Shown: positions 1-64,000 of the stretch, one piece after another
Layout: the number at the start of each line of letters is the position of its first letter
Numbering within the stretch: the first letter of the stretch is position 1
IMG/VR virus record: IMGVR_UViG_3300042691_010023
Coordinates: 1-64,000 of that record
Reading direction: 5' to 3' (one strand)
Source: a virus
Length of the DNA: 64,000 nucleotides
Notes under the pieces: model-generated
What the model saw: only the letters and a program-made list of their open reading frames with translations
Told to the model about the DNA's origin: nothing
Databases searched by the model: none
Made by a program: the position numbers and the translations under genes

Positions 1-297
1 GCAAAAAAGTATAAATTAGCCGTAGGAGACACGGTTACTGTACGTATGTTAGGAGCACCGCGTGTCGGTAAAGTTGTGGCGGTACGTGAAGATAATTCCT
101 GTGATGTACGGTGCGTCGATGGCAGACTTTTACCTGGATGCGCCTGGGAAGATCCTACCTTAAAAAAGCAAAAGCCATGGTATATTGTATCACGGGACGC
201 TAAAGGAACTGGTAAAATAGAAATAGAAAATACTTCGGATCTATCTGATATTATTGACGAACAAAAGAAGTTTTTACGTGGAGAACTTGATAAATGA
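1..297 (+). CDS. Hypothetical protein, 5' end outside window
   Basis: The reading frame is open from the first base, so the gene is truncated by the window edge; the ATG at 46 is probably internal. The visible 98 residues contain a compact beta-rich stretch (KLAVGDTVTVR, then VGKVVAVRED) that resembles an SH3/KOW-like barrel, followed by a charged tail. No catalytic motif is visible. It ends in TGA at 295-297 and overlaps the next gene. Function is not known to me. Confidence 0.55.
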   Translation, partial: AKKYKLAVGDTVTVRMLGAPRVGKVVAVREDNSCDVRCVDGRLLPGCAWEDPTLKKQKPWYIVSRDAKGTGKIEIENTSDLSDIIDEQKKFLRGELDK

Positions 298-523
298 CCC
301 ATATCCATATTGCCATCTATACCATGTATTGATTGGCTATTCTACCGGCCAATATTGGCAGAAATACGTATTGCATTGCGACTATCCAAAGCCGGATGAT
401 AAACGCAATATTGCCGAACTTAAACGGCGGTTGTCCTGGACTTTATCGCGTATACATATATATAGTATAAAAGTACTAAAAAAGGATTACATATATGGCA
501 CGCACCAATTCAAAGTCCACTAA
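287..523 (+). CDS. Small hypothetical protein
   Basis: A 78-residue protein rich in Tyr, His and Lys. The frame is open from a TTG at 254, which would overlap the previous gene by 44 nt. I prefer the TTG at 287 because GGAG lies just upstream (about 279-282) and the overlap falls to 11 nt; the start remains uncertain. The end overlaps the next small gene. No family is recognised. Confidence 0.45.
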   Translation: MINDPYPYCHLYHVLIGYSTGQYWQKYVLHCDYPKPDDKRNIAELKRRLSWTLSRIHIYSIKVLKKDYIYGTHQFKVH

Positions 524-641
524 CGCATGGACACCCCAACCTAGAAAAAAACGTCCCGGCGTTCATTCTAAATGCAAATCTAGCAAGATTAAACGTTCAA
601 AAAAATATAAAAAAGTATACCGCGGACAGGGTCGTCCTTGA
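495..641 (+). CDS. Very basic 48-residue protein, conserved type in T4-like phages
   Basis: The ATG at 495 follows a good ribosome site (AAAGGA at 481-485). The 48-residue product is strongly basic, with the blocks PRKKRPGVHSK and KKVYRGQGRP. From memory, small proteins with this PRKKRPGVH...YRGQGR pattern recur in T4-like marine phages, with no known function. The charge suggests nucleic-acid binding, which is inference. It overlaps the end of the previous gene by 29 nt, and an ATATTTAT element follows its stop. Confidence 0.65.
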   Translation: MARTNSKSTNAWTPQPRKKRPGVHSKCKSSKIKRSKKYKKVYRGQGRP

Positions 642-642
642 T

Positions 643-650
643 ATATTTAT
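643..650 (+). promoter_or_regulatory. ATATTTAT intergenic element, copy 1
   Basis: ATATTTAT followed by TAATAAA, lying 13 nt before the ATG at 664 and directly after the previous stop codon. It belongs to a set of 16 copies in 15 intergenic gaps of this window. It may be a phage late promoter or a translation element. Confidence 0.5.
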
Positions 651-663
651 TAATAAACCGGAT

Positions 664-915
664 ATGATTACAGTACATAATTTATTAACAGGCGAAATAT
701 TTCGAGGTGATGCTATAGAATTTTTTATAGATGAAGATACGGCTATCGGCGAAGTATATTTGGATGGGGACTTGATTTATCAATGCATCGACAAAGATGT
801 ACAAGATGAAGATGACCTGGAAATAGAATTTAACCGTATTTTCGAAGTTACAGAAATTGACGAAGAAACGGATGAGTACGATTCTGACTCATACGATGAT
901 GACTACTATGAGTAG
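664..915 (+). CDS. Acidic hypothetical protein
   Basis: An 83-residue, very acidic protein. The first 60 residues look like a small beta-rich fold, and the last 20 are almost entirely Asp, Glu, Ser and Tyr. No motif is recognised. The acidic tail could mimic DNA or bind a basic partner such as the H1-like protein encoded next; that is speculation. An ATATTTAT element precedes it. Confidence 0.6.
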   Translation: MITVHNLLTGEIFRGDAIEFFIDEDTAIGEVYLDGDLIYQCIDKDVQDEDDLEIEFNRIFEVTEIDEETDEYDSDSYDDDYYE

Positions 916-918
916 TAT

Positions 919-926
919 ATATTTAT
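919..926 (+). promoter_or_regulatory. ATATTTAT intergenic element, copy 2
   Basis: ATATTTAT followed by TAAAAA, 22 nt before the ATG of the H1-like gene, with an AAAAAGGAA ribosome site between them. Confidence 0.5.
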
Positions 927-948
927 TAAAAACAAAAAGGAAAATGTT

Positions 949-1134
949 ATGACATCACAAGAATTATTTACAGAGATGAAGCAACTTTGGGACGCAGTTG
1001 AACTTAACCATGATCAATTCGTTAACAAAGGAAACAAGGCAGCAGCAACCCGCGCACGTACTGCAGCAGGTGAGTTAAAAAAACTTGTTACTGATTATCG
1101 TAAACAATCAGTTAGCGAGTCTAAAAAGGCTTAA
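949..1134 (+). CDS. Histone H1-like (Hc1-type) DNA-binding protein
   Basis: A 61-residue helical protein with the pattern GNKAAATRARTAAGELKKL, which resembles the conserved part of small H1/Hc1-like proteins of Bacteroidota and Chlamydiae (GNKAAGTRVRKGMQELK-type). In those bacteria such proteins bind DNA and compact the nucleoid. A phage copy could act on host or phage DNA organisation. The ribosome site AAAAAGGAA is good. The family call rests on remembered consensus; the lysine-rich C-terminal tail typical of longer Hc1 proteins is short here. Confidence 0.6.
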   Translation: MTSQELFTEMKQLWDAVELNHDQFVNKGNKAAATRARTAAGELKKLVTDYRKQSVSESKKA

Positions 1135-1139
1135 AATAT

Positions 1140-1394
1140 ATGGCGAGGCCGACTACATCCGAGATTCACAATGAGTTACAATTGATAAAGAAGGACGTAG
1201 AAGTTATGCGTGATACACAAGTGCATATGCAAACGGATATATCCGAAATTAAACGTGTATTATTAGATCCAGACAACGGTGCCATAGCGCGGGTAAATAA
1301 AAATACTGAATTTCGAAAGACGGCCTCGGCCGCGCTTTGGTCTGTTTGGATAGCCTTATTAGGCGTAATTGCTAGATTAATATTTTGGGAATAA
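1140..1394 (+). CDS. Membrane-anchored coiled-coil protein (XhlA-like architecture)
   Basis: An 84-residue protein with a helical, coiled-coil-like N-terminal two thirds and one C-terminal membrane segment (about residues 63-82, ending LIFWE). This architecture resembles hemolysin XhlA-like phage proteins, which sit in the membrane and are sometimes tied to lysis; sequence identity to that family is not established. Its TAA overlaps the next ATG (TAATG). Confidence 0.55.
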   Translation: MARPTTSEIHNELQLIKKDVEVMRDTQVHMQTDISEIKRVLLDPDNGAIARVNKNTEFRKTASAALWSVWIALLGVIARLIFWE

Positions 1395-1789
1395 TGAACC
1401 ACGAAGACTTTAAAAATAGAATCCGACAAATTGTAACCGAAGAGTTGCAAAATGTCATTATGGAACAATCAGGTCGTTATGGCCGTTTGTTAGATCCAAA
1501 GAACTTCGATCCAGTAGATCCGGAAGTATTAGTAGTTGGCTTTGGCTCAATGCTACGTTCGCAACTGCGTTCGGGCATTGTTAGTCGTTTCAAAGAATTA
1601 ATAAAGTCTTCAGAAATGGCAGCAGGTGATGATACTCCTTATCGCACTTACAAATCTATGTTAGGTTTGATAGATGATAAGAGTGTATTGAAAACAATGA
1701 TACGTGCTGAAATAGAAATTGCCGAAGAACTTGAAGCTATGCGTACAAAGGGCGGTCGCCGTGCGCAACCTATTCCAAAACAAATGTAA
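1394..1789 (+). CDS. Hypothetical protein with IREE-like N-terminal helix
   Basis: A 131-residue protein. The ATG at 1394 overlaps the previous stop; an upstream in-frame TTG at 1385 is less likely. The N-terminus (FKNRIRQIVTEELQNVIME) resembles the amphipathic start helices of several small proteins in the head region of this window. The rest is helical with no recognisable catalytic motif. Confidence 0.6.
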   Translation: MNHEDFKNRIRQIVTEELQNVIMEQSGRYGRLLDPKNFDPVDPEVLVVGFGSMLRSQLRSGIVSRFKELIKSSEMAAGDDTPYRTYKSMLGLIDDKSVLKTMIRAEIEIAEELEAMRTKGGRRAQPIPKQM

Positions 1790-1807
1790 AAAAAGTTACG
1801 TAATTAT

Positions 1808-1836
1808 TAGGACTATTAAGAAATAGTTTTTATAAT
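1808..1836 (+). promoter_or_regulatory. Possible sigma70-like promoter
   Basis: GTTTTTATAAT at 1826-1836 matches 10 of 11 positions of the extended -10 element GTTATTATAWT seen before the ClpP-like, primase and bS21 genes. The -35 position (TAGGAC at 1808) is poor. It lies in a 73-nt gap before the DUF4494-like gene. Confidence 0.4.
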
Positions 1837-1862
1837 AAAGTAAATAATAAAAATAAATAGTT

Positions 1863-2069
1863 ATGAATTATTACGTATCCAAAGTAAAGATTGCAACCGA
1901 CACCCCTAAGGGTGTAAAATGGGTTACTGAAACCTACCTCGTTAATGCCGTATCTGTTACGCATGCAGAACAACTTATCAATGAAGATTTTCAAAATTCT
2001 AATGTTGAGTTTGATGTTAAGTCTGTATCTAATAGTAAGATCTGCAAAATTATTAACGATAAAAAATAA
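1863..2069 (+). CDS. DUF4494-like protein
   Basis: A 68-residue protein with the layout of DUF4494: an N-terminal strand (YYVSKVKI), a second strand with VTETYLVNAVSVTHAEQLI, and an acidic-to-basic C-terminus. DUF4494 proteins are common in Bacteroidota genomes and have no known function. The match rests on remembered consensus (TEPYLVDALSFTEAE-type). It is one of the few host hints in the window. Confidence 0.6.
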   Translation: MNYYVSKVKIATDTPKGVKWVTETYLVNAVSVTHAEQLINEDFQNSNVEFDVKSVSNSKICKIINDKK

Positions 2070-2072
2070 GGT

Positions 2073-2432
2073 ATGCGATATAATGTTAACGAACTAGTTG
2101 TATTTCATTACGATGGCAGCAATCAAGTAGGATTGATTACTAATCGTAGAACTAAAAAGGGCGTATCTACATACGATATTCGCTCAGAAAAGGGATCGGC
2201 ATATCTAATGGCGCCGGTCGATAATAAAAAATCTCATTTCTATATTGACTCTAAATTAACGGAAATATTTCGTTTAAATGATGGTAAAAACAATATGTTT
2301 GTAGATAAAAATCTAGGACATACCGTAGCTAATTATTCGCCAGATATCCAATTAACTGATGAATATCCTATCAACCATTTTGAACGAAACAATGACTTTG
2401 TATTTAAAACTATCGGTGCAAGATCATACTAA
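2073..2432 (+). CDS. Hypothetical protein
   Basis: A 119-residue protein beginning 3 nt after the previous stop. The N-terminal 50 residues alternate in a beta-like pattern (ELVVFHYDGSNQVGLITN), which suggests a small barrel. No motif or family is recognised. It forms a run with the two following genes. Confidence 0.55.
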   Translation: MRYNVNELVVFHYDGSNQVGLITNRRTKKGVSTYDIRSEKGSAYLMAPVDNKKSHFYIDSKLTEIFRLNDGKNNMFVDKNLGHTVANYSPDIQLTDEYPINHFERNNDFVFKTIGARSY

Positions 2433-2442
2433 AATTATTTCT

Positions 2443-2724
2443 ATGAATAAAGATCAAAAGCGTGTACTTAAAGAATATCCTAACGCTAAAATGTTAATGC
2501 TAGAAGATGGTTCATATGTAGTAGAATGTAATGACGCGGTATTAACGGAAGAATATTTTATGCCGACGGCTTACGATACAGATACTGCTTGGAAATATGC
2601 TGCATTAGCATGTAAAACTACTCAGAACTTTAATAGGACTCATCCAGAACGATTGAGTCTAATAGATATTGAATCTAAACTAAGTCGAATACAAAAACGT
2701 AAGAAAAATGCTAAAAAGAATTAA
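2443..2724 (+). CDS. Hypothetical protein
   Basis: A 93-residue protein. The frame is open further upstream (to 2359), but the ATG at 2443 avoids overlapping the previous gene and gives a sensible start (MNKDQKRVLKEY). The C-terminus is basic (IQKRKKNAKKN). It overlaps the methyltransferase start by 17 nt. No family is recognised. Confidence 0.55.
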   Translation: MNKDQKRVLKEYPNAKMLMLEDGSYVVECNDAVLTEEYFMPTAYDTDTAWKYAALACKTTQNFNRTHPERLSLIDIESKLSRIQKRKKNAKKN

Positions 2725-3472
2725 ACAGTTTTTATCATCTAATCCCGATCAAACAATGCCAGAAACTACTATGACAACTATTACAACAACAGAAGATACT
2801 TCGAATGAAGAACTTAATAATCTCGAAGTACTTATTGAAAGTCAATCATTTGCCCCCGACACAGTCGAAGAAGATGTCGAATATGAAACGCCTGACGGAG
2901 ATAATGGTTACATTATGCATTCCTCTGAGATAGTTGGATACGATAATCGTGAAAGGCAGTTTATTAGTTATGGCCTTATCAGCGATGTTATTGGCCTATC
3001 ATCTGTGCTAGATTTTGGTTGTGGTCGTGGAGATTTTAAAGTATTTTATGCACAGCGTATGGATATACATCCAGATAATATTGATTATATCGGTATTGAT
3101 ATGAACGAAGTTCTAATTAATGCCGGTAAAGAACTTTATCCGGATATTGATATTCGTATAATAGATTGGATGAATATGCCTAAAGATCTTAAAAAAGAAT
3201 GGTGTATCAACGTAAATTCTTTAAATTTACGATACGATACGGACCTTACTAAAGATAATTGGGAGTATTTAAAAGAATCTATTAAGGTTATGTATGAATG
3301 TGCTACATCAGGTGTAGCTGTCATGTTGACTTCAGATTTACCAGAAATCGAAGATGGACTTATCAATTGGAATCCCGGTGATATATTAAATTGGGCACAA
3401 AAAGAATTTGGTGGAGTAGCTATAGATCATTCATATTCCACCGAAATGTTTACATTAATTATTTACAAATAA
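2708..3472 (+). CDS. SAM-dependent methyltransferase
   Basis: A 254-residue protein. Residues 1-75 are a Thr/Glu-rich, probably disordered leader. From about residue 98 comes a Rossmann-type methyltransferase core with motif I VLDFGCGRGDFK and an acidic residue ending the next strand (YIGIDMNEVLI). The rest fits a class I fold with no DNA-methylase catalytic motif (no DPPY or PCQ), so the acceptor could be a small molecule, protein or RNA. SAM binding is well supported; the substrate is unknown. Confidence 0.75.
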   Translation: MLKRIKQFLSSNPDQTMPETTMTTITTTEDTSNEELNNLEVLIESQSFAPDTVEEDVEYETPDGDNGYIMHSSEIVGYDNRERQFISYGLISDVIGLSSVLDFGCGRGDFKVFYAQRMDIHPDNIDYIGIDMNEVLINAGKELYPDIDIRIIDWMNMPKDLKKEWCINVNSLNLRYDTDLTKDNWEYLKESIKVMYECATSGVAVMLTSDLPEIEDGLINWNPGDILNWAQKEFGGVAIDHSYSTEMFTLIIYK

Positions 3473-3483
3473 AATCAAATTTT

Positions 3484-3756
3484 ATGAGCATCAACAGCCG
3501 GTTCGCAGTGGACCAAAACAAGACACGTAAGTACGGACGTTTTTACGGATCGATTGACTTTGAATGTAATGACAAAGTTTCAGCACAAGTATTTAAAAGT
3601 AACGTTAATGGCGTTAATGTAGGCGAATTTATTATTGGTAATTCTCGCTTTCCGATGAGTATGGAAGAATTAGAATTGATGGAGCAAACATGCCGTGAAG
3701 CTCGTGAAACAGTTATGAAACGTTATCGTTTAGGCATGATGGGACGTCTGGACTAA
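3484..3756 (+). CDS. Hypothetical protein
   Basis: A 90-residue protein. The frame is open from 3391, but the ATG at 3484 lies just after the methyltransferase stop and is the likelier start. It has a beta-rich first half and a helical, Met/Arg-rich second half (LELMEQTCREARETVMKRY). No family is recognised. Confidence 0.55.
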   Translation: MSINSRFAVDQNKTRKYGRFYGSIDFECNDKVSAQVFKSNVNGVNVGEFIIGNSRFPMSMEELELMEQTCREARETVMKRYRLGMMGRLD

Positions 3757-3760
3757 GTAG

Positions 3761-3768
3761 ATATTTAT
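3761..3768 (+). promoter_or_regulatory. ATATTTAT intergenic element, copy 3
   Basis: ATATTTAT followed by ATAAAA, 30 nt before the ATG at 3799 and just after the previous stop. Confidence 0.5.
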
Positions 3769-3798
3769 ATAAAATGTATTAATCATTTTCAAACAATT

Positions 3799-4215
3799 AT
3801 GATATTAAAAGACCTCGTAATACAAGAAAATGATTTCGATGTATTTGTTGCATTGAATCCTACAGAAAAGATAGAATTTCTGTGGGATGCTTTGCATATA
3901 GGTACAGAAAAATCCGTAGATAAACAAGTATCTAAATTAGAACAACTGGGCGAAGATGGTAGTAAAACTATGTTAATGTCCATACAAGATCTACGTGTTG
4001 GACCGTATACATTGACTATTATGACTATTGATCGTATAGTAGTATTTACATCAGAAAATCTACGGTTGATACGTAGCTTTGTTAAACATATGTGGTATAC
4101 AGGATATATTCTACATAGACGTTTGGATATACGCAAGACACCTCATGCAGTAATGCCTAAGTATTTTATAGCATATGAAATGGTAGGCGAAGAACAGCCG
4201 ATGTGCGAGAACTAA
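3799..4215 (+). CDS. Hypothetical protein
   Basis: A 138-residue mixed alpha/beta protein with no recognisable motif. It ends the first cluster of small genes and is followed by a 153-nt gap with hairpins and a probable promoter. Confidence 0.55.
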   Translation: MILKDLVIQENDFDVFVALNPTEKIEFLWDALHIGTEKSVDKQVSKLEQLGEDGSKTMLMSIQDLRVGPYTLTIMTIDRIVVFTSENLRLIRSFVKHMWYTGYILHRRLDIRKTPHAVMPKYFIAYEMVGEEQPMCEN

Positions 4216-4279
4216 TACCATTCAAATGTTCTTAATAAGAACGATATACGTAAGATCTATTTTACTGAATATCATAAGA

Positions 4280-4336
4280 CCCGTACAGAATCAAGTTCAT
4301 TTTTTTTAAAATAAATTTGGATTCGTACGGGTTTTC
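4280..4336 (+). terminator. Probable intrinsic terminator with a large loop
   Basis: CCCGTAC-a-GAATC (4280-4292) pairs with GATTCGTACGGG (4320-4331), leaving one bulged A and a 27-nt AT-rich loop, and TTTT follows at 4332. The gap also holds a smaller hairpin, GTTCTT-AAT-AAGAAC, at 4228-4242. The large loop is unusual for a terminator; the structure may instead be a regulatory leader or processing site. Confidence 0.55.
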
Positions 4337-4350
4337 ACTTATCTTATAGT
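4322..4350 (+). promoter_or_regulatory. Possible promoter for the UV endonuclease gene
   Basis: TTCGTA at 4322 and TATAGT at 4345-4350 are separated by 17 nt, the spacing seen in the stronger promoters of this window. Seven of 11 positions of the extended -10 element match. The -35 half lies inside the downstream arm of the 4280-4336 hairpin. Confidence 0.35.
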
Positions 4351-4368
4351 ACATATAAAAAATATATT

Positions 4369-5418
4369 ATGAACGAAAATGTAAGATTAGGTTATGCCTG
4401 TGTCAACACGACATTGACAAGCCGTCCAAAAAAGTTAGGTGGTCGTGTAACTACCTCGCGCGGCGTACGACGAGATTCCTGGTATCATACTTGGGACTTA
4501 GCTAAGTTAGGTGACATTGCATTGCAGAATGCTACGGACCTGCTGCATTATCTTAAATGGAACGAAGAGAATGACATTCGATTGTTCCGTATCGGTTCTG
4601 AATTGATCCCATGGGCAGATCATTACGAACTTACCGATCTACCTAACTACGACGCCATTGCTGCTGCATTGCGCGAATGTGGTGACTTTGCTAAGATACA
4701 TGGTCATCGATTGACTACACATCCTGGGCAATTTTATATTCTTAGTTCGCCACATGCTGCTGTAGTTGACAAGACTATCATTGGTTTAGAGCGTCATTCC
4801 GAGATGTTTGACCTTATGGGCTTCGAGCCTTCCTTTGAGAACAAGATCAATATTCATATAGGCGGAGCTTACGGCAATCCTGAACGCGCAGCTATGGTAT
4901 GGTTACGTAACTGGGATAGGTTATCGGACAGTTGCAAGGCTCGTCTTGTAGTAGAGAATGATGACAAGGCTAGTATGTACAGTGTCAATATGTTGTATAA
5001 CTTTATGCACCGTAATGTCGGCATACCTATTACATTCGATTATTTTCACCATAAGTTTCATCCCGATGGCTTAAGTGAGTATGATGCATTGATGTTAGCT
5101 CGCGAGACATGGCCGTCGCATATTCGACAAGCTACGCATTGGTCCGAGTCCCGTCGCGAGGAGCAGTTACGTCTTATCGATGCTACCTGCAAGACTAACA
5201 ATATTGATATGAAAGATATAGATTCATGGCCTACCTTATCAGCCATTCACCGTGAGTTTAGTAAGACCAAAGCTACCGCGCATTCCGATTATATTCAAGG
5301 CCCTATCGAGACTTACGGACTAAATTTAGATATTATGATAGAGGCCAAGGCTAAAGAATTAGCCCTTTTACAGTTCCGTAATATTTATGCATATAAACAA
5401 CAGGAGGTTTTAGTATGA
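4369..5418 (+). CDS. uvsE: UV DNA damage endonuclease (UvdE/UvsE family)
   Basis: A 349-residue protein spanning the full UvdE-type TIM barrel. It starts RLGYACVNTTL, carries the metal-ligand region LTTHPGQFY, and then INIHIGG, RLVVENDD and ITFDYFHHKF, which supply the His, Glu and Asp ligands typical of the family. UvdE nicks DNA 5' to UV photoproducts and starts an alternative excision repair, so the phage enzyme probably repairs phage DNA. The gene looks richer in G and C than its neighbours, which suggests separate acquisition. It ends ATGA into the next gene. Confidence 0.9.
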   Translation: MNENVRLGYACVNTTLTSRPKKLGGRVTTSRGVRRDSWYHTWDLAKLGDIALQNATDLLHYLKWNEENDIRLFRIGSELIPWADHYELTDLPNYDAIAAALRECGDFAKIHGHRLTTHPGQFYILSSPHAAVVDKTIIGLERHSEMFDLMGFEPSFENKINIHIGGAYGNPERAAMVWLRNWDRLSDSCKARLVVENDDKASMYSVNMLYNFMHRNVGIPITFDYFHHKFHPDGLSEYDALMLARETWPSHIRQATHWSESRREEQLRLIDATCKTNNIDMKDIDSWPTLSAIHREFSKTKATAHSDYIQGPIETYGLNLDIMIEAKAKELALLQFRNIYAYKQQEVLV

Positions 5419-5585
5419 GAGACAAAGACAATGTGTTACGCAAATTAGATGAAGCTGATGATATGGTTAGGATTCTAGCCGAATTAGCCAATAAAAAAGC
5501 TGTTGATACTTCAGAAGCGGTTCGCCGTCTTTCTGAGATTCACAACCGTATTAAATTTGCAATAGACCGCATTTCTATTAGTTAA
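5415..5585 (+). CDS. Small helical protein coupled to uvsE
   Basis: A 56-residue helical protein (LDEADDMVRILAELANKK). It overlaps uvsE by ATGA and has the strongest ribosome site seen in the window, AGGAGG at 5403-5408, ending 6 nt before its ATG. Translational coupling with uvsE is likely. No family is recognised. Confidence 0.6.
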   Translation: MRDKDNVLRKLDEADDMVRILAELANKKAVDTSEAVRRLSEIHNRIKFAIDRISIS

Positions 5586-5586
5586 C

Positions 5587-6636
5587 ATGAAAGCTAAACT
5601 ATTTCCTATCATAATCGCATTAGCTGCTTTATCAGTATCTTGTTCTGCAGCTTTTTATTCTGTATACGGCTTAGGCAAATTATTTGCTGGTGCTAGTACA
5701 CAGGTTATGATTATGGCAGGTAGTTTAGAGTTTGCTAAATTAGTAATCGCATCCGCGTTATATCAGTACTGGGATAGTATCAATAAAATTTTACGTACCT
5801 ATTTAACAATAGCTATTGTAGTATTAATGACTATAACTAGTGCTGGTATATACGGGTTCTTAACTGGGGCATATCAGGAAACATTTGCATCTACTCAGGT
5901 TGTTGAACGGCAGATAGGTCTTATAGAGGCTAGAAAAACTAATTTTCAATCCAGAAAAGATGAATATGTAGCCGAAAAAGAACAGCTTACGAACTCAATA
6001 ACCCAATTAAGATTAGCTATCTCTAATCCAGGACAGAGCCAATATATCGACCGTAAAACCGGGCAAGTCATTACAAATACATCTACAGCATCACGTACTT
6101 TACTTCAAAATGAAGTTAGTACGGCTATAAATGAACGTGATCAATTAGATACTAAGATACAAGCATTATCTGATTCAATATCTACTGCGGATATTAACAT
6201 TATCAACATTCGTAATTCTGATTCATCCGTATCTGAATTAGGGCCATTAATGTATCTTTCAAAGTTAGTTGATGTACCTATGGATAGAGTAATCAATTGG
6301 TATTTGTTACTTATCATATTTGTATTCGACCCGTTAGCTATTACATTGGTAGTTGTAGCTAATCAAGCATTTGATAGACTAAAACCTAAAGTAGTTACTG
6401 AAATTGAACAACCTAAGCCGGTTGAAGATGAATATGAAGATACTTCAGCACAGTGGTATGATTATCCCGACCCTGTCGTAGTTACTCCTACAATCATCGT
6501 TAATGAATCTCCAGTAACTGAAGTTACATCATCTATAGAACCTAGTGGTTCCGTAGAGCCTGTTATAGAAAATAAACAAGATATTTATCAAGAAAAAACA
6601 CAATCTCAACGACGTTCGAGAGCATATTGGACGTAA
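5587..6636 (+). CDS. Multi-pass membrane protein with long coiled coil
   Basis: A 349-residue protein. Membrane segments are visible at about residues 4-26, 38-60 and 70-95, then a coiled coil of about 120 residues (Gln/Glu/Arg-rich), and a fourth membrane segment near 236-262 (LLLIIFVFDPLAITLVVVA). The last 80 residues are acidic and Pro/Val-rich. The coiled coil between membrane spans could reach into the periplasm. Function is unknown; superinfection exclusion or envelope remodelling are possible but unsupported. It starts 1 nt after the previous stop. Confidence 0.7.
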   Translation: MKAKLFPIIIALAALSVSCSAAFYSVYGLGKLFAGASTQVMIMAGSLEFAKLVIASALYQYWDSINKILRTYLTIAIVVLMTITSAGIYGFLTGAYQETFASTQVVERQIGLIEARKTNFQSRKDEYVAEKEQLTNSITQLRLAISNPGQSQYIDRKTGQVITNTSTASRTLLQNEVSTAINERDQLDTKIQALSDSISTADINIINIRNSDSSVSELGPLMYLSKLVDVPMDRVINWYLLLIIFVFDPLAITLVVVANQAFDRLKPKVVTEIEQPKPVEDEYEDTSAQWYDYPDPVVVTPTIIVNESPVTEVTSSIEPSGSVEPVIENKQDIYQEKTQSQRRSRAYWT

Positions 6637-6654
6637 ATTTTAAAATTTAATTTT

Positions 6655-7170
6655 ATGGGTAAACAACAATCTGAGAAGCATACATTTGCTTCAAAAATCG
6701 TTAACAACAAACGTTATATGATCTGCCGTAACAGTGAAGCTGACGGTAAGTATTGGCAAGGTAAACTATGTGACGAATGGTCAAAAGTAGGAATGAATAC
6801 TACATCAGTACTTTGTCATAAGTGTAGTGCTCGTATAGCAGGAGATCCGGAAGTAGGAGCTGGATATAAGTCATCTGGTAAACCTCGAGGATGGCAATTC
6901 ATGAAGGAGTATGTTGATGAACAAGGCAATGTTTATCACAAAGGCGTTATACAACCTGCACTTAAAGGTACATTACCAACTACTCAAATTGATTCGGATA
7001 ACACAAAGAAGCGTTTAACTAAACAAGAGAAACAAGACCTTCGAGATCAGTTATTACAACAAATTGTATTTGTACGTGGTAATATTAATAAAGCTACTTT
7101 AAAGAAAGATATCAAAGCTAATAAGACTCAATTGCGTAAGTTAGAGCGTCAGGTTAATAAACTAAAATAG
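6655..7170 (+). CDS. Putative zinc-binding hypothetical protein
   Basis: A 171-residue basic protein. Cysteines at MICRN, KLCDEW and VLCHKCSAR could form a zinc site (C...C...CxxC). The C-terminal 60 residues are a Lys-rich helix (LRKLERQVNKLK). A nucleic-acid role is plausible but not shown. Confidence 0.6.
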   Translation: MGKQQSEKHTFASKIVNNKRYMICRNSEADGKYWQGKLCDEWSKVGMNTTSVLCHKCSARIAGDPEVGAGYKSSGKPRGWQFMKEYVDEQGNVYHKGVIQPALKGTLPTTQIDSDNTKKRLTKQEKQDLRDQLLQQIVFVRGNINKATLKKDIKANKTQLRKLERQVNKLK

Positions 7171-7172
7171 TT

Positions 7173-7201
7173 TTGACTTTTAGTATAAATGTTATTATAA
7201 T
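7173..7201 (+). promoter_or_regulatory. Strong sigma70-like promoter
   Basis: TTGACT (7173-7178), 17-nt spacer, TATAAT (7196-7201), with the extended -10 GTTATTATAAT at 7191-7201. The start codon of the ClpP-like gene lies 7 nt downstream of the -10 box, so the mRNA may be leaderless. Confidence 0.75.
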
Positions 7202-7207
7202 TAATGT

Positions 7208-7822
7208 ATGAGTATATACGAAGAAAAATCTAATAAACGTCAAATGATAGACGATTCAATTGATTCGCCGTATGAAATTGTTAGTCAACAATTATCAACG
7301 CATTTAGATTTACGGGATTCAGTAGTTTATCTAAATGATGATATTACTGAAAATACGTTGATTGAATTGATGATACGTGTTCGTGCCATACTTAATAATC
7401 GAACCGATAATGATCGTAAAGATCCTATCAATCTTATCATTAACTCTAACGGAGGTGATGTATATGAAATGTTAGGTATTATTGATTATATCGAGTCATT
7501 GTCTGTACCAGTAAATACAATTTGCAGAGGTAGAGCATTTAGTGCTGCTGCTGTAATATTAGCATGCGGTACTGGTATACGTATGGTTAGTAAACGGTCT
7601 TGTGTAATGTTCCATGAATCGATTAGTTTTGCAGATGGCATTAAGGTAAGTGATATGACTGCCTATCTAAACAATCTTAAATCATTAGAGAATGACGTAT
7701 GTGAGTTGTTAGCTTCCAAATCTAATAAAAATGCAGATTGGTGGAAACAACAACAGAAAACTGATTTGTTTTTATCGGCAGATCAACTAAAAGAATATAA
7801 AATAATTGACGAAATAATTTAA
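7208..7822 (+). CDS. ClpP-like serine protease
   Basis: A 204-residue protein with the ClpP/crotonase fold. Residues 70-110 carry NLIINSNGGDVYEMLGIID, then the nucleophile-elbow region GRAFSAAAVILACG (candidate catalytic Ser) and the His motif VMFHESISF. ClpP peptidases cut proteins passed to them by AAA+ unfoldases; no ClpX or ClpA partner is in the window, so it may use the host's or act alone in protein maturation. No ribosome site precedes the ATG, and a strong promoter lies immediately upstream. Confidence 0.85.
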   Translation: MSIYEEKSNKRQMIDDSIDSPYEIVSQQLSTHLDLRDSVVYLNDDITENTLIELMIRVRAILNNRTDNDRKDPINLIINSNGGDVYEMLGIIDYIESLSVPVNTICRGRAFSAAAVILACGTGIRMVSKRSCVMFHESISFADGIKVSDMTAYLNNLKSLENDVCELLASKSNKNADWWKQQQKTDLFLSADQLKEYKIIDEII

Positions 7823-7826
7823 TACT

Positions 7827-8570
7827 ATGAGTTTAACAGCAGAACAGATACAACAAAATTGGATTGAGTTTCGTAAAAAAGTTAACGAACTATTTCCTAC
7901 TCGTGCAAAAGAAATAAATGCCATGTACGATCATTTGGAAGAACGAATGATGATGATGCCAGCGAGTGGCACTGATCACTTTCATAATGCATTTGAAGGT
8001 GGCTACATTGATCACGTGTTACGTGTTATGAATTGTACTGCTAAATTGTATGAGTCGTGGAAAGAAATGGGAGCAGATGTTAGTAACTTTTCATACGAAG
8101 AACTAATGTTTGCTGCTATGCATCATGACTTAGGTAAGGCAGGTTTTCCAGGCGATGGTGAAGAAGTATACATTGTAAATGATTCAGAATGGCACCGTAA
8201 GAATCAAGGCAAAATGTACAAGCATAATTCCAATATTCCATTTACTATGGTACCAGATCTTAGTTTATGGACATTGCAACATTTTGGAATTAAAACTTCT
8301 TGGAATGAAACACAAGGCATACGAATACATGATGGAATGTATGATGATGCTAATAAAGCTTATTTTGTATCTCGTAGTGCCGATTCAAAATTACGTACCA
8401 ATTTACCGTTGATTTTGCACCATGCGGATCATATGGCAGCTCGAATTGAATATGAAATGTGGCGCGACAAACGTCCGTCAGCAAAAACAACTATACCTAA
8501 TACTAACACTAGAAAGTCAATGTCATCTAATACTACAGCATTTGATATTTCTAAGATTTTTGGAGAATAA
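7827..8570 (+). CDS. HD-domain metal-dependent phosphohydrolase
   Basis: A 247-residue protein. The HD signature is visible: His in GGYIDHVLRV, the central HHD in AAMHHDLGKAGF, and a distal LILHHADHMAAR. Such proteins hydrolyse phosphate esters, often of nucleotides or cyclic nucleotides, and are frequent in T4-like marine phages. Substrate is not deducible. The C-terminal 30 residues are Ser/Thr-rich. It follows the ClpP-like gene by 4 nt. Confidence 0.8.
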   Translation: MSLTAEQIQQNWIEFRKKVNELFPTRAKEINAMYDHLEERMMMMPASGTDHFHNAFEGGYIDHVLRVMNCTAKLYESWKEMGADVSNFSYEELMFAAMHHDLGKAGFPGDGEEVYIVNDSEWHRKNQGKMYKHNSNIPFTMVPDLSLWTLQHFGIKTSWNETQGIRIHDGMYDDANKAYFVSRSADSKLRTNLPLILHHADHMAARIEYEMWRDKRPSAKTTIPNTNTRKSMSSNTTAFDISKIFGE

Positions 8571-8572
8571 TT

Positions 8573-8860
8573 ATGACAATAACGTTATTATCGTTATTAG
8601 TAGTCGTATTATCAATAGCCACTTACATAGTAAGAAATTTACTTAAAAAGATGGAAACACTAGAAGATAATATTGATGAACTTGTAAAAAATATAACAGA
8701 GTATGATACGTTTTATGAGGAATTGAAACGTCGAGTAAATGAATCAAATTCTAGACTAAAACAAATAGATCGTTTAGGCTCATTTGAAGCTGATGATGAA
8801 ACAGGTGTAATCTTTAAGGAACTTAAAGATATTGTAAATGATTTGAATGAAAGGTTTTAA
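8573..8860 (+). CDS. Small membrane protein with coiled coil
   Basis: A 95-residue protein: one N-terminal membrane helix (residues 3-24) followed by a coiled coil (LEDNIDELVKNITEYDTFYEELKRR). The pattern suggests a membrane-tethered helical stalk with the coil in the cytoplasm or periplasm. It directly abuts the sigma factor gene. Function is unknown. Confidence 0.65.
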   Translation: MTITLLSLLVVVLSIATYIVRNLLKKMETLEDNIDELVKNITEYDTFYEELKRRVNESNSRLKQIDRLGSFEADDETGVIFKELKDIVNDLNERF

Positions 8861-9601
8861 ATGTCGCCAGTAGAACAATTCTATGCTGACTTAGATGTAC
8901 AGGATACCGTAACAAAACGTGGACGTAAAGCTACTAACATGTACTTTACTGCTACAACTGAAAAAGCTATTGTAGCTTATAATAAAGAAACTAATTACGC
9001 ACTACGTAATAAAATTTATCGTGAGCATATTGACTATGCATTTAATAAGTTAGTAGAAAATATCTATCATACGTTTAAATTTAGTTATTTCGACGTACCA
9101 TATGAAGATGTTAAATGTGAAGTAGTAGCATTCTTAAACGAGAAAATTGGAAAGTATACAGAAGGTAAAGGTAAAGCCTTTAGTTACTTTGGACGTATTG
9201 TTAAGAACTATCTCATTATTCAAAACAATGCAAATTATGCTAAGTTGAAACGTCGAGTAGAAACTACGGTTATAGATGATGACCGTAATTTATCATTAGA
9301 AATGTCTATATCTTCTTATCAAGAGTCTTTAAAGGATTTTACAGATCTATGGGTAAATTGGTATGATGAAAACATGGATAATGTATTTACTAACAAACGT
9401 GATGTACTGATAGCTGATACTATTTTAGAGATATTTCGTATTCGTGATAGTATTGAAAACTTTAATAAGAAGTCTATCTATATCTTAATACGTGAACGTA
9501 CGGGACTTAAAACTCAAAATATTACCCGTGTTCTTAATGTGATGCGTAATGACTTTGAGAAGATGTTCACTAATTACCAGAAATCAGGACTAATTCGATA
9601 A
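8861..9601 (+). CDS. 55: Late-transcription sigma factor, T4 gp55-like
   Basis: A 246-residue protein whose central region (NKLVENIYHTFKFSYFD, then the VAFLNEKIGKY region and KAFSYFGRIVKNYLI) fits the gp55 family of sigma-like proteins that direct host RNA polymerase to phage late promoters. The C-terminal half has further helices ending NYQKSGLIR. It is longer than T4 gp55 (185 residues). In T4, gp55 reads TATAAATA and is activated by the sliding clamp. Here it may read the ATATTTAT elements, but no binding evidence exists. Confidence 0.8.
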   Translation: MSPVEQFYADLDVQDTVTKRGRKATNMYFTATTEKAIVAYNKETNYALRNKIYREHIDYAFNKLVENIYHTFKFSYFDVPYEDVKCEVVAFLNEKIGKYTEGKGKAFSYFGRIVKNYLIIQNNANYAKLKRRVETTVIDDDRNLSLEMSISSYQESLKDFTDLWVNWYDENMDNVFTNKRDVLIADTILEIFRIRDSIENFNKKSIYILIRERTGLKTQNITRVLNVMRNDFEKMFTNYQKSGLIR

Positions 9602-9606
9602 CATTT

Positions 9607-9614
9607 ATATTTAT
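9607..9614 (+). promoter_or_regulatory. ATATTTAT intergenic element, copy 4
   Basis: ATATTTAT followed by ATAAAAGG, 14 nt before the ATG at 9629. Confidence 0.5.
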
Positions 9615-9628
9615 ATAAAAGGTTATCA

Positions 9629-9997
9629 ATGGCATCTACAGATTTTGAGCTGTTCAAAGGTACTACTCTTTCAGATCTGATGAAGGATATTTACCATAAT
9701 TCAAAGAAAAAATCTAGACAAATCGACGGTCTAATTCAAGAACTACAGCCATTAGTTAAGAACGTAGGTGATGCTGCAGTGATAGTTCCAATGATTAAAG
9801 AGTATTTGGAAGTATCAGTAAAAAATGACGATGCGTTAGTTAAATTAGCTGCAGTAGTACAACGTTTATTATCGGCTGGTAGTCGTGAAGAAGGCGGTGG
9901 CGAGTTTATACTATCAGATGAAGAACGTAATCGATTGTTACAAGAAGCTGAGGCTGAAATAAAAGCTATTCAGCGTAAGTCGGAGACTGAATGCTAA
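9629..9997 (+). CDS. Conserved-looking helical protein
   Basis: A 122-residue helical protein (FELFKGTTLSDLMKDIYHN, then a long helical middle and an acidic C-terminus). I recall similar proteins near gp55 in T4-like marine phages but know no function. Its stop overlaps the next start by 7 nt, and it leads the baseplate gene block, so a structural or assembly role is possible. Confidence 0.6.
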   Translation: MASTDFELFKGTTLSDLMKDIYHNSKKKSRQIDGLIQELQPLVKNVGDAAVIVPMIKEYLEVSVKNDDALVKLAAVVQRLLSAGSREEGGGEFILSDEERNRLLQEAEAEIKAIQRKSETEC

Positions 9998-11010
9998 CCA
10001 TTGCGCAAGTTGTTGATACGTCTACAGCTTATAAAACTACACAGCATAAAACACAGCCCGATCGCGGAAATTTCCCGTTAGGTACTATAAAATTACGTGG
10101 CATATCACGTAATCAAACTACGGAAGAATTTTACGCATATCCGGCTATTAATAGTTTATCAATACCTTTATTAGGTGAATTAGTTTTATGCTTTAGATCA
10201 CTAAGTGATTATGGCAATGCTAGCGATTTAGAAAATGCTTGGTTTTATTTAATGCCTGTAAATACGCATGGCAATATGAATCTTAATCCGTTATTAGATT
10301 TATATACAGTGCCAGGCGGCGGCGGCGGAGGTCGATATACTAGTACTGCTGCTCCTAAAAATGTGGAGGTAAATGACTATAAGCCCGGAGAAACGTTTGA
10401 AGAAAATACGCAAGTAAAAAATATACAGCCGTATGAAGGTGATATTTTATTCCATGGCAGATTTGGCCAATCGATCAGATTAGGTTCTACTGTTACTGGT
10501 AATTTATCACAATACGCAGAAAAGTCATGGTGGTCTAACAATACTGCTAAAGGATCTCCTATAACTATTATAAGTAATGGTCATAAAGGCTCAGGCGGCC
10601 CTAACAAGTATATAATCGAAGACCCGGAAACTACAAAAAGTATTTTTATTCTTAGTTCCGATCAAAAATTAAAATTTACACCGTCACAAAAACAAATCGG
10701 TGTAGGCGTTACACCCGTACCTAATTACACTAAAGCGCAAGCTATTATTTCTTCTGATCGTTTAATACTTAATTCTAAACTAGATGAAATAATCTTATCT
10801 GGTAAAAAGACTGTTAATGTAGTTACGCCTAAATGGCAAATAGATATGGATAAACTATTTACTATTTTAGAAAAAACGTTACAACAATTAGCAGATTTAA
10901 CCGCAGGTAAAGCTCAATTTCAAACACCTATGGGCGGGCCGACATTAACCGCAACTAATCTAGCGCAGGTACAGCAGTTATTAACAGAATTAAAAACTAT
11001 GAAACAATAA
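9991..11010 (+). CDS. Probable baseplate spike/hub protein (gp5-like OB fold, no lysozyme)
   Basis: A 339-residue protein. Residues 1-75 look like an OB-type domain as in gp5/VgrG spikes (AQVVDTS, a GTIKLRG strand, SIPLLGELVLCFR). A Gly-rich linker (GGGGGGRY) follows, then a region with EGDILFHGRFGQSIRLGS and repeated short strands (ISSDRLILNSKLDEIILSG) like the gp5 C-terminal beta-helix. No lysozyme domain is present. Position at the head of the baseplate cluster supports a spike role. Confidence 0.55.
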   Translation: MLTIAQVVDTSTAYKTTQHKTQPDRGNFPLGTIKLRGISRNQTTEEFYAYPAINSLSIPLLGELVLCFRSLSDYGNASDLENAWFYLMPVNTHGNMNLNPLLDLYTVPGGGGGGRYTSTAAPKNVEVNDYKPGETFEENTQVKNIQPYEGDILFHGRFGQSIRLGSTVTGNLSQYAEKSWWSNNTAKGSPITIISNGHKGSGGPNKYIIEDPETTKSIFILSSDQKLKFTPSQKQIGVGVTPVPNYTKAQAIISSDRLILNSKLDEIILSGKKTVNVVTPKWQIDMDKLFTILEKTLQQLADLTAGKAQFQTPMGGPTLTATNLAQVQQLLTELKTMKQ

Positions 11011-11019
11011 AGGATCCAT

Positions 11020-11253
11020 ATGCCGTTATCAGCAGCACAACCCGCATTAGAAGCTCAAATACTTGCAGCTTTTAAGAAAGCTCAATTATCAAAAAATCCT
11101 GAATCTGCTACACAAGCTTTAGCTAAAGATTTAGCACGTGCGATACATTTATATGCATTACAAGCTACGATCAATCCAGGTCAAGCAGTTGTTGTTGGGA
11201 CACCCGCAGGGCCAGGAGCTGGTAGTACAACATCGCCCGGAACTGTATCGTAA
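11020..11253 (+). CDS. Small hypothetical structural protein
   Basis: A 77-residue protein: a helical N-terminal part rich in Ala and Gln (LEAQILAAFKKAQL) and a Gly/Pro/Thr tail. It has a good AAAGGA ribosome site. Proteins of this size and composition sit next to spike genes in T4-like marine phages, but I cannot assign a role. Confidence 0.55.
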   Translation: MPLSAAQPALEAQILAAFKKAQLSKNPESATQALAKDLARAIHLYALQATINPGQAVVVGTPAGPGAGSTTSPGTVS

Positions 11254-11255
11254 AC

Positions 11256-11263
11256 ATATTTAT
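11256..11263 (+). promoter_or_regulatory. ATATTTAT intergenic element, copy 5
   Basis: ATATTTAT followed by TTAAAAGGA, 13 nt before the ATG at 11277. The ribosome site follows the element almost directly, leaving little room for a transcription start between them. Confidence 0.5.
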
Positions 11264-11276
11264 TTAAAAGGATATT

Positions 11277-11720
11277 ATGGATACTAAGTCTTTTATAAAG
11301 GCATTACGTACTATTATACGCGAAGAAGTACAAACAGCTGTACGTAACGAATTACGTAGTTTATTAACAGAACAGCCTAACAAATCATATACTCCTACAG
11401 TCACAGAAACAGTAATGCATTCTAAAAAACAATCGCAGAAGTCTAAAACTTTTGTCAAGGATCCATTACTTAACGACTTACTAAATGATACTGCATCTAG
11501 ACCGTTGAATTTATCAGAAGGTAATATGATGTCATTTACATCTGATATGGCACAAGCTTTTGGAGCTATGCGTAGCAATGAGCCGTCAATTATACCATCA
11601 CATGACTTAGATGGGCGGCCGGTAAATGTCGATAATGATAGTGTAGCTACAGTAGTTAATGCAATGAATAAAGATTATTCTGCATTAATGAAAGCTATTG
11701 ATAAGAAAAAGGGTCGTTAA
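11277..11720 (+). CDS. Hypothetical protein with IREE start helix and LxE|G site
   Basis: A 147-residue protein beginning with an amphipathic helix (LRTIIREEVQTAVRNEL) that recurs in several small proteins of this window. Two sites fit the T4 prohead-protease preference (LTE at 30-32 before Q, LSE at 79-81 before G). The middle is Lys/Ser-rich. Its stop overlaps the gp25 start (TAATG). Function is unknown; placement suggests baseplate or virion assembly. Confidence 0.55.
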   Translation: MDTKSFIKALRTIIREEVQTAVRNELRSLLTEQPNKSYTPTVTETVMHSKKQSQKSKTFVKDPLLNDLLNDTASRPLNLSEGNMMSFTSDMAQAFGAMRSNEPSIIPSHDLDGRPVNVDNDSVATVVNAMNKDYSALMKAIDKKKGR

Positions 11721-12295
11721 TGAATAGGGTCATTTATCAATATAAACCATTCATTGATCCTAGTTCGGTAGCTATTGGAGTAAAATTACCTTTTAATCAA
11801 ACTGGCACTAGTAAAAACGATCTATCTAGTACTGTAGGTAATGTGCGAAGTGGATCTTTTCAGACAACGGGTGGTAAGGGTGTATTTTTGTTATCTTATA
11901 CTACTGAAGAACAGGCTATTAGTAATCTTACTAACTTATTGCTTACAAGAAAAGGTGAGCGATATATGCAACCAAATTTTGGTACTGATATATACAATAG
12001 TATCTTTGAACAAAATACTGATATATTAGCCGATATTTTGAAGTCTAGTTTAGAAGATGATATTAGTTATTGGCTGCCATATATAACGTTAATTAATGTA
12101 GATATATTTCGTGATACACGTAATGAAAATGCGTTAAATATTCGCATTGTATTTAGAGTTACAAATGTAGGAGCTAATTTAGTAATAAATGTATTAGCTC
12201 AGGAAAATACAATAATAGTATCTCAAGCTACTCCCGAGATTGACGCTAATCGTCAATTAACAGCTGTTGGAGTGTTTTCATCTAGGAGAATTTAA
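11720..12295 (+). CDS. 25: Baseplate wedge protein gp25
   Basis: A 191-residue protein with the gp25 core: FLLSYTTEEQAISNLTNLLL, the TRKGERYMQPNFGTDIYN motif, then a beta-rich C-terminus. gp25-like proteins have a lysozyme-like fold and join the wedge to the tail sheath across contractile systems. It is longer than T4 gp25 (132 residues) because of an N-terminal extension. It overlaps both neighbours by TAATG. Confidence 0.9.
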   Translation: MNRVIYQYKPFIDPSSVAIGVKLPFNQTGTSKNDLSSTVGNVRSGSFQTTGGKGVFLLSYTTEEQAISNLTNLLLTRKGERYMQPNFGTDIYNSIFEQNTDILADILKSSLEDDISYWLPYITLINVDIFRDTRNENALNIRIVFRVTNVGANLVINVLAQENTIIVSQATPEIDANRQLTAVGVFSSRRI

Positions 12296-14181
12296 TGGAC
12301 TTAGTTAAAAAGGATGTAAAGTATTTAAATAAAGATTTTGCACAATTTAGGCAAAACTTAATCACATTTGCTAAACAATATTATCCTAACACTTACAACG
12401 ATTTTAACGAGTCATCGCCCGGTATGATGTTTATAGAAATGGCTTCGTATGTCGGTGATGTTTTATCGTTTTATGCAGACCAAAGTTTTCGTGAATCGGT
12501 ATTGTCTAATGCAACGGAAGAAAGCAATGTATTAATGCTGTCTCAATTGTTTGGATATAAACCAAAACTTAATACACCTGCTATTGTAGATTTAGACGTA
12601 TATCAACTAGTACCTGCGTTAGGTAGTGGCGCCAATGCTCGACCAGATTTTCGATATTGCCTAAACATTAGACAAGGAATGCAAGTATCTACAGATTCTG
12701 CAACTACACCAATAAAATTTAGAACAATTGCTGATGTAGATTTTACGTTTAGTAGTTCATTAAATCCTACGGATATATCCGTGTATGAAATTGATGGATC
12801 AGGTAATGTACAATATTATCTGTTAAAAAAATCTGTACAGGCGGTATCGGGAGAAGTTAAAACTACTACTTTTGCATTCACTGATCCTAAGCCGTACGAT
12901 AAAATTGTATTGCCAGAATCTAACATATTAGATATTATTAGTGTAACTGATGATGATGGCAACACATGGTATGAGGTTGATTACTTAGCACAAGATACAG
13001 TACTTGAAGATGTAGCTAACATACCGTACAACGATCAAGAACTTTTTATTTACAGAAGTTCAACTCCATACTTAATGAAATTACGTAGATCTGCACGTAG
13101 ATTTGTAACACGTGTACGTGAAGATAATCGTATAGAATTACAGTTTGGATCTGGCATTAGTTCTGATGCTGATGAAGAATTAATACCTAATCCTAAAAAC
13201 GTTGGTTTAGGTTTAGAATATTTAGCTCGTACTACAAACTCAAATATAGATCCTAGTAATTTTTTATATACTAGTACTTATGGATTAGCTCCTAATAATG
13301 TTGTATTAACGGTGACATATAGTATTGGAGGATCCGTTAATGATAATGTGGCTTCAAATACACTTACTAAAATAGACAATGTTACATATAATTCAGCTAC
13401 AGAATTGTATGGATTAGACTTAACAGATACTAAAGGTTCAGTAGCAGTAAACAATCCAAGTGCAGCCACAGGCGGTAAAAGTAAAGACTCACTAGACAGC
13501 ATACGCCAAAATGCTATGGCTAGCTTTGCTGCTCAAAATAGAGCTATAACACGTGAAGATTATATAACTAGATGCTATTCAATGCCAGGTAGATTTGGAT
13601 CTGTAGCTAAAGCTTATATCGTCAGTGATCTTCAATTAGATACAGCAGATCGTGAATATCCTAGAGATACAATTCCTAATCCGTTAGCATTAAATTTATA
13701 CGTATTATCATATGATGCTAATCGTAATTTTACAGAACTTAATCCAGCTACAAAAGAAAATCTTCGTACATACTTGTCTAATTATCGCATGTTAACAGAT
13801 GCCATTAATATAAAAACTGCGTACATAGTTAATATAGGAATGGAAGTAGATATTGTACCTGTACCTAGTTATAATGCCAATGAAGTTATTTTAACCTGTA
13901 TCAATAAACTTAAACAAATGTTCGACCCAGATCGTTTACAAATTAACGGCCTGATTAATATTTCTAACATTACAAGTGAATTGGATAGATTGCCAGGTGT
14001 ACAGTCTGTAGCTAAATTTGAAATTAAAAATCTATTTGATAAAAATTTAGGATATTCTGGTAATGTATATGATATGGTAGGTGCCACTAAAAACGGCATT
14101 GTATATCCTAGTTTAGATCCATGTATATTTGAAATAAAATATCCTAATGCAGACATTAAAGTACGAACAGTAAAACCTTAA
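12295..14181 (+). CDS. 6: Baseplate wedge protein gp6 (J-like)
   Basis: A 628-residue protein in the gp6/baseplate-J family, close to T4 gp6 in length (660). It starts with KYLNKDFAQFRQNLITFAK and ESSPGMMFIEMASYVGDVL, the typical opening of this family, and later has the RAITREDYITRCYSMPGRFG segment characteristic of baseplate J. gp6 forms the inner ring of the wedge. The immediate link to gp25 matches the usual T4-like order. Confidence 0.9.
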   Translation: MDLVKKDVKYLNKDFAQFRQNLITFAKQYYPNTYNDFNESSPGMMFIEMASYVGDVLSFYADQSFRESVLSNATEESNVLMLSQLFGYKPKLNTPAIVDLDVYQLVPALGSGANARPDFRYCLNIRQGMQVSTDSATTPIKFRTIADVDFTFSSSLNPTDISVYEIDGSGNVQYYLLKKSVQAVSGEVKTTTFAFTDPKPYDKIVLPESNILDIISVTDDDGNTWYEVDYLAQDTVLEDVANIPYNDQELFIYRSSTPYLMKLRRSARRFVTRVREDNRIELQFGSGISSDADEELIPNPKNVGLGLEYLARTTNSNIDPSNFLYTSTYGLAPNNVVLTVTYSIGGSVNDNVASNTLTKIDNVTYNSATELYGLDLTDTKGSVAVNNPSAATGGKSKDSLDSIRQNAMASFAAQNRAITREDYITRCYSMPGRFGSVAKAYIVSDLQLDTADREYPRDTIPNPLALNLYVLSYDANRNFTELNPATKENLRTYLSNYRMLTDAINIKTAYIVNIGMEVDIVPVPSYNANEVILTCINKLKQMFDPDRLQINGLINISNITSELDRLPGVQSVAKFEIKNLFDKNLGYSGNVYDMVGATKNGIVYPSLDPCIFEIKYPNADIKVRTVKP

Positions 14182-14191
14182 AGAGTAACGT

Positions 14192-15337
14192 ATGTACCAC
14201 TTATATTATCCAGAACGAGATACTACAATATACGAACGATATCCGGAGAAAAACACGGGTATAGATCCTATTCTAGATTTGATTAAACATGCGTCAGGAT
14301 CATTGTTTGAACGACAAATACAAGGCGCTAATTATAACTCTAGATTCTTATTAGATTTCGGATCTCAGATAACGGCAATTGCAAATGCTGTTGCTGCTGG
14401 AGATATTCCTCCTATTGGAATTAAGTCTCAAAATTCTGCATCAGTGTACTTAAACATACGTGCTGCACGAGCTACAGATCTACCTATAAATTATACTATT
14501 TATGCATTTCCTGTTTCTGAGTCATGGACAAATGGTAATGGTAGATTTGATAATGTACCTGCTATATCTAATGGGGCATCTTGGTATTATCGCGATAATA
14601 ACAATCAAGCTACATTTTGGAAAACCGGCTCTGCTCATAGCAAAAATGATTTTTCTAATACAACTACGTTAGGTGGCGGCACATGGATTACCGGATCTGG
14701 ATATGAGGCTAGTCAGTCATTTACATATGAAGAGCCTGATATTCGCATGGATGTCACTAACATTGTTAAACGTTGGGTTGACGGTACAATTCCTAATCAC
14801 GGTTTTATAATTAAAAGATCTAAAGCAGATGAAAATTCATATGATGTATTAGGTACTGTAAATTTTTATGGATTAGATACTCATACAATTTATATTCCTA
14901 GACTAGAAGTAGCTTGGAATGATACGGTATTAACTGGTACCGGGTCTAAATCAGAAATATCTGATAGTATCTTTATACCTTATATAACAAACATACGTAA
15001 CGAATATCGTGAATCAGAACGAGCTATATTTCGTATAGGGGCACGCCCAGAATTTCCTACAAAAACATATGCTACTAGTTCAAATTATTTGATAGATTAT
15101 CGTTTACCAACATCTAGTTATTACAGTATACAAGATGCGGTCACAATGGAAACTATTATTCCATTTGATACAGATGCTACTCAAATATCATGCGACGATA
15201 AAGGTAGTTTCTTTAAATTACGTTTAAATACATTTCAGCCTGAACGTTATTATAAAATAGTTTTAAAAGTTGAACGTGATGGTGGTAATGACGTACAAAT
15301 GTTTAGTGAAGGTTTTTATTTTAAGGTAATTAGATAA
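14192..15337 (+). CDS. Baseplate/tail structural protein with DNRLRE-like fold
   Basis: A 381-residue protein. The opening (YYPERDTTIYERYPEKNTG) and the later MDVTNIVKRWVDGTIPNHGF resemble DNRLRE-type beta-sandwich domains found in surface and fibre proteins. The C-terminal 120 residues form a second beta-rich domain. Between gp6 and two large tail proteins, it is probably an outer wedge component. The exact T4 counterpart is not evident. Confidence 0.6.
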   Translation: MYHLYYPERDTTIYERYPEKNTGIDPILDLIKHASGSLFERQIQGANYNSRFLLDFGSQITAIANAVAAGDIPPIGIKSQNSASVYLNIRAARATDLPINYTIYAFPVSESWTNGNGRFDNVPAISNGASWYYRDNNNQATFWKTGSAHSKNDFSNTTTLGGGTWITGSGYEASQSFTYEEPDIRMDVTNIVKRWVDGTIPNHGFIIKRSKADENSYDVLGTVNFYGLDTHTIYIPRLEVAWNDTVLTGTGSKSEISDSIFIPYITNIRNEYRESERAIFRIGARPEFPTKTYATSSNYLIDYRLPTSSYYSIQDAVTMETIIPFDTDATQISCDDKGSFFKLRLNTFQPERYYKIVLKVERDGGNDVQMFSEGFYFKVIR

Positions 15338-17802
15338 TGGCTAATAGATTTGCAGATAGAGATAATCCCAAGGAAACGGGCCGGTTAGACTTAAGTACTA
15401 CACTGCTAGATATAATGCGAAAAGAGTTTCCGAATGATCCGTTATATAGTCAAGGATATTTAACGCCGGTACAGACTACTAAGCTTAGTAGTTTTGTAAA
15501 ACCATTTAATCAAAATGAATTGACACTATCTACTAGAAATAGTTTAAATGTGTTGCAGTTATCATCTGGCTCTAAAACGTATGCTGAATACATACTAGAT
15601 AAATCTTATCCGACGATAAACGACATAGATTTAGATGATTTAATAGATGAGGAATGGGACTTTTATATTAAAACGGAGCAAGAAGCTCCGCCTCGACCAG
15701 TGCCTCCAACTGGATTATTTCTTATTAATACAGAAATAGAACTAAACCCTGTAGATTGGCATGATGCTTATCTACAATATGGCCCGGGTACAATAACTTC
15801 ACGTTTATCTGAAGAAGGGGCAGATGAAACTACCGTTATACGTAATACATTTTGTGTGTTTTACATTGAAAATGGAGTAGCTTTACCGATACCTAATTAT
15901 CAAACATTAGAAGTAATGTTAGTAGAACGCGGTAAGACGTATAACGATATACAAGAAGCTGCCCCAGAACAAATACAGCAATTTGATATGACACTGGATG
16001 GTACATTTGAAGGTGATCGTACTGAAGGGGCGCCGAATCCTTTAGAAGAATTTGAATTTCGTAAAACGTTAGATCGTAGCATTGACTGGAACTATCAAGT
16101 ACGTTTTGAAAGTGGATATCGTCCAAAAGCTCCATTTTATCGAGATCCAGGAGATTATTTAAAACCAGCTGGTTATACTGGCAGTGGCGCAACTGATTTG
16201 TATTTATCTGAAGATCCGCGAGATTTATACTTCGACCAAGCATTTCAAAAACAGACTTATCGAGAAAAAATGCGAGAACGTTACGAAGGTAAGATGATCA
16301 TTTTAAATTGGCCAATACCATACGACAACAGAGACGGGGTAGGTGCTGGCACAGCAATTCTATCAGATGATGCAGTACTCGGACTGCGTATGATGATTAA
16401 CGGTTATTGGAAGCAAGTTATTGAATCAGATGTGATGCGTACGTATGCATCTATAAATAATTTTAGTTTAAATGAATATAGACCACTTCGAAGTGGCAGC
16501 ACATTTACCCCTCCGGCTGCACCGTTTGATAGCGCCCCAGATGGTCGATATGGCCCCCGCGGATATATAAATCTATTAATAGAGGCTGGGGGTATTGAAG
16601 CATTACAGGATGATGGTATAGACAGTCCCGTATGGAATGATTTTTCTCATATTGTAGAAGCAGATCGTTTAGATATAACAGAATATCGTCAATATTTAGA
16701 CAATTATAGTAACGGCGGAGATCCGTTTGAAATTGCATATTTAAAGCCATATGAACCAATTGGTAGTATTGCTTATTATTCACAAGATCGTTTAGATGCT
16801 TTACAACAACAAGCTTTAGCTCAACAACAAATAGACTCTATTAAAAAACATATACAAGAATATTGGCCTAAATTAGCAGCACGTACAATGGCATTAAAAT
16901 CTACTTTATCGAGTCAACCTGCTAGTTATACAGAATTATATATACAGAAGTTAGGGTCAAATTCTCCAGTATATAAAATTATGACGGCTGAAAAAGCGTA
17001 TCGATATGTAAAGAAAAAGAGAAAAGATTTAAAAACTAAAGACGAACGAACTAATTTACTAGAATTATTCGAACGCAACGAACGAATTTCTGCGGGGGCA
17101 TTTAATAGACCATCAGATGCAGATAATATTGTCGGTAAATCTAATTGGGGCGTAGTGTATTCTACGGAGACTGGTCCAAGTAATGGTATAGTACTAGCAT
17201 CATCGCTTTTATTCGGGGTCGCTGGTTTTGCGGCTGTAGTAATAGCAGATGCTATATCTGAGATGGGTAATGTAGGGTCATATCAATTACCACGTAATAA
17301 AGCTGGTATACGTAAACGTGCGTTACTTAATAATGCTACTTATATACGTGGTATGATAACAGCACAATTAATTAGACGTGACAATGAACTTAATTTGTCC
17401 ATACGAGTTGCAGATGCTGATGCTAAAATACAAGCGTTGCGTATTGCTATAGGTACGGCAGTAGACTTTTTGTTAGAAATTGATAGTTTATTGATAGCTG
17501 GAGATTCGTTAGAGGACTTCCAAGATATTTATAATAGAATGATGGCCCTGTATGCTGATTTAAATAGTATTAATGAAGACGACTTAACTGCTTGTAATAA
17601 AATACGTATCGATATTGATAATGTATTTAAAAATCAATTAGAGCGTTTATACAATGCTGTACAATATTTTAGACAACGTGTACATGACGAAATTGGCAAC
17701 AGAAGTAAATTCGGAGTAGTTTGGTCTGCTAGTGCTCAAAATATTATAAATCAATATTTACCAGGTAAGACATTTGATAATTATTTACCAGAAACGGAAT
17801 AA
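15337..17802 (+). CDS. Large baseplate structural protein
   Basis: An 821-residue protein. The N-terminal 100 residues and a Tyr/Asp-rich middle look structural, and the last 300 residues are mostly helical, with a short hydrophobic stretch near 625-645 (LLFGVAGFAAVVIADAI). No enzyme motif is visible. Between gp6 and the 1,471-residue tail protein, it likely contributes to the wedge. It starts TAATG after the previous gene. Confidence 0.6.
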   Translation: MANRFADRDNPKETGRLDLSTTLLDIMRKEFPNDPLYSQGYLTPVQTTKLSSFVKPFNQNELTLSTRNSLNVLQLSSGSKTYAEYILDKSYPTINDIDLDDLIDEEWDFYIKTEQEAPPRPVPPTGLFLINTEIELNPVDWHDAYLQYGPGTITSRLSEEGADETTVIRNTFCVFYIENGVALPIPNYQTLEVMLVERGKTYNDIQEAAPEQIQQFDMTLDGTFEGDRTEGAPNPLEEFEFRKTLDRSIDWNYQVRFESGYRPKAPFYRDPGDYLKPAGYTGSGATDLYLSEDPRDLYFDQAFQKQTYREKMRERYEGKMIILNWPIPYDNRDGVGAGTAILSDDAVLGLRMMINGYWKQVIESDVMRTYASINNFSLNEYRPLRSGSTFTPPAAPFDSAPDGRYGPRGYINLLIEAGGIEALQDDGIDSPVWNDFSHIVEADRLDITEYRQYLDNYSNGGDPFEIAYLKPYEPIGSIAYYSQDRLDALQQQALAQQQIDSIKKHIQEYWPKLAARTMALKSTLSSQPASYTELYIQKLGSNSPVYKIMTAEKAYRYVKKKRKDLKTKDERTNLLELFERNERISAGAFNRPSDADNIVGKSNWGVVYSTETGPSNGIVLASSLLFGVAGFAAVVIADAISEMGNVGSYQLPRNKAGIRKRALLNNATYIRGMITAQLIRRDNELNLSIRVADADAKIQALRIAIGTAVDFLLEIDSLLIAGDSLEDFQDIYNRMMALYADLNSINEDDLTACNKIRIDIDNVFKNQLERLYNAVQYFRQRVHDEIGNRSKFGVVWSASAQNIINQYLPGKTFDNYLPETE

Positions 17803-17811
17803 AAATAAAAC

Positions 17812-20800
17812 ATGTCATTAGAACGATTTACAAACAAAGACGATATTCTTTCGATTGATGGGGTTACACGTGGTATAGTCTGGAAAAAGGAAGATATTGA
17901 ATTACTTAGTTTAGATACTAAAGGTATTACTCCCGAAGGATCTATAGAAGTTGAAGTACACGTCTATTCTAAGACTGGCGGTTATATCAATAGTGTATTA
18001 CCTAGTGATTTTACTATCCGGGAAAATAAATTATATGTTAATTATATAGACACTTTAAATACGTTAGGTATTCGACGTGGAGAATTTGAAGTTGTTACTA
18101 ACATACATCAGCCAGTACTGGGTAACTTTAATGATCGACTTCTTCAATTAAAAGAAATTTCTCCGGACCGACGAGAAGTTTTAGTATCGTTAATACCTGT
18201 CGTTTCTGAAAAAATTCCTGACTATGAAACATTAATTCAAGATTACTTAAATGAATATACACGTGTTTATGATCAAGATTTAGCTATAAATTTTGGTAAA
18301 AACAATGTTTTCAAAGTAATTAATCATAAGGGCTGGGATACAAACAATGAATTAGTTATTCGTCTGTATAATCCTTTGCCGGATGATATTGTATTAAATA
18401 GCACGTTTTGGATTGTAGAAGAATTAGCAGATTCGTACATTGATAACGTTAATTTAACAATACCATTACCAGCCGATGAAGTAAATCATATTAAAGGCCC
18501 TAATTTTGATATCGATGAGGGCGCGGCGGTTATAACAGAAACTGAATTTAAAAGTTGGAACGATTTGTTAGATGCTAATCTATCAACATCTCAACAAGTT
18601 TTAGATCGTATGTTTTCTGGATCGTTATCTGGCGTGCCTTTGGGTATTGATTATTCTGCATTTGACAATTTTATATTTTATAGTTCTGCATATGAACGTT
18701 TAGCTAATTTTAAATATAAGCTTGAATTATTAGAATTTTATAACAATCGTATTTCAGTATTAGATAATGCATTAGGTTCTGATAGTGGATCGCTAACAAA
18801 TAATATTATAAATACACAAAAACGTATTGATAACATTATTGGATCTTTTGACGGATTTGAACGTTGGTTATATTATGAACCTACCGGTAGTTTAACTACA
18901 CACGGTGTGTCCGGCAGCTATTTAGGATCAGATGGATATACAGTAACAACATGGCCTAAATATTTAAGTAATAGCAGTTATATAGTACATACTCCTTCAT
19001 CTACAATAGCTAGAAATTGGTTTGCGACAGCATCAGCAAATGCGATATTTTATGATGAACTTAACGTTAATGCACTAGCAAAAACAATTCCTGAACATAT
19101 ACGTGTCGACCCTAATAACAGTGAGTATGAATTGTTTGTTAATATGATCGGTCATCATTTCGATATACTCTATTCTTACATTGATGCGTTATCACGTAAT
19201 TATCGTAACGAAGAACATCCTAAATTAGGCGTTGGTAGAGATACTTTATACGATATTGCTAAATCGATGGGCTGGACATTGACTAATGGTAATCAAGCTA
19301 CTGCATTATGGAAATATAAATTAGGGGTAGATACCGATGGTAAATATCAAAGTACCGGCAGTTTATTTAGTAAATCTAATGAAGAAATTACTACTGAAGT
19401 ATGGCGTCGTATTGTTAATAACTTACCGTATTTATTAAAGACAAAAGGTACTGCCCGTAGCATTAAAGCATTAATGGCATGTTACGGTATTCCGCAAACA
19501 TTATTAAGTATACGTGAATATGGCGGACCATTAGTATCAGGGGATGCTCCCAATATTATTGAGAATCGTTATGCGTACATGTTAGCCGTAAATAACGATA
19601 GTAATCCAGCTATTGAAAATGGGGTTACATCAGTAACATATACTCCGCCAGCTGGCGCGATTACACGAGAATTGCGATTTAGAACTATTTCTGGATCTAA
19701 TATGCAACTTTTTAGCGGAGGCGGAAGTACAATAGATTTAGAATATTTTTCATCTGGATTATTTTCGGGCAGTAATGAATATGGACGCGTTAAATTAAAT
19801 ACTTCTATTGTAACTCCATGGGCACCTATATTTGACGGAGATATATGGAACGTACGTTGGTGGTCTACTGGCGGTACCGGTAGAGTTCAAGTACAACGAG
19901 CCAGTGATCATTTTGTAGGACGTGTATCGCATCAAGTATCGGCATCAGGTGTAGCTTCAGCATTTACTACAGCTGGTGCTACTATTGCTGGCGGATTTAC
20001 TGGATATATACAAGAGTTTCGTGAATGGACAGAAGTTTTATCTCAAGCTACATTTAATGACCATACACTTAATCCTACTAGTTATGCATCATCTGCAAAT
20101 GTAACTGGTAGTTATACGACATTACAAGTACATTATACTTTAGGTAGTGATGGTAATGCATATGATCATAATGCAGCTACTACAATTTCTTCAAGTCATC
20201 CAAATAGATCTTATACAGGTCGTAATGGTACTGCAGTAGGTGCTGTTGCGCCGCCGGATCCGCAAATTGGTAACTATTTAGGTACGGAAGAAGTTTATTA
20301 TATACAAGGTATATCATTAGGTGGTAATTTACCAAGATCACAAAAGATACGTTTAGAGGATAATTTCTTAATTAGAAAATTATCGCCTGTAAATACAGGT
20401 GAACGATCTAGTTATGACTATGCTCCTATTGATAATAATAAATTAGGATTGTTTTATAGTCATGCCGATCAAATAAATAAAGATATTTTTGATCAATTCG
20501 GTGATGGTGAATTAGATGAATTTATGGGCGATCCCCAAGATGAGTTTGAGACTGAATATAAAACCTTACGTCATATATCAGATAAATACTGGCAGAAATA
20601 TATAAATCGTAACGACGTTAATGCATATATACGTATTTTTAGTCAATTTGATTTTAGTTTATTTAGTCAAATAAAACAATTGATACCGTTACGTGCTAAT
20701 TTAGCAGCTGGTGTATTAGTAGAACCTCATGCATTAGAACGTGCAAAAGTACAAATAACAAAACGTCCGCAAGTAGAAAATCCACAATACGATACAGAAA

Positions 20801-22227
20801 TACCACAGCCTGAAAATTTATTAAATGCCGAATATAGCCAATACACTGCTAGTATTCCGATGATAGAAAATATATTACAAATAGAAAGTAATTATCATAG
20901 TGGTAGTAGTGGATATTCAGAAGATGGTAATACATGGTTTGCTAATTTTGATCTTACTACACTTATATCTGCACAAAACCTTTATAGTAGTGGTACTTTA
21001 GATGATATTGATGTAGGATCAATTGATATAGCTGGAGTTATAAATGTAGAAAATGTTTATCATAGTGGTAGTAATAATGGATATGACGAAACTGGTAATA
21101 CTTGGTTTGGCGATATTAATCTTATAACTAATATTTTATCAGCACAAAGTATTTATCATACCGGTAGTAATAATGGTTATTCGGAGGCTGGAAACGCATG
21201 GTTTGCTAATCTAGGAGGTACGCCTAACACCGGCGCAATGGATTATTGTACTATTAATGTTAATGACATAGGAGAATTGCCGATATATACAGCTAGTTAT
21301 AGTCAAGTTTTTTCAAAAGACACTGGTACGGATATCACTAATACTGATTGGTCAATAGCTAAAATTAAAGGTACTAGTACATTATTAATTAATGATTATG
21401 ATGCTATTCGTTACATAACTGGCAGCGACTCACTTTGGATACAACATGCTAAATCTACCGGTACCCAAACAACTAATGAATTATATTGCGTGGTTAACGT
21501 GTCACGTGAATATCCGATTGAATGTGACATTACATTACGCATAACAGAACAATATGATAATAATATTCCTAGTTCTACTACACGTACTGTACGATTAGTT
21601 TCTATTGATAATGAAAATAATATTAATGTAGAATTAGCACGTAGCACTCAATCAGTTACTTTATTTAACGGTACAGATACAAATACTACGTTAGTATTTA
21701 ATGATATACATATTCCTTCATATAATCGTTTTGTTATATTGATTACATATACAGTTTCTGGACTTGGTAGTACTACAATTGAATTACGAAGATTAGTACC
21801 GATCATACGAATTAAAAAAGTATGCCATTCACATACATTACCTATTATCGATAGTTTTAGGCCTAGTAATATATATCAACGCATTGTTTATTATTACTCT
21901 GGTAGTAATGTTGGGGAGTCATTGCCGCGGCGTAATGCACTACATGCTGCTAGTCAAAGCTTAGGGTTATATTATAAACGTGAATACGTTACAGCCGCGT
22001 ATTTTGACGACGTACTAACACAATATGAAAATTCTACATATACAGGGACTCGTATATCAGCACCGGGTATTAATTTACCTATTACTACAGAAAATGCTAC
22101 TGCTATAGCTGGCACACCTGTAATCGAGGTATATGAAACAAATGCCAATCAATTAATTTTTACTAGAGATCCATCATCCCGTGGAGGTACTGGTAATACT
22201 GAACCTGGCAACTTATTAGTTAGATAA
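17812..22227 (+). CDS. Giant baseplate/tail protein with LamG-like insert
   Basis: A 1,471-residue protein. The first 450 residues are of unclear fold. From about 440 to 590 there is a helical tail-protein region with NLPYLLKTKGTARSIKALMA, as in P2 gpI-like and other contractile-tail wedge proteins. Residues 600-760 form a LamG/concanavalin-like sandwich (FTGYIQEFREWTEVL). Three tandem repeats with YHSGSNNGYDETGNTWF-type units lie near 1025-1140. The C-terminus is beta-rich. It is probably the main wedge or tail-tip scaffold. Confidence 0.65.
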   Translation: MSLERFTNKDDILSIDGVTRGIVWKKEDIELLSLDTKGITPEGSIEVEVHVYSKTGGYINSVLPSDFTIRENKLYVNYIDTLNTLGIRRGEFEVVTNIHQPVLGNFNDRLLQLKEISPDRREVLVSLIPVVSEKIPDYETLIQDYLNEYTRVYDQDLAINFGKNNVFKVINHKGWDTNNELVIRLYNPLPDDIVLNSTFWIVEELADSYIDNVNLTIPLPADEVNHIKGPNFDIDEGAAVITETEFKSWNDLLDANLSTSQQVLDRMFSGSLSGVPLGIDYSAFDNFIFYSSAYERLANFKYKLELLEFYNNRISVLDNALGSDSGSLTNNIINTQKRIDNIIGSFDGFERWLYYEPTGSLTTHGVSGSYLGSDGYTVTTWPKYLSNSSYIVHTPSSTIARNWFATASANAIFYDELNVNALAKTIPEHIRVDPNNSEYELFVNMIGHHFDILYSYIDALSRNYRNEEHPKLGVGRDTLYDIAKSMGWTLTNGNQATALWKYKLGVDTDGKYQSTGSLFSKSNEEITTEVWRRIVNNLPYLLKTKGTARSIKALMACYGIPQTLLSIREYGGPLVSGDAPNIIENRYAYMLAVNNDSNPAIENGVTSVTYTPPAGAITRELRFRTISGSNMQLFSGGGSTIDLEYFSSGLFSGSNEYGRVKLNTSIVTPWAPIFDGDIWNVRWWSTGGTGRVQVQRASDHFVGRVSHQVSASGVASAFTTAGATIAGGFTGYIQEFREWTEVLSQATFNDHTLNPTSYASSANVTGSYTTLQVHYTLGSDGNAYDHNAATTISSSHPNRSYTGRNGTAVGAVAPPDPQIGNYLGTEEVYYIQGISLGGNLPRSQKIRLEDNFLIRKLSPVNTGERSSYDYAPIDNNKLGLFYSHADQINKDIFDQFGDGELDEFMGDPQDEFETEYKTLRHISDKYWQKYINRNDVNAYIRIFSQFDFSLFSQIKQLIPLRANLAAGVLVEPHALERAKVQITKRPQVENPQYDTEIPQPENLLNAEYSQYTASIPMIENILQIESNYHSGSSGYSEDGNTWFANFDLTTLISAQNLYSSGTLDDIDVGSIDIAGVINVENVYHSGSNNGYDETGNTWFGDINLITNILSAQSIYHTGSNNGYSEAGNAWFANLGGTPNTGAMDYCTINVNDIGELPIYTASYSQVFSKDTGTDITNTDWSIAKIKGTSTLLINDYDAIRYITGSDSLWIQHAKSTGTQTTNELYCVVNVSREYPIECDITLRITEQYDNNIPSSTTRTVRLVSIDNENNINVELARSTQSVTLFNGTDTNTTLVFNDIHIPSYNRFVILITYTVSGLGSTTIELRRLVPIIRIKKVCHSHTLPIIDSFRPSNIYQRIVYYYSGSNVGESLPRRNALHAASQSLGLYYKREYVTAAYFDDVLTQYENSTYTGTRISAPGINLPITTENATAIAGTPVIEVYETNANQLIFTRDPSSRGGTGNTEPGNLLVR

Positions 22228-22241
22228 TTTGAATTAGGTAT

Positions 22242-22249
22242 ATATTTAT
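22242..22249 (+). promoter_or_regulatory. ATATTTAT intergenic element, copy 6
   Basis: ATATTTAT followed by TTAAAATAAGGA, 18 nt before the ATG at 22268, in a 40-nt gap. Confidence 0.5.
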
Positions 22250-22267
22250 TTAAAATAAGGATATAAC

Positions 22268-22936
22268 ATGGGTTATTTAAATAATAGTACAATTACTGTA
22301 GATGCAATTCTCACTAAAAAGGGCCGTGAATTATTAGCCCGCGGTCGTGACGAATTTAAAATCACTCAATTCGCTTTGTCCGATGATGAAGTAGATTATG
22401 ATTTATACAACACTGAACATCCGTTAGGTACTGCGTATTACGGTGCGGCTATAGAAAATATGCCGGTCATCGAAGCTTTACCCGACGAAAGTCAAATGAT
22501 GAAGTATAAATTAGTTACATTACCAAAAGGCACGTCACGTTTACCAGTAGTAAGTGTTGCGCAAACAGCAATAACTTTAGAAGCTGGACAATCTACAATA
22601 GTTGCTCCATCAACCGTAAATTTCCAAGGTGGCAATCGTCAATTTGGATATACCGCGATAATAGCAGATTCTGATGTAGCCACTATTAGAGTTACTAGAG
22701 CGGCTCCAGGACCTCGAGGAGCTACTCAGGCTCAATTTATTGGCGATTCAGAAGCAGCGCAAAGTATTACTGTTACCGGTACTGAGTTTGAAATTACAGC
22801 AGTACCGCAATACATGGTTGACGCTGTCACTACATTATTGATTATTGGTAATGAAACAGGCGGTAGAGCTTTAGTTACTATAAGATCTAAACGTGTAGAA
22901 GTTGCAACTGCAGCCGTAGCAGAAACAGTAAGATAA
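22268..22936 (+). CDS. Conserved virion structural protein
   Basis: A 222-residue protein starting YLNNSTITVDAILTKKGREL, with FKITQFALSDDEVDYDLYN soon after. I recall this N-terminal signature in T4-like phages outside the enterobacterial group, always among structural genes; its role is unknown. The C-terminal half is a beta-rich, Ig-like region. The three consecutive genes starting here appear to form one structural unit. Confidence 0.6.
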   Translation: MGYLNNSTITVDAILTKKGRELLARGRDEFKITQFALSDDEVDYDLYNTEHPLGTAYYGAAIENMPVIEALPDESQMMKYKLVTLPKGTSRLPVVSVAQTAITLEAGQSTIVAPSTVNFQGGNRQFGYTAIIADSDVATIRVTRAAPGPRGATQAQFIGDSEAAQSITVTGTEFEITAVPQYMVDAVTTLLIIGNETGGRALVTIRSKRVEVATAAVAETVR

Positions 22937-22956
22937 TTTAAAAGGAATTATAAAAA

Positions 22957-24186
22957 ATGGGAATGGGATCTAGAAGCGCAGCTGCATCAAGCCAATTTAA
23001 TGGTAGGGGCCTAGCTGTAGAAAATCGTACGAATGGCGCGCCCCAAGTGTCACGTGCTAACGCTGCTATAACTAATCAAGTTGAATCGTTAGCTCGTCAG
23101 TTAGCAGATCAAATTATACGTGAACGTGATGAAGCGGCTAGCCGTTCACGTTTAGGTAGAGTTTTTACAATGTTTGATACTGTAGATGATATACTACCTA
23201 ACAATGTAGAAATATTGACAAGAGGACTATTTAGTAGTAATACTGGTAGTCTAAGTACAATGTTTACATCGTCGACAGCTACTGCTATCCAAAAATCATA
23301 TTTTATTGAGGTATTCAATAAGAATCCTAGTACTGCTATAGATGCTGAAGTTCAATTTTCTATAGCATATGGACATTATCAAGGATCTGGTTCGAGAGAT
23401 TTAACCGGTGCGTTGAATGACGATACACCGACACGTGCTATTTATAAACAATATGCTCAAGTTTTATTACCGCCAAATGATTTTAAATTTACATTTAACG
23501 GTACAGATTCAGATAGTATCTATATACTAAATTTTAATCGTGCACGTTTCCGTGAAAAATTAGATCCGGGAAATTTAGAAATCAATTTAAGAGGTGGTTC
23601 TTATGTGTTACGATTAGTTGATGATTCTTCAACGGCAGGAGCTTCAATAGGTGAAGCTGGCTTGATTTATAATATAGTATCTGGTAGTATTGATGATGGT
23701 ACTAGTATATATTCACCTACAACATATTACGGATTAATGTATCCGCAACATGGTATTGTTATATTGAACGGAGATGCGTTGGATGCAGCAGCGCCGGCTG
23801 GGGTAGCTTTAAGTACAGATGATGGCGATGGTGTAGATCCTGTAAATCCTATGAAATTGTTTACTTCAATCAGCGGATCTATTGCATTAGCTGGCGTTGG
23901 TCAAACTTTTGGAGTACAAGCACGTTCTAGTGAACAAGTAAAATCTACATATTATTTTGTACGTGTTAAAAACGGCGAATATAATTATTCAAATAATCCG
24001 ACATTTGCAACCGGTTCTTTAGGAGCTTTAAGATATCCAACTTTTTATCGCGATCCGCAAACTTATATTACAACTGTAGGATTATATAATGATCGTCGTG
24101 AATTATTAGCATTAGCAAAATTAAGTCGTCCGTTATTAAAATCGTTTACTCGTGAAGCATTAATTAAAGTTAAATTAGACTTCTAA
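22957..24186 (+). CDS. Tail/baseplate structural protein, paralogous C-terminus
   Basis: A 409-residue protein: a helical N-terminal 70 residues, then beta-rich domains. The last 70 residues (YNYSNNPTF ... ITTVGLYNDRRELLALAKL) align with the end of the next protein (FNYTLNPTA ... ITTIGLYNDKAQLLAVGKL), so the pair shares a terminal domain. A good AAAAGGAA ribosome site precedes it. Its virion position is unknown. Confidence 0.6.
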   Translation: MGMGSRSAAASSQFNGRGLAVENRTNGAPQVSRANAAITNQVESLARQLADQIIRERDEAASRSRLGRVFTMFDTVDDILPNNVEILTRGLFSSNTGSLSTMFTSSTATAIQKSYFIEVFNKNPSTAIDAEVQFSIAYGHYQGSGSRDLTGALNDDTPTRAIYKQYAQVLLPPNDFKFTFNGTDSDSIYILNFNRARFREKLDPGNLEINLRGGSYVLRLVDDSSTAGASIGEAGLIYNIVSGSIDDGTSIYSPTTYYGLMYPQHGIVILNGDALDAAAPAGVALSTDDGDGVDPVNPMKLFTSISGSIALAGVGQTFGVQARSSEQVKSTYYFVRVKNGEYNYSNNPTFATGSLGALRYPTFYRDPQTYITTVGLYNDRRELLALAKLSRPLLKSFTREALIKVKLDF

Positions 24187-24192
24187 AAACAT

Positions 24193-25908
24193 ATGCCGGT
24201 TATTCCAACAGTATATAATACTATACGTCCCGGCGATTATCAAACTAATACTGTAAAAGCAAATAAACGCTACACAGTAAATAGTTCTTCATTTTCTGCT
24301 TCGGGGTATCGTGTGCATGAGGCAGTATGGAAATATCATGCTCCTGATGTAGGTGATCCTAGTATAGAATATCCTACAAATTATGATGGTACTAATCAAC
24401 ATGTTGTATGGAAGTCTATAGATCATAGATACTATCGTAATCCATATGATCCAGGTAATTGCCATGAGGGTACCGACCGTAGAAAAACAGAAAAAAATTA
24501 TTTTGTTTCTGCTAGCATTTTATCGTGTCCATATTTAGATACAGGTGAAAGTATTAAGCCGGGTACAGTAACAATTACTCGTGGCGGTGTTACATTACTT
24601 GATGATGGTAACGGTAATTTACGTTATAATTTTATTAGTACATCTAGTTTTGCTACTGCTAGCCGATGTTTTTTTCGTATGTCATTTAATAACGAATTTC
24701 GTCAATTCGAATATGGCACTGGATACATATCATCTGGAAGTGTTGAATATACGCTACGTAGTACTGAACTTCGGGCAGATGCTTATAATGTAACTATCGA
24801 TGGCGGAGTTACTACTACCAGTACAGTATTCGCATCCGGATTAGGCGCGGAAGTCGATGCTGATGGTAATGGTTCTGGCGGCATTCGAATACCTCATGAT
24901 AATGCTTTTAACAATTTAAATAGTTGTGATCGTTGGACTATTAGTTTATGGGTTTATAATGATGGTAGCGACGGAATCGTGTTAGCTAAAGGTCCTGTAC
25001 GTACTGAAGCATATTTAGACAGTGTTACTAAAAAAACTTCGATACGTACGGTGAGTTATAATTGGCCTAGTCCAATAACTTCGTTAAATTCATACAATAA
25101 ATTACGTACGCCTTTTTTAATTTATCGCGATTCAGGTACTATAGCATTTTTATGTAGTAATGGTACATCGTATTCAAAAATTGACGGTACAATGACTAAT
25201 AATGATTGGAACCATATAGTTATACGTCGCGATAATACTAATTTATCTATGTTTATTAACGGTTCATCAGTTGATTCAACAACAATGCCTAGCGAAACTA
25301 CATCTAATTCATCTGATATAACAATCGGCTGTCTTAATGGATTTAGCGATGCATTTAATTGCCAAATCGACGAAATACGTTTTTATGATTATGCAGTATC
25401 TAACGCAGAAATTACATCGTTAACGGGCCGTACATATTTATCTACTTCACTATATCAAACTAACGTTGTTGGTAATGTATTTTATCGTAGCGGTCAAATT
25501 GTTATATCGTCACCGATGCCGGTAATTGCAAAGCAGAATATTTTTAAGTCTACTGACTCTGTATGGAAAGTTGAATATCGGGGTGTACATAGAATTTACG
25601 AAAACGAAATACTCGTACGAGTGCCGGCTGGTCAATTTAATTATACACTAAATCCTACTGCTACATATCGACCTGGTACGGGCGCTGCAACAAATGACTG
25701 CAATCTTAGTACAAACGGAGCACAGTCTAATAATGAACCGGGAGATACTTATTTAGACATGTTTGTATCAGGCACGGTAGGTCCTTATATAACTACTATT
25801 GGATTATATAATGATAAAGCTCAATTATTAGCAGTTGGTAAATTAGCCAATCCTGTTACAAAATTAGATGATGTTGATATGAATTTTATTATACGTTGGG
25901 ACTATTAA
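24193..25908 (+). CDS. Structural protein with LamG-like domain
   Basis: A 571-residue protein. The middle (about residues 235-410) is a LamG/concanavalin-like sandwich, with LNSCDRWTISLWVYND, the WNHIVIRRDNTNLSMFINGS strand pair and NCQIDEIRFYDYAVS. This fold often binds sugars in phage tails. The C-terminal domain is shared with the preceding protein. It is probably a decorating or receptor-contact component of the baseplate. Confidence 0.65.
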   Translation: MPVIPTVYNTIRPGDYQTNTVKANKRYTVNSSSFSASGYRVHEAVWKYHAPDVGDPSIEYPTNYDGTNQHVVWKSIDHRYYRNPYDPGNCHEGTDRRKTEKNYFVSASILSCPYLDTGESIKPGTVTITRGGVTLLDDGNGNLRYNFISTSSFATASRCFFRMSFNNEFRQFEYGTGYISSGSVEYTLRSTELRADAYNVTIDGGVTTTSTVFASGLGAEVDADGNGSGGIRIPHDNAFNNLNSCDRWTISLWVYNDGSDGIVLAKGPVRTEAYLDSVTKKTSIRTVSYNWPSPITSLNSYNKLRTPFLIYRDSGTIAFLCSNGTSYSKIDGTMTNNDWNHIVIRRDNTNLSMFINGSSVDSTTMPSETTSNSSDITIGCLNGFSDAFNCQIDEIRFYDYAVSNAEITSLTGRTYLSTSLYQTNVVGNVFYRSGQIVISSPMPVIAKQNIFKSTDSVWKVEYRGVHRIYENEILVRVPAGQFNYTLNPTATYRPGTGAATNDCNLSTNGAQSNNEPGDTYLDMFVSGTVGPYITTIGLYNDKAQLLAVGKLANPVTKLDDVDMNFIIRWDY

Positions 25909-25915
25909 TATTTAT
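25908..25915 (+). promoter_or_regulatory. ATATTTAT intergenic element, copy 7
   Basis: ATATTTAT followed by ATAAAATGG, just after the previous stop. It lies 71 nt before the endonuclease ATG, but only 5 nt before a 16-codon mini-frame (25921-25971, MDNEFDEYNWFPDNMV) that could be a leader peptide or chance. Confidence 0.45.
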
Positions 25916-25986
25916 ATAAAATGGACAACGAATTCGACGAATATAATTGGTTTCCAGATAATATGGTTTAAAAGGAATAATAAGTT

Positions 25987-26400
25987 ATGTCATGGCGTAG
26001 TAAATCTAAGACTCGTACAAACGCACAAAAATTAGGTTATAAGTCTGGTTTCGAAGCTAAAATTGCGGAACAGATAGACTCTATTGTAGTACCTGCGAAA
26101 TCTATGTACGAAATTACAACTATCAAGTATACAGTACCAGCACGTGATTCTAAATATACAGTGGATTGGACGTTGCCTAATGGTATATTGGTAGAATCAA
26201 AGGGACGATGGACTCGTGAAGATCGTAAAAAACATTTGTTAGTTAAAGAACAACATCCAGAACTAGATATACGTATAGTCTTTCAATCAGCTAACACGAA
26301 GATTAGCAAAGGTAGTAAAACTACATATGCCGCATTTTGTGATAAACACGGAATCTTATGGTCAGAAAAAAATATTCCGGAAAGTTGGCTAAAGGCTTGA
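25987..26400 (+). CDS. T7-type endonuclease I (Holliday junction resolvase)
   Basis: A 137-residue protein that aligns over its length with phage T7 endonuclease I (gp3). Shared segments include SGFEAKI, YTVDWTLPNGILVESKG, EDRKKHLLVKEQHPELDIRIV and the C-terminal KHGILW. The four metal and catalytic positions are present: E23, D60, E70 and K72. The T7 enzyme cuts branched DNA. T4 uses the unrelated endonuclease VII (gp49) for this task. The gene sits just upstream of primase and recombination genes. Confidence 0.9.
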   Translation: MSWRSKSKTRTNAQKLGYKSGFEAKIAEQIDSIVVPAKSMYEITTIKYTVPARDSKYTVDWTLPNGILVESKGRWTREDRKKHLLVKEQHPELDIRIVFQSANTKISKGSKTTYAAFCDKHGILWSEKNIPESWLKA

Positions 26401-26425
26401 AGCTATGAGAATTTGTTATTATATT
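26397..26425 (+). promoter_or_regulatory. Sigma70-like promoter before the primase block
   Basis: TTGAAG at 26397, a 17-nt spacer and TATATT at 26420-26425, with the extended -10 GTTATTATATT at 26415. The spacing is identical to the ClpP-like promoter. It overlaps the last codon of the endonuclease gene and leaves a leader of about 75 nt. The leader contains an 18-codon frame (26458-26514) overlapping the primase start and a weak CATTGT/ACAATG hairpin. Confidence 0.65.
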
Positions 26426-26506
26426 TAATATATAGTAATAAATTTTTAATTGAGTTTATGAAATTAAAACATTGTTATGTTAATGACAATGCTAATAAGA
26501 TAATAA

Positions 26507-27433
26507 ATGAGTAAGTTATCCATTATCTCTAATCTCGAGTCTGTTTTAGGTAAAGGTAGAAACTCAAATAACGACAATATTGCTTTTCATTGTCCATTCT
26601 GCCATCATCATAAGCCTAAGTTAGAAATTAATTTATCTACGCAATATTGGCATTGTTGGGTATGTAATGCAGCCGGCCGTAAGATATCTGTATTATATCG
26701 CAAATTAAATGTAGCTCGAGAAAAGATATCTCAAATTATCAAGTTGTTAGATGAAACTGAATTCAAGCCATCTAAAACTACAACTGATACTCCTGTTGTC
26801 GCATTACCTAACGGATATCGTCCATTATGGAAATTTGATAAAGGATCTCCTGATTATCGTAATGCCGTTCATTATTTAAGACGTCGCGGAGTTACAATAC
26901 ATGACATTCTTAAGTATCGTATAGGTTACTGCGAATCTGGTGAATATTCTGGTAAAATTGTTATACCTAGTTATGATGCTAACGGTAGTTTAAATTATTT
27001 TGTAGCTCGAGCATTTTACGATTCAGATTCATTTAAACATAAAAATCCTAAAGTATCTAAAGATATTATTGGATTTGAACTACATATAAATTGGGAACTT
27101 CCTATTGTATTGGTAGAAGGCGCATTTGATGCAATTGCTATACGTAGGAACGCTATACCATTATTCGGTAAGACTATTTCTAATACTTTAAAGAAACGAA
27201 TTGTAGAAAAACGAGTAAAAACTATCTATATATGTTTAGATCGTGATGCCCGTAAACAAGCATTAGATACTGCAGAATATTTCATTAGCAATGGCATCGA
27301 AGTATTCTTTGTAGACTTAACTGGAAAAGATCCTAGCGAATTAGGATTTAAAAATATACAAGAATTATTAAACATTACTATTCCAATGACATCGGAACGG
27401 TTAATGGAAGAAAAAATATTATGCGCACTATAG
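26507..27433 (+). CDS. 61: DNA primase (DnaG/T4 gp61-like)
   Basis: A 308-residue protein with a CHC2-type zinc finger (FHCPFCHHHKPK and WHCWVCNAAGRK, residues 22-55) and a TOPRIM domain (VLVEGAFDAIAIR, then IYICLDRDARKQA). It makes RNA primers for lagging-strand synthesis at the phage fork and would work with a gp41-type helicase not in the window. Its size is near T4 gp61 (342). It overlaps the next gene by 13 nt. Confidence 0.9.
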   Translation: MSKLSIISNLESVLGKGRNSNNDNIAFHCPFCHHHKPKLEINLSTQYWHCWVCNAAGRKISVLYRKLNVAREKISQIIKLLDETEFKPSKTTTDTPVVALPNGYRPLWKFDKGSPDYRNAVHYLRRRGVTIHDILKYRIGYCESGEYSGKIVIPSYDANGSLNYFVARAFYDSDSFKHKNPKVSKDIIGFELHINWELPIVLVEGAFDAIAIRRNAIPLFGKTISNTLKKRIVEKRVKTIYICLDRDARKQALDTAEYFISNGIEVFFVDLTGKDPSELGFKNIQELLNITIPMTSERLMEEKILCAL

Positions 27434-30400
27434 ACATTGGAATTAAAGAGATAGATAAAATCTATCATATAGCAGACGTACATGTACGTAATGTTAAACG
27501 TCATAAGGAATACGAACAAGTATTCAAACGGCTATATAAATACATTCAAAAAACATATACTAACAATAGCATCATATATGTAGCTGGAGATATTGTACAT
27601 GCAAAGACAGATATGTCTCCAGAGTTAGTAGCTACAGTTTCAGATTTTTTTAAGAATCTAGCAGATATTGCACCTACCATTATTATTACCGGTAATCATG
27701 ATTGTAACTTAAATAATTCTAGTCGTTTAGATGCCATTACTCCTATAGTTAATGCCTTGAATCATCCTAATATACACTATCTTAAAGATACAGGTATATA
27801 TGAGGCTTCTAACGTACACTTTAACGTTATGTCGGTGTTTGATTCACCAATTAATTTTATAAAAGCATCTGAATTTGAAGGTAATTATAAAATTGCATTA
27901 CATCATGGAGCTGTTAATTCAGCCCAAACAGATTTAGGAATCATACTTAGCAATACACACGTCACTACAGATCTCTTTGCTGGGCATGATTTAGTATTGT
28001 TAGGTGATATACATAAAATGCAGTATTTAGATTCTGAACGTACTATTGCATATGCCGGTAGTTTAATTCAACAAAATTTTGGTGAAGGATTAATACACGG
28101 TATACTAGTTTGGGATTTAAAATCTAAGACGTCTGAGTTCGTTGAAATTGATAATGATTATGGATACTGTACATTGGAAATTGATAACGGTACGGTCGTA
28201 ACTCAGTTACCTAAAGTACCTAAAAAGATTAGATTACGTTTAAAAGTAAAAGATACTGATGCTAGTGTTTTGAAACGATTAGTATCTGAATTACGTAAAC
28301 AATACAATGTTCAAGACGTTACTATACAAAAAGTTAATGCATTAACATCTACTGCTACTGGTAAGAAAATTTCTTTTGGTAATGTACGAGACGTTGAATG
28401 GCAAAACAAAGTTATTACTGATTATTTATCAGATGAATTAGCATTAGATGATGCAATGCTAGATTGTGTACGTCACATTAATCGTACAGTGCATTCTAAA
28501 TTATCTGAATCAGATATTACTCGTAATAAAATATGGTTACCTAAAACTTTTGAATTTAGTAACATGTTTAGTTACGGCGAAGATAATCATATCGATTTTG
28601 AACAATTGTCAGGTACATATGGTTTATTTGCCCCTAATGCTAGTGGTAAATCTACATTGTTAGATGCGTTAGCATTTTGTTGTTTTGATAAATGTAGCCG
28701 TACAGGTAAAGCTATACATGTTCTTAATAACAAGAAAAATCAATTCAAATCTAAATTTTGTTTTGAAATGGATGGTGTTGATTATGTTATAGAACGTAAC
28801 GGCCGTAAAAATAATAATGGGCATGTTAAAGTCGATGTAGATTTTTATTACATGGATGATGTAGGAAATACGGTTTCATTAAATGGAGATCAACGCGATA
28901 ACACAAATAAAATCATTCGACAATATCTTGGCGATTATGAAGATTTTGTATTGACAGCTTTATCATTACAAACAAATAATACCGGATTTATTGATAAGTC
29001 GCAAAAAGAGCGTAAAGATTTATTGAGTCAGTTTTTAGATATCAATGTATTTGAACAACAATATCAAATAGCATCTGATGATATACGCGATACGTCAGCT
29101 TTGATACGTGAATATAAACGTTTAGATCATAGTGCTACATTGTCAGAAGCAGACCAAATTATTGATCATGTTACAAAAAAATATGATTCGTTGACGGATG
29201 AGAAAAATACGTTAGAAAAGTTACGTGATGATTTAAATGACCAAGTTATTGAGTTAACAAAAGAATTACGTACTATACCAGATAATGTATCTGACCCGTC
29301 AATACATGAGTCTAATATTAAAACAATTAATGAACAATGTAAAAATGCGGATTGCTCATTTGAATCGTTACAACAAGATTATTTTGATGCGGAATCTGCA
29401 TATGAAGCATTAGTATCACAAATTGATCAGATTAATATAGATTCGTTAAATTCAAAAGATTCAAATTTTAATATCTATAAAAATCAAATATCTGAAGTAC
29501 GTAATGCAATGCAAATCAAGCAGCATGAGATTGAGCATGCTCGAAAAATGTTATCTAAATTAGAAAATCATCAATGGGATCCAAATTGTCAATATTGTGT
29601 AGCTAATCCATGGCTACAAGATACACAAGTAGCGGCAAATCGTTTGCCAGAACTACGTGATGAAATGATAACACTAACAACTACATTACGTGATACGGAA
29701 CGTAGTTTAACAGAAACAGATGTAAAAGATCAGATATCAAAATATTATGAGTTGCAACGAGAATTAAATACAAAGGCTACGAAAAAGAATTCTGCGGCTG
29801 CTGCATTACAAACTATTTCAAATAAAATAACTCAATTGCAAAATAGTTTAACATCTGAAAATGAGTTGTTGATTAAAGCTAATGCATGTTTAACTGATAT
29901 TGAATTTAATAAAACACAAAATTCCGATATTAGTGAGTTGCGTACGGAAGTTGCGTCAGTGTCGCAAGAAATACGAGATTTAGAATCTGAAATTGTAGAA
30001 ATGTCTGGTAAGTTATCAATAGCTAAACGTTCAAAGCAGACAGCTGAAGATGCGATAAATAGGTTAAGTGAATTAGAAGTGCAGTATAAAGGATATGAGT
30101 ATTATTTACAAGCTGTTAAAAGAGACGGAGTACCGTATCAATTAATTGCTCGAGCGTTACCACAGATTGAAGCTGAGATAAACAATATCTTAACACAAGT
30201 TGTAGACTTTACAATGATATTAAATACAGATGGTAAAAACATACATGGTTACATTGTATATGATGATGATAATTATTGGCCATTAGAATTGACATCTGGC
30301 ATGGAAAAGTTTATTTCGTCATTAGCGATACGTGCTTCGTTAATTAATGTTACTAGTTTACCTAGACCTAATTTCTTAGCAATAGATGAAGGATTCGGCG

Positions 30401-30567
30401 TATTAGATTCTGATAACTTAAACAGTATGTATATGTTGTTTGATTATCTTAAAAGTCAGTTCGGTTTTGTGCTTTGTATATCACATATAGATGCAATGCG
30501 CGATGTTGTAGATAAACTTATTGAAATTAAAAAAGAACATGGCTATTCTAAAATAGAATTTTCTTGA
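27421..30567 (+). CDS. Fused gp47-gp46 (Mre11-Rad50/SbcDC) recombination nuclease
   Basis: A 1,048-residue protein joining two proteins that are separate in T4. Residues 1-350 are an Mre11/SbcD-type phosphoesterase: HIADVHVRN (D19, H21), YVAGDIVH, TGNHDCN, ALHHGAV and LLGDIHKMQ. Residues 375-1048 are a Rad50/SbcC-type ATPase: Walker A PNASGKST (405-412), coiled coils flanking a zinc hook CQYC (723-726), a signature near TSGMEKF (about 958), and Walker B with LAIDEGFG (986-993). The complex resects DNA ends for recombination-dependent replication and host DNA breakdown. I see no frame break between the halves. Confidence 0.9.
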   Translation: MRTIDIGIKEIDKIYHIADVHVRNVKRHKEYEQVFKRLYKYIQKTYTNNSIIYVAGDIVHAKTDMSPELVATVSDFFKNLADIAPTIIITGNHDCNLNNSSRLDAITPIVNALNHPNIHYLKDTGIYEASNVHFNVMSVFDSPINFIKASEFEGNYKIALHHGAVNSAQTDLGIILSNTHVTTDLFAGHDLVLLGDIHKMQYLDSERTIAYAGSLIQQNFGEGLIHGILVWDLKSKTSEFVEIDNDYGYCTLEIDNGTVVTQLPKVPKKIRLRLKVKDTDASVLKRLVSELRKQYNVQDVTIQKVNALTSTATGKKISFGNVRDVEWQNKVITDYLSDELALDDAMLDCVRHINRTVHSKLSESDITRNKIWLPKTFEFSNMFSYGEDNHIDFEQLSGTYGLFAPNASGKSTLLDALAFCCFDKCSRTGKAIHVLNNKKNQFKSKFCFEMDGVDYVIERNGRKNNNGHVKVDVDFYYMDDVGNTVSLNGDQRDNTNKIIRQYLGDYEDFVLTALSLQTNNTGFIDKSQKERKDLLSQFLDINVFEQQYQIASDDIRDTSALIREYKRLDHSATLSEADQIIDHVTKKYDSLTDEKNTLEKLRDDLNDQVIELTKELRTIPDNVSDPSIHESNIKTINEQCKNADCSFESLQQDYFDAESAYEALVSQIDQINIDSLNSKDSNFNIYKNQISEVRNAMQIKQHEIEHARKMLSKLENHQWDPNCQYCVANPWLQDTQVAANRLPELRDEMITLTTTLRDTERSLTETDVKDQISKYYELQRELNTKATKKNSAAAALQTISNKITQLQNSLTSENELLIKANACLTDIEFNKTQNSDISELRTEVASVSQEIRDLESEIVEMSGKLSIAKRSKQTAEDAINRLSELEVQYKGYEYYLQAVKRDGVPYQLIARALPQIEAEINNILTQVVDFTMILNTDGKNIHGYIVYDDDNYWPLELTSGMEKFISSLAIRASLINVTSLPRPNFLAIDEGFGVLDSDNLNSMYMLFDYLKSQFGFVLCISHIDAMRDVVDKLIEIKKEHGYSKIEFS

Positions 30568-30574
30568 TATTTAT
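30567..30574 (+). promoter_or_regulatory. ATATTTAT intergenic element, copy 8
   Basis: ATATTTAT followed by AATAAATCAAGGA, 19 nt before the ATG of the giant fibre gene. Confidence 0.5.
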
Positions 30575-30593
30575 AATAAATCAAGGAATTTTA

Positions 30594-33500
30594 ATGCCGT
30601 TACGTAAAAAAATAGGATACGTTGGACTCAAAGATTTAAGATATAGTGTAATTGATACCGATTTAGTATCTCGTGACTATTTTAATATTGTTGAGTTTCC
30701 TAGTCGACTTACAGCAGGAAAAAATCTTATTAAATTAAGAGCTAATCCAGATAATTTAGTAGACCGTAGTCAAATTCATATAGAAATTTTAGATTTTAAC
30801 GGAGACCCTATTTATTATGAGCCGTTAAATTATACTGAAAAAGACGGCACACGTGTTATTGCAATTTATATATACCCTGATACTGCGCCGGGTAGAGCTG
30901 TTGTATATTTAGCAGGTCGTACGGCTATCGATGCAAATACAGGCGATCGTTATAGTTTTAGTAGTGATTATAATGATCCTAATTATTTAAATACTCCCAA
31001 TTTAATTTGGACACGTTCTGTAGCTGTAGCCCCAAATGCACGTAACAAGTCAGAAATTATTTTTACAAAATATCCGAAAGTTACATTATCAGAAGTAGTA
31101 CAACCATACCTACAACCAGCAGAATTATATAATGTATATACTCAGGTTACAGGGTCAGGTACAGTACGTATAGAACCTATAGGAGTGCCTACGCCTACAT
31201 ACGGAGTCGGCACAGCGACATATGCAACAGAAGCTAGGTCTTCAGTCGAAGGAGCTGGATCTCCTAGAACTCCAGCATTCGGTACACAGTTTTTTAATAC
31301 AGCTCCTAACGAACTTGCATTACGCGAATCTACTGGCAGTACTTCGACATCTCCAGTATTAACTACATTAACCGGATTTAGTAAGTTAAGAACTTCTGGA
31401 TTTGCATTAAATGCTAATATGGTCGGTGGTATTATTGAAATTGTTAATCCAAATATAATACCGGAAGGAACTGCCGAACGTGGCGTAACATTATCGTTTC
31501 CATTAGATAACGGGTTTTTGTTACCCGTGTCACAACGTAATGATTTAACTACAATTGGAAGTGTAGTATCCGCAGGGCAAGCTACTCCACTTAGTGGGTC
31601 ATATAAATTTGCTATTTCACAAATTGTTAATAGTAGTACTGCAATAGTTAGTCAGATTGAAGGATTTCGTAATCCGACAGACAATACTAATGGGCCATGG
31701 TCAGTAGAATTAACTACTATAGGCGGAATACCGAATGCTATAACAACTATTAGTGCATCTGCCAATTTTACAGCTAGTTATACGCAACCATCTGTATTTA
31801 CACAAACGCAACGTAGTTCTAGTTTTGGTGATATAATTTTATCTGATATTGAACCAGTTACTGGTGATGTGTATAAAATTAAAACATTATATAAGCCATC
31901 GGGATTTTTTGGAGATTTTATAGACCTGGGCGATACTATATTAGAACAACAAAACATTTTAATAGATACTGGTTCGTATGAAACTAATATTGCTGTCGGG
32001 GCTGATTATGAACGATATGGATCATTTGAAGACTTAGCTGAAATTGAAAAATATTGGACTACGGCTAGTATATCTAGTTCCGGAGCTCCTGTTAATTTAT
32101 GGTACCCATTTAAATATAATGATACAATATTGATGGGTGGGGCTGAATTATCCATGTCATATAGTACCGGTGTTAGTCCGCAAGGCTTAGATGGATTTAA
32201 TATTGGGGAAGCTGCAGTATTTTCAATTAATCCTATATACGCGCCATTAGTATATGCTGATACTGAATATATAGTTAAATTTACTATAGCAAACAATACT
32301 AATGCCGCTTCTATAATGTCTGCAGATACTAATCTGCCTAATCATCGCTTAGATGTATATATATCAGGATCAAATGTATTAGTTGATAAAGAGTTGATTA
32401 ATGTACAATTCGGAGATATATTTACAGTACCTAATTTTACAAATACTATAACAGGCGAGTTTAGAGATAACGGGCCATTAGGATATAGAATTGGTACATA
32501 CCAAACAAAGCCAGTACCCGAAGCTTTAGCTAATGTACAATTTAAATTTAAAGCTTTAGAGACTAAACCTATAGACTTAAAGTTTGTAACTAGAAACGGC
32601 TCATTTATTATTGCAGATATAGAACTTATTGTTAATAAAGAAACTGGATTTTCTCCTAATTTTACACGTGTTTTCAAACGAGTGCCATCGGAACATTTAG
32701 ATACACCTTTAACATTTAAATTTCAGTTTTTTGACTATGAAAGTAAAAAAGCTGAAATGGAAGTAATTACGTATGGTGCTATATTTTACGGCGATAATAC
32801 GTATATACAAGGTACTAATAATCTTATAACCGGGTCTGTTTATTTAAGTAGTGGTATTGGTAGTGGTATAGAACAGTCGGGTCAAAATTCGGGATATATA
32901 AGATCAGTTGGGTATAAAGGATTTTTATCGGCTTCTATACCCGAACTTAGTGGTTCTCCAGGCTTTATGCTATGGTCTGGATCTGTAATACCCGGATCAG
33001 GTGACAATTATACCGGCGTAGGTTTAGAATTAGTAGCTGACGCTAATAACTATTTAATGTTTCGTACAGGGCCGCCTAGCGTTTTCATTGTACGTACTGA
33101 CTCATTTTTCTTAGGAAATGCTAATCAATTTATATCTGGAGCTAATGGTAATATTGAAATATCATCTAGCGGATTTCATTTAAATACTGATGGTAGTGTT
33201 ACGGCATCGAGTGCTTTATTTAAAGGTGTTGCTAAAGCTAATATTATCTTAGATAAAACTATAACAATTGATGCCGATAATAGCGGTAGTTATTTGCAAT
33301 ATGAAAATGATATTCTTCCAGCAAGTCTTATACCTCTAGAGGGTTATCGAGTAGTATTAGATGGTACATTGGGTGGAGAAATTATACGTAGATTTAGAAT
33401 TGATTGTCAATTAAACTATCCTATATTTGATTTTAAATTACCCGACGTATCCGGCGAAGCTAAGTTAGATATTGTAATGGAAAATGCTATAGCAGGCAAT

Positions 33501-36500
33501 CAAGTGTACGATGCATTTTCCCCTGCCGGCAAAGGAAGTGGAGTCACCATAACCGATTATCCAATAGTTACATTACGTACTGAAGATGTATTAACGTTTG
33601 TTGCTGCAAATGCTAACGCTAACGATTGGTATGCAATTGCAGGTACATTGCAGCCGTTTTCTGGTTACGAATTTAAACGCGGAGTTGATGTATATAATAC
33701 ATTTTTAGTTACAGGATCTAATAGTCGAATACGATTTAGAGACGACGATGGCGTTCTGCAATTTGAAGTTCGAAGAGGCACGACTGGAGACTTTGCGGAT
33801 AAAACACAAATTACTATTAACGATATACCGGCAATAGATTCGTTAGATCCATCAGACTACAATGTAGTTATTCGTAGACTTAGTAACGGTCGTCTATACG
33901 AAACATCATCGTTGGCATTTGGCGGTGGCGGTGGCGGTGGAGGAGATGTAACTGATGTAAATGCTGGATTGGGTATATCTGTAGATACACCTGGCGGTCC
34001 GGTTGTTGAAGTGAGTTTAAATACTGCATCAGCACATTTCCGTAACGGAGTATTTAAATTAACCGGCAGTTTACTTACAACCGAATCGTTTAATACATGG
34101 ACCGGATCTAACCTTAGTCAATTTGCAGGTACGGCTTCGTTTGCTACAACTGCGTCATATGTGACAGGTTCAATCTATAACAGTTCAAATTTAGCATTAA
34201 GTGCTTCGTATGCAATAACAGCAAGCTATGCATTAAATGCAGGAACGTCAACGCCGGCTCCTAGTGATACATTTATTCAATATAATCAAGGCGACATATT
34301 TGGCGCTAGTGAGTATTTTAGATATCAATACATCTCACAGAGCTTACTACACGGTAATGAGGTAAGTGCGTCCGGAGAGTTTTCATTTGCTCACGGCTCG
34401 AGTTCGATAGCATTAGGTCCGTATTCACATGCAGAGGGACGTGAAAATGAGTCTTTTGGTAAAGCAAGTCATACCGAAGGATATAGAAGTAGAACGTACT
34501 ATCCAGGAGCTTTCTCAGGATCATTAACAAATGGTACAGGTAGCTTACTGAGTTATTATGCAAATGTCGCCTCAGCATTCACTGTAGGTAATACATTCAT
34601 TCTTAAAACTGTAGCAGAGGAATTTGCAACTAACCAGATAGCCACTATAACTTCTGCATCCTACGATCCAGGAACAGGTCAAACATCGTTCTATTTGGAT
34701 GCTCCAATTGGCGGCGGAGATTCTATTCTAGTAATAGATACTGGACTATGGGGGTGGGATGATTCCACTACTTCGCCATCCGGAGTTCCTGTCATTGCCA
34801 GCGCTGGCAATCAAAACATTGGCGGAGATGGAGCTCACGCTGAAGGATTCTTGACAATTGCATTTGGTTCATTATCGCATGCTGAAGGTTACGGAGGCCA
34901 GGCTATAGGAGCATTTGCGCATGCTGAAGGAGTTAATACGATTGCATATGGTCTCATAAGTCACGCTGAAGGAGATGGCACTTTTACAGTAGGTGCAAGT
35001 TCACATGCTGAAGGTACTGGTACGCAGACTTGGGCTGACTATTCACATGCCGAAGGCAATGCTACTAAAACATTTGGTACTGCAGCAGGATCACATGCCG
35101 AAGGTAAAGAAACAGTAACTATTGGTCAATATTCGCATGCTGAAGGAGTTAATGCTCGGTCAATTGGATATGCATCACATGCTGAGGGTACTGGCCGTTC
35201 TGGTACATTGTATTTATACTCGGCATCTTTAAGTACAGATAATTCATCTCCTCCGGGCGGAGTAGCTATAGTGACATTGGCATCGTCATACGGCAACGTA
35301 ACATCAAAATTTACAGTAGGAAATTATTTATATTTTAACGGTACTCCTACTACTATCGGCAACACCCCAGCACTCAGTAATTACGTAGAGGTATCTCTAG
35401 CACGTATCACATCAGTTGTATGGAACAATCCGGTTACTATAATTACTTTAGGCGACGCATCAGCTAATGGTGTTGATCTTCTATATCAAGCCGCAATTGT
35501 TAATGTTGCACCATATAATCCAAGCGCAGGATTAAATACATGGATTCAGCCAGACCCTGATGTCGCAGGCACCCCATACGGCAATGATTCTAATAGTCCA
35601 TGGGCTGGCGATCAAATTGGTAATAGCAACGGTGCGCATGCTGAAGGGTTAGATACATTAGCGATTGGTCAATATTCACATGCTAGCGGTCAAGGATCAG
35701 TGACATTAGGTAATTATTCTCAAGCTAGTGGATACTATACCATGGCTATAGGTCAACATGATCATGCGGAAGGGTTTGCGACAAAAGCTATTGGGTATGG
35801 GGCACATGCTGAAGGAATACGAACAATTGCCATGGATACGTCGCATGCTGAAGGATATGAAACAACTGCTATCGGCAGTGGACACTCGGAAGGCCAGGGT
35901 ACATATGCCGCCAACAGCGGCCATGCGGAAGGTTATTATACACGGGCTGTAGGTGTAGCTGCTCACTCAGAAGGAGGTTATACCACCGCATCAGCAAATT
36001 ATTCTCACGTGGAGGGGGGCTATACCAAAACATATGCCACTTATGCGCATGCGGAAGGATCTGGGTCAATTGCTGGTAACATTGGTGGTGCTGGAATAGC
36101 TTCACACGCTGAAGGAGTATTCACACAGACAACAAATATAGGAGCTCATTCCGAAGGAAGATATACTACCGCATCAGGTATATATTCACATGCTGAAGGA
36201 AGTAGTTCCGTAGCATTCGGTACGGCATCACATGCTGGAGGTTTACATACAATAGCATCAGCATCTTATGCTACAACAATAGGTCAATACAATAAGCATA
36301 ACAATACAACTGCTTTATTTACAATAGGTGACGGCGCTAGTAATACAGATAGGCATGATTTATTAAATGCTGGAATTGGGTATGTTCAAATATCCGGATC
36401 TGCTGTAGTGTCAAGTAGCTTGGAAACAATAGGACTTTCAAGAGTTACCGGATCAATGATTGTATCTAATAGTTTACAATTGATTGGTATCGGTATAGTT

Positions 36501-39317
36501 ACAGGTTCGTTTATTATATCTAGTAGTCTTAATACAATAGGTCTTAATATAACAACAGGCTCAGCTATTGTATCTAGTAGTTTTACTGTTATAGGAACTA
36601 GTACAGTAACTGGATCTAATGTTATTACCGGTTCATGGACGTTGATCGGTGACGCTCAATTGACAGGATCAATATACCTGTCAGGTTCAATAATAATGAA
36701 TAGCCTAACGGCATCAATATCCGGTGTTGATTATATTGATTTTGATACGCAGTATCGTGTAGGAACGAATGAACCTGCTTGGAAAGAAGGTAGATTGTTT
36801 TATGATAGTGGATCAGGAGCATTATCTTTCTATAATTGGGAGCAAGATGTTACTTTAAACATAGGACAAGAACAATGGTTAAGAGCTAGAAATCAAACTG
36901 GAGTTCCTATCCTTAATGGGACAGTTGTTAGATTGTTAGGAGCAATAGGTGATAGACCTACTGTTGAACCAGCTCAAGCCACAGACCAAACCAATACTTT
37001 TAGTACGGGTAATGAAATCATTGGTATGGCTACTCACGATATTGAGAATGGCACTGATGGATTTATTACTACCTTTGGTTTAGTAAATGGATTAAACACA
37101 GATGCTTTTAATGCTGGAGATTTGTTATGGGTATCACAAACAGCAGGTGAATTTACTAATGTAGCTCCACCTCCTCCATATGACAGAACATTTGTAGGTA
37201 TTGTAACAAGAAAAAATCCAAATAACGGAACAGTATTTTTAACACCACTTACTCCTATACACTTCCATGATATATCATCAGTTTCTGCCTCAGTATACCA
37301 ACAAGGTGATTTATGGATGTATCGTTCAGGTAGTGCAGGTCAAGCTAATGCGTGGATTAACACAAAACAATTAAGTGGTAGTTACGGAATAACTGGTAGT
37401 TTAAATGTTTTAGGAAGTATAACAGGATCATTTACGGGTTCTTTAACCGGTAGTTTGTTTGGTACCGGTAGTTGGGCGTTTAGTGCTTCTGTTGCAATAT
37501 CTGCATCATATGCATTATCATCTTCATATGCTATAAGTAGTAGTTACGCGGTATCATCGTCATATGCTGTTAGTTCTAGCTATGCAGAATCTGGATCATA
37601 TTCTGTTAGCTCTAGTTATACTGTATCTAGTTCTTATTCCATATCATCTAGTTATGCTGTATCTAGTTCTTATTCTGTATCTTCATCATATGCAGAGTCC
37701 GGCTCGTATGCATTATCATCTAGTTATGCAGTATCTAGTAGTTATTCGTTTAGCTCTAGTTACGCAGAATCTGGGTCATATTCTGTTAGTTCAAGTTATG
37801 CTGTATCTAGTTCATATGCAATTAGTTCTTCATATGCTATAAGTAGTAGTTATGCTGTATCATCTAGTTACGCCGAATCTAGCTCATACGCCGTGACGTC
37901 ATCATATATTGATCCACTCTTTATATCAGCATCAGCAGCCTTTTATGGCTTTGGTGCTGCAGGAGCACCTGCCGGCGGCGATATAACTGATGTAAATCCT
38001 GGATTAGGTATTTCTATAACTAACTCGGCCGGTCCGGCACCTGAAGTAAGTTTAAATACAGGATCAACGCATTTTGCATTAGGTGTATCTGCATCAGCAG
38101 CATCTTACGGCTTTGGCTCTGGCATAGGCAATGTATTTCCGTATACAGGGCCAGCAGTTATATCAGGTTCATTACTTATAAGTGGATCGGGATTAGTAGT
38201 TACTGGCTCTATACAATCTACCGCAGGATTTACTGGTAGTTTATTTGGAACTTCAAGTTGGGCACATTCGTCATCGGTTGCAATATCTGCATCATATGCA
38301 TTAACTTCAAGTTATAGTATATCATCATCTTATGCCGTTACAGCATCGTATGCTTTAACTAGTTCATATGCAGTAACTAGTAGTTATTCAATTTCGTCAT
38401 CGTATGCAATTAGTGCCTCATATAGTATAAGTAGTAGTTATGCAGAATCTAGTTCATATGCAATTAGTTCTTCATATGCTATAAGTAGTAGTTATGCTGT
38501 ATCATCTAGTTACGCCGAATCTAGCTCATACGCTGTTAGTTCATCATATGCAGTAACATCATCATATATCGATCCGCTCTTTATATCAGCTTCAGCTGCA
38601 TTTTACGGATTCGGAGCAGCCGGCGCTCCTGCAGGGGGGGATATAACAGATGTTAATGAGGGACTAGGAATAACTATAACTAACTCGGCTGGTCCAGCCC
38701 CGACAGTGACCTTGAATACAGGATCAACGCATTTTGCATTAGGCGTATCTGCGTCAGCTGCATTTTACGGGTTTGGTGCTGGGACAGGTAATGCATTCCC
38801 ATTTAATGGTAATGCAGTAATTACTGGTTCGTTAATAGTATCTGGAACGACTAATGGATTTAGTGGTATTACTGGTAGTTTATTTGGAACTTCAAGTTGG
38901 GCGTTTAGTGCTTCTGTTGCAATATCTGCATCATATGCATTATCATCTAGCTATGCAGAATCAAGTTCGTACGCATTATCATCTAGCTATGCTATTTCAT
39001 CGTCATATGCATTTAGCTCGTCTTATAGTTTAAGTAGTAGTTATGCCGAATCTAGTTCATATGCAATAACAGCTAGTTATGCTACATTTGCAGAATTCTT
39101 AGTAGAAGCTACATCTTCATTATTAGGAGATAATAGCGCTACTAGTTTTAATGTAAATCACGGATTTAATACTAGAAATTTACATATTACAGTGTATGAG
39201 GATTCAACGGGCGAAACGGTTTATCCAGATATAAGAAGAATAAATGCAAATACAGCTAGTATTATATTTGCTAACCCGCCACTCACAGCACAATATGTAG
39301 TATATATATCAATATAA
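30594..39317 (+). CDS. Giant mosaic tail fibre, 2,907 residues
   Basis: The ATG at 30594 has an AAGGA ribosome site; a TTG at 30564 precedes the element and is unlikely. The N-terminal 1,150 residues are beta-rich structural domains. A Gly run (about residue 1112) leads into fibre modules. Residues 1275-1890 hold many YadA-head-like HAEG repeats (SHAEG...A.G). A globular insert follows near 2040-2240. Three blocks of SSYA-type pentads (SSYAVSSSYAESSSYAIS) at about 2290-2440, 2550-2660 and 2760-2830 are separated by GGDITDVN-type domains. It is a trimeric-looking adhesin or long tail fibre; the distal end has no visible chaperone peptidase. Confidence 0.85.
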   Translation: MPLRKKIGYVGLKDLRYSVIDTDLVSRDYFNIVEFPSRLTAGKNLIKLRANPDNLVDRSQIHIEILDFNGDPIYYEPLNYTEKDGTRVIAIYIYPDTAPGRAVVYLAGRTAIDANTGDRYSFSSDYNDPNYLNTPNLIWTRSVAVAPNARNKSEIIFTKYPKVTLSEVVQPYLQPAELYNVYTQVTGSGTVRIEPIGVPTPTYGVGTATYATEARSSVEGAGSPRTPAFGTQFFNTAPNELALRESTGSTSTSPVLTTLTGFSKLRTSGFALNANMVGGIIEIVNPNIIPEGTAERGVTLSFPLDNGFLLPVSQRNDLTTIGSVVSAGQATPLSGSYKFAISQIVNSSTAIVSQIEGFRNPTDNTNGPWSVELTTIGGIPNAITTISASANFTASYTQPSVFTQTQRSSSFGDIILSDIEPVTGDVYKIKTLYKPSGFFGDFIDLGDTILEQQNILIDTGSYETNIAVGADYERYGSFEDLAEIEKYWTTASISSSGAPVNLWYPFKYNDTILMGGAELSMSYSTGVSPQGLDGFNIGEAAVFSINPIYAPLVYADTEYIVKFTIANNTNAASIMSADTNLPNHRLDVYISGSNVLVDKELINVQFGDIFTVPNFTNTITGEFRDNGPLGYRIGTYQTKPVPEALANVQFKFKALETKPIDLKFVTRNGSFIIADIELIVNKETGFSPNFTRVFKRVPSEHLDTPLTFKFQFFDYESKKAEMEVITYGAIFYGDNTYIQGTNNLITGSVYLSSGIGSGIEQSGQNSGYIRSVGYKGFLSASIPELSGSPGFMLWSGSVIPGSGDNYTGVGLELVADANNYLMFRTGPPSVFIVRTDSFFLGNANQFISGANGNIEISSSGFHLNTDGSVTASSALFKGVAKANIILDKTITIDADNSGSYLQYENDILPASLIPLEGYRVVLDGTLGGEIIRRFRIDCQLNYPIFDFKLPDVSGEAKLDIVMENAIAGNQVYDAFSPAGKGSGVTITDYPIVTLRTEDVLTFVAANANANDWYAIAGTLQPFSGYEFKRGVDVYNTFLVTGSNSRIRFRDDDGVLQFEVRRGTTGDFADKTQITINDIPAIDSLDPSDYNVVIRRLSNGRLYETSSLAFGGGGGGGGDVTDVNAGLGISVDTPGGPVVEVSLNTASAHFRNGVFKLTGSLLTTESFNTWTGSNLSQFAGTASFATTASYVTGSIYNSSNLALSASYAITASYALNAGTSTPAPSDTFIQYNQGDIFGASEYFRYQYISQSLLHGNEVSASGEFSFAHGSSSIALGPYSHAEGRENESFGKASHTEGYRSRTYYPGAFSGSLTNGTGSLLSYYANVASAFTVGNTFILKTVAEEFATNQIATITSASYDPGTGQTSFYLDAPIGGGDSILVIDTGLWGWDDSTTSPSGVPVIASAGNQNIGGDGAHAEGFLTIAFGSLSHAEGYGGQAIGAFAHAEGVNTIAYGLISHAEGDGTFTVGASSHAEGTGTQTWADYSHAEGNATKTFGTAAGSHAEGKETVTIGQYSHAEGVNARSIGYASHAEGTGRSGTLYLYSASLSTDNSSPPGGVAIVTLASSYGNVTSKFTVGNYLYFNGTPTTIGNTPALSNYVEVSLARITSVVWNNPVTIITLGDASANGVDLLYQAAIVNVAPYNPSAGLNTWIQPDPDVAGTPYGNDSNSPWAGDQIGNSNGAHAEGLDTLAIGQYSHASGQGSVTLGNYSQASGYYTMAIGQHDHAEGFATKAIGYGAHAEGIRTIAMDTSHAEGYETTAIGSGHSEGQGTYAANSGHAEGYYTRAVGVAAHSEGGYTTASANYSHVEGGYTKTYATYAHAEGSGSIAGNIGGAGIASHAEGVFTQTTNIGAHSEGRYTTASGIYSHAEGSSSVAFGTASHAGGLHTIASASYATTIGQYNKHNNTTALFTIGDGASNTDRHDLLNAGIGYVQISGSAVVSSSLETIGLSRVTGSMIVSNSLQLIGIGIVTGSFIISSSLNTIGLNITTGSAIVSSSFTVIGTSTVTGSNVITGSWTLIGDAQLTGSIYLSGSIIMNSLTASISGVDYIDFDTQYRVGTNEPAWKEGRLFYDSGSGALSFYNWEQDVTLNIGQEQWLRARNQTGVPILNGTVVRLLGAIGDRPTVEPAQATDQTNTFSTGNEIIGMATHDIENGTDGFITTFGLVNGLNTDAFNAGDLLWVSQTAGEFTNVAPPPPYDRTFVGIVTRKNPNNGTVFLTPLTPIHFHDISSVSASVYQQGDLWMYRSGSAGQANAWINTKQLSGSYGITGSLNVLGSITGSFTGSLTGSLFGTGSWAFSASVAISASYALSSSYAISSSYAVSSSYAVSSSYAESGSYSVSSSYTVSSSYSISSSYAVSSSYSVSSSYAESGSYALSSSYAVSSSYSFSSSYAESGSYSVSSSYAVSSSYAISSSYAISSSYAVSSSYAESSSYAVTSSYIDPLFISASAAFYGFGAAGAPAGGDITDVNPGLGISITNSAGPAPEVSLNTGSTHFALGVSASAASYGFGSGIGNVFPYTGPAVISGSLLISGSGLVVTGSIQSTAGFTGSLFGTSSWAHSSSVAISASYALTSSYSISSSYAVTASYALTSSYAVTSSYSISSSYAISASYSISSSYAESSSYAISSSYAISSSYAVSSSYAESSSYAVSSSYAVTSSYIDPLFISASAAFYGFGAAGAPAGGDITDVNEGLGITITNSAGPAPTVTLNTGSTHFALGVSASAAFYGFGAGTGNAFPFNGNAVITGSLIVSGTTNGFSGITGSLFGTSSWAFSASVAISASYALSSSYAESSSYALSSSYAISSSYAFSSSYSLSSSYAESSSYAITASYATFAEFLVEATSSLLGDNSATSFNVNHGFNTRNLHITVYEDSTGETVYPDIRRINANTASIIFANPPLTAQYVVYISI
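34420..36330 (+). repeat. YadA-head-like HAEG coding repeats
   Basis: About two dozen degenerate units encode (S/A)HAEG followed by a variable stretch and another H. The bases CATGCTGAAGG recur almost unchanged. The repeats build left-handed beta-roll modules in YadA-type adhesins. The region includes two longer inserts (about 34500-34800 and 35190-35620). Confidence 0.75.
37805..37891 (+). repeat. Exact 87-bp direct repeat, first copy
   Basis: Bases 37805-37891 are identical, base for base by eye, to 38447-38533. The repeat encodes SSYA pentads inside the giant fibre gene. Flanking bases differ on both sides. Confidence 0.85.
38447..38533 (+). repeat. Exact 87-bp direct repeat, second copy
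   Basis: Second copy of the 37805-37891 repeat, offset by 642 bp, which is a whole number of codons. Recombination between copies would delete or duplicate 214 residues in frame. Confidence 0.85.
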
Positions 39318-39472
39318 TGCCTAAGTTTTTATCCGAAATACAATTTGCAGCTACAGGATCAATGGAATCTCCAGATCCTGGTTTTATTACACTATATGTA
39401 AATACGGATGGAAACCTTTATGCTAAATTTTCAAATGGATCTCAAACAAGATTAAGTAATAATTTTATATGA
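39317..39472 (+). CDS. Mini fibre-associated protein, 51 residues
   Basis: The ATG overlaps the giant fibre stop (TAATG), and its TGA overlaps the next ATG (ATGA). The 51-residue product (LSEIQFAATGSMESPDPG, then ITLYVNTDGNLYAKF) resembles the first 45 residues of the next two proteins. It may be a free copy of the attachment domain or a remnant of a longer adhesin. Confidence 0.6.
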   Translation: MPKFLSEIQFAATGSMESPDPGFITLYVNTDGNLYAKFSNGSQTRLSNNFI

Positions 39473-40572
39473 GTCAAATATTAAAAAGTTTACAATTTGT
39501 AACTCAATCATTTACCGGCACGCCCAACACAGGATCTGTAGTTATATTTGCTAGCGGCAGTGCTATCTATTTTGAAAATGCATCCGGTTCTATTTTTCCC
39601 TTAGGAACTACAGGTAGACAAGAGTACATTAGAGTACTAGAGTACACAGGATCTAATCCAGGCGGGGGAACTTTAACTTATACTTGGAATAAACCTGACA
39701 ATATAAAATACGTTCAAGTAATTTGTGTTGGAGCTGGAGGTGGTGGCGGTAGTGGAAGAAGCCAAACGGGTATTGCGGCCCGGACACAAGGAGGCTCAGG
39801 TGGCGGAGGAGGTGCAGTAGCTCGTGGTTTTTTTGATAGAAGAGATTTAACGCAAATTAGCTACACTATTAGTGTTGGCAGCGGTGGTGCCGGCGGAGTA
39901 TCAGTATCTGGAGCAGCCACCGGTAATACCGGTATTGCTGGACAGTACACTACATTTGGCGGGACAATGGTTAGTGCCTCAGGAGGCGCTGGAGGTTCCG
40001 GAGGTCCTACAAACTCAACCCGGCCGGGTGGCCCGAGCGGTGTGGCTACAGACTGCCGACCAGGTCCAGCTTTTGCTGTATCCGGAGGATTAGGTGCTGG
40101 TACATCGGGTCAAGGCCCAGCTCTAGCAACAACTAACTTTTCTTCTACACCATTAACACATACAGCGACAGCCGGTGGTGGTGCCGGTGGAGGTTATGAA
40201 TCACTTACTACTCCAACATCGTACTCAGGTAGTGCAGGAGCAGGCGGATTTCAATGGAATACATTGCAAGCTAATGGAGGAAGTTTCGGTAAACCAGCCA
40301 CTCCAGGAAGTGATAATCTTGTAACAGCTGCAGTTCTACTGCAGTTTACAAGTAGTGTATTTACAACAACGTATGGTTTAGGTGGAGGTGGGAGTGGTGG
40401 TGATCATCGACTATCGTCAGCTACTGCTACCGGATATGCGGGTAGTAATGGTGGATTATATGGAGCTGGAGGCGGCGGTGGTGGAGCCATAAATGCTACC
40501 TCAGGAACACCTACATCAGGGGCAGGAGGAAGTGGATCTTCTGGCCTATGTATAGTAGTAGAATATTATTAA
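39469..40572 (+). CDS. Glycine-rich adhesin-like tail fibre tip protein
   Basis: A 367-residue protein. The first 60 residues are an attachment-like domain (LQFVTQSFTGTPNTGSVV). The rest is dominated by long Gly runs between short beta segments (CVGAGGGGGSGRS, SVGSGGAGGVS). The composition resembles T2/S16-type gp38 adhesins, whose polyglycine helices present variable receptor-binding loops. It lies directly downstream of the fibre gene, as gp38 does relative to gp37. Confidence 0.65.
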   Translation: MSQILKSLQFVTQSFTGTPNTGSVVIFASGSAIYFENASGSIFPLGTTGRQEYIRVLEYTGSNPGGGTLTYTWNKPDNIKYVQVICVGAGGGGGSGRSQTGIAARTQGGSGGGGGAVARGFFDRRDLTQISYTISVGSGGAGGVSVSGAATGNTGIAGQYTTFGGTMVSASGGAGGSGGPTNSTRPGGPSGVATDCRPGPAFAVSGGLGAGTSGQGPALATTNFSSTPLTHTATAGGGAGGGYESLTTPTSYSGSAGAGGFQWNTLQANGGSFGKPATPGSDNLVTAAVLLQFTSSVFTTTYGLGGGGSGGDHRLSSATATGYAGSNGGLYGAGGGGGGAINATSGTPTSGAGGSGSSGLCIVVEYY

Positions 40573-40575
40573 GTT

Positions 40576-41643
40576 ATGGCAAAATTATTAAATACAACAT
40601 CTTTAGTAACACAATCTGCGCCCGCAACACCGAGTGCAGGATACGGCACTCTATATGCTAGCGGCAGTAGTTTGTTTTTTAAAAATAGTACTGGAACAAC
40701 CTACAATCTATCAATAGTAGGATTGAGCAGTATAGTCATATACACTAGTTCAGGTACGTATACTTACAATACAGGATCGGGCATACAATATATAAAAGTT
40801 ATTTGCGCTGGCGGTGGCGGAGGCGGAGCTAGTGGTAGAATAGGAAACACAAGTACAAATAGTGTAGGTGGCGGTGGCGGAGCCGGCGGTAACATAAATG
40901 TAGCATACTTTTCAGCTGCCGCTCTAACAACAGGGAGCTACACTGTAACTGTAGGAGCCGGAGGAGCTGGAGGCGGACAAAGAGTAGGTTCTGCTAATTT
41001 AAATGGTCTTGCAGGAGCCACCGGAAACTCCAGCTCCTTTGCTTTAGGATCGACTATTCTCTTAAGTGGATTAGGCGGCGCAGGCGGCAGCGGAGGAGCA
41101 CTTTCTGCTGGTGGAGCAGGTGGAACCAATACCGCCCCAACAGCACCTACAGTACTAAATCCTTACCCACCATTCTACTACTCGGGAGTAAATGGCGCCG
41201 GCGGATCATCTCTCAGTGCTGCTAATACTATTTCCAATGCTTTTAATGGAAGTAGATTTTTAGCAGGTGGCGGCGCCGGCGGCGGTGTAAATACTGCTAA
41301 TGCATCAGGATCCGGAAGCTCCGGCTCTGCTATTTACCAATACATTACTTTAATTCAATCCGGTTCTCCTGGATTGCCAACCGGTACTTTCAACGGTGAT
41401 AATGGTGCCGACATATTCGATGTTGCAAATTTTGCACTATACTATTCAGGTAGTAATGTAACTACAGGGGTATTAGTAGGTACTGGAGGGCATGGCGGAG
41501 CTGGAGGTGTGCCTAGTGGCAGAGGAGGATCTGGTAGTAGAGCAGCAGGCGGCGGAGGCGGCGGAGGATCGAGAATAAACAGCACAGCTAGTATTGCTGG
41601 TCCAGGCGGAGCTGGTTTTGTAATAATTTTTGAGTATTATTAA
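40576..41643 (+). CDS. Second glycine-rich adhesin-like protein (paralogue)
   Basis: A 355-residue protein with the same plan as its upstream neighbour: N-terminus LLNTTSLVTQSAPATPSAG, a YTYNTGSGIQYIKVICAGG junction matching the upstream YTWNKPDNIKYVQVICVGA, and Gly-rich loops ending FVIIFEYY (upstream CIVVEYY). The loops differ in sequence and length, which suggests a duplicated receptor-binding tip that has diverged. Confidence 0.65.
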   Translation: MAKLLNTTSLVTQSAPATPSAGYGTLYASGSSLFFKNSTGTTYNLSIVGLSSIVIYTSSGTYTYNTGSGIQYIKVICAGGGGGGASGRIGNTSTNSVGGGGGAGGNINVAYFSAAALTTGSYTVTVGAGGAGGGQRVGSANLNGLAGATGNSSSFALGSTILLSGLGGAGGSGGALSAGGAGGTNTAPTAPTVLNPYPPFYYSGVNGAGGSSLSAANTISNAFNGSRFLAGGGAGGGVNTANASGSGSSGSAIYQYITLIQSGSPGLPTGTFNGDNGADIFDVANFALYYSGSNVTTGVLVGTGGHGGAGGVPSGRGGSGSRAAGGGGGGGSRINSTASIAGPGGAGFVIIFEYY

Positions 41644-41658
41644 AAATAAAGTTAAATT

Positions 41659-41862
41659 ATGGGAAGATGGGCAGTAATAAGATCTAATTATGTAATTGAT
41701 GTTGTAATATGGGACGGTATTACTCCATGGCAATATCCAGGCAACTATGATACATTGATAGAAGAAAATACAGAAAATGTCGGTGTAGGTGATTGGTATG
41801 AAGCTACAGAAGGTGTATTTTATCATCCAATGTCAACTCCGCCAGACTATCCGCCTGCATAA
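41659..41862 (+). CDS. Small tail-fibre-associated protein (assembly chaperone-like)
   Basis: A 67-residue protein (WAVIRSNYVIDVVIWDG, then VGDWYEATEGVFYHP). I recall this WAVI...N.V...I.WDG...GW.Y...G.F..P pattern in small proteins downstream of phage tail fibre genes, often annotated as fibre assembly factors. Position supports the idea; function is not proven. Confidence 0.55.
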   Translation: MGRWAVIRSNYVIDVVIWDGITPWQYPGNYDTLIEENTENVGVGDWYEATEGVFYHPMSTPPDYPPA

Positions 41863-41863
41863 C

Positions 41864-41871
41864 ATATTTAT
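41864..41871 (+). promoter_or_regulatory. ATATTTAT intergenic element, copy 9
   Basis: ATATTTAT followed by ATACAAATAGGA, 18 nt before the ATG of the adenylyltransferase-ligase gene. Confidence 0.5.
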
Positions 41872-41889
41872 ATACAAATAGGATAACAA

Positions 41890-43563
41890 ATGAATCTAGG
41901 TAACTGGCTAGCCAAACAAATACTTACAGAAGATACTAATATTAAAGATATAGTAGCAATTTATCCAGGTAGATTTCAACCGTTTGGACAACATCATGCT
42001 AAAGCTTTCGAATGGTTACAGCGACAATTCGGAGCTACAAATACATACGTAGCTACAAGTGATAAGGTAGAGCCCGGCAGATCCCCATTTTCATTTAAAG
42101 AAAAAGCTGCTATTATCAAGCAAAACGGTATACGTAATGTTGTTCAAGTTAAAAATCCATACAAAGCTGAAGAGATACTAAGTGCATATAATCCAGCTAC
42201 TACTGCAGTGGTGTTTATGGTAGGTCAAAAGGATATGGAAGAAGATCCTAGATTCCGAATTGGTAAATTAAAGTCAGGTAACGATACATATTTTCAAGAC
42301 TATAGCAAACATAAAGGTGCTATGCAAGGATATGATAAGCACGGTTATCTAATTGTAGCTCCTCATATATCTCTTAATATTCCTGGATTCGGTGAAATGT
42401 CTGGCACAGCATTACGTCAAGCTCTTAAAAATAGTACACCGGAAACATTTAAGAAAATTATGGGATGGTTTAATCCCGCAGTATATAATACAGTTAAAAA
42501 AAAATTAGCTGAGTCCATCAACGAATCTTTACTTACCGAAGGTGGCGCCGGAGGCCATATGGCACATCCATTTGATATACCTTCAGTTACTACCGGTAAA
42601 GACCTTGTAAAAGTATTTGTACAGTCAACAGATTATTTAAAGAAAGGTCCAGCATCTGTTAAAATAGACGGCGTAAATGCTTCTATACGATTAATTACTG
42701 TAGGTACTAAAAAACAATTTGTAATGGACCGTGGATCTAACAAGCCGTTAGATGTGAAAGGCATTACAAAAGCCGATCTGTTAGATCGTTTCGGTGTCGG
42801 TCATGGTATGATTGAAATTGGTGGTAAGGTGTTAGATATTTTTAATGATGCAATACCTGACATTACCGCGCAACTTAAAACATTAGGTTTATGGGATAAC
42901 CCAAACGTAATGTTTAATATCGAGTATGTCGCCGGGTCTACCAATGTGTTATCTTACGAAAAGAACTTTTTAGCTATACATGGATTGTTGGAAATTGAAC
43001 AGGTAACACCGACCCGTAGAGCTACAAAAGAGATTACTTATAATAAGAAGGCACTTCAGGATTTATTGAACAATTTAGCCCCAACTGCAACAGAATACGG
43101 CTATGAAGTTTTAGGTTCCGTCCCGACAACTTTAGATTCAGAACCAGACTTCCAATCTGTATTAAATAAAAAATATACCGTTATAGTCAACGGCAAAAAA
43201 CAAACTAAAACTTTGAGTCAATGGCTAGCTAATGCGCGTAATGAAAAAGAAACTACAATTAAATTGGCAGATGGTAAATCAGTAGGTGCATTATCTAAAC
43301 AAGTATTATTAGCAATAACAAACGGTACTGATGTAGCTGAAATGGTAAAAGATCCTAAAGATATTGAAGCTGCCGTTAACGGTTATGTGTTTTATTTGGC
43401 TACAATGGAATTAGGTAATGCGGTATTAGAGTCTTTAAGTTCGCCATTAGGTAAGGTAAGTGAACATGAAGGTATTGTAATACGCGATCGAAAAATCTAT
43501 TCTAAGCCGTTCAAAATTACCGGCCGATTCATCGTTAAAGGCCTAGAATCCCAATTCCGATAA
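41890..43563 (+). CDS. Nucleotidyltransferase (NMNAT-like) fused to a nucleic-acid ligase-like domain
   Basis: A 557-residue protein with two enzyme domains. Residues 20-200 are a HIGH-superfamily nucleotidyltransferase like NadM/NadR: YPGRFQPFGQHHAKAF (28-36, with QHH in place of HxGH) and SGTALR (171-176). Residues 235-557 look like a ligase or mRNA-capping nucleotidyltransferase: motif I KIDG (K258), NIEYVAGS, AIHGLLEIE, motif IV HEGIVIRD and motif V KITGRFIVKG. The pair could link NAD metabolism to RNA or DNA end repair. LLTEGG at 214-219 lies between the domains and fits the prohead-protease cut preference. Confidence 0.8.
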   Translation: MNLGNWLAKQILTEDTNIKDIVAIYPGRFQPFGQHHAKAFEWLQRQFGATNTYVATSDKVEPGRSPFSFKEKAAIIKQNGIRNVVQVKNPYKAEEILSAYNPATTAVVFMVGQKDMEEDPRFRIGKLKSGNDTYFQDYSKHKGAMQGYDKHGYLIVAPHISLNIPGFGEMSGTALRQALKNSTPETFKKIMGWFNPAVYNTVKKKLAESINESLLTEGGAGGHMAHPFDIPSVTTGKDLVKVFVQSTDYLKKGPASVKIDGVNASIRLITVGTKKQFVMDRGSNKPLDVKGITKADLLDRFGVGHGMIEIGGKVLDIFNDAIPDITAQLKTLGLWDNPNVMFNIEYVAGSTNVLSYEKNFLAIHGLLEIEQVTPTRRATKEITYNKKALQDLLNNLAPTATEYGYEVLGSVPTTLDSEPDFQSVLNKKYTVIVNGKKQTKTLSQWLANARNEKETTIKLADGKSVGALSKQVLLAITNGTDVAEMVKDPKDIEAAVNGYVFYLATMELGNAVLESLSSPLGKVSEHEGIVIRDRKIYSKPFKITGRFIVKGLESQFR

Positions 43564-43570
43564 GATAAGT

Positions 43571-43589
43571 ATATTTATTAGATATTTAT
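43571..43589 (+). promoter_or_regulatory. Tandem ATATTTAT elements, copies 10a and 10b
   Basis: Two copies, ATATTTAT at 43571-43578 and 43582-43589, 11 bp apart (one helical turn); the second is 16 nt before the ATG at 43606 and is followed by TAAAAAAGGA. This is the only gap with two copies. Confidence 0.5.
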
Positions 43590-43605
43590 TAAAAAAGGAA
43601 CTTTA

Positions 43606-43974
43606 ATGAAGTCTAATGAATTACGCGACATAATACGCGAAGAGATACGTCGTTCGATAATCGAGTTAGGTACTAATGATCCGTCATTTCTACAAAAAGT
43701 CGGCGGTAGTATACGTGCACGTTTAGGTACGGGTAAAGCTATGTTAGATCGTGCACTAGATATGATCGATACGGATAAATTAGCACGTCTACCACGTCAA
43801 CAAAAAATAGATTTGTTAGTAGCATTGATTGGACAGTTTGGAATTTCTGCTAAAGATTTCAATGCCATTAAGCCACGTGTACAACGTATGTTAGCTATGC
43901 AGGACGGTGAAGTGCCTGTACAAGAAGAAGGCGTTGTTAAAGAATCAAAGGTTGCAAAGAAAAAGCGTAAATAA
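43606..43974 (+). CDS. Small basic protein with IREE start helix
   Basis: A 122-residue basic protein starting LRDIIREEIRRSIIEL, the helix type shared by several small proteins here, and ending KESKVAKKKRK. The centre is helical. The basic ends suggest nucleic-acid or scaffold contact in the head; this is inference. An in-frame start at 43907 for the next gene would overlap it and is rejected. Confidence 0.55.
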   Translation: MKSNELRDIIREEIRRSIIELGTNDPSFLQKVGGSIRARLGTGKAMLDRALDMIDTDKLARLPRQQKIDLLVALIGQFGISAKDFNAIKPRVQRMLAMQDGEVPVQEEGVVKESKVAKKKRK

Positions 43975-43975
43975 T

Positions 43976-44581
43976 ATGAGCAATAAGTTACAAAATATCA
44001 AAGCTGTTAAAGAATTATTAACAGGGGCACATAAAAGCCAAACACGTAAAACTTCAGGTTTTACAAAAACAAAGGAAGCTACGAAACGTGCTGTTGGCGA
44101 TGTATGGACTGAAATAGATCCTAAGTCAGGAACAGTTTGGCGCGTAGAGCAAAAGAATGGATACCGTACACGTATAGTAGATAATAGTATTCTACAAAAG
44201 ATACGTGATATAATGTCTGTACCAGACACATGTCCATGTTGCAATAAACAAATGCGCGATGAAGAAAAACATTTAAACTTTAAAATGTATTTCATTCATA
44301 AAAAATGTTTTACATGTGTTATAAAAGAAGAAACGGCTATTCGTGCAAAAGGTAAAGACGCTTGGGAAGAATATTCACGTACACGAATGTTAGCAAATGC
44401 AGAGGCATGGGTTAAAGATGCTGATCGAGAAGTGGAAGCTTTACGTGAAGCATTAAAATTACAATTTGTTCAAGATGCTGACGGCACATTGGAAAATTGG
44501 GATCAAAAAGCTTTTTTTGAAAAATTTGATTCGGATTATAAACGTACTAGAGAAACAATACTTAATAATTTAAAAGGATAA
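43976..44581 (+). CDS. Putative zinc-binding protein of T4-like marine phage type
   Basis: A 201-residue protein. The ATG at 43976 follows the previous stop by 1 nt. Residues 82-110 contain CPCCNKQM and later KKCFTC, a CxxC...CxxC arrangement fit for one zinc ion. The N-terminus is basic (HKSQTRKTSG) and the C-terminal 80 residues are helical. I recall similar proteins in T4-like cyanophages without known function. Confidence 0.65.
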   Translation: MSNKLQNIKAVKELLTGAHKSQTRKTSGFTKTKEATKRAVGDVWTEIDPKSGTVWRVEQKNGYRTRIVDNSILQKIRDIMSVPDTCPCCNKQMRDEEKHLNFKMYFIHKKCFTCVIKEETAIRAKGKDAWEEYSRTRMLANAEAWVKDADREVEALREALKLQFVQDADGTLENWDQKAFFEKFDSDYKRTRETILNNLKG

Positions 44582-44582
44582 T

Positions 44583-44873
44583 ATGGCTAGACCAATATCA
44601 AAAATATCTAAAGATCTTGAAGATGTAGTTTCAGTTACATCACAATTATCTAAAGAATATGCCGGCGCTCCTTCCGACAAAAAAGATAAAATTGAAGCAC
44701 AACTTAAAATGTTGATCAAAAATAAAGAAACGTTTAAATCAGAAATGCAAGAAGCTATACAACAAATAGATAAAAATATAGAATCTCAAATTAATGAAGT
44801 ACGTAAACTTATCAAAGAAGATGCTAAACAACAAATGGCTAAAGCACAAAGTAAACTGAAAGGAAATTTATAA
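44583..44873 (+). CDS. Coiled-coil hypothetical protein
   Basis: A 96-residue, Lys/Glu/Gln-rich, almost wholly helical protein with heptad spacing in the second half. Start and end are within a few nt of the neighbours, so it is translated as part of this small-gene run. No family is recognised. Confidence 0.55.
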   Translation: MARPISKISKDLEDVVSVTSQLSKEYAGAPSDKKDKIEAQLKMLIKNKETFKSEMQEAIQQIDKNIESQINEVRKLIKEDAKQQMAKAQSKLKGNL

Positions 44874-44874
44874 T

Positions 44875-45606
44875 ATGAAACTAGCGCCGATAGCAAATAC
44901 AATTATCTTATCTAAACTATCTAATTTAATATTAGAATCTGCAGACGGAGATGCTTCATCAATACAAAGTCAGTTACAAGATTTATCTGCAGAACTTAAA
45001 TCAGATGGCGAAGATATTACCGATGAAGAAGTACAAGCTGCTATGTTGAATGCATTAGTAGATGCTAACGGCGATGTATCGCAAGTAGATGTAGATGATG
45101 TAGAATCTATTAAAACTGAAATTCGTGAATTGCGTGGATATACTTTAACTGAGGGCGGAGGAGTTTTAGGTGCATTACATACTGTAGGAGATGTACTTGG
45201 TAATTCTGCATTTTTACATGAACTAGCTATTGGTATTGAAAAAGTTACTGGTAAAAAAGTTGATGAAGGTAAACTAAAATCTAAAATAGAATCGGTTACT
45301 GCTATGCTAAAAAAAGTAACTGGGTTACCTGCTAAAGCCATGGAAAAAGCATTTGAATGGATAACTAAAAAATTAGGCGGCTCTGAATTTCAACAAAAGG
45401 TTGCAGGTGTAGCCGGCACGTTAGTTGCTACTGTAGCTTTATTAGCATTAGCCGCATACTTTTTCCCGTCAATAACATCAGGTATATTAATGGTATTTGC
45501 AATTACTGGCATGTTAGGTAAGTCTGCAGAAATATATAAATTAATAAAAGAACTTATTCATCATTTAAAAACTAACGAAACTAATATATCAACTCAAGGA
45601 ACTTAA
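44875..45606 (+). CDS. Membrane/virion protein with LTE|G site
   Basis: A 243-residue protein. Residues 1-88 are acidic and helical, YTLTEGGGVLG at 89-99 fits the gp21 cut preference, the middle is Lys-rich and helical, and residues 175-215 form one or two membrane segments (LVATVALLALAAYFFPSITSG). It lies just before the lysis genes with a TAATG overlap. It may be a cleaved internal head protein or a membrane protein tied to lysis; the evidence does not decide. Confidence 0.6.
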   Translation: MKLAPIANTIILSKLSNLILESADGDASSIQSQLQDLSAELKSDGEDITDEEVQAAMLNALVDANGDVSQVDVDDVESIKTEIRELRGYTLTEGGGVLGALHTVGDVLGNSAFLHELAIGIEKVTGKKVDEGKLKSKIESVTAMLKKVTGLPAKAMEKAFEWITKKLGGSEFQQKVAGVAGTLVATVALLALAAYFFPSITSGILMVFAITGMLGKSAEIYKLIKELIHHLKTNETNISTQGT

Positions 45607-46151
45607 TGAAACGTTATACTGTAGAAGAACTAAAAACTAAATTTAATGAATTAGGATATGCATTTCCTAAATTTCACATTGTAGGTATTAGATCACAAGC
45701 TAATTTACCTAACGAATTTGACGACCTTATCGGTGTAATATCAAGCACAAAAGTACAATGGTTTACAGGTACAACTAATCCAGGAACACATTGGTTAAAG
45801 AATTTGATGAATCCAAAAGGTACTGCTTTACTAAAGCCTGGCCAATGGACAGACTCTTGGAAATTAGGATTACACCGCGGCGAATATAAAGCATTAGTTC
45901 AATGTAAGCCTATTACGGTATTTCGTGACACTGACAAAGATGCTCTTGCAGAAGAAACTGCAAAAACAGATACAGGATTATTTGGTATAAACATACACCG
46001 TGCAAATCCAAGATGGACTAGCAAATTTATTGATAAATGGTCAGCAGGCTGCCAGGTATTAAATAATCCTGCTGACTTTAAGCTATTAATTGAGGCATGT
46101 GAAGCTTCAGGATTATCTAGATTTACATATACTTTATTACGGGAGTTCTAA
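45606..46151 (+). CDS. Putative endolysin, L,D-transpeptidase (YkuD)-like
   Basis: A 181-residue protein with GINIHRANP (H131) and, 15 residues later, SAGCQVLNN (C149). This His...Ser-x-Gly-Cys spacing matches the YkuD-type L,D-transpeptidase catalytic motif (HX14-17[S/T]HGC), with Ala in place of the second His. Such a fold could cut or remodel peptidoglycan cross-links. The next genes look like a holin and spanins, which supports an endolysin role. It lacks a signal peptide, as expected for holin-dependent release. Confidence 0.65.
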   Translation: MKRYTVEELKTKFNELGYAFPKFHIVGIRSQANLPNEFDDLIGVISSTKVQWFTGTTNPGTHWLKNLMNPKGTALLKPGQWTDSWKLGLHRGEYKALVQCKPITVFRDTDKDALAEETAKTDTGLFGINIHRANPRWTSKFIDKWSAGCQVLNNPADFKLLIEACEASGLSRFTYTLLREF

Positions 46152-46432
46152 TGGCACAAAAACGTAAATATTGGGTAGATAAAATGCTATCTGGAGATAG
46201 CGGCGTATCATCTAAACGAGTAGCGGGTACATTTGTATTACTCAATGTAATTGTATTTTGTTATATGGCAGTGATAAGTGAAATGGTATTGCCCGATTTT
46301 ATGTTTGAAGCAATATGTTTCTTAGCCGGCGGATTGTTAGGTATAACTGCATTAGAAAATGTATTTAAAAAAGATCCTCCTGCCGCAGAAGATACAACTA
46401 CTCCGCCATCAACTAATAACGAACAACCATAA
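46151..46432 (+). CDS. Holin-like membrane protein
   Basis: A 93-residue protein with two membrane segments (about residues 24-44 and 49-70), a basic N-terminus and a Pro/Thr/Asn-rich tail. Size, topology and position next to the endolysin-like gene fit a class II holin. It overlaps the upstream gene by one base (AATGG junction). Confidence 0.65.
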   Translation: MAQKRKYWVDKMLSGDSGVSSKRVAGTFVLLNVIVFCYMAVISEMVLPDFMFEAICFLAGGLLGITALENVFKKDPPAAEDTTTPPSTNNEQP

Positions 46433-46436
46433 TAAT

Positions 46437-46847
46437 ATGTTGAAATTTTTAAAAAAATATTGGTACTATATAGTTATGCTACTGTTGTTAGTAGCACTAT
46501 ATATCCTATATAAAAAAGCTACTGAAAAGCAACTAGTAGTTACAGATACTACCATTGAAGATCTTAGAGCACGTGTAGATAGTTTATCACATGCTAACGA
46601 TAGTTTACAAATTGCATACGACGTCAAACAAGCCACGATCATTAACAACATAACATATAAAAACATACAAGATGCTAAAAACATTTCTAAAATTCCTAGC
46701 CTTACTTACCATCAGCGCGACAGCTTATGGGCAAAGTTTCTTACCACAGAGGATAGTGTACCAGGGGGATACTGGGATATTCTTAAGCAAAAAACAGGAG
46801 GCAGAAGTCCTAAAGAGCTTAGCGTACAAGGATCTGTACAAAAGTAA
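46437..46847 (+). CDS. Inner-membrane spanin-like protein (Rz-like)
   Basis: A 136-residue protein with one N-terminal membrane helix (YYIVMLLLLVALYILY) and a periplasmic helical domain. The upstream frame extension to 46359 would overlap the holin and is not needed. In its 3' part, a second gene starts in another frame at 46672. The arrangement resembles phage Rz/Rz1 pairs, which fuse the inner and outer membranes at lysis. Confidence 0.6.
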   Translation: MLKFLKKYWYYIVMLLLLVALYILYKKATEKQLVVTDTTIEDLRARVDSLSHANDSLQIAYDVKQATIINNITYKNIQDAKNISKIPSLTYHQRDSLWAKFLTTEDSVPGGYWDILKQKTGGRSPKELSVQGSVQK

Positions 46848-47181
46848 TTTAGATTCTATGTTCCAATATGCAGATAACTGTACAGAAGCTCTAATGCTTT
46901 CACGTACAGCTTTTTTTAGTTTATACGATCAATACGGCGATTTAGAAACTGAAGCTAAAACGCAACGTGATTCGGTACAAATAGAAAAGTTAGCAAAAAA
47001 TAAAGCTTTAGAAGAAGTCGTTAAACAAACAGATCGTAAAGTATTATGGCGTAGAATTGCAGTAGGCGAGGGTATAATATTGGCAGGTGCTACATTTGCC
47101 ATTATATCAGGCGCATGGATTCCAGCATTAGCAGTTACAGCAATTGCAGAAACTGTACATATTTCAAAAAGAAAAAAATAA
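46672..47181 (+). CDS. Secreted partner of the spanin-like protein, overlapping gene
   Basis: A 169-residue protein whose first 20 residues are a signal peptide (LKFLALLTISATAYG, predicted cut before Q). The first 176 nt overlap the preceding gene in a different frame. The mature part is helical, and a hydrophobic stretch near 138-158 (IILAGATFAIISGAWIPAL) could be a membrane segment. There is no lipobox Cys, so it is not a classical Rz1 lipoprotein; the lysis role is inferred from position. Confidence 0.6.
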   Translation: MLKTFLKFLALLTISATAYGQSFLPQRIVYQGDTGIFLSKKQEAEVLKSLAYKDLYKSNLDSMFQYADNCTEALMLSRTAFFSLYDQYGDLETEAKTQRDSVQIEKLAKNKALEEVVKQTDRKVLWRRIAVGEGIILAGATFAIISGAWIPALAVTAIAETVHISKRKK

Positions 47182-47190
47182 TGGTTATGT

Positions 47191-48765
47191 ATGTCTCAAA
47201 AATCGTTAAAAGAAATTATAGCAGATGAGTATAAAAAATGTGCCACTGACCCGGTACATTTTATGAAAAAATATTGTATTATTCAACATCCTACCAAAGG
47301 AAAAATATACTTTCATTTATACCCATTCCAAGAAGATGTTTTGCGTAATATGCAAAACAATAGATATTCGGTTATATTAAAATCTCGACAATTAGGTATT
47401 TCTACATTATCTGCAGGATATGCATTATGGTGCATGTTGTTTAAACAAGACTTTAATATCTTAGTATTAGCTACTACTCAAGACGTTGCTAAAAACTTGG
47501 TAACTAAAGTACGTGTAATGCACGAAAATTTACCTATCTGGTTAAAAGGTAAGTCGATTGAAGATAATAAATTGTCGTTACGTTTTAAAAACGGATCACA
47601 AATTAAAGCCGTTTCTAGTACAGGCACATCAGGTCGTTCTGAAGCATTATCATTACTAATTATTGATGAGGCTGCATTTATACGTAACATTGAAGAAATT
47701 TGGAAATCAGCTCAGCAAACATTGGCAACCGGTGGAGGATGTATTGCATTATCGACACCTAACGGTACAGGTAATTGGTTTCATCAAACATGGGTAGATG
47801 CAGAATCAGGCGGGCAATTTAAGCCAATTAAACTACACTGGACGGTACATCCGGAACGTGATGAAAGTTGGCGTATAGAACAAACGGAGTTGTTAGGTGA
47901 AAAGGGAGCTGCACAAGAATGTGATTGTGACTTTATTTCATCTGGACATACTGTTATTGATGGTCCTATACTGCAATGGTATGATCAAACATATATTAAA
48001 GATCCAATCGAACGTAGAGGATTTGATGGTAATTATTGGATATGGGAATATCCAGACTATTCAAAAAATTACGCAGTAGTAGCTGACGTAGCTCGAGGCG
48101 ATGGTTCTGATTATTCTGCATTCCATGTAATCGATGTAGATAATTTAACACAAGTAGCAGAATATCGTGGTAAGATAGGTACTACAGAATACGGTAACAT
48201 GTTAATGTCAGTAGCTACAGATTATAATAATGCGCTGTTAGTTATAGAAAATGCCAATGTCGGTTGGGCCGTTATCCAAGTTGTAATTGATAGAGGCTAT
48301 AGTAATTTATATTATTCATATCGACAAGACGCTTATATAGACGAAAATATACATCTTACTAAGGGATATGATCTTAAAAGTAAGTCAGACATGGTACCAG
48401 GATTTTCTACAACTAGTAAAACACGTCCATTGACCATTTCAAAATTAGAAACGTATTTACGAGAAAAAAGTCCGGTTGTACGAAGTAAACGTTTGTTAGA
48501 TGAGTTGTTTGTATTTATATGGAACGGTTCTAGGGCAGAAGCACAACGTGGATATAATGATGATTTGGTAATGTCATTCGCTATAGCATTATGGATACGA
48601 GACACGGCATTACGTCTCAAACAACAAGGTATGGACTTATCACGTAAGGCATTAAATCATTTCGGAAAGACTAATCCAGGAGTGTATACAATATCACCTC
48701 AACAACATCAAACATGGACATGGAAAACTCCTGGCGGAGATGAAAGTTTAACCTGGCTGACCTAA
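47191..48765 (+). CDS. 17: Terminase large subunit gp17
   Basis: A 524-residue protein with the packaging ATPase motifs SRQLGIST (Walker A-like, 65-72) and LLIIDEAA (Walker B, 155-162), then the nuclease core AVVADVARGDGSDYSAF (D299) with an acidic VIENANVG strand further on. It pumps DNA into proheads and cuts concatemers at packaging ends. It is shorter than T4 gp17 (610). No gp16-like small subunit is evident in the window. Confidence 0.92.
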   Translation: MSQKSLKEIIADEYKKCATDPVHFMKKYCIIQHPTKGKIYFHLYPFQEDVLRNMQNNRYSVILKSRQLGISTLSAGYALWCMLFKQDFNILVLATTQDVAKNLVTKVRVMHENLPIWLKGKSIEDNKLSLRFKNGSQIKAVSSTGTSGRSEALSLLIIDEAAFIRNIEEIWKSAQQTLATGGGCIALSTPNGTGNWFHQTWVDAESGGQFKPIKLHWTVHPERDESWRIEQTELLGEKGAAQECDCDFISSGHTVIDGPILQWYDQTYIKDPIERRGFDGNYWIWEYPDYSKNYAVVADVARGDGSDYSAFHVIDVDNLTQVAEYRGKIGTTEYGNMLMSVATDYNNALLVIENANVGWAVIQVVIDRGYSNLYYSYRQDAYIDENIHLTKGYDLKSKSDMVPGFSTTSKTRPLTISKLETYLREKSPVVRSKRLLDELFVFIWNGSRAEAQRGYNDDLVMSFAIALWIRDTALRLKQQGMDLSRKALNHFGKTNPGVYTISPQQHQTWTWKTPGGDESLTWLT

Positions 48766-48772
48766 TATTTAT
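48765..48772 (+). promoter_or_regulatory. ATATTTAT intergenic element, copy 11
   Basis: ATATTTAT followed by AAATAAAT, 15 nt before the portal ATG. Here the context also contains a forward TATAAATA (48770-48777), the T4 late-promoter core. Confidence 0.55.
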
Positions 48773-48787
48773 AAATAAATAATATAC

Positions 48788-50683
48788 ATGGCAGACACTT
48801 CATTACAGGCCAGATTAAAACGGCTATTTTCTACTAATGTAATTGTAAGACGTATCGCTAAAAATCGTTTAAAGGCGGTTGATACAAATAGGTTACAATC
48901 TAACGGCTCATTATCTAGTAACAGTTATATCGATAGATTTACTGGATTACATAGAGGTCAGTCAGGTTATGCTACATATAACCAAACATACAATTTTCAT
49001 TCTTCTAAACTAGAATTGTTTACAGATTACGAAGCTATGGATATGGATCCTATTATAGCATCGGCATTAGATATTTACGCAGACGAATCTACAGTTAAAA
49101 ATGCAGAAGGTGATACATTATCAATTTCTACATCTAACGAAGAAGTTCGTAAAGTACTGCATAATTTATTTTACGATATTATTAATATTGACTATAATCT
49201 ATGGCCATGGGTACGTAATGCGTGTAAGTACGGCGATTTCTTTTTACATTTAGATATTGAAGACGAATTAGGGGTTATTAACGTAACTCCATTATCAGCA
49301 TACGAAGTTCGTCGTGAAGATGGATATGATCCAGAAAATCCATATGCATATCGATTTATACTCGAAGGTCCTAGTGGTACATATGCTAATTTTGCCGGTA
49401 AGCCTAACCGTACTGAATTTGAAAGTTTTCAAATGGCACACTTTCGTTTGTTATCTGATACAAACTTCTTACCGTACGGTAAGTCAATGATCGAGTCAGG
49501 ACGTAAATTGTTTAAGCAATTGTCATTAATGGAAGATGCGATGCTTATTCAACGTATTATGCGTGCCCCAGAACGTCGCGTTTTTAAAATTGATGTAGGT
49601 AATATTCCACCACATGAAGTAGATAACTATATGAACCAAATCATGAGCAAGATGAAAAAGGTTCCATATATGAATGAACAGACAGGTGACTACAACCTTA
49701 AGTTTAATCTGCAAAACATGATGGAAGATTATTATCTGCCAGTTCGTGGCGGAGAGTCTGGTACTGCAATTGATACATTAGCTGGATTAACTAATGAAGG
49801 CCAAATTGAAGATATTGAATACTTACGTAATAAATTGCATGCTGCATTAAAGATACCTAAAGCATTTTTAGGATATGATGAGGGAGTAGAAGGTAAAGCT
49901 ACATTAGCAGCTGAAGATGTACGTTTTGCTCGTACAATTGAACGTATTCAAAAAATATTTGTATCTGAATTAACTAAGATTGCAATCGTTCATTTATATG
50001 CACAAGGATTTCGTGATGAAGATTTGATTGGGTTCTCATTAGAACTAAATAATCCTTCGTTGATTTATGAAAAGCAACAATTAGAATCTTTAACTACAAA
50101 AGTAGAATTGGCAGGTAAATTACGCGAATCGCAATTGTTTTCGGAACAATGGATTTACGAAAACATATTTGGTATGACTGAGTATGAATGGAAGTCTCAA
50201 CAAGATAATGTAATAGAAGATCTTAAAACTCAGTTCCGTCGCAAACAAATTGCTGATGAAGGTAATGACCCTAAAAAGACAAATATGAGTTTTGGTACTC
50301 CGCATGACATTGCATCAATGCACGTAGCTACCAAAGGAGAATTGTTGCCAGGTATGGAACAGGAACATGTTGCTGGCCCTGGACGTCCTAAAGATATTAG
50401 TACATGGGGTAAGCATTCTAGTCCGCATGGACGTGATCCATTAGGTGCTAAACAACTCGGAGCTACATTCAATAACAGTCCTAAAACAGATCCGTTGCAA
50501 CATACATTTCGTAAAAGTTCTCCATTAAGCATAGAATCGATTGAGTCTAAAGCATTAATTAAAACATTGAATACTAAATTTAAAAGTTCTAGTATAATAC
50601 AAGAGTCGTTAGATAAAAGCGCTGTCGATCCAGATGCGGGTACATTATTAGACGAATCGCAATTATTATCACTAAATGACTAA
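48788..50683 (+). CDS. 20: Portal vertex protein gp20
   Basis: A 631-residue protein of the gp20 family: the N-terminal SGYATYNQTYNFHSSKLEL region, the YFDIINIDYN-like and WPWVRNACKYGDFFLHLDIE segments, and the helical LRNKLHAALKIPKAFLGYDE core. The dodecameric portal nucleates the prohead and forms the DNA channel. The C-terminal 100 residues are Ser/Pro-rich and extend beyond T4 gp20 (524). Confidence 0.92.
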   Translation: MADTSLQARLKRLFSTNVIVRRIAKNRLKAVDTNRLQSNGSLSSNSYIDRFTGLHRGQSGYATYNQTYNFHSSKLELFTDYEAMDMDPIIASALDIYADESTVKNAEGDTLSISTSNEEVRKVLHNLFYDIINIDYNLWPWVRNACKYGDFFLHLDIEDELGVINVTPLSAYEVRREDGYDPENPYAYRFILEGPSGTYANFAGKPNRTEFESFQMAHFRLLSDTNFLPYGKSMIESGRKLFKQLSLMEDAMLIQRIMRAPERRVFKIDVGNIPPHEVDNYMNQIMSKMKKVPYMNEQTGDYNLKFNLQNMMEDYYLPVRGGESGTAIDTLAGLTNEGQIEDIEYLRNKLHAALKIPKAFLGYDEGVEGKATLAAEDVRFARTIERIQKIFVSELTKIAIVHLYAQGFRDEDLIGFSLELNNPSLIYEKQQLESLTTKVELAGKLRESQLFSEQWIYENIFGMTEYEWKSQQDNVIEDLKTQFRRKQIADEGNDPKKTNMSFGTPHDIASMHVATKGELLPGMEQEHVAGPGRPKDISTWGKHSSPHGRDPLGAKQLGATFNNSPKTDPLQHTFRKSSPLSIESIESKALIKTLNTKFKSSSIIQESLDKSAVDPDAGTLLDESQLLSLND

Positions 50684-50709
50684 GATTATAACATTTTACA
50701 GTGATATAT

Positions 50710-50717
50710 ATATTTAT
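50710..50717 (+). promoter_or_regulatory. ATATTTAT intergenic element, copy 12
   Basis: ATATTTAT followed by TAAAAAGG, 35 nt before the ATG at 50753, in a 69-nt gap. A second purine-rich ribosome site (AAAAGGAAA) lies nearer the start codon. Confidence 0.5.
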
Positions 50718-50752
50718 TAAAAAGGCGTATACATAAAAGGAAACGTAACACT

Positions 50753-51601
50753 ATGAGCCGAATTAAACATTCAAAAGTAAAAAATACAGGTTTAATTTTC
50801 GAGTTACTCGTACGTCAAGTCGCTGCCGATACTATGAATGGTACTCGGTCTAAAGCTTTACAAATTATTAAGAAGAATTTTAATAACAATACCGAGTTAA
50901 ATAAAGAACTTAAACTATATCGCGCAGTACACGAAGAGAAATTTAATTCAGATGCTAAAGCACATGCATTTCTTTCTGCCGTTATAAAGTCTAAGAAAAT
51001 GATCAATGAGTCATCTCTTAAGCGTGAAAAATTCAATCTTATCAAAGAAATACGTACGGCTTACGATATTGAAGATTTTTTTACAGCACGAGTAAACAAT
51101 TATAAAATACATGCCAGTATTTATAAATTATTTGAATTTGCAGAGGCAGATGACCCTAAAGAATATGTAGAGACTAAATTTGCACTACTAGAACATGTAC
51201 GTACTGTAGCTAATAAAACAGAAGCTACAAAGCCTATGTTAGAGTCAGAAAATAAAGATGTACGTATTTTAGCTTCAAAAATAATTGTAGATCGTTTCAA
51301 TGAAAAATATTCTAGTCAATTGACTACTGAACAAAAGTCTTTGCTACGTCAATATATTAATACGGTTAGTAATTCTACATCTCTTAAAGACTATGTAATT
51401 AAAGAAGCTAAGAGTATTAGTGAGCAATTGAAAACATTGAAGACTACAATTCCTAGTAAAGTATTACGTATCAAATTAAATGAAGTGTCTAATTTGTTAT
51501 CTTCCCTATCTAAAAAACATGTTATCGAAGATAAAGACGTTTTAACAATGTTACGTTATTATGAATTAGTTTCTGAATTAAATAAAGTTAAAGGTAAGTA
51601 A
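50753..51601 (+). CDS. Conserved helical head-cluster protein
   Basis: A 282-residue, Lys-rich helical protein starting KNTGLIFELLVRQVAADTM, a start I recall from T4-like marine phages between portal and protease. No enzyme motif is visible. Position suggests a prohead core or assembly role (T4 has gp67/gp68 here), but similarity to those is not shown. Confidence 0.6.
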   Translation: MSRIKHSKVKNTGLIFELLVRQVAADTMNGTRSKALQIIKKNFNNNTELNKELKLYRAVHEEKFNSDAKAHAFLSAVIKSKKMINESSLKREKFNLIKEIRTAYDIEDFFTARVNNYKIHASIYKLFEFAEADDPKEYVETKFALLEHVRTVANKTEATKPMLESENKDVRILASKIIVDRFNEKYSSQLTTEQKSLLRQYINTVSNSTSLKDYVIKEAKSISEQLKTLKTTIPSKVLRIKLNEVSNLLSSLSKKHVIEDKDVLTMLRYYELVSELNKVKGK

Positions 51602-51927
51602 TGGGATCACAAGTAGGAACTTATCCATATAATTACAATGCGCCAGATACAAACAATGGGCCAGATCAATTTGATCGTTTGGGGCATCCAGGTAAATATT
51701 ATTCGGTACTTTCATACCAAAACGGACAATTGGACTTGACAGGCTCTAACTACGGATATGGTAGTATTATTGTAAAAACGCCTAATAGTGCTACAATTAC
51801 ATTATCAGGCGGCGGTACGATTGCAGATAGTAGTTTAACTGCAGGTGTAGTATATGATCTGTCTGTTAGTAAAATTAGTGGTGGTAGTGGAGCTTTAATT
51901 TTAGTACTTAAGAAGCAAGGAATCTAA
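51601..51927 (+). CDS. Small beta-rich structural protein
   Basis: A 108-residue Gly/Ser/Tyr-rich protein (YSVLSYQNGQLDLTGSN, then an ITLSGGGTI strand), probably a single beta-sandwich domain. It overlaps both neighbours by the TAATG junction. A head decoration role is plausible and not proven. Confidence 0.55.
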   Translation: MGSQVGTYPYNYNAPDTNNGPDQFDRLGHPGKYYSVLSYQNGQLDLTGSNYGYGSIIVKTPNSATITLSGGGTIADSSLTAGVVYDLSVSKISGGSGALILVLKKQGI

Positions 51928-52760
51928 TGGGTTTATTTAAAGATATAGAAAAAAGCTTTAAGCGTTTAACGGAAGGTGTAGATGACGTTTCTGATAAAGA
52001 AGCTAAGTCTAAATTTAAAGATCTTGAAGATAAAGATCTAGATAATGATGGCGATGCTGATTCTTCTGATAAATACTTACATAAACGTTTAGGTAAAGTA
52101 GCTTTAAAAACTGAAGAAGAGTCTGAAGAAGAACTCGATGAAATGTCGACATCTGCAGCCACTCCAGGATATATGACTCCAAAAGCTTTTGGTAAGGCTG
52201 GTGATGATACGGTAGAAGCTGATGGATGGAAACGTGTTAAAAAAACTAACAAAATATTTCGTCCTATGGAAAATAAATCTTCGTATAAAAAAATGATGTC
52301 AGAAATGTATGGCGTTGTTGATGAGTTACAATTACATGAAGCTGTTAATCCTGAGTTAGATAAAGCAGTTAAAAGATTTATTGATGCATTAGCTAAGAAA
52401 TATGGTTATAAAAGTTCTGATGCTGTCATGGCAGTGTTTCAAGCACTTACACGTTTAAATTTGATACATAACAGTGTTAAATATAAAGCACCTTCCGGCT
52501 TTGAAATCGAAGAAGCAGTGTCATACCGTCAATACAAAAAAGATGAGTCAGCTTCACCATCACAGAAAGTTAACAAAAGTATAATGGAAGTTAACAAAAT
52601 GTTAGCTGAAATTGAAAAGATTGTGCATAACAATATTAGACTTAAAACAGAGACAGGAGTTGATTCTTCTCAGTTTTGGAAGCAGACTGGTAATCGTATC
52701 AATAAAATAAATGAACGCATTGTTAGAATTTCTAATAGATTAAAGGAATTATCTAAATGA
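51927..52760 (+). CDS. Head-region protein with EF-hand-like loop and LTE|G site
   Basis: A 277-residue protein. The N-terminus (FKRLTEGVDD, LTE at 14-16) fits a cleavable capsid-targeting peptide. Residues 37-48 (DLDNDGDADSSD) match a 12-residue calcium-binding EF-hand/dockerin loop. LQLHEAVNP further on is another possible cut site. The remainder is helical and charged. It is probably an internal head or core protein; calcium binding is inferred from the loop. Confidence 0.6.
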   Translation: MGLFKDIEKSFKRLTEGVDDVSDKEAKSKFKDLEDKDLDNDGDADSSDKYLHKRLGKVALKTEEESEEELDEMSTSAATPGYMTPKAFGKAGDDTVEADGWKRVKKTNKIFRPMENKSSYKKMMSEMYGVVDELQLHEAVNPELDKAVKRFIDALAKKYGYKSSDAVMAVFQALTRLNLIHNSVKYKAPSGFEIEEAVSYRQYKKDESASPSQKVNKSIMEVNKMLAEIEKIVHNNIRLKTETGVDSSQFWKQTGNRINKINERIVRISNRLKELSK

Positions 52761-53566
52761 AAAGTTTTTTAGATTGGAAATATTGGTCAGCACAATCTCA
52801 TATTAAGCAATTAATAGAATCTAAAGGTATAGAAGTTGCGCGGCAACAATTTATACGTGAGTCTAATAAAGCATTATGGGATGATCCGATCATTTTAGTA
52901 GAGCATTCCGCTCCAGGATTATCTGTAAGTAATAATAATAGCGCCGGCGCCGGATCTACACCTAGTATCATAGGATTTAGTTCACAGATAGATAGATTTA
53001 CATGGGCTAGTGGTATAACTAATAATATTACTGGATCGCACCCATTAAGTGCTAGTATACATGGTAACTATGTAGACATTACTACATATGATGGTACTGT
53101 AGATTATTCATATAATCATGTTAATTCTTCAAAAACTTTTAGATTATATATAACATCAGCATCTAATTTTACAGCAACTAATGTTAATGGTATCGATGGT
53201 GTAATTACTGCATCATATGGTTTCGGTACTGAAACTACTAATGTAACAGGTAGTATTTTATTTAAATGGGCAGATGCATTAGCTAATCAAACAGCTACCG
53301 CGGTAGTTGCAGGATTTACTAACACAATAGCTCCATCTACGTTATTTACTCTGACATTAGCCGCGGGTAGCGGATCGTTAACTGTAACACATGTTAATGA
53401 AGGCGGCGTACCTGGCATGTCAACTACTTTGACATCTGCAACTGCATCTGTAGCTGTAATAACTGCCGGTACAGATCGATATTATAATAATACAAATTAT
53501 TATGATGGAGCTACTTTATTTAATGGCTCACAATCTCCGTATACAACATTGACACGTAGAGGATAA
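52757..53566 (+). CDS. Head-associated structural protein
   Basis: A 269-residue protein: a basic helical N-terminal 40 residues (HIKQLIESKGIEVARQQF) and then a long Ser/Thr/Gly/Asn-rich beta domain. It overlaps the upstream gene by 4 nt and precedes the prohead protease by 1 nt. The composition resembles decoration or fibre-like head proteins; no family is recognised. Confidence 0.55.
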   Translation: MKSFLDWKYWSAQSHIKQLIESKGIEVARQQFIRESNKALWDDPIILVEHSAPGLSVSNNNSAGAGSTPSIIGFSSQIDRFTWASGITNNITGSHPLSASIHGNYVDITTYDGTVDYSYNHVNSSKTFRLYITSASNFTATNVNGIDGVITASYGFGTETTNVTGSILFKWADALANQTATAVVAGFTNTIAPSTLFTLTLAAGSGSLTVTHVNEGGVPGMSTTLTSATASVAVITAGTDRYYNNTNYYDGATLFNGSQSPYTTLTRRG

Positions 53567-53567
53567 A

Positions 53568-54173
53568 ATGAACAAACAATTATTAATAGATTATAATGTA
53601 TTTGAAGTAACGCCTCAACAAATAAACGAATCGTTAGCTAATAACGGGGGTCGTTTAATTGTACAAGGAGTACTTCAACGTGCTGAAGCTAAGAATCATA
53701 ACGGACGTGTTTATCCAATGGAAACATTGATGCGTGAAGCTAAAAAGTATAATGAAAGTTATATAACAGAGCGTCGTGCATTAGGAGAACTAGATCATCC
53801 AGATTCTTCAGTTGTTAATTTAAATAACGTTAGTCATAACATTTTAGAAATGGCTTGGCGTGGCAAAGATTTAGTAGGTACTGTAGAAGTACTTCCTACA
53901 CCTGCAGGTAATATACTTAAAGCATTATTCCAATCAGGAATTAAATTAGGTATTTCATCGCGCGGTTTAGGTTCAGTAAAAGAAGTAATGCGCGAAGCAG
54001 GTAGTGCAATGGAAGTACAGCCTGACTTTGAATTGATAGCATTTGATTTTGTTAGTAACCCTTCAACACATGGAGCATTTTTATCTCCAGTAAATGAATC
54101 GGTAGACAAAACAATGAACACAAAATATAATAATATTAATCGTTTAATTTCAGAAATTATAAGGGAGTTTTAA
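53568..54173 (+). CDS. 21: Prohead core protease gp21
   Basis: A 201-residue serine protease of the T4 gp21 (peptidase U9/S77) type: GRLIVQGVLQRAEAKNHNGR, then RALGELDHPDSS (catalytic H77) and IKLGISSRGLGS (catalytic Ser at 130/131). Length matches T4 gp21 (212). It cuts scaffold and capsid proteins after (L/I)xE during head maturation and then itself. Candidate targets are noted at several genes here. Confidence 0.92.
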   Translation: MNKQLLIDYNVFEVTPQQINESLANNGGRLIVQGVLQRAEAKNHNGRVYPMETLMREAKKYNESYITERRALGELDHPDSSVVNLNNVSHNILEMAWRGKDLVGTVEVLPTPAGNILKALFQSGIKLGISSRGLGSVKEVMREAGSAMEVQPDFELIAFDFVSNPSTHGAFLSPVNESVDKTMNTKYNNINRLISEIIREF

Positions 54174-54174
54174 T

Positions 54175-54441
54175 ATGGCACTCGTAGATTTAGCGAACAC
54201 ATCACAATTAGGTCCTAATAATCCTATAGGAGCTAAAGGCACTGGATATACCACTGGAGCAAATGCAGATCCGTTGGAAAATATGCAGTTAGGTAATCCT
54301 AAGACAGGACAAGGTATATTTGATAGCTTAACAGATGCGGCAGGTGCTAGTTTGTTAGGTCCTACTAATCCAGTTGGTCAAAAAGGTAATGGTACTGTTA
54401 TTGATCCGTTCGGTAATATTCCATCTGAATTAACTAACTAA
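54175..54441 (+). CDS. Small protein with internal duplication
   Basis: An 88-residue, Gly/Asn/Pro-rich protein with two copies of a short unit (LGPNNPIGAKGTG and LGPTNPVGQKGNG) about 55 residues apart. Function is unknown; placement after the protease suggests a head component. Confidence 0.55.
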   Translation: MALVDLANTSQLGPNNPIGAKGTGYTTGANADPLENMQLGNPKTGQGIFDSLTDAAGASLLGPTNPVGQKGNGTVIDPFGNIPSELTN

Positions 54442-54452
54442 TACGTAAAACT

Positions 54453-54812
54453 ATGAAAAGTTTAAAAGATAAATATAATCAACTATTTAATGGTAAGCCT
54501 ATGTCTAATGACAAAGGGCTGATCAAAGAAAGTTTTGGTAAGGCTGGTATTGCTACTGGTAAACGTACTGTTAATGAAGCAGAGCCTGGTTCTGATCGTC
54601 GTAAAGAATTTCAATCGCAACTAGATGAAATTATGAACATGTTGGGAGACTTAACTGACGAATTTGGATATGAATTGGAAATGACTGCTGACGCAGAAGG
54701 TTTACCAGAATATCGTCAATGGCTTACGCAGTTAGGACGTTATTCATCAGCTGCAGAAAAAAATCTTAAAGGTCTTGGTAAGATAATTAAACAAGCTTAC
54801 GGAGGTTTATAA
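54453..54812 (+). CDS. Small head-cluster protein
   Basis: A 119-residue protein: basic N-terminus with possible protease sites (LIKESFGK, RTVNEAEPG) and a helical, acidic C-terminal half (LDEIMNMLGDLTDEFGYEL). No family is recognised. Overlap with the next gene implies coupling. Confidence 0.55.
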   Translation: MKSLKDKYNQLFNGKPMSNDKGLIKESFGKAGIATGKRTVNEAEPGSDRRKEFQSQLDEIMNMLGDLTDEFGYELEMTADAEGLPEYRQWLTQLGRYSSAAEKNLKGLGKIIKQAYGGL

Positions 54813-55228
54813 TGTCTAAGCATTGGGAAACGAAAATGTTGAAAAACATTTTAAATGAAAAGTATCTTCGCGAAGAAGAAGATGATATGCCCGAAATGAC
54901 TAAAGAAGATAAAAAGGCTTTTTTAGAAGCAGTTTCTAATTATCATCGTTTGGGCGAAATGATTTATCGTGCCAACACGTTAAAAGAAGTTGCTAGTACA
55001 TTAGGCGGTATTGTTGAAATGGCTGAAAATGTAACATTACAAGAATCAGAACATTGGTTTGATAATGTAACAGTTTCTCGTCATATGAAACAATTGCAAG
55101 AGGCTTATAAAGTATTTGAAAAGACTGCCGGTGAAATGTCAGGTATGCAACAGCGTTTAGAAGCTGCTTATGAAGATATCGGTACAGTACTTAACAAGTA
55201 TTATAAAGTAAATGAGGCATTGAAATGA
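54812..55228 (+). CDS. Helical head-cluster protein
   Basis: A 138-residue helical, acidic protein (YHRLGEMIYRANTLKEVA). Its N-terminus (WETKMLKNILNEKYLREEE) resembles the short leaders seen on neighbouring head genes. Its role is unknown; a core or scaffold accessory is plausible. Confidence 0.55.
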   Translation: MSKHWETKMLKNILNEKYLREEEDDMPEMTKEDKKAFLEAVSNYHRLGEMIYRANTLKEVASTLGGIVEMAENVTLQESEHWFDNVTVSRHMKQLQEAYKVFEKTAGEMSGMQQRLEAAYEDIGTVLNKYYKVNEALK

Positions 55229-55461
55229 AAGCAATAGAATTTAAAAAACTAATCCGCGAAGAAGTTCGTAAGGTATTAAAAGAAGCATATCGTAAACCAG
55301 ATGACAATTTAGATATTCTAATTAAACTACTTAAGCGTAAAAAAGTAAACGAGGTAGTAGAATTACTTGAAACAGTTAAAGAGGGATTAGAATTTGATGA
55401 TTTAGCTACAGCTCTTGATGAAGCTATAGAAAATCTATTAGACGATGGTGGGCTGGATTAA
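55225..55461 (+). CDS. Small helical protein with IREE start helix
   Basis: A 78-residue acidic-basic protein whose start (FKKLIREEVRKVLKEAY) matches the helix repeated in several small genes. The remainder is helical and acidic. It overlaps its upstream neighbour by 4 nt (ATGA) and ends the gene block before the bS21 unit. Confidence 0.55.
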   Translation: MKAIEFKKLIREEVRKVLKEAYRKPDDNLDILIKLLKRKKVNEVVELLETVKEGLEFDDLATALDEAIENLLDDGGLD

Positions 55462-55496
55462 GTAAAGACTAATAATATAATTAATTGATATTATTT

Positions 55497-55525
55497 TTGT
55501 TTTTGTAAATTAAAGTTATTATATT
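55497..55525 (+). promoter_or_regulatory. Sigma70-like promoter for the bS21 gene
   Basis: TTGTTT at 55497, a 17-nt spacer and TATATT at 55520-55525, with the extended -10 GTTATTATATT at 55515. The TTG-to-G distance is 18 nt, identical to the ClpP-like and primase promoters. The predicted leader is short (about 15 nt). Confidence 0.65.
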
Positions 55526-55546
55526 GTATTAAATTAAACAAGTTAT

Positions 55547-55804
55547 ATGAATTACATGAATAAAAAACAAAAACATTTTGAGAGTATCATTCCAGGTACT
55601 CCTAATGGTACTCGAGTAGTGCGTGTAAATGATCGTGCTGATTTATCATTTGCATTGCGTCGTTGGAAGAAGCAATTGAAGGATGGTAAGGTTTTAGAAC
55701 AATTGAAAGACCGTACTTATTTTGAAAAACCTAATGTAACGCGTCATCGACAAAATGAACGTGCATTGTTTTTAGCCCAACGTGCTACTGAACGAAATTC
55801 TTAA
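55547..55804 (+). CDS. rpsU: Ribosomal protein bS21 homologue
   Basis: An 85-residue protein with the bS21 signature: TRVVRVNDRADLSFALRRW, KDGKVLEQLKDRTYFEKP, then a basic tail (RHRQNERALFLAQRA). bS21 binds the 30S platform near the anti-Shine-Dalgarno end of 16S rRNA. Phage copies may swap into host ribosomes and alter which messages start. The gene has its own promoter and terminator and no clear ribosome site; a second in-frame ATG lies at 55556. Confidence 0.85.
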   Translation: MNYMNKKQKHFESIIPGTPNGTRVVRVNDRADLSFALRRWKKQLKDGKVLEQLKDRTYFEKPNVTRHRQNERALFLAQRATERNS

Positions 55805-55822
55805 ACTAAGAAAAGTTTAAAT

Positions 55823-55850
55823 GAAAAGGTGTCTTTACGGCACCTTTTTT
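55823..55850 (+). terminator. Intrinsic terminator after bS21
   Basis: AAGGTGTC (55826-55833) pairs with GGCACCTT around a short loop (TTTAC), and a T-run follows to 55850. It separates the bS21 unit from the scaffold/capsid unit. Confidence 0.8.
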
Positions 55851-55862
55851 ACTATCTAAGGA

Positions 55863-55891
55863 TTGTTTTATTTTTCATAGGCATATATATA
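55863..55891 (+). promoter_or_regulatory. Possible promoter for the scaffold-capsid unit
   Basis: TTGTTT at 55863 and TATATA at 55886-55891 are spaced by 17 nt. A TATTTGT variant of the intergenic element overlaps it at 55888-55894. The 150-nt gap after the bS21 terminator leaves a leader of about 100 nt with an AGAGGAGA ribosome site before 56001. A reading frame across the gap (55829-56038) runs through the terminator and is rejected. Confidence 0.45.
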
Positions 55892-56000
55892 TTTGTTATA
55901 CGATACTGTATTAGTCTAATATACAGTCACTCAACAATATTTAATCTATCTATTAAGATTACCAATAATCTTATTTCCGAATTTAATAAGAGGAGAACTC

Positions 56001-56867
56001 ATGAACAATCTGTTAAAAGAAGCAATCGCAGATGCTAAAGCCGTGCGCGAAACAGCAATGGCGAATGCTAAGATTGCATTAGAAGAGGCATTCACTCCAC
56101 GTCTTCAAAGTATGTTATCTGCTCGTTTAGCTGAAGAGGCTGAAGAGGATACAATGGAAGAAGAAGAGGAAGAAATGGAAATGTCTACTGAAGGCTACGA
56201 AAACGACGAAGATGGTACACCAGATCCAGGTCCAGCTATCGAAGAAGAAGAGGAAGGATCTGAAGATTTAGATCTTGAATCTATCATTCGTGAATTGGAA
56301 GGCGAAATGGAAGAACCTACCATGGAAGAAGAGGAAGAAGCTGATGCTGAAGTATCAGTAGAACCTGCCATGGAAGAGGAAGAAGATGTTAACATCGAAG
56401 AAATCATTCGTGCACTTCGTGAAGAAGATGATGAAACCGAAGAAGAGCCAGTAACTGAAGGTGAAGATGAAGATGAAGACCCAGTAGCCGAAGGCGAAGA
56501 GGAATCAGAAGATCTTAAAGAAGCTTATCGTGTTATTCGCTTTATGAAGTCTAAGCTCAACGAAGTAAACCTTCTAAATGCAAAATTGTTATTTTCAAAC
56601 AAATTATTTAGAAACTATTCTTTAAATGAATCACAAAAGATGAAAGTTATTGAAAACTTTGATCGTGCCGCTTCAATCCGTGAAGTAAAATTAGTTTATA
56701 GCACTTTATGTGAATCATTTGGTAGCGTAGTCGCTAAGAAAAAACAACAAATTAAAGAAAGCTATGCTTCAAAGCCTGCCGGCAAATCTACAGCTCCTAA
56801 GAAAGAAATTCTTAGCGAAGGATTTGAATTGGCAGCTCGTTGGAAGAAATTAGCTAATCTTAAGTAA
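56001..56867 (+). CDS. 22: Prohead scaffold core protein gp22
   Basis: A 288-residue, extremely acidic protein: helical N-terminus (LLKEAIADAKAVRETAMAN), long Glu/Asp tracts in the middle, and a basic helical C-terminal third. ILSEGF near residue 271 fits the protease cut preference, as expected for a scaffold that gp21 degrades. Its place directly before gp23 matches T4. Confidence 0.85.
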   Translation: MNNLLKEAIADAKAVRETAMANAKIALEEAFTPRLQSMLSARLAEEAEEDTMEEEEEEMEMSTEGYENDEDGTPDPGPAIEEEEEGSEDLDLESIIRELEGEMEEPTMEEEEEADAEVSVEPAMEEEEDVNIEEIIRALREEDDETEEEPVTEGEDEDEDPVAEGEEESEDLKEAYRVIRFMKSKLNEVNLLNAKLLFSNKLFRNYSLNESQKMKVIENFDRAASIREVKLVYSTLCESFGSVVAKKKQQIKESYASKPAGKSTAPKKEILSEGFELAARWKKLANLK

Positions 56868-56888
56868 AAAAAACAAAGAGGAATCAAA

Positions 56889-58598
56889 ATGAATTTAAAT
56901 TCTTTATTACCTCATGAAGCACAAGCTACCCAGCATTCAGCAGCTTTAGCCCTTGAAAAGAAGTGGCAGAAGACTGGTTTGTTGGAAGGCATTGCTAATG
57001 AGAATGACCGTCGTGGTATGGCCGTACTTTTGGAAAACCAAGCAAAACAATTGGTAACAGAAGCTAACGCTACTACACAAAACCAAGCTAACGCTGAGCA
57101 ATGGGCTGGCGTAGCTTTACCATTGGTACGTCGTATCTTTGCAGAAATTGCTGCTAAAGATTTTGTTAGCGTTCAACCAATGAATCTTCCATCAGGACTC
57201 GTGTTCTTCTTGGATTTCAAATATGGTACTGCACAAGGTACCAATGGTTTTGGTAATTCAACCGGTAATGACTTTTTAACTGGTCAAGGCCGTACATCTC
57301 AGAATGATTCTGTGTTCGGTGTTACTGATGCAGATCGTGGTACTAGTGCTCCTAGCGAAGGTCTTTACGGCGCTGGTCGTTTTGGTTATACCATTAACGA
57401 CGTTAATGCTGTATTACCTGCCGCAGATTTTAATACTGGATCATATAATCCATTTACCAATACATTTGCTCAATTGAGTAGGAATTTGAACGGTGCAGAG
57501 TTAGATATATTTACTAATTTTAATTCTGAATTTTCTGCATCTGCAGCGGTTGGGTTGAAAACATTCCAAGTACTTCAAGTAGCTACTGGATCAGCTACTG
57601 GTTTATCTAATGCAGATTTAAAAGGCGTACGTGCATTTAACGTATCAGGTTCTGGATTTACTACCATGTACCCAGAATTTACTACGACAAAAGGCGCTTA
57701 TATTTACTTCTTAGTAGAAACTAATGCAGCTACTCCAGTAATTCCAGTTGCAGCTAACTCAGTAGAAGTTGTTTACCATAAGCAGCCAAATGATCAAACT
57801 CGTGGTGACTTTGAAGATAATGATGGCTCATCTACTGCATTAAGCATTCCAGAAATTAATTTGGAACTTCGTAGTGAAGCTATTGTTGCTAAGACACGTA
57901 AGTTAAAGGCAGTATGGAGTCCTGAATTTGCACAAGATCTTAATGCTTATCATAGCATTGACGCTGAAGCAGAATTAACTAGCATGTTGTCAGAATACAT
58001 TTCACAAGAAATTGATCTTGAAATCTTAGACATGTTGATTCAAAACGCACAAACGACCGAGCGTTGGTCTGCACAAATTGGGTATGTTTTTGATCCGTCA
58101 ACTAACACATTTATCAACGGTGCAGCTGCAGGTCAAGCTTATAATCAAGGTACTTGGTTCCAAACTCTTGGAACTAAAATCCAAAAAGTGAGCAATAAGA
58201 TTCACCAATTGACTATGCGCGGTGGAGCAAACTTCTTAGTATGTTCTCCATCTGTAGCAACTATCCTCGAATCTATTCCAGGATATGCTGCTGATACAGA
58301 CGGTGATAAGATGCAGTTTGCGATGGGCGTACAGAAGATTGGCGCTATTAATAGCCGCTTCCAAGTATATAAGAATCCATACATGACTGAAAATACAATC
58401 TTGATGGGTTATCGTGGTAGCCAGTTCTTGGAAACAGGTGCAGTATATGCTCCTTATGTTCCATTGATCATGACACCATTAGTGTACGATCCGACTAACT
58501 TCACTCCACGTAAGGGTGTAATGACTCGTTACGCGAAGAAAATGTTACGTCCTGAATTCTATGGTAAAGTATATGTACACGCTCTCAACCGTGTATAA
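56889..58598 (+). CDS. 23: Major capsid protein gp23
   Basis: A 569-residue protein. Residues 1-58 form a propeptide ending LVTE, so cleavage before A59 matches the T4 gp23 E65/A66 site. The body has the HK97-like fold features of gp23 (WAGVALPLVRRIFAEI, SGLVFFLDFKYG, KLKAVWSPEFAQDL, FTPRKGVMTRYAKKML). The usage of favoured codons is consistent with high expression. An intrinsic terminator follows. No separate vertex gp24 is present in the window. Confidence 0.95.
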   Translation: MNLNSLLPHEAQATQHSAALALEKKWQKTGLLEGIANENDRRGMAVLLENQAKQLVTEANATTQNQANAEQWAGVALPLVRRIFAEIAAKDFVSVQPMNLPSGLVFFLDFKYGTAQGTNGFGNSTGNDFLTGQGRTSQNDSVFGVTDADRGTSAPSEGLYGAGRFGYTINDVNAVLPAADFNTGSYNPFTNTFAQLSRNLNGAELDIFTNFNSEFSASAAVGLKTFQVLQVATGSATGLSNADLKGVRAFNVSGSGFTTMYPEFTTTKGAYIYFLVETNAATPVIPVAANSVEVVYHKQPNDQTRGDFEDNDGSSTALSIPEINLELRSEAIVAKTRKLKAVWSPEFAQDLNAYHSIDAEAELTSMLSEYISQEIDLEILDMLIQNAQTTERWSAQIGYVFDPSTNTFINGAAAGQAYNQGTWFQTLGTKIQKVSNKIHQLTMRGGANFLVCSPSVATILESIPGYAADTDGDKMQFAMGVQKIGAINSRFQVYKNPYMTENTILMGYRGSQFLETGAVYAPYVPLIMTPLVYDPTNFTPRKGVMTRYAKKMLRPEFYGKVYVHALNRV

Positions 58599-58623
58599 TC
58601 TTAACTAAATACTATTAAAAGAG

Positions 58624-58648
58624 GGGAGACTTAGGTCTCCCTTTTTTT
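58624..58648 (+). terminator. Intrinsic terminator after the capsid gene
   Basis: GGGAGAC (58624-58630), loop TTAG, GTCTCCC (58635-58641), then seven T. It is a compact, perfect hairpin. Confidence 0.88.
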
Positions 58649-58666
58649 ATATCTCAAGCTACGTAG

Positions 58667-58674
58667 ATATTTAT
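58667..58674 (+). promoter_or_regulatory. ATATTTAT intergenic element, copy 13
   Basis: ATATTTAT followed by ATTAAATAGGA, 17 nt before the PhoH ATG and just after the capsid terminator. A terminator directly upstream means that this gap needs a promoter, which favours a transcriptional role for the element. Confidence 0.6.
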
Positions 58675-58691
58675 ATTAAATAGGATAACGT

Positions 58692-59357
58692 ATGCCAAGA
58701 GAGAACATCGACCGTAATCCTCCTAAAACTGATATTAAATTTTCTGTTACATTGTCTAACGAACAGAAAGCAGCAAAGGAGCTCATTCTTCAAACACCTA
58801 TTAATTTTATTATAGGTAAAGCCGGATCTGGCAAAACAATGTTAGCTGTACAAATTGCACTGGACATGTTTTTTAAACGCACTGTCAATAAAATAGTTAT
58901 AACAAGGCCAACTGTATCAACTGAAGATAACGGATTTTTACCGGGTACAGAAAAAGAAAAAATGGAGCCATGGTTAGTACCAATACGTAGTAATATGCGT
59001 AAAGTATATAACAAACCAGACTTATTACAAAAATTAGAAACGGAAGATAGTATTGAATGGGTATCATTAACTCACTTTCGTGGACGTACATTTGAAAATG
59101 CAGTATGTGTTATAGACGAATTTCAGAATTTAACTAAACAACAATTGCATATGTGTTTGGGAAGATTAGGGGTTAATTCTACTTTGATATTTACAGGTGA
59201 TAGTCAACAAATTGATTTGAAATATAAAAATGATTCGGCATTTCACGAAATTCCTAAAATAGAAAAGTCTAAGTATGTAAATAAAATTATACTGCTTGAT
59301 AATCATAGACATGCAGCGCTTGACGAAATATTTAAAATGTTAAGTGAATATAGTTGA
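58692..59357 (+). CDS. phoH: PhoH-like ATPase
   Basis: A 221-residue P-loop ATPase: Walker A GKAGSGKT (42-49), Walker B VCVIDEFQNL (about 138-147) and a TGDSQQIDL motif as in PhoH and related superfamily 1 ATPases. PhoH is widespread in marine phages; proposed roles include RNA metabolism and phosphate response, with none settled. It is a single-gene unit flanked by two ATATTTAT elements. Confidence 0.88.
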   Translation: MPRENIDRNPPKTDIKFSVTLSNEQKAAKELILQTPINFIIGKAGSGKTMLAVQIALDMFFKRTVNKIVITRPTVSTEDNGFLPGTEKEKMEPWLVPIRSNMRKVYNKPDLLQKLETEDSIEWVSLTHFRGRTFENAVCVIDEFQNLTKQQLHMCLGRLGVNSTLIFTGDSQQIDLKYKNDSAFHEIPKIEKSKYVNKIILLDNHRHAALDEIFKMLSEYS

Positions 59358-59364
59358 TATTTAT
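59357..59364 (+). promoter_or_regulatory. ATATTTAT intergenic element, copy 14
   Basis: ATATTTAT followed by AAAAAAAG, 26 nt before the ATG at 59391, with an AAAGGAG ribosome site between. Confidence 0.5.
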
Positions 59365-59390
59365 AAAAAAAGATTTTTTAAAGGAGCATT

Positions 59391-59771
59391 ATGCCAGCTG
59401 GTAAATATTCATTTGTAATGGATCAAGGTTCAACTGTGAGTTTTGAAATTCAGTACAAAGACTCTGCCGGAACGCCTATAGATCTTAGTGGATATGGCGC
59501 TAGAATGCAAGTTCGTAGTGACTATAATTCTAATACCATACTAATGACTTTGAGTAGTTCCTTGTTGCCAGACGGTACTGGATTAAATATGAGCGGCTCA
59601 GCTGGAGATAAACCGTTAACTAGCGGAAGTATAGGAATTTATATATCAGCAACTACATCGTCATTAATGACGTTTGATAGAGCCTTATACGATTTAGAAA
59701 TACATTCTGGTAGTTATGTATCGCGTATTTTACAAGGACAAATTAAACTGAGTAAAGAGATCACTCGCTAA
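59391..59771 (+). CDS. Small structural protein, fibre-cluster type
   Basis: A 126-residue beta-rich protein (GKYSFVMDQGSTVSFEIQY, then PIDLSGYGARMQVRS). The start pattern and IDLSGY motif recur, as I recall, in small proteins next to phage fibre genes, some related to baseplate-attachment domains. It is followed by a fibre gene with TAATG overlap, so it may anchor that fibre. Confidence 0.6.
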   Translation: MPAGKYSFVMDQGSTVSFEIQYKDSAGTPIDLSGYGARMQVRSDYNSNTILMTLSSSLLPDGTGLNMSGSAGDKPLTSGSIGIYISATTSSLMTFDRALYDLEIHSGSYVSRILQGQIKLSKEITR

Positions 59772-61081
59772 TGTCTAACGTTAATATTACAAATACTAAT
59801 AATACAGTACAGCCGACGATTATTTTAAATACAGTATCGGTTGTGACTAGCGAAACACAAGTCGATGTTACTAATCCAGTTACTAACGTTGTTGAAGTTA
59901 TACATATAGGACCGCAAGGAACACAAGGCATACAAGGCATACAAGGCGAAACGGGTTTAACTATAACAGATTTATTTGTATATCGCGGTAGCAACACATG
60001 GAGTACTACCGGTAGTTTACAAATATCGTCTAGTTTAATAATTTCACAGAGTGTAACAGGATTGTCTGGATTCACTGGGAGCTTATTAGGAACCGCTAGT
60101 TGGGCACATAGTGCTTCTCAAGCTATATCATCTTCTCATTATGCTGAGACAGATCCTATCTTTGTAGCAAAGTCTGCTAGTCTAGCAACAACGGGTTCAA
60201 ATACATTTAGAGGGACTCAAATAATTTCAGGATCAGGGCAAACTACTATATTACAAGTACACGCTGCTAATTCTGAGCCATGGGCGTTTGGAATATATAA
60301 CGATTCATATAGCTCAACAACACAAGGATTAGCTGGTTGGATAGATGTTACTGGTGAAGCAAATATAGGAACGGAAGTAGACAAACCGATTCGAATTTAT
60401 ACAAGTGCTAGTTATAATAATCCAACGCTAATAATATCAAGTTCAGGCGTGACAGTTGGAGCCGGAGGTATAACAGGGTCTTTATTTGGTACTGCAAGTT
60501 GGGCACGTAATGCAGTAACAGCCTCTTATATTCTAAGTAGCAATGTTAGTGGACCTAATGGATTTGATAGCGTAAACTACGCCTCAAGCGCAGGAAGTGC
60601 TGATGCCGTAGCAAATCCATTAACACAGGATCTGCAGATTAGAGGACTCCTATCTAATCAAATTTTAGTATCAGATCTAGAAAATATTGTAAGTACAGTA
60701 ACAACATCTACTGGTAATGTAATAAACGGGACGCTTGGCAACGGACTTTCCATAGGTAGTTTATGTTATTTAGATTATAATACCCCAGCCTGGGAGTTAG
60801 TAGATCAAACTACTAACAGTGCTACCAAGTTGTTAGCAATTTGCACTGATACCGATACTGGATATTTTTTACTAGACGGAAAAATCACATTAGATAGCAG
60901 TTATGTCGGAGGAACTTTGCAAGTAGGTGCTCCAATATACCTCAGCGGTAGTGGTCAGTTTACAGCAAATGTAGCTAGCCTAACTACAGGATATGTGAGA
61001 TTAGTCGGTCATCTCTTACATAGAAGCGGCGCTAATTACATATTAAACTTTAGACCAGATCACACTTGGATCGAGTTATAA
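59771..61081 (+). CDS. Tail fibre with collagen-like segment
   Basis: A 436-residue protein. Residues 1-45 are a beta-rich start, then a short collagen-like triplet run (GPQGTQGIQGIQGETG), then fibre modules including the same GSLLGTASWAHSASQ and GSLFGTASWARN units found in the giant fibre. The C-terminal 130 residues form a compact domain (STGNVINGTLGNGLSIG). It is probably a short or side tail fibre. Confidence 0.75.
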   Translation: MSNVNITNTNNTVQPTIILNTVSVVTSETQVDVTNPVTNVVEVIHIGPQGTQGIQGIQGETGLTITDLFVYRGSNTWSTTGSLQISSSLIISQSVTGLSGFTGSLLGTASWAHSASQAISSSHYAETDPIFVAKSASLATTGSNTFRGTQIISGSGQTTILQVHAANSEPWAFGIYNDSYSSTTQGLAGWIDVTGEANIGTEVDKPIRIYTSASYNNPTLIISSSGVTVGAGGITGSLFGTASWARNAVTASYILSSNVSGPNGFDSVNYASSAGSADAVANPLTQDLQIRGLLSNQILVSDLENIVSTVTTSTGNVINGTLGNGLSIGSLCYLDYNTPAWELVDQTTNSATKLLAICTDTDTGYFLLDGKITLDSSYVGGTLQVGAPIYLSGSGQFTANVASLTTGYVRLVGHLLHRSGANYILNFRPDHTWIEL

Positions 61082-61087
61082 TAAAAT

Positions 61088-61753
61088 ATGCCAAGCCCAA
61101 TAACAGTATATGCAGACACAGTCAATCACTATATAGCAGGTGGTATAGGATTAACATGGTCACAGATAAGGGATGGAGATAGTTCTGTTGTTACAGGTGT
61201 AGGAGTAAATCCTACTACAGCACGACATTTTGTTATTGATAATGGACTCACTTATGAGTTTATGCGAACATACATACAGTTTGACCTTAGGAGCATTACA
61301 GATCCAATAACATCTATGCAATTGTATGTAAATGGAGTTAGTGGCTTTACACCAGGTAACACTACCTATGTAGCTTATGCGGGAAATAAAAGTACACTAA
61401 GTAATAGTAGTAGTGACTATAATCTCTACATAACAGCAACAGCTGGTGGCCCGGAGTTATCGACAATAACAATTCAACCAGAGATCTTCAAATCCTGCTT
61501 ATTAGATATAACAACCTACCCACCTAGAGACCCACTTGATTATTATAAAATTGCACTAGTTAGCCAACCAGACTTTCAAAACACCGTGGATGGCACTAGT
61601 GGGCAGACCCGAATACACAACAGCTCAGGAAAAATTCCATACCTTATTATAAATGGTGGGTATCCAAATGACGTTAATGGTGTAACAGGAACTTCTATGA
61701 TAAAAGTATCGGGTGTAGCAAGTGCTGATATAACAAATATAATGGGCATTTAA
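61088..61753 (+). CDS. Fibre-cluster protein with DNRLRE-like beta fold
   Basis: A 221-residue protein (YEFMRTYIQFDLRSITDPI, later FKSCLLDITTYPP). The layout of strands resembles DNRLRE-type domains. Its codon usage looks different from surrounding genes, with more AGG and C-ending codons, which suggests exchange of a receptor-contact module. Function is inferred from position only. Confidence 0.55.
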   Translation: MPSPITVYADTVNHYIAGGIGLTWSQIRDGDSSVVTGVGVNPTTARHFVIDNGLTYEFMRTYIQFDLRSITDPITSMQLYVNGVSGFTPGNTTYVAYAGNKSTLSNSSSDYNLYITATAGGPELSTITIQPEIFKSCLLDITTYPPRDPLDYYKIALVSQPDFQNTVDGTSGQTRIHNSSGKIPYLIINGGYPNDVNGVTGTSMIKVSGVASADITNIMGI

Positions 61754-61774
61754 TATTTAATATCATGTGTTGAG

Positions 61775-61782
61775 ATATTTAT
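61775..61782 (+). promoter_or_regulatory. ATATTTAT intergenic element, copy 15
   Basis: ATATTTAT followed by AATAAAGG, 13 nt before the neck protein ATG at 61796, in a 42-nt gap. Confidence 0.5.
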
Positions 61783-61795
61783 AATAAAGGCAGTC

Positions 61796-62962
61796 ATGGC
61801 AACTAATATTCCTATATGGCCTGGTAGTTCGTCATTTTATCCGGGCGAAACGCCATTCGGTTTTTACGATAATGATTACGAATTTCAGACTGATACTGAT
61901 AAAGTAGCTGATTGGTGCGCTAAACGTTTAGGTTTTCCGATAACAGATATCGAAATGCAAGACATTCAGTTTTATGCTTGTTTTGAAGAAGCTGTTACTG
62001 AATATGGAGCACAACTTAATGCATATAACATACGTGACAATATGCTTAATTTGTATGGCGGTAGTACTGGATCTAATTTAACTGGTAAAACTGTTAATCC
62101 AAACCATGGCGGATTGATTACATTAGCGTCAGCTTATGGTACAGAAGCTGGCTCAGGCGGAAATGTAAAATTTTATACCGGCAGTGTTGCAATGTCTAAC
62201 GGCAAACAAATTTACGATCTAACTGATAGTAATGTTGTTAAGTTAGAAAACGGTGTAGCTGGTATTGATGCTATAGAAATTAAAAGAATATATCATGAAG
62301 CTCCTCCTGCCTTAGTACGTTTCTTTGACCCATTTATAGGATCGGGTATAGGTACTCAACAAATGTTAGATTCATTTGGATTTGGGAGTTATTCCCCCGG
62401 TGTATCTTTTATGATGATGCCTATATATGCTGATATACTTCGTTTACAAGCAATTGAGTTTAATGATGTAGTACGTAGATCTGCATATTCATTTGAATTA
62501 AGTAAGGACCGACTACGTATATTTCCTATACCAGACGGACAAAATATAAAGAAAGTATATTTTGATTATATACTTAAAACTGATCGTTATACAGGTCCTG
62601 GAATAATAGGTACTGGTACTATATCAGATTATTCAAATGTACCGTACGAAAATGTTATATACGAAAATATTAACAGTGTCGGTCGTAGATGGATTTTTAG
62701 ATACACACTAGCGCTAGCAAAAGAATTGTTAGGATATATACGTAGTAAATATTCAGCAATACCTATACCTAATGCTGAAATAACATTGAACGGTGCAGAT
62801 TTAGTAAGTAACGGACAAGCTGAAAAAGAAGCTTTGTTAACAGAACTTAAAGAAATTTTAGATAGTATGTCTAGACAAGCACAATTGGAACGCAAGCAAG
62901 CGGAAGCTGATGCTATGCAATCGCAATTAAATAAAATGCCGTTAAAAATATACGTAGGATAA
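61796..62962 (+). CDS. 13: Neck protein gp13-like
   Basis: A 388-residue protein with features of gp13-type neck proteins: KVADWCAKRLGFPITDIEM, a central beta region, then RWIFRYTLALAKELLGYIR and an amphipathic Gln/Glu/Lys-rich C-terminal helix. T4 gp13 (309) and gp14 form the head-to-tail connector. The following gene looks like gp14, matching T4 order. Confidence 0.7.
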   Translation: MATNIPIWPGSSSFYPGETPFGFYDNDYEFQTDTDKVADWCAKRLGFPITDIEMQDIQFYACFEEAVTEYGAQLNAYNIRDNMLNLYGGSTGSNLTGKTVNPNHGGLITLASAYGTEAGSGGNVKFYTGSVAMSNGKQIYDLTDSNVVKLENGVAGIDAIEIKRIYHEAPPALVRFFDPFIGSGIGTQQMLDSFGFGSYSPGVSFMMMPIYADILRLQAIEFNDVVRRSAYSFELSKDRLRIFPIPDGQNIKKVYFDYILKTDRYTGPGIIGTGTISDYSNVPYENVIYENINSVGRRWIFRYTLALAKELLGYIRSKYSAIPIPNAEITLNGADLVSNGQAEKEALLTELKEILDSMSRQAQLERKQAEADAMQSQLNKMPLKIYVG

Positions 62963-62964
62963 TT

Positions 62965-63504
62965 ATGGCACTATTTGGGGGGTCTCGAGACGTTAGTTTA
63001 ATCAAGTCGCTTAATCGCGAAATTATCAATCGATTTATTGATATCGAGATTGCCTTGTTTAAACTAAACCTACAAATAACAGGTCAAAACATTTACGGCG
63101 AATCTAACAATAAAACATATTATCAGCCCGTACGTATTCATTGCCTAGTGTCACGTGAAGACCGTACAATCGTAGGTGATGATTTTGGATTAGATACAGC
63201 ACGTACTAGTATATTTTCATTTTTTAAACCTGACTTAGAAGCGCGTAATATATTTGTCGATGTAGGAGATATTATAGAACATGATCGTAGTATGTACCAG
63301 GTAGATAATATTACTTATGCCCAGGAATATTTTGCAGGTCGAGATGAAGCTACTGATTTAGGATATGTATTAGGCGAACGTGGCTCATATGGTTTAGATT
63401 TATCTATAGTAGTCGAAGCCCATATAACTAGACATACTTCATTAAATTTAGAACCCGTACGGTCCGGATTGAATCGTCCTAGTCAATTACCGAGGAACTT
63501 ATAA
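62965..63504 (+). CDS. 14: Neck protein gp14-like
   Basis: A 179-residue protein starting MALFGGSRDVSLIKSLNREI, with QNIYGESNNKTYYQPVRIHC, a pattern I associate with gp14-type neck proteins. It is shorter than T4 gp14 (256). Overlap with the next gene by one base and its place after gp13 support the call. Confidence 0.6.
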   Translation: MALFGGSRDVSLIKSLNREIINRFIDIEIALFKLNLQITGQNIYGESNNKTYYQPVRIHCLVSREDRTIVGDDFGLDTARTSIFSFFKPDLEARNIFVDVGDIIEHDRSMYQVDNITYAQEYFAGRDEATDLGYVLGERGSYGLDLSIVVEAHITRHTSLNLEPVRSGLNRPSQLPRNL

Positions 63505-64000
63505 TGGCAAAACCACAATTGAATAAAACATATAGTACGTACTCTACTAATCCAGGCATAGACCGTAGTACACAAATACGTCGCGATGATGATACTGTAA
63601 AAACACCTAGTTGTACAATTTACGATATCGATAATGCTATCATGTCATATCTTAGTGAAGTGATACGTCCAGAGATTGTAGATAATAATGCTATGGTTAC
63701 TGTGCCAATAGTATACGCAAATGCAGAAAAATGGGCACAGATACAAGCTAAAGGTTATATGTACGATCATAACGATCGTTTAATGACCCCATTAATATCT
63801 GTTAAACGCAATACAATAACTGAACGTGATACTATGCGTAAATTAGATGTTAATTGGAGTCCGGAAGTAGATAATGATTTTGCTAGAAATACATTGACAT
63901 TTGAAAGTCGATATTCTAAAAATAATCGTTATGATCGTTTTTCAGTTTTACAAGGTACACGACCTAAACGAGAAATATACGTATCTAGTATACCAGAGTT
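63504..64000 (+). CDS. Conserved virion structural protein, 3' end outside window
   Basis: The ATG at 63504 overlaps the previous stop (TAATG), and the frame stays open to the window edge (165 codons visible). The product contains DIDNAIMSYLSEVIRPEI and VPIVYANAEKWAQIQAKG, a pattern I recall from structural proteins next to neck genes in T4-like marine phages. It is probably a tail-completion or connector protein. Confidence 0.6.
   Translation, partial: MAKPQLNKTYSTYSTNPGIDRSTQIRRDDDTVKTPSCTIYDIDNAIMSYLSEVIRPEIVDNNAMVTVPIVYANAEKWAQIQAKGYMYDHNDRLMTPLISVKRNTITERDTMRKLDVNWSPEVDNDFARNTLTFESRYSKNNRYDRFSVLQGTRPKREIYVSSIPE

Follow-up and report, generated by a model that had tools for sequence, protein, structure and literature searches.

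The window, a stretch of 64 kb out of a 67,916-base virus record, carries a T4-like myovirus head module in which the Gp20 portal, S77 protease and Gp23 capsid genes are present in order on the plus strand. The large-terminase family gene (47191..48765) was assigned by its position beside the portal and by synteny with the Flavobacterium phage immuto (TerL then portal). It is followed on the same strand by the T4-like portal Gp20 (48788..50683; PF07230, E=6.5e-79), the prohead core protease of family S77 (53568..54173; PF03420, E=4.3e-26), a conserved head-module gene (54812..55228) with the Shine-Dalgarno (SD) sequence CGGAGG at 54800-54805, and the gene for ribosomal protein bS21 (55547-55804). 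Next come an acidic scaffold/core-like protein (56001..56867) with the strong SD GAGGAG at 55990-55995 and a Bacteroidota-like promoter TTG-N22-TATATTTG (from 55863) upstream, the major capsid protein (MCP) Gp23 (56889..58598; PF07068, E=1.3e-77) with AGAGGA at 56877-56882, and, from 58692, PhoH. The bS21 gene is thus surrounded by portal, protease, capsid and PhoH, in agreement with a sequence-only reading of this DNA that had placed it among head genes. The tail region of the window contains an ORF of 2917 aa (30564-39317; 2908 aa from an inner ATG).

Sequence comparison identifies the ORF at 55547-55804 (85 aa) as a true bS21 gene, the homologue which that reading had called clear. Residues 25-73 match PF01165 (Pfam; E=2.8e-10, 40.2 bits against a cut-off of 27), the PHROG ‘ribosomal protein S21’ is matched at E=2.8e-8, and structure matches include the F. 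johnsoniae bS21 chain 7JIL (E=1.9e-4). Translation may start at 55547 or at 55556, the second Met being the start in several orthologues. In an alignment of window-type bS21 with 48 bS21 of the Bacteroidota phylum, the consistent difference between the window clade and the sampled Bacteroidia proteins was an N-terminal extension, basic and roughly 20 residues long, present in the phage protein and absent from those of the Bacteroidia. Position 54 (F. johnsoniae numbering) is Phe in the window and in L003, and Tyr in the close relatives L011, L012, L014, L016, L018, L019, L020 and L025.

A putative promoter of the bS21 unit is located at 55496..55525 (plus strand), with TTTG at 55496-55499, a spacer of 20 nt and TATATT at 55520-55525; identical boxes with the same spacing occur 5' of bS21 in L003, L011, L014, L016, L018 and L025, and promoter activity is predicted. 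The leader (55526..55546, plus strand) comprises 21 A/T-rich nucleotides without an SD, and its AAGTTAT end abuts the start codon. Behind the gene, an intrinsic terminator (55823..55850, plus strand) is formed by an 11-bp stem (55823-55833/55839-55849), a TTTAC loop and a T-run; the hairpin at 55823-55849 has a folding energy of -13.4 kcal/mol (z=-4.9), and none of the shuffles was equally stable. A generic sigma-70/terminator scan of the window called neither the bS21 promoter nor the terminator, both of which rest on comparison with relatives and on folding. The terminator is conserved in L003, where the bS21 orthologue is 94% identical, and the whole block of leader, bS21 and terminator is kept there in the absence of the ORF found upstream in the window (55225-55461), which supports an autonomous unit. 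The sequence-only reading had proposed an own promoter, a strong terminator and a start lacking an obvious ribosome site, and all three proposals held: the TTTG/TTG-N20-TATATT form recurs before bS21 in relatives and is strongly enriched in a Flavobacterium phage, the hairpin is both stable and conserved, and the duplex of the leader with the anti-SD reaches 0.0 kcal/mol, compared with -9.4 kcal/mol for the next gene.

The cultured-phage capsids nearest to the window MCP are those of the Microcystis phage Mel-JY01 (59% identity) and of immuto (58%). About 50 of 80 IMG/VR capsid relatives carry bS21 just 5' of the capsid gene and immuto lacks bS21 from its whole genome, so that bS21 belongs to the core of many such phages but not of every one. 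In an enlarged set, bS21 lies on the strand of the head genes in 66 of 66 loci that carry it. A tblastn search with bS21 over the phage collection was too insensitive, missing the bS21 of Mel-JY01. Mel-JY01 (PP395634, L002/L091) has its bS21 in the same protease-capsid slot as the window, with Lys at position 54 and the SD AAGGA in the leader, whereas the window protein has Phe and its leader no SD. The recorded host of Mel-JY01 may deserve a check; its close relative G012 (L190-L195) contains exact Bacteroidota-type promoters, TTG-N19/20-TATATTTG. The conserved gene just 5' of bS21 (54812-55228) was considered as a bS21 partner, comparable to the neighbour gene of Chen 2022, and rejected, as it is present in 39 of 43 loci with bS21 but also in 11 of 18 without.

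SD use was assessed for each gene as the best duplex of the leader (-20 to -3) with the 16S tail ACCUCCUUUCU in comparison with shuffled leaders, an SD being called at -4 kcal/mol or better. In the window 56% of 54 genes have an SD against 17-18% in shuffles, while the figures for immuto are 8.7% and 11.5%, with AAGGA in 0 of 160 leaders. Across 137 related head-module loci, the SD fraction is 0.66 in the 66 loci with bS21 versus 0.17 in the 71 without, and the mean excess over shuffles is 0.38 versus 0.08; an earlier set of 66 loci gave means of 0.65 and 0.175 (p=6e-9). Phages without bS21 (8.5% SD, 10.4% shuffled) resemble SD-blind Bacteroidia hosts. The difference extends to matched genes: loci with and without bS21 have SDs on 98% (of 54) versus 9% (of 68) of MCP genes, 86% versus 17% of protease genes, 74% versus 4% of PhoH genes and 93% (of 54) versus 49% (of 71) of genes of the scaffold/core-like family. 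Exceptions are L092, which has bS21 without SDs, L382 and L383, which have weak SDs only, and nine loci without bS21 that show some SD excess.

These observations show that SD use tracks bS21 presence across related head modules. The best tree contains six changes of bS21 state, four of them supported, and in random pairings over the four supported contrasts SD use changed in the same direction in 2.4 and in the opposite direction in 0.2; with only four to six resolved changes an independent-pairs test cannot reach significance, though the direction is consistent. The suggestion made from the sequence, that a phage bS21 might shift translation in favour of phage messages, is a sound reading and gains genomic support from the fact that SD use follows bS21; as a general hypothesis it had already been published. 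Late genes of the window clade carry SDs, and host genes of Bacteroidia are at the shuffled level.

The bS21 gene itself departs from the SD use of its neighbours. Of the 53 bS21 leaders from outside a Mel-like group, 51 lack an SD, in loci where 67% of the other genes have one. Such leaders occupy at least three kinds of setting: in the window clade they follow the early-type promoter, in L049, L084 and their relatives a terminator-like hairpin precedes them, and in L079 and L086 another gene lies a short distance upstream. In the Mel-like group 12 of 12 bS21 leaders have an SD, as do genes across the whole contig, which is expected if the host uses SDs. The property is not unique to bS21, since the TerL and portal families are likewise SD-less: the terminase-family gene of the window has no SD (5% of 19 loci with bS21 have one in this family), and the portal is among the few SD-less genes of the late module (9% of 35). 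An AGTTAT-type end (55540-55546 in the window) is found in 16 of 53 phage bS21 leaders outside the Mel-like group against 6 of 781 other genes, and could be an initiation or regulatory signal. In L049, L051, L053, L054, L056 and L084, a hairpin TACACCTATC...GATAGGTGTA with a T-run, preceded by ATATTTATA, lies about 20-60 nt 5' of bS21; this terminator-like structure may serve as an attenuator or may close the preceding unit.

Host rpsU has an exceptionally strong SD (McNutt 2023, PMC9976891), and the ribosomes that translate it are those without bS21. In many of the sampled Bacteroidia-type genomes its SD reaches -16 to -17 kcal/mol among SD-less genes, and the extended SD of autoregulated Bacteroidota rpsU (below -13 kcal/mol) is absent before the window bS21. 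Phage bS21 is the inverse of host rpsU, an SD-less gene among SD genes as opposed to a gene with an extreme SD among SD-less ones.

Two promoter classes are associated with different SD use. Genome-wide, TTG-N20-TATATT was found 23 times in immuto (0.2 expected), 15 times in G016 (0.3 expected) and seven times in G007 (0.2 expected), and it is also enriched, with small counts, in G006 and G005. We regard it as a probable early-type promoter. The second motif, TATTTATA, is likely the late promoter; it is enriched on the coding strand 5' of genes throughout the clade. The 68-kb record has 18 copies in that orientation, and window examples lie before 58692, 59391 and 61796. TATTTATA is the reverse complement of T4's TATAAATA. 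On contigs with bS21, 15% of genes behind TTG-N20-TATATT (n=54) have an SD versus 55% behind TATTTATA (n=132; p=6e-7), a contrast that may be partly structural, since in some early genes the leader is short enough for promoter and SD zone to overlap; the values for phages without bS21 are 3% and 0%. In G005, the 95-kb contig nearest to the window, 69-70% of structural genes and 28-29% of the rest have an SD. G005 and G016 show this early/late contrast clearly and G006, G007 and G012 do not show it, so that at the level of whole genomes it is only partial. Two further repeats were seen: near-identical promoter cassettes (TTGCATAGTATATCCGATACCCTTATCTTTGCACTAT) before many small genes at about 81-92 kb of G008 (L189), and a strongly repeated intergenic sequence, GGCCCTCAAGGTG with variants, in G016 (L196-L204).

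The TTG-N20-TATATT promoter serves as a host marker. The canonical Bacteroidota promoter TAnnTTTG was tried for this purpose and discarded, being enriched neither in the window clade nor in immuto, whose host is Flavobacterium; TTG-N20-TATATT, shared with immuto, a phage of the same clade as the window, is the useful marker instead. Across 40 Bacteroidota-phylum genomes, position 54 of bS21 is Tyr (18) or His (1) in those of Bacteroidia type and Arg in 21 of 21 others. Genomes with Tyr54 show no SD use (10.2% versus 9.9% shuffled; 19.3% versus 19.4% in 80 Bacteroidales loci), and those with Arg54 show slight use (28% versus 19% shuffled at GC below 0.5). Phage bS21 has Tyr or Phe54 in the window and L079 clades and Lys or Arg54 in the Mel-like group. 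Together, promoter and residue point to a Bacteroidia host for the window clade.

An aromatic residue at position 54 helps to hide the anti-SD in the host, and in F. johnsoniae the bS21 change Y54A or loss of the C terminus leads to more SD-led translation (PMC9976891). The idea that phage bS21 has lost the anti-SD-hiding Tyr54 was rejected for the window clade, where Tyr or Phe is kept, and holds for other groups; the simplest mechanism, freeing of the anti-SD by Tyr54 loss, therefore does not fit the window with its Phe. We propose that phage bS21 converts SD-blind host ribosomes to SD-dependent initiation on late messages, a model to which we give an even chance. Since the bS21 message is SD-less and has an early-type promoter, unmodified, SD-blind host ribosomes could make the phage protein. 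It would then replace host bS21 in the small ribosomal subunit, with a role for its basic N-terminal extension, and ribosomes carrying it would release the anti-SD and shift from SD-blind to SD-using initiation. Late SD-bearing messages (capsid, scaffold, protease) would be favoured after conversion, and synthesis of phage bS21 should fall once ribosomes are converted. Entry of a phage bS21 into E. coli ribosomes has been observed (PMC6375957), whereas incorporation here, anti-SD release, timing and the role of the extension are parts that the model would require. The link of SDs to bS21, the SD-less bS21 leader, and TTG-N20-TATATT together with Tyr/Phe54 were counted in its favour. The fuller version, in which the phage reverses the host initiation rule through its own bS21, giving late genes SDs, exempting bS21, portal and terminase and forming a self-limiting switch, we hold tentatively, at slightly under even chances.

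The main rival to conversion is a difference between hosts. Phages with bS21 might infect unsampled SD-using bacteria, in other Bacteroidota classes or beyond, and those without it SD-blind Bacteroidia, bS21 being an SD-neutral helper lost on the move to Bacteroidia. The Mel-like group, with SDs throughout, SDs on all 12 bS21 leaders and Lys/Arg54, fits this explanation, and some Arg54 genomes of the Bacteroidota phylum do use SDs (L252, 0.47 versus 0.15 shuffled). We nevertheless find it less likely than conversion for the window clade, whose bS21, like that of the L079 clade, has Tyr/Phe54 against Arg in 21 of 21 sampled genomes not of Bacteroidia type, and whose TTG-N20-TATATT promoter is common to a Flavobacterium phage. 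Nor would an SD-using host require early-promoter genes of the same phages to be mostly SD-less, and the SD avoidance by 51 of 53 bS21 leaders is left unexplained.

Shared ancestry is a poorer candidate. SD use and bS21 could both be ancestral and have been lost together in few lineages for unrelated reasons, with bS21 acting as a general translation boost, as Chen 2022 proposed, and SD choice unaffected. Both traits are indeed strongly clustered on the tree (5-6 bS21 changes against 16-46 in shuffles) and only four to six changes are resolved, but the matched-gene effect is very large (MCP, 98 versus 9%), the supported contrasts run nearly all one way (2.4 against 0.2, of 4), and the lack of an SD before bS21 forms a specific pattern; we consider this explanation improbable. 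A role of phage bS21 off the translating ribosome, e.g., as an RNA-binding virion head component or a decoy, would suit its place inside the head module and an earlier suggestion of virion packaging (PMC9723584), but is highly improbable given the conserved bS21 core, the separate SD-less, promoter-driven unit in place of head-operon expression, and the ability of phage bS21 to enter ribosomes (PMC6375957).

Takeover of the ribosome by phage bS21, steering translation late in infection, has already been proposed (Chen 2022, PMC9723584), and the general hypothesis also appears in Mizuno 2019 (PMC6375957) and McNutt 2023 (PMC9976891). The Bacteroidetes myophages of Chen 2022 resemble the window in having bS21 within a terminase-portal-protease-capsid module, predicted Bacteroidetes hosts and an aromatic side chain at position 54, which is Phe in the window and in one of their phages. 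Their bS21 is encoded on the reverse strand, with expression judged to be late, while here it follows the head-gene strand and, in the window clade, stands behind an early-type promoter; their genomes measure about 293-331 kb, and the 67,916-base record is probably a fragment. The main text of that study is silent on SD use by phage genes. Autoregulation of host rpsU in Bacteroidia (McNutt 2023) likewise connects bS21 with the anti-SD and with whether SD or SD-less messages are chosen, with the opposite arrangement of SDs. Mizuno 2019 also describes phage bS21, of pelagiphages and others with different hosts, and makes no mention of Shine-Dalgarno sequences. The rpS21 of huge phages (Al-Shayeb 2020, PMC7162821) has a basic N-terminal extension as in the window and prompted a ribosome-takeover proposal, but there SD loss correlated with rpS1-like genes, whereas here SD presence goes with bS21. 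In a literature search that covered few subscription journals, no earlier description came up of SD use that follows phage bS21, of an SD-less bS21 leader or of the inversion relative to rpsU, and these three observations may be new.

bS21 is by far the commonest ribosomal protein gene in phages (McNutt 2023). Its link to SD use turns the general idea of a ribosome hijack into a prediction, namely that phage bS21 changes the ribosome's use of SD pairing, for which suitable F. johnsoniae reporters already exist. If true, this would mean that viruses make specialized ribosomes and that an SD/SD-less code separates host from phage messages, and it would be a warning against the use of SD motifs alone as a predictor of phage hosts.
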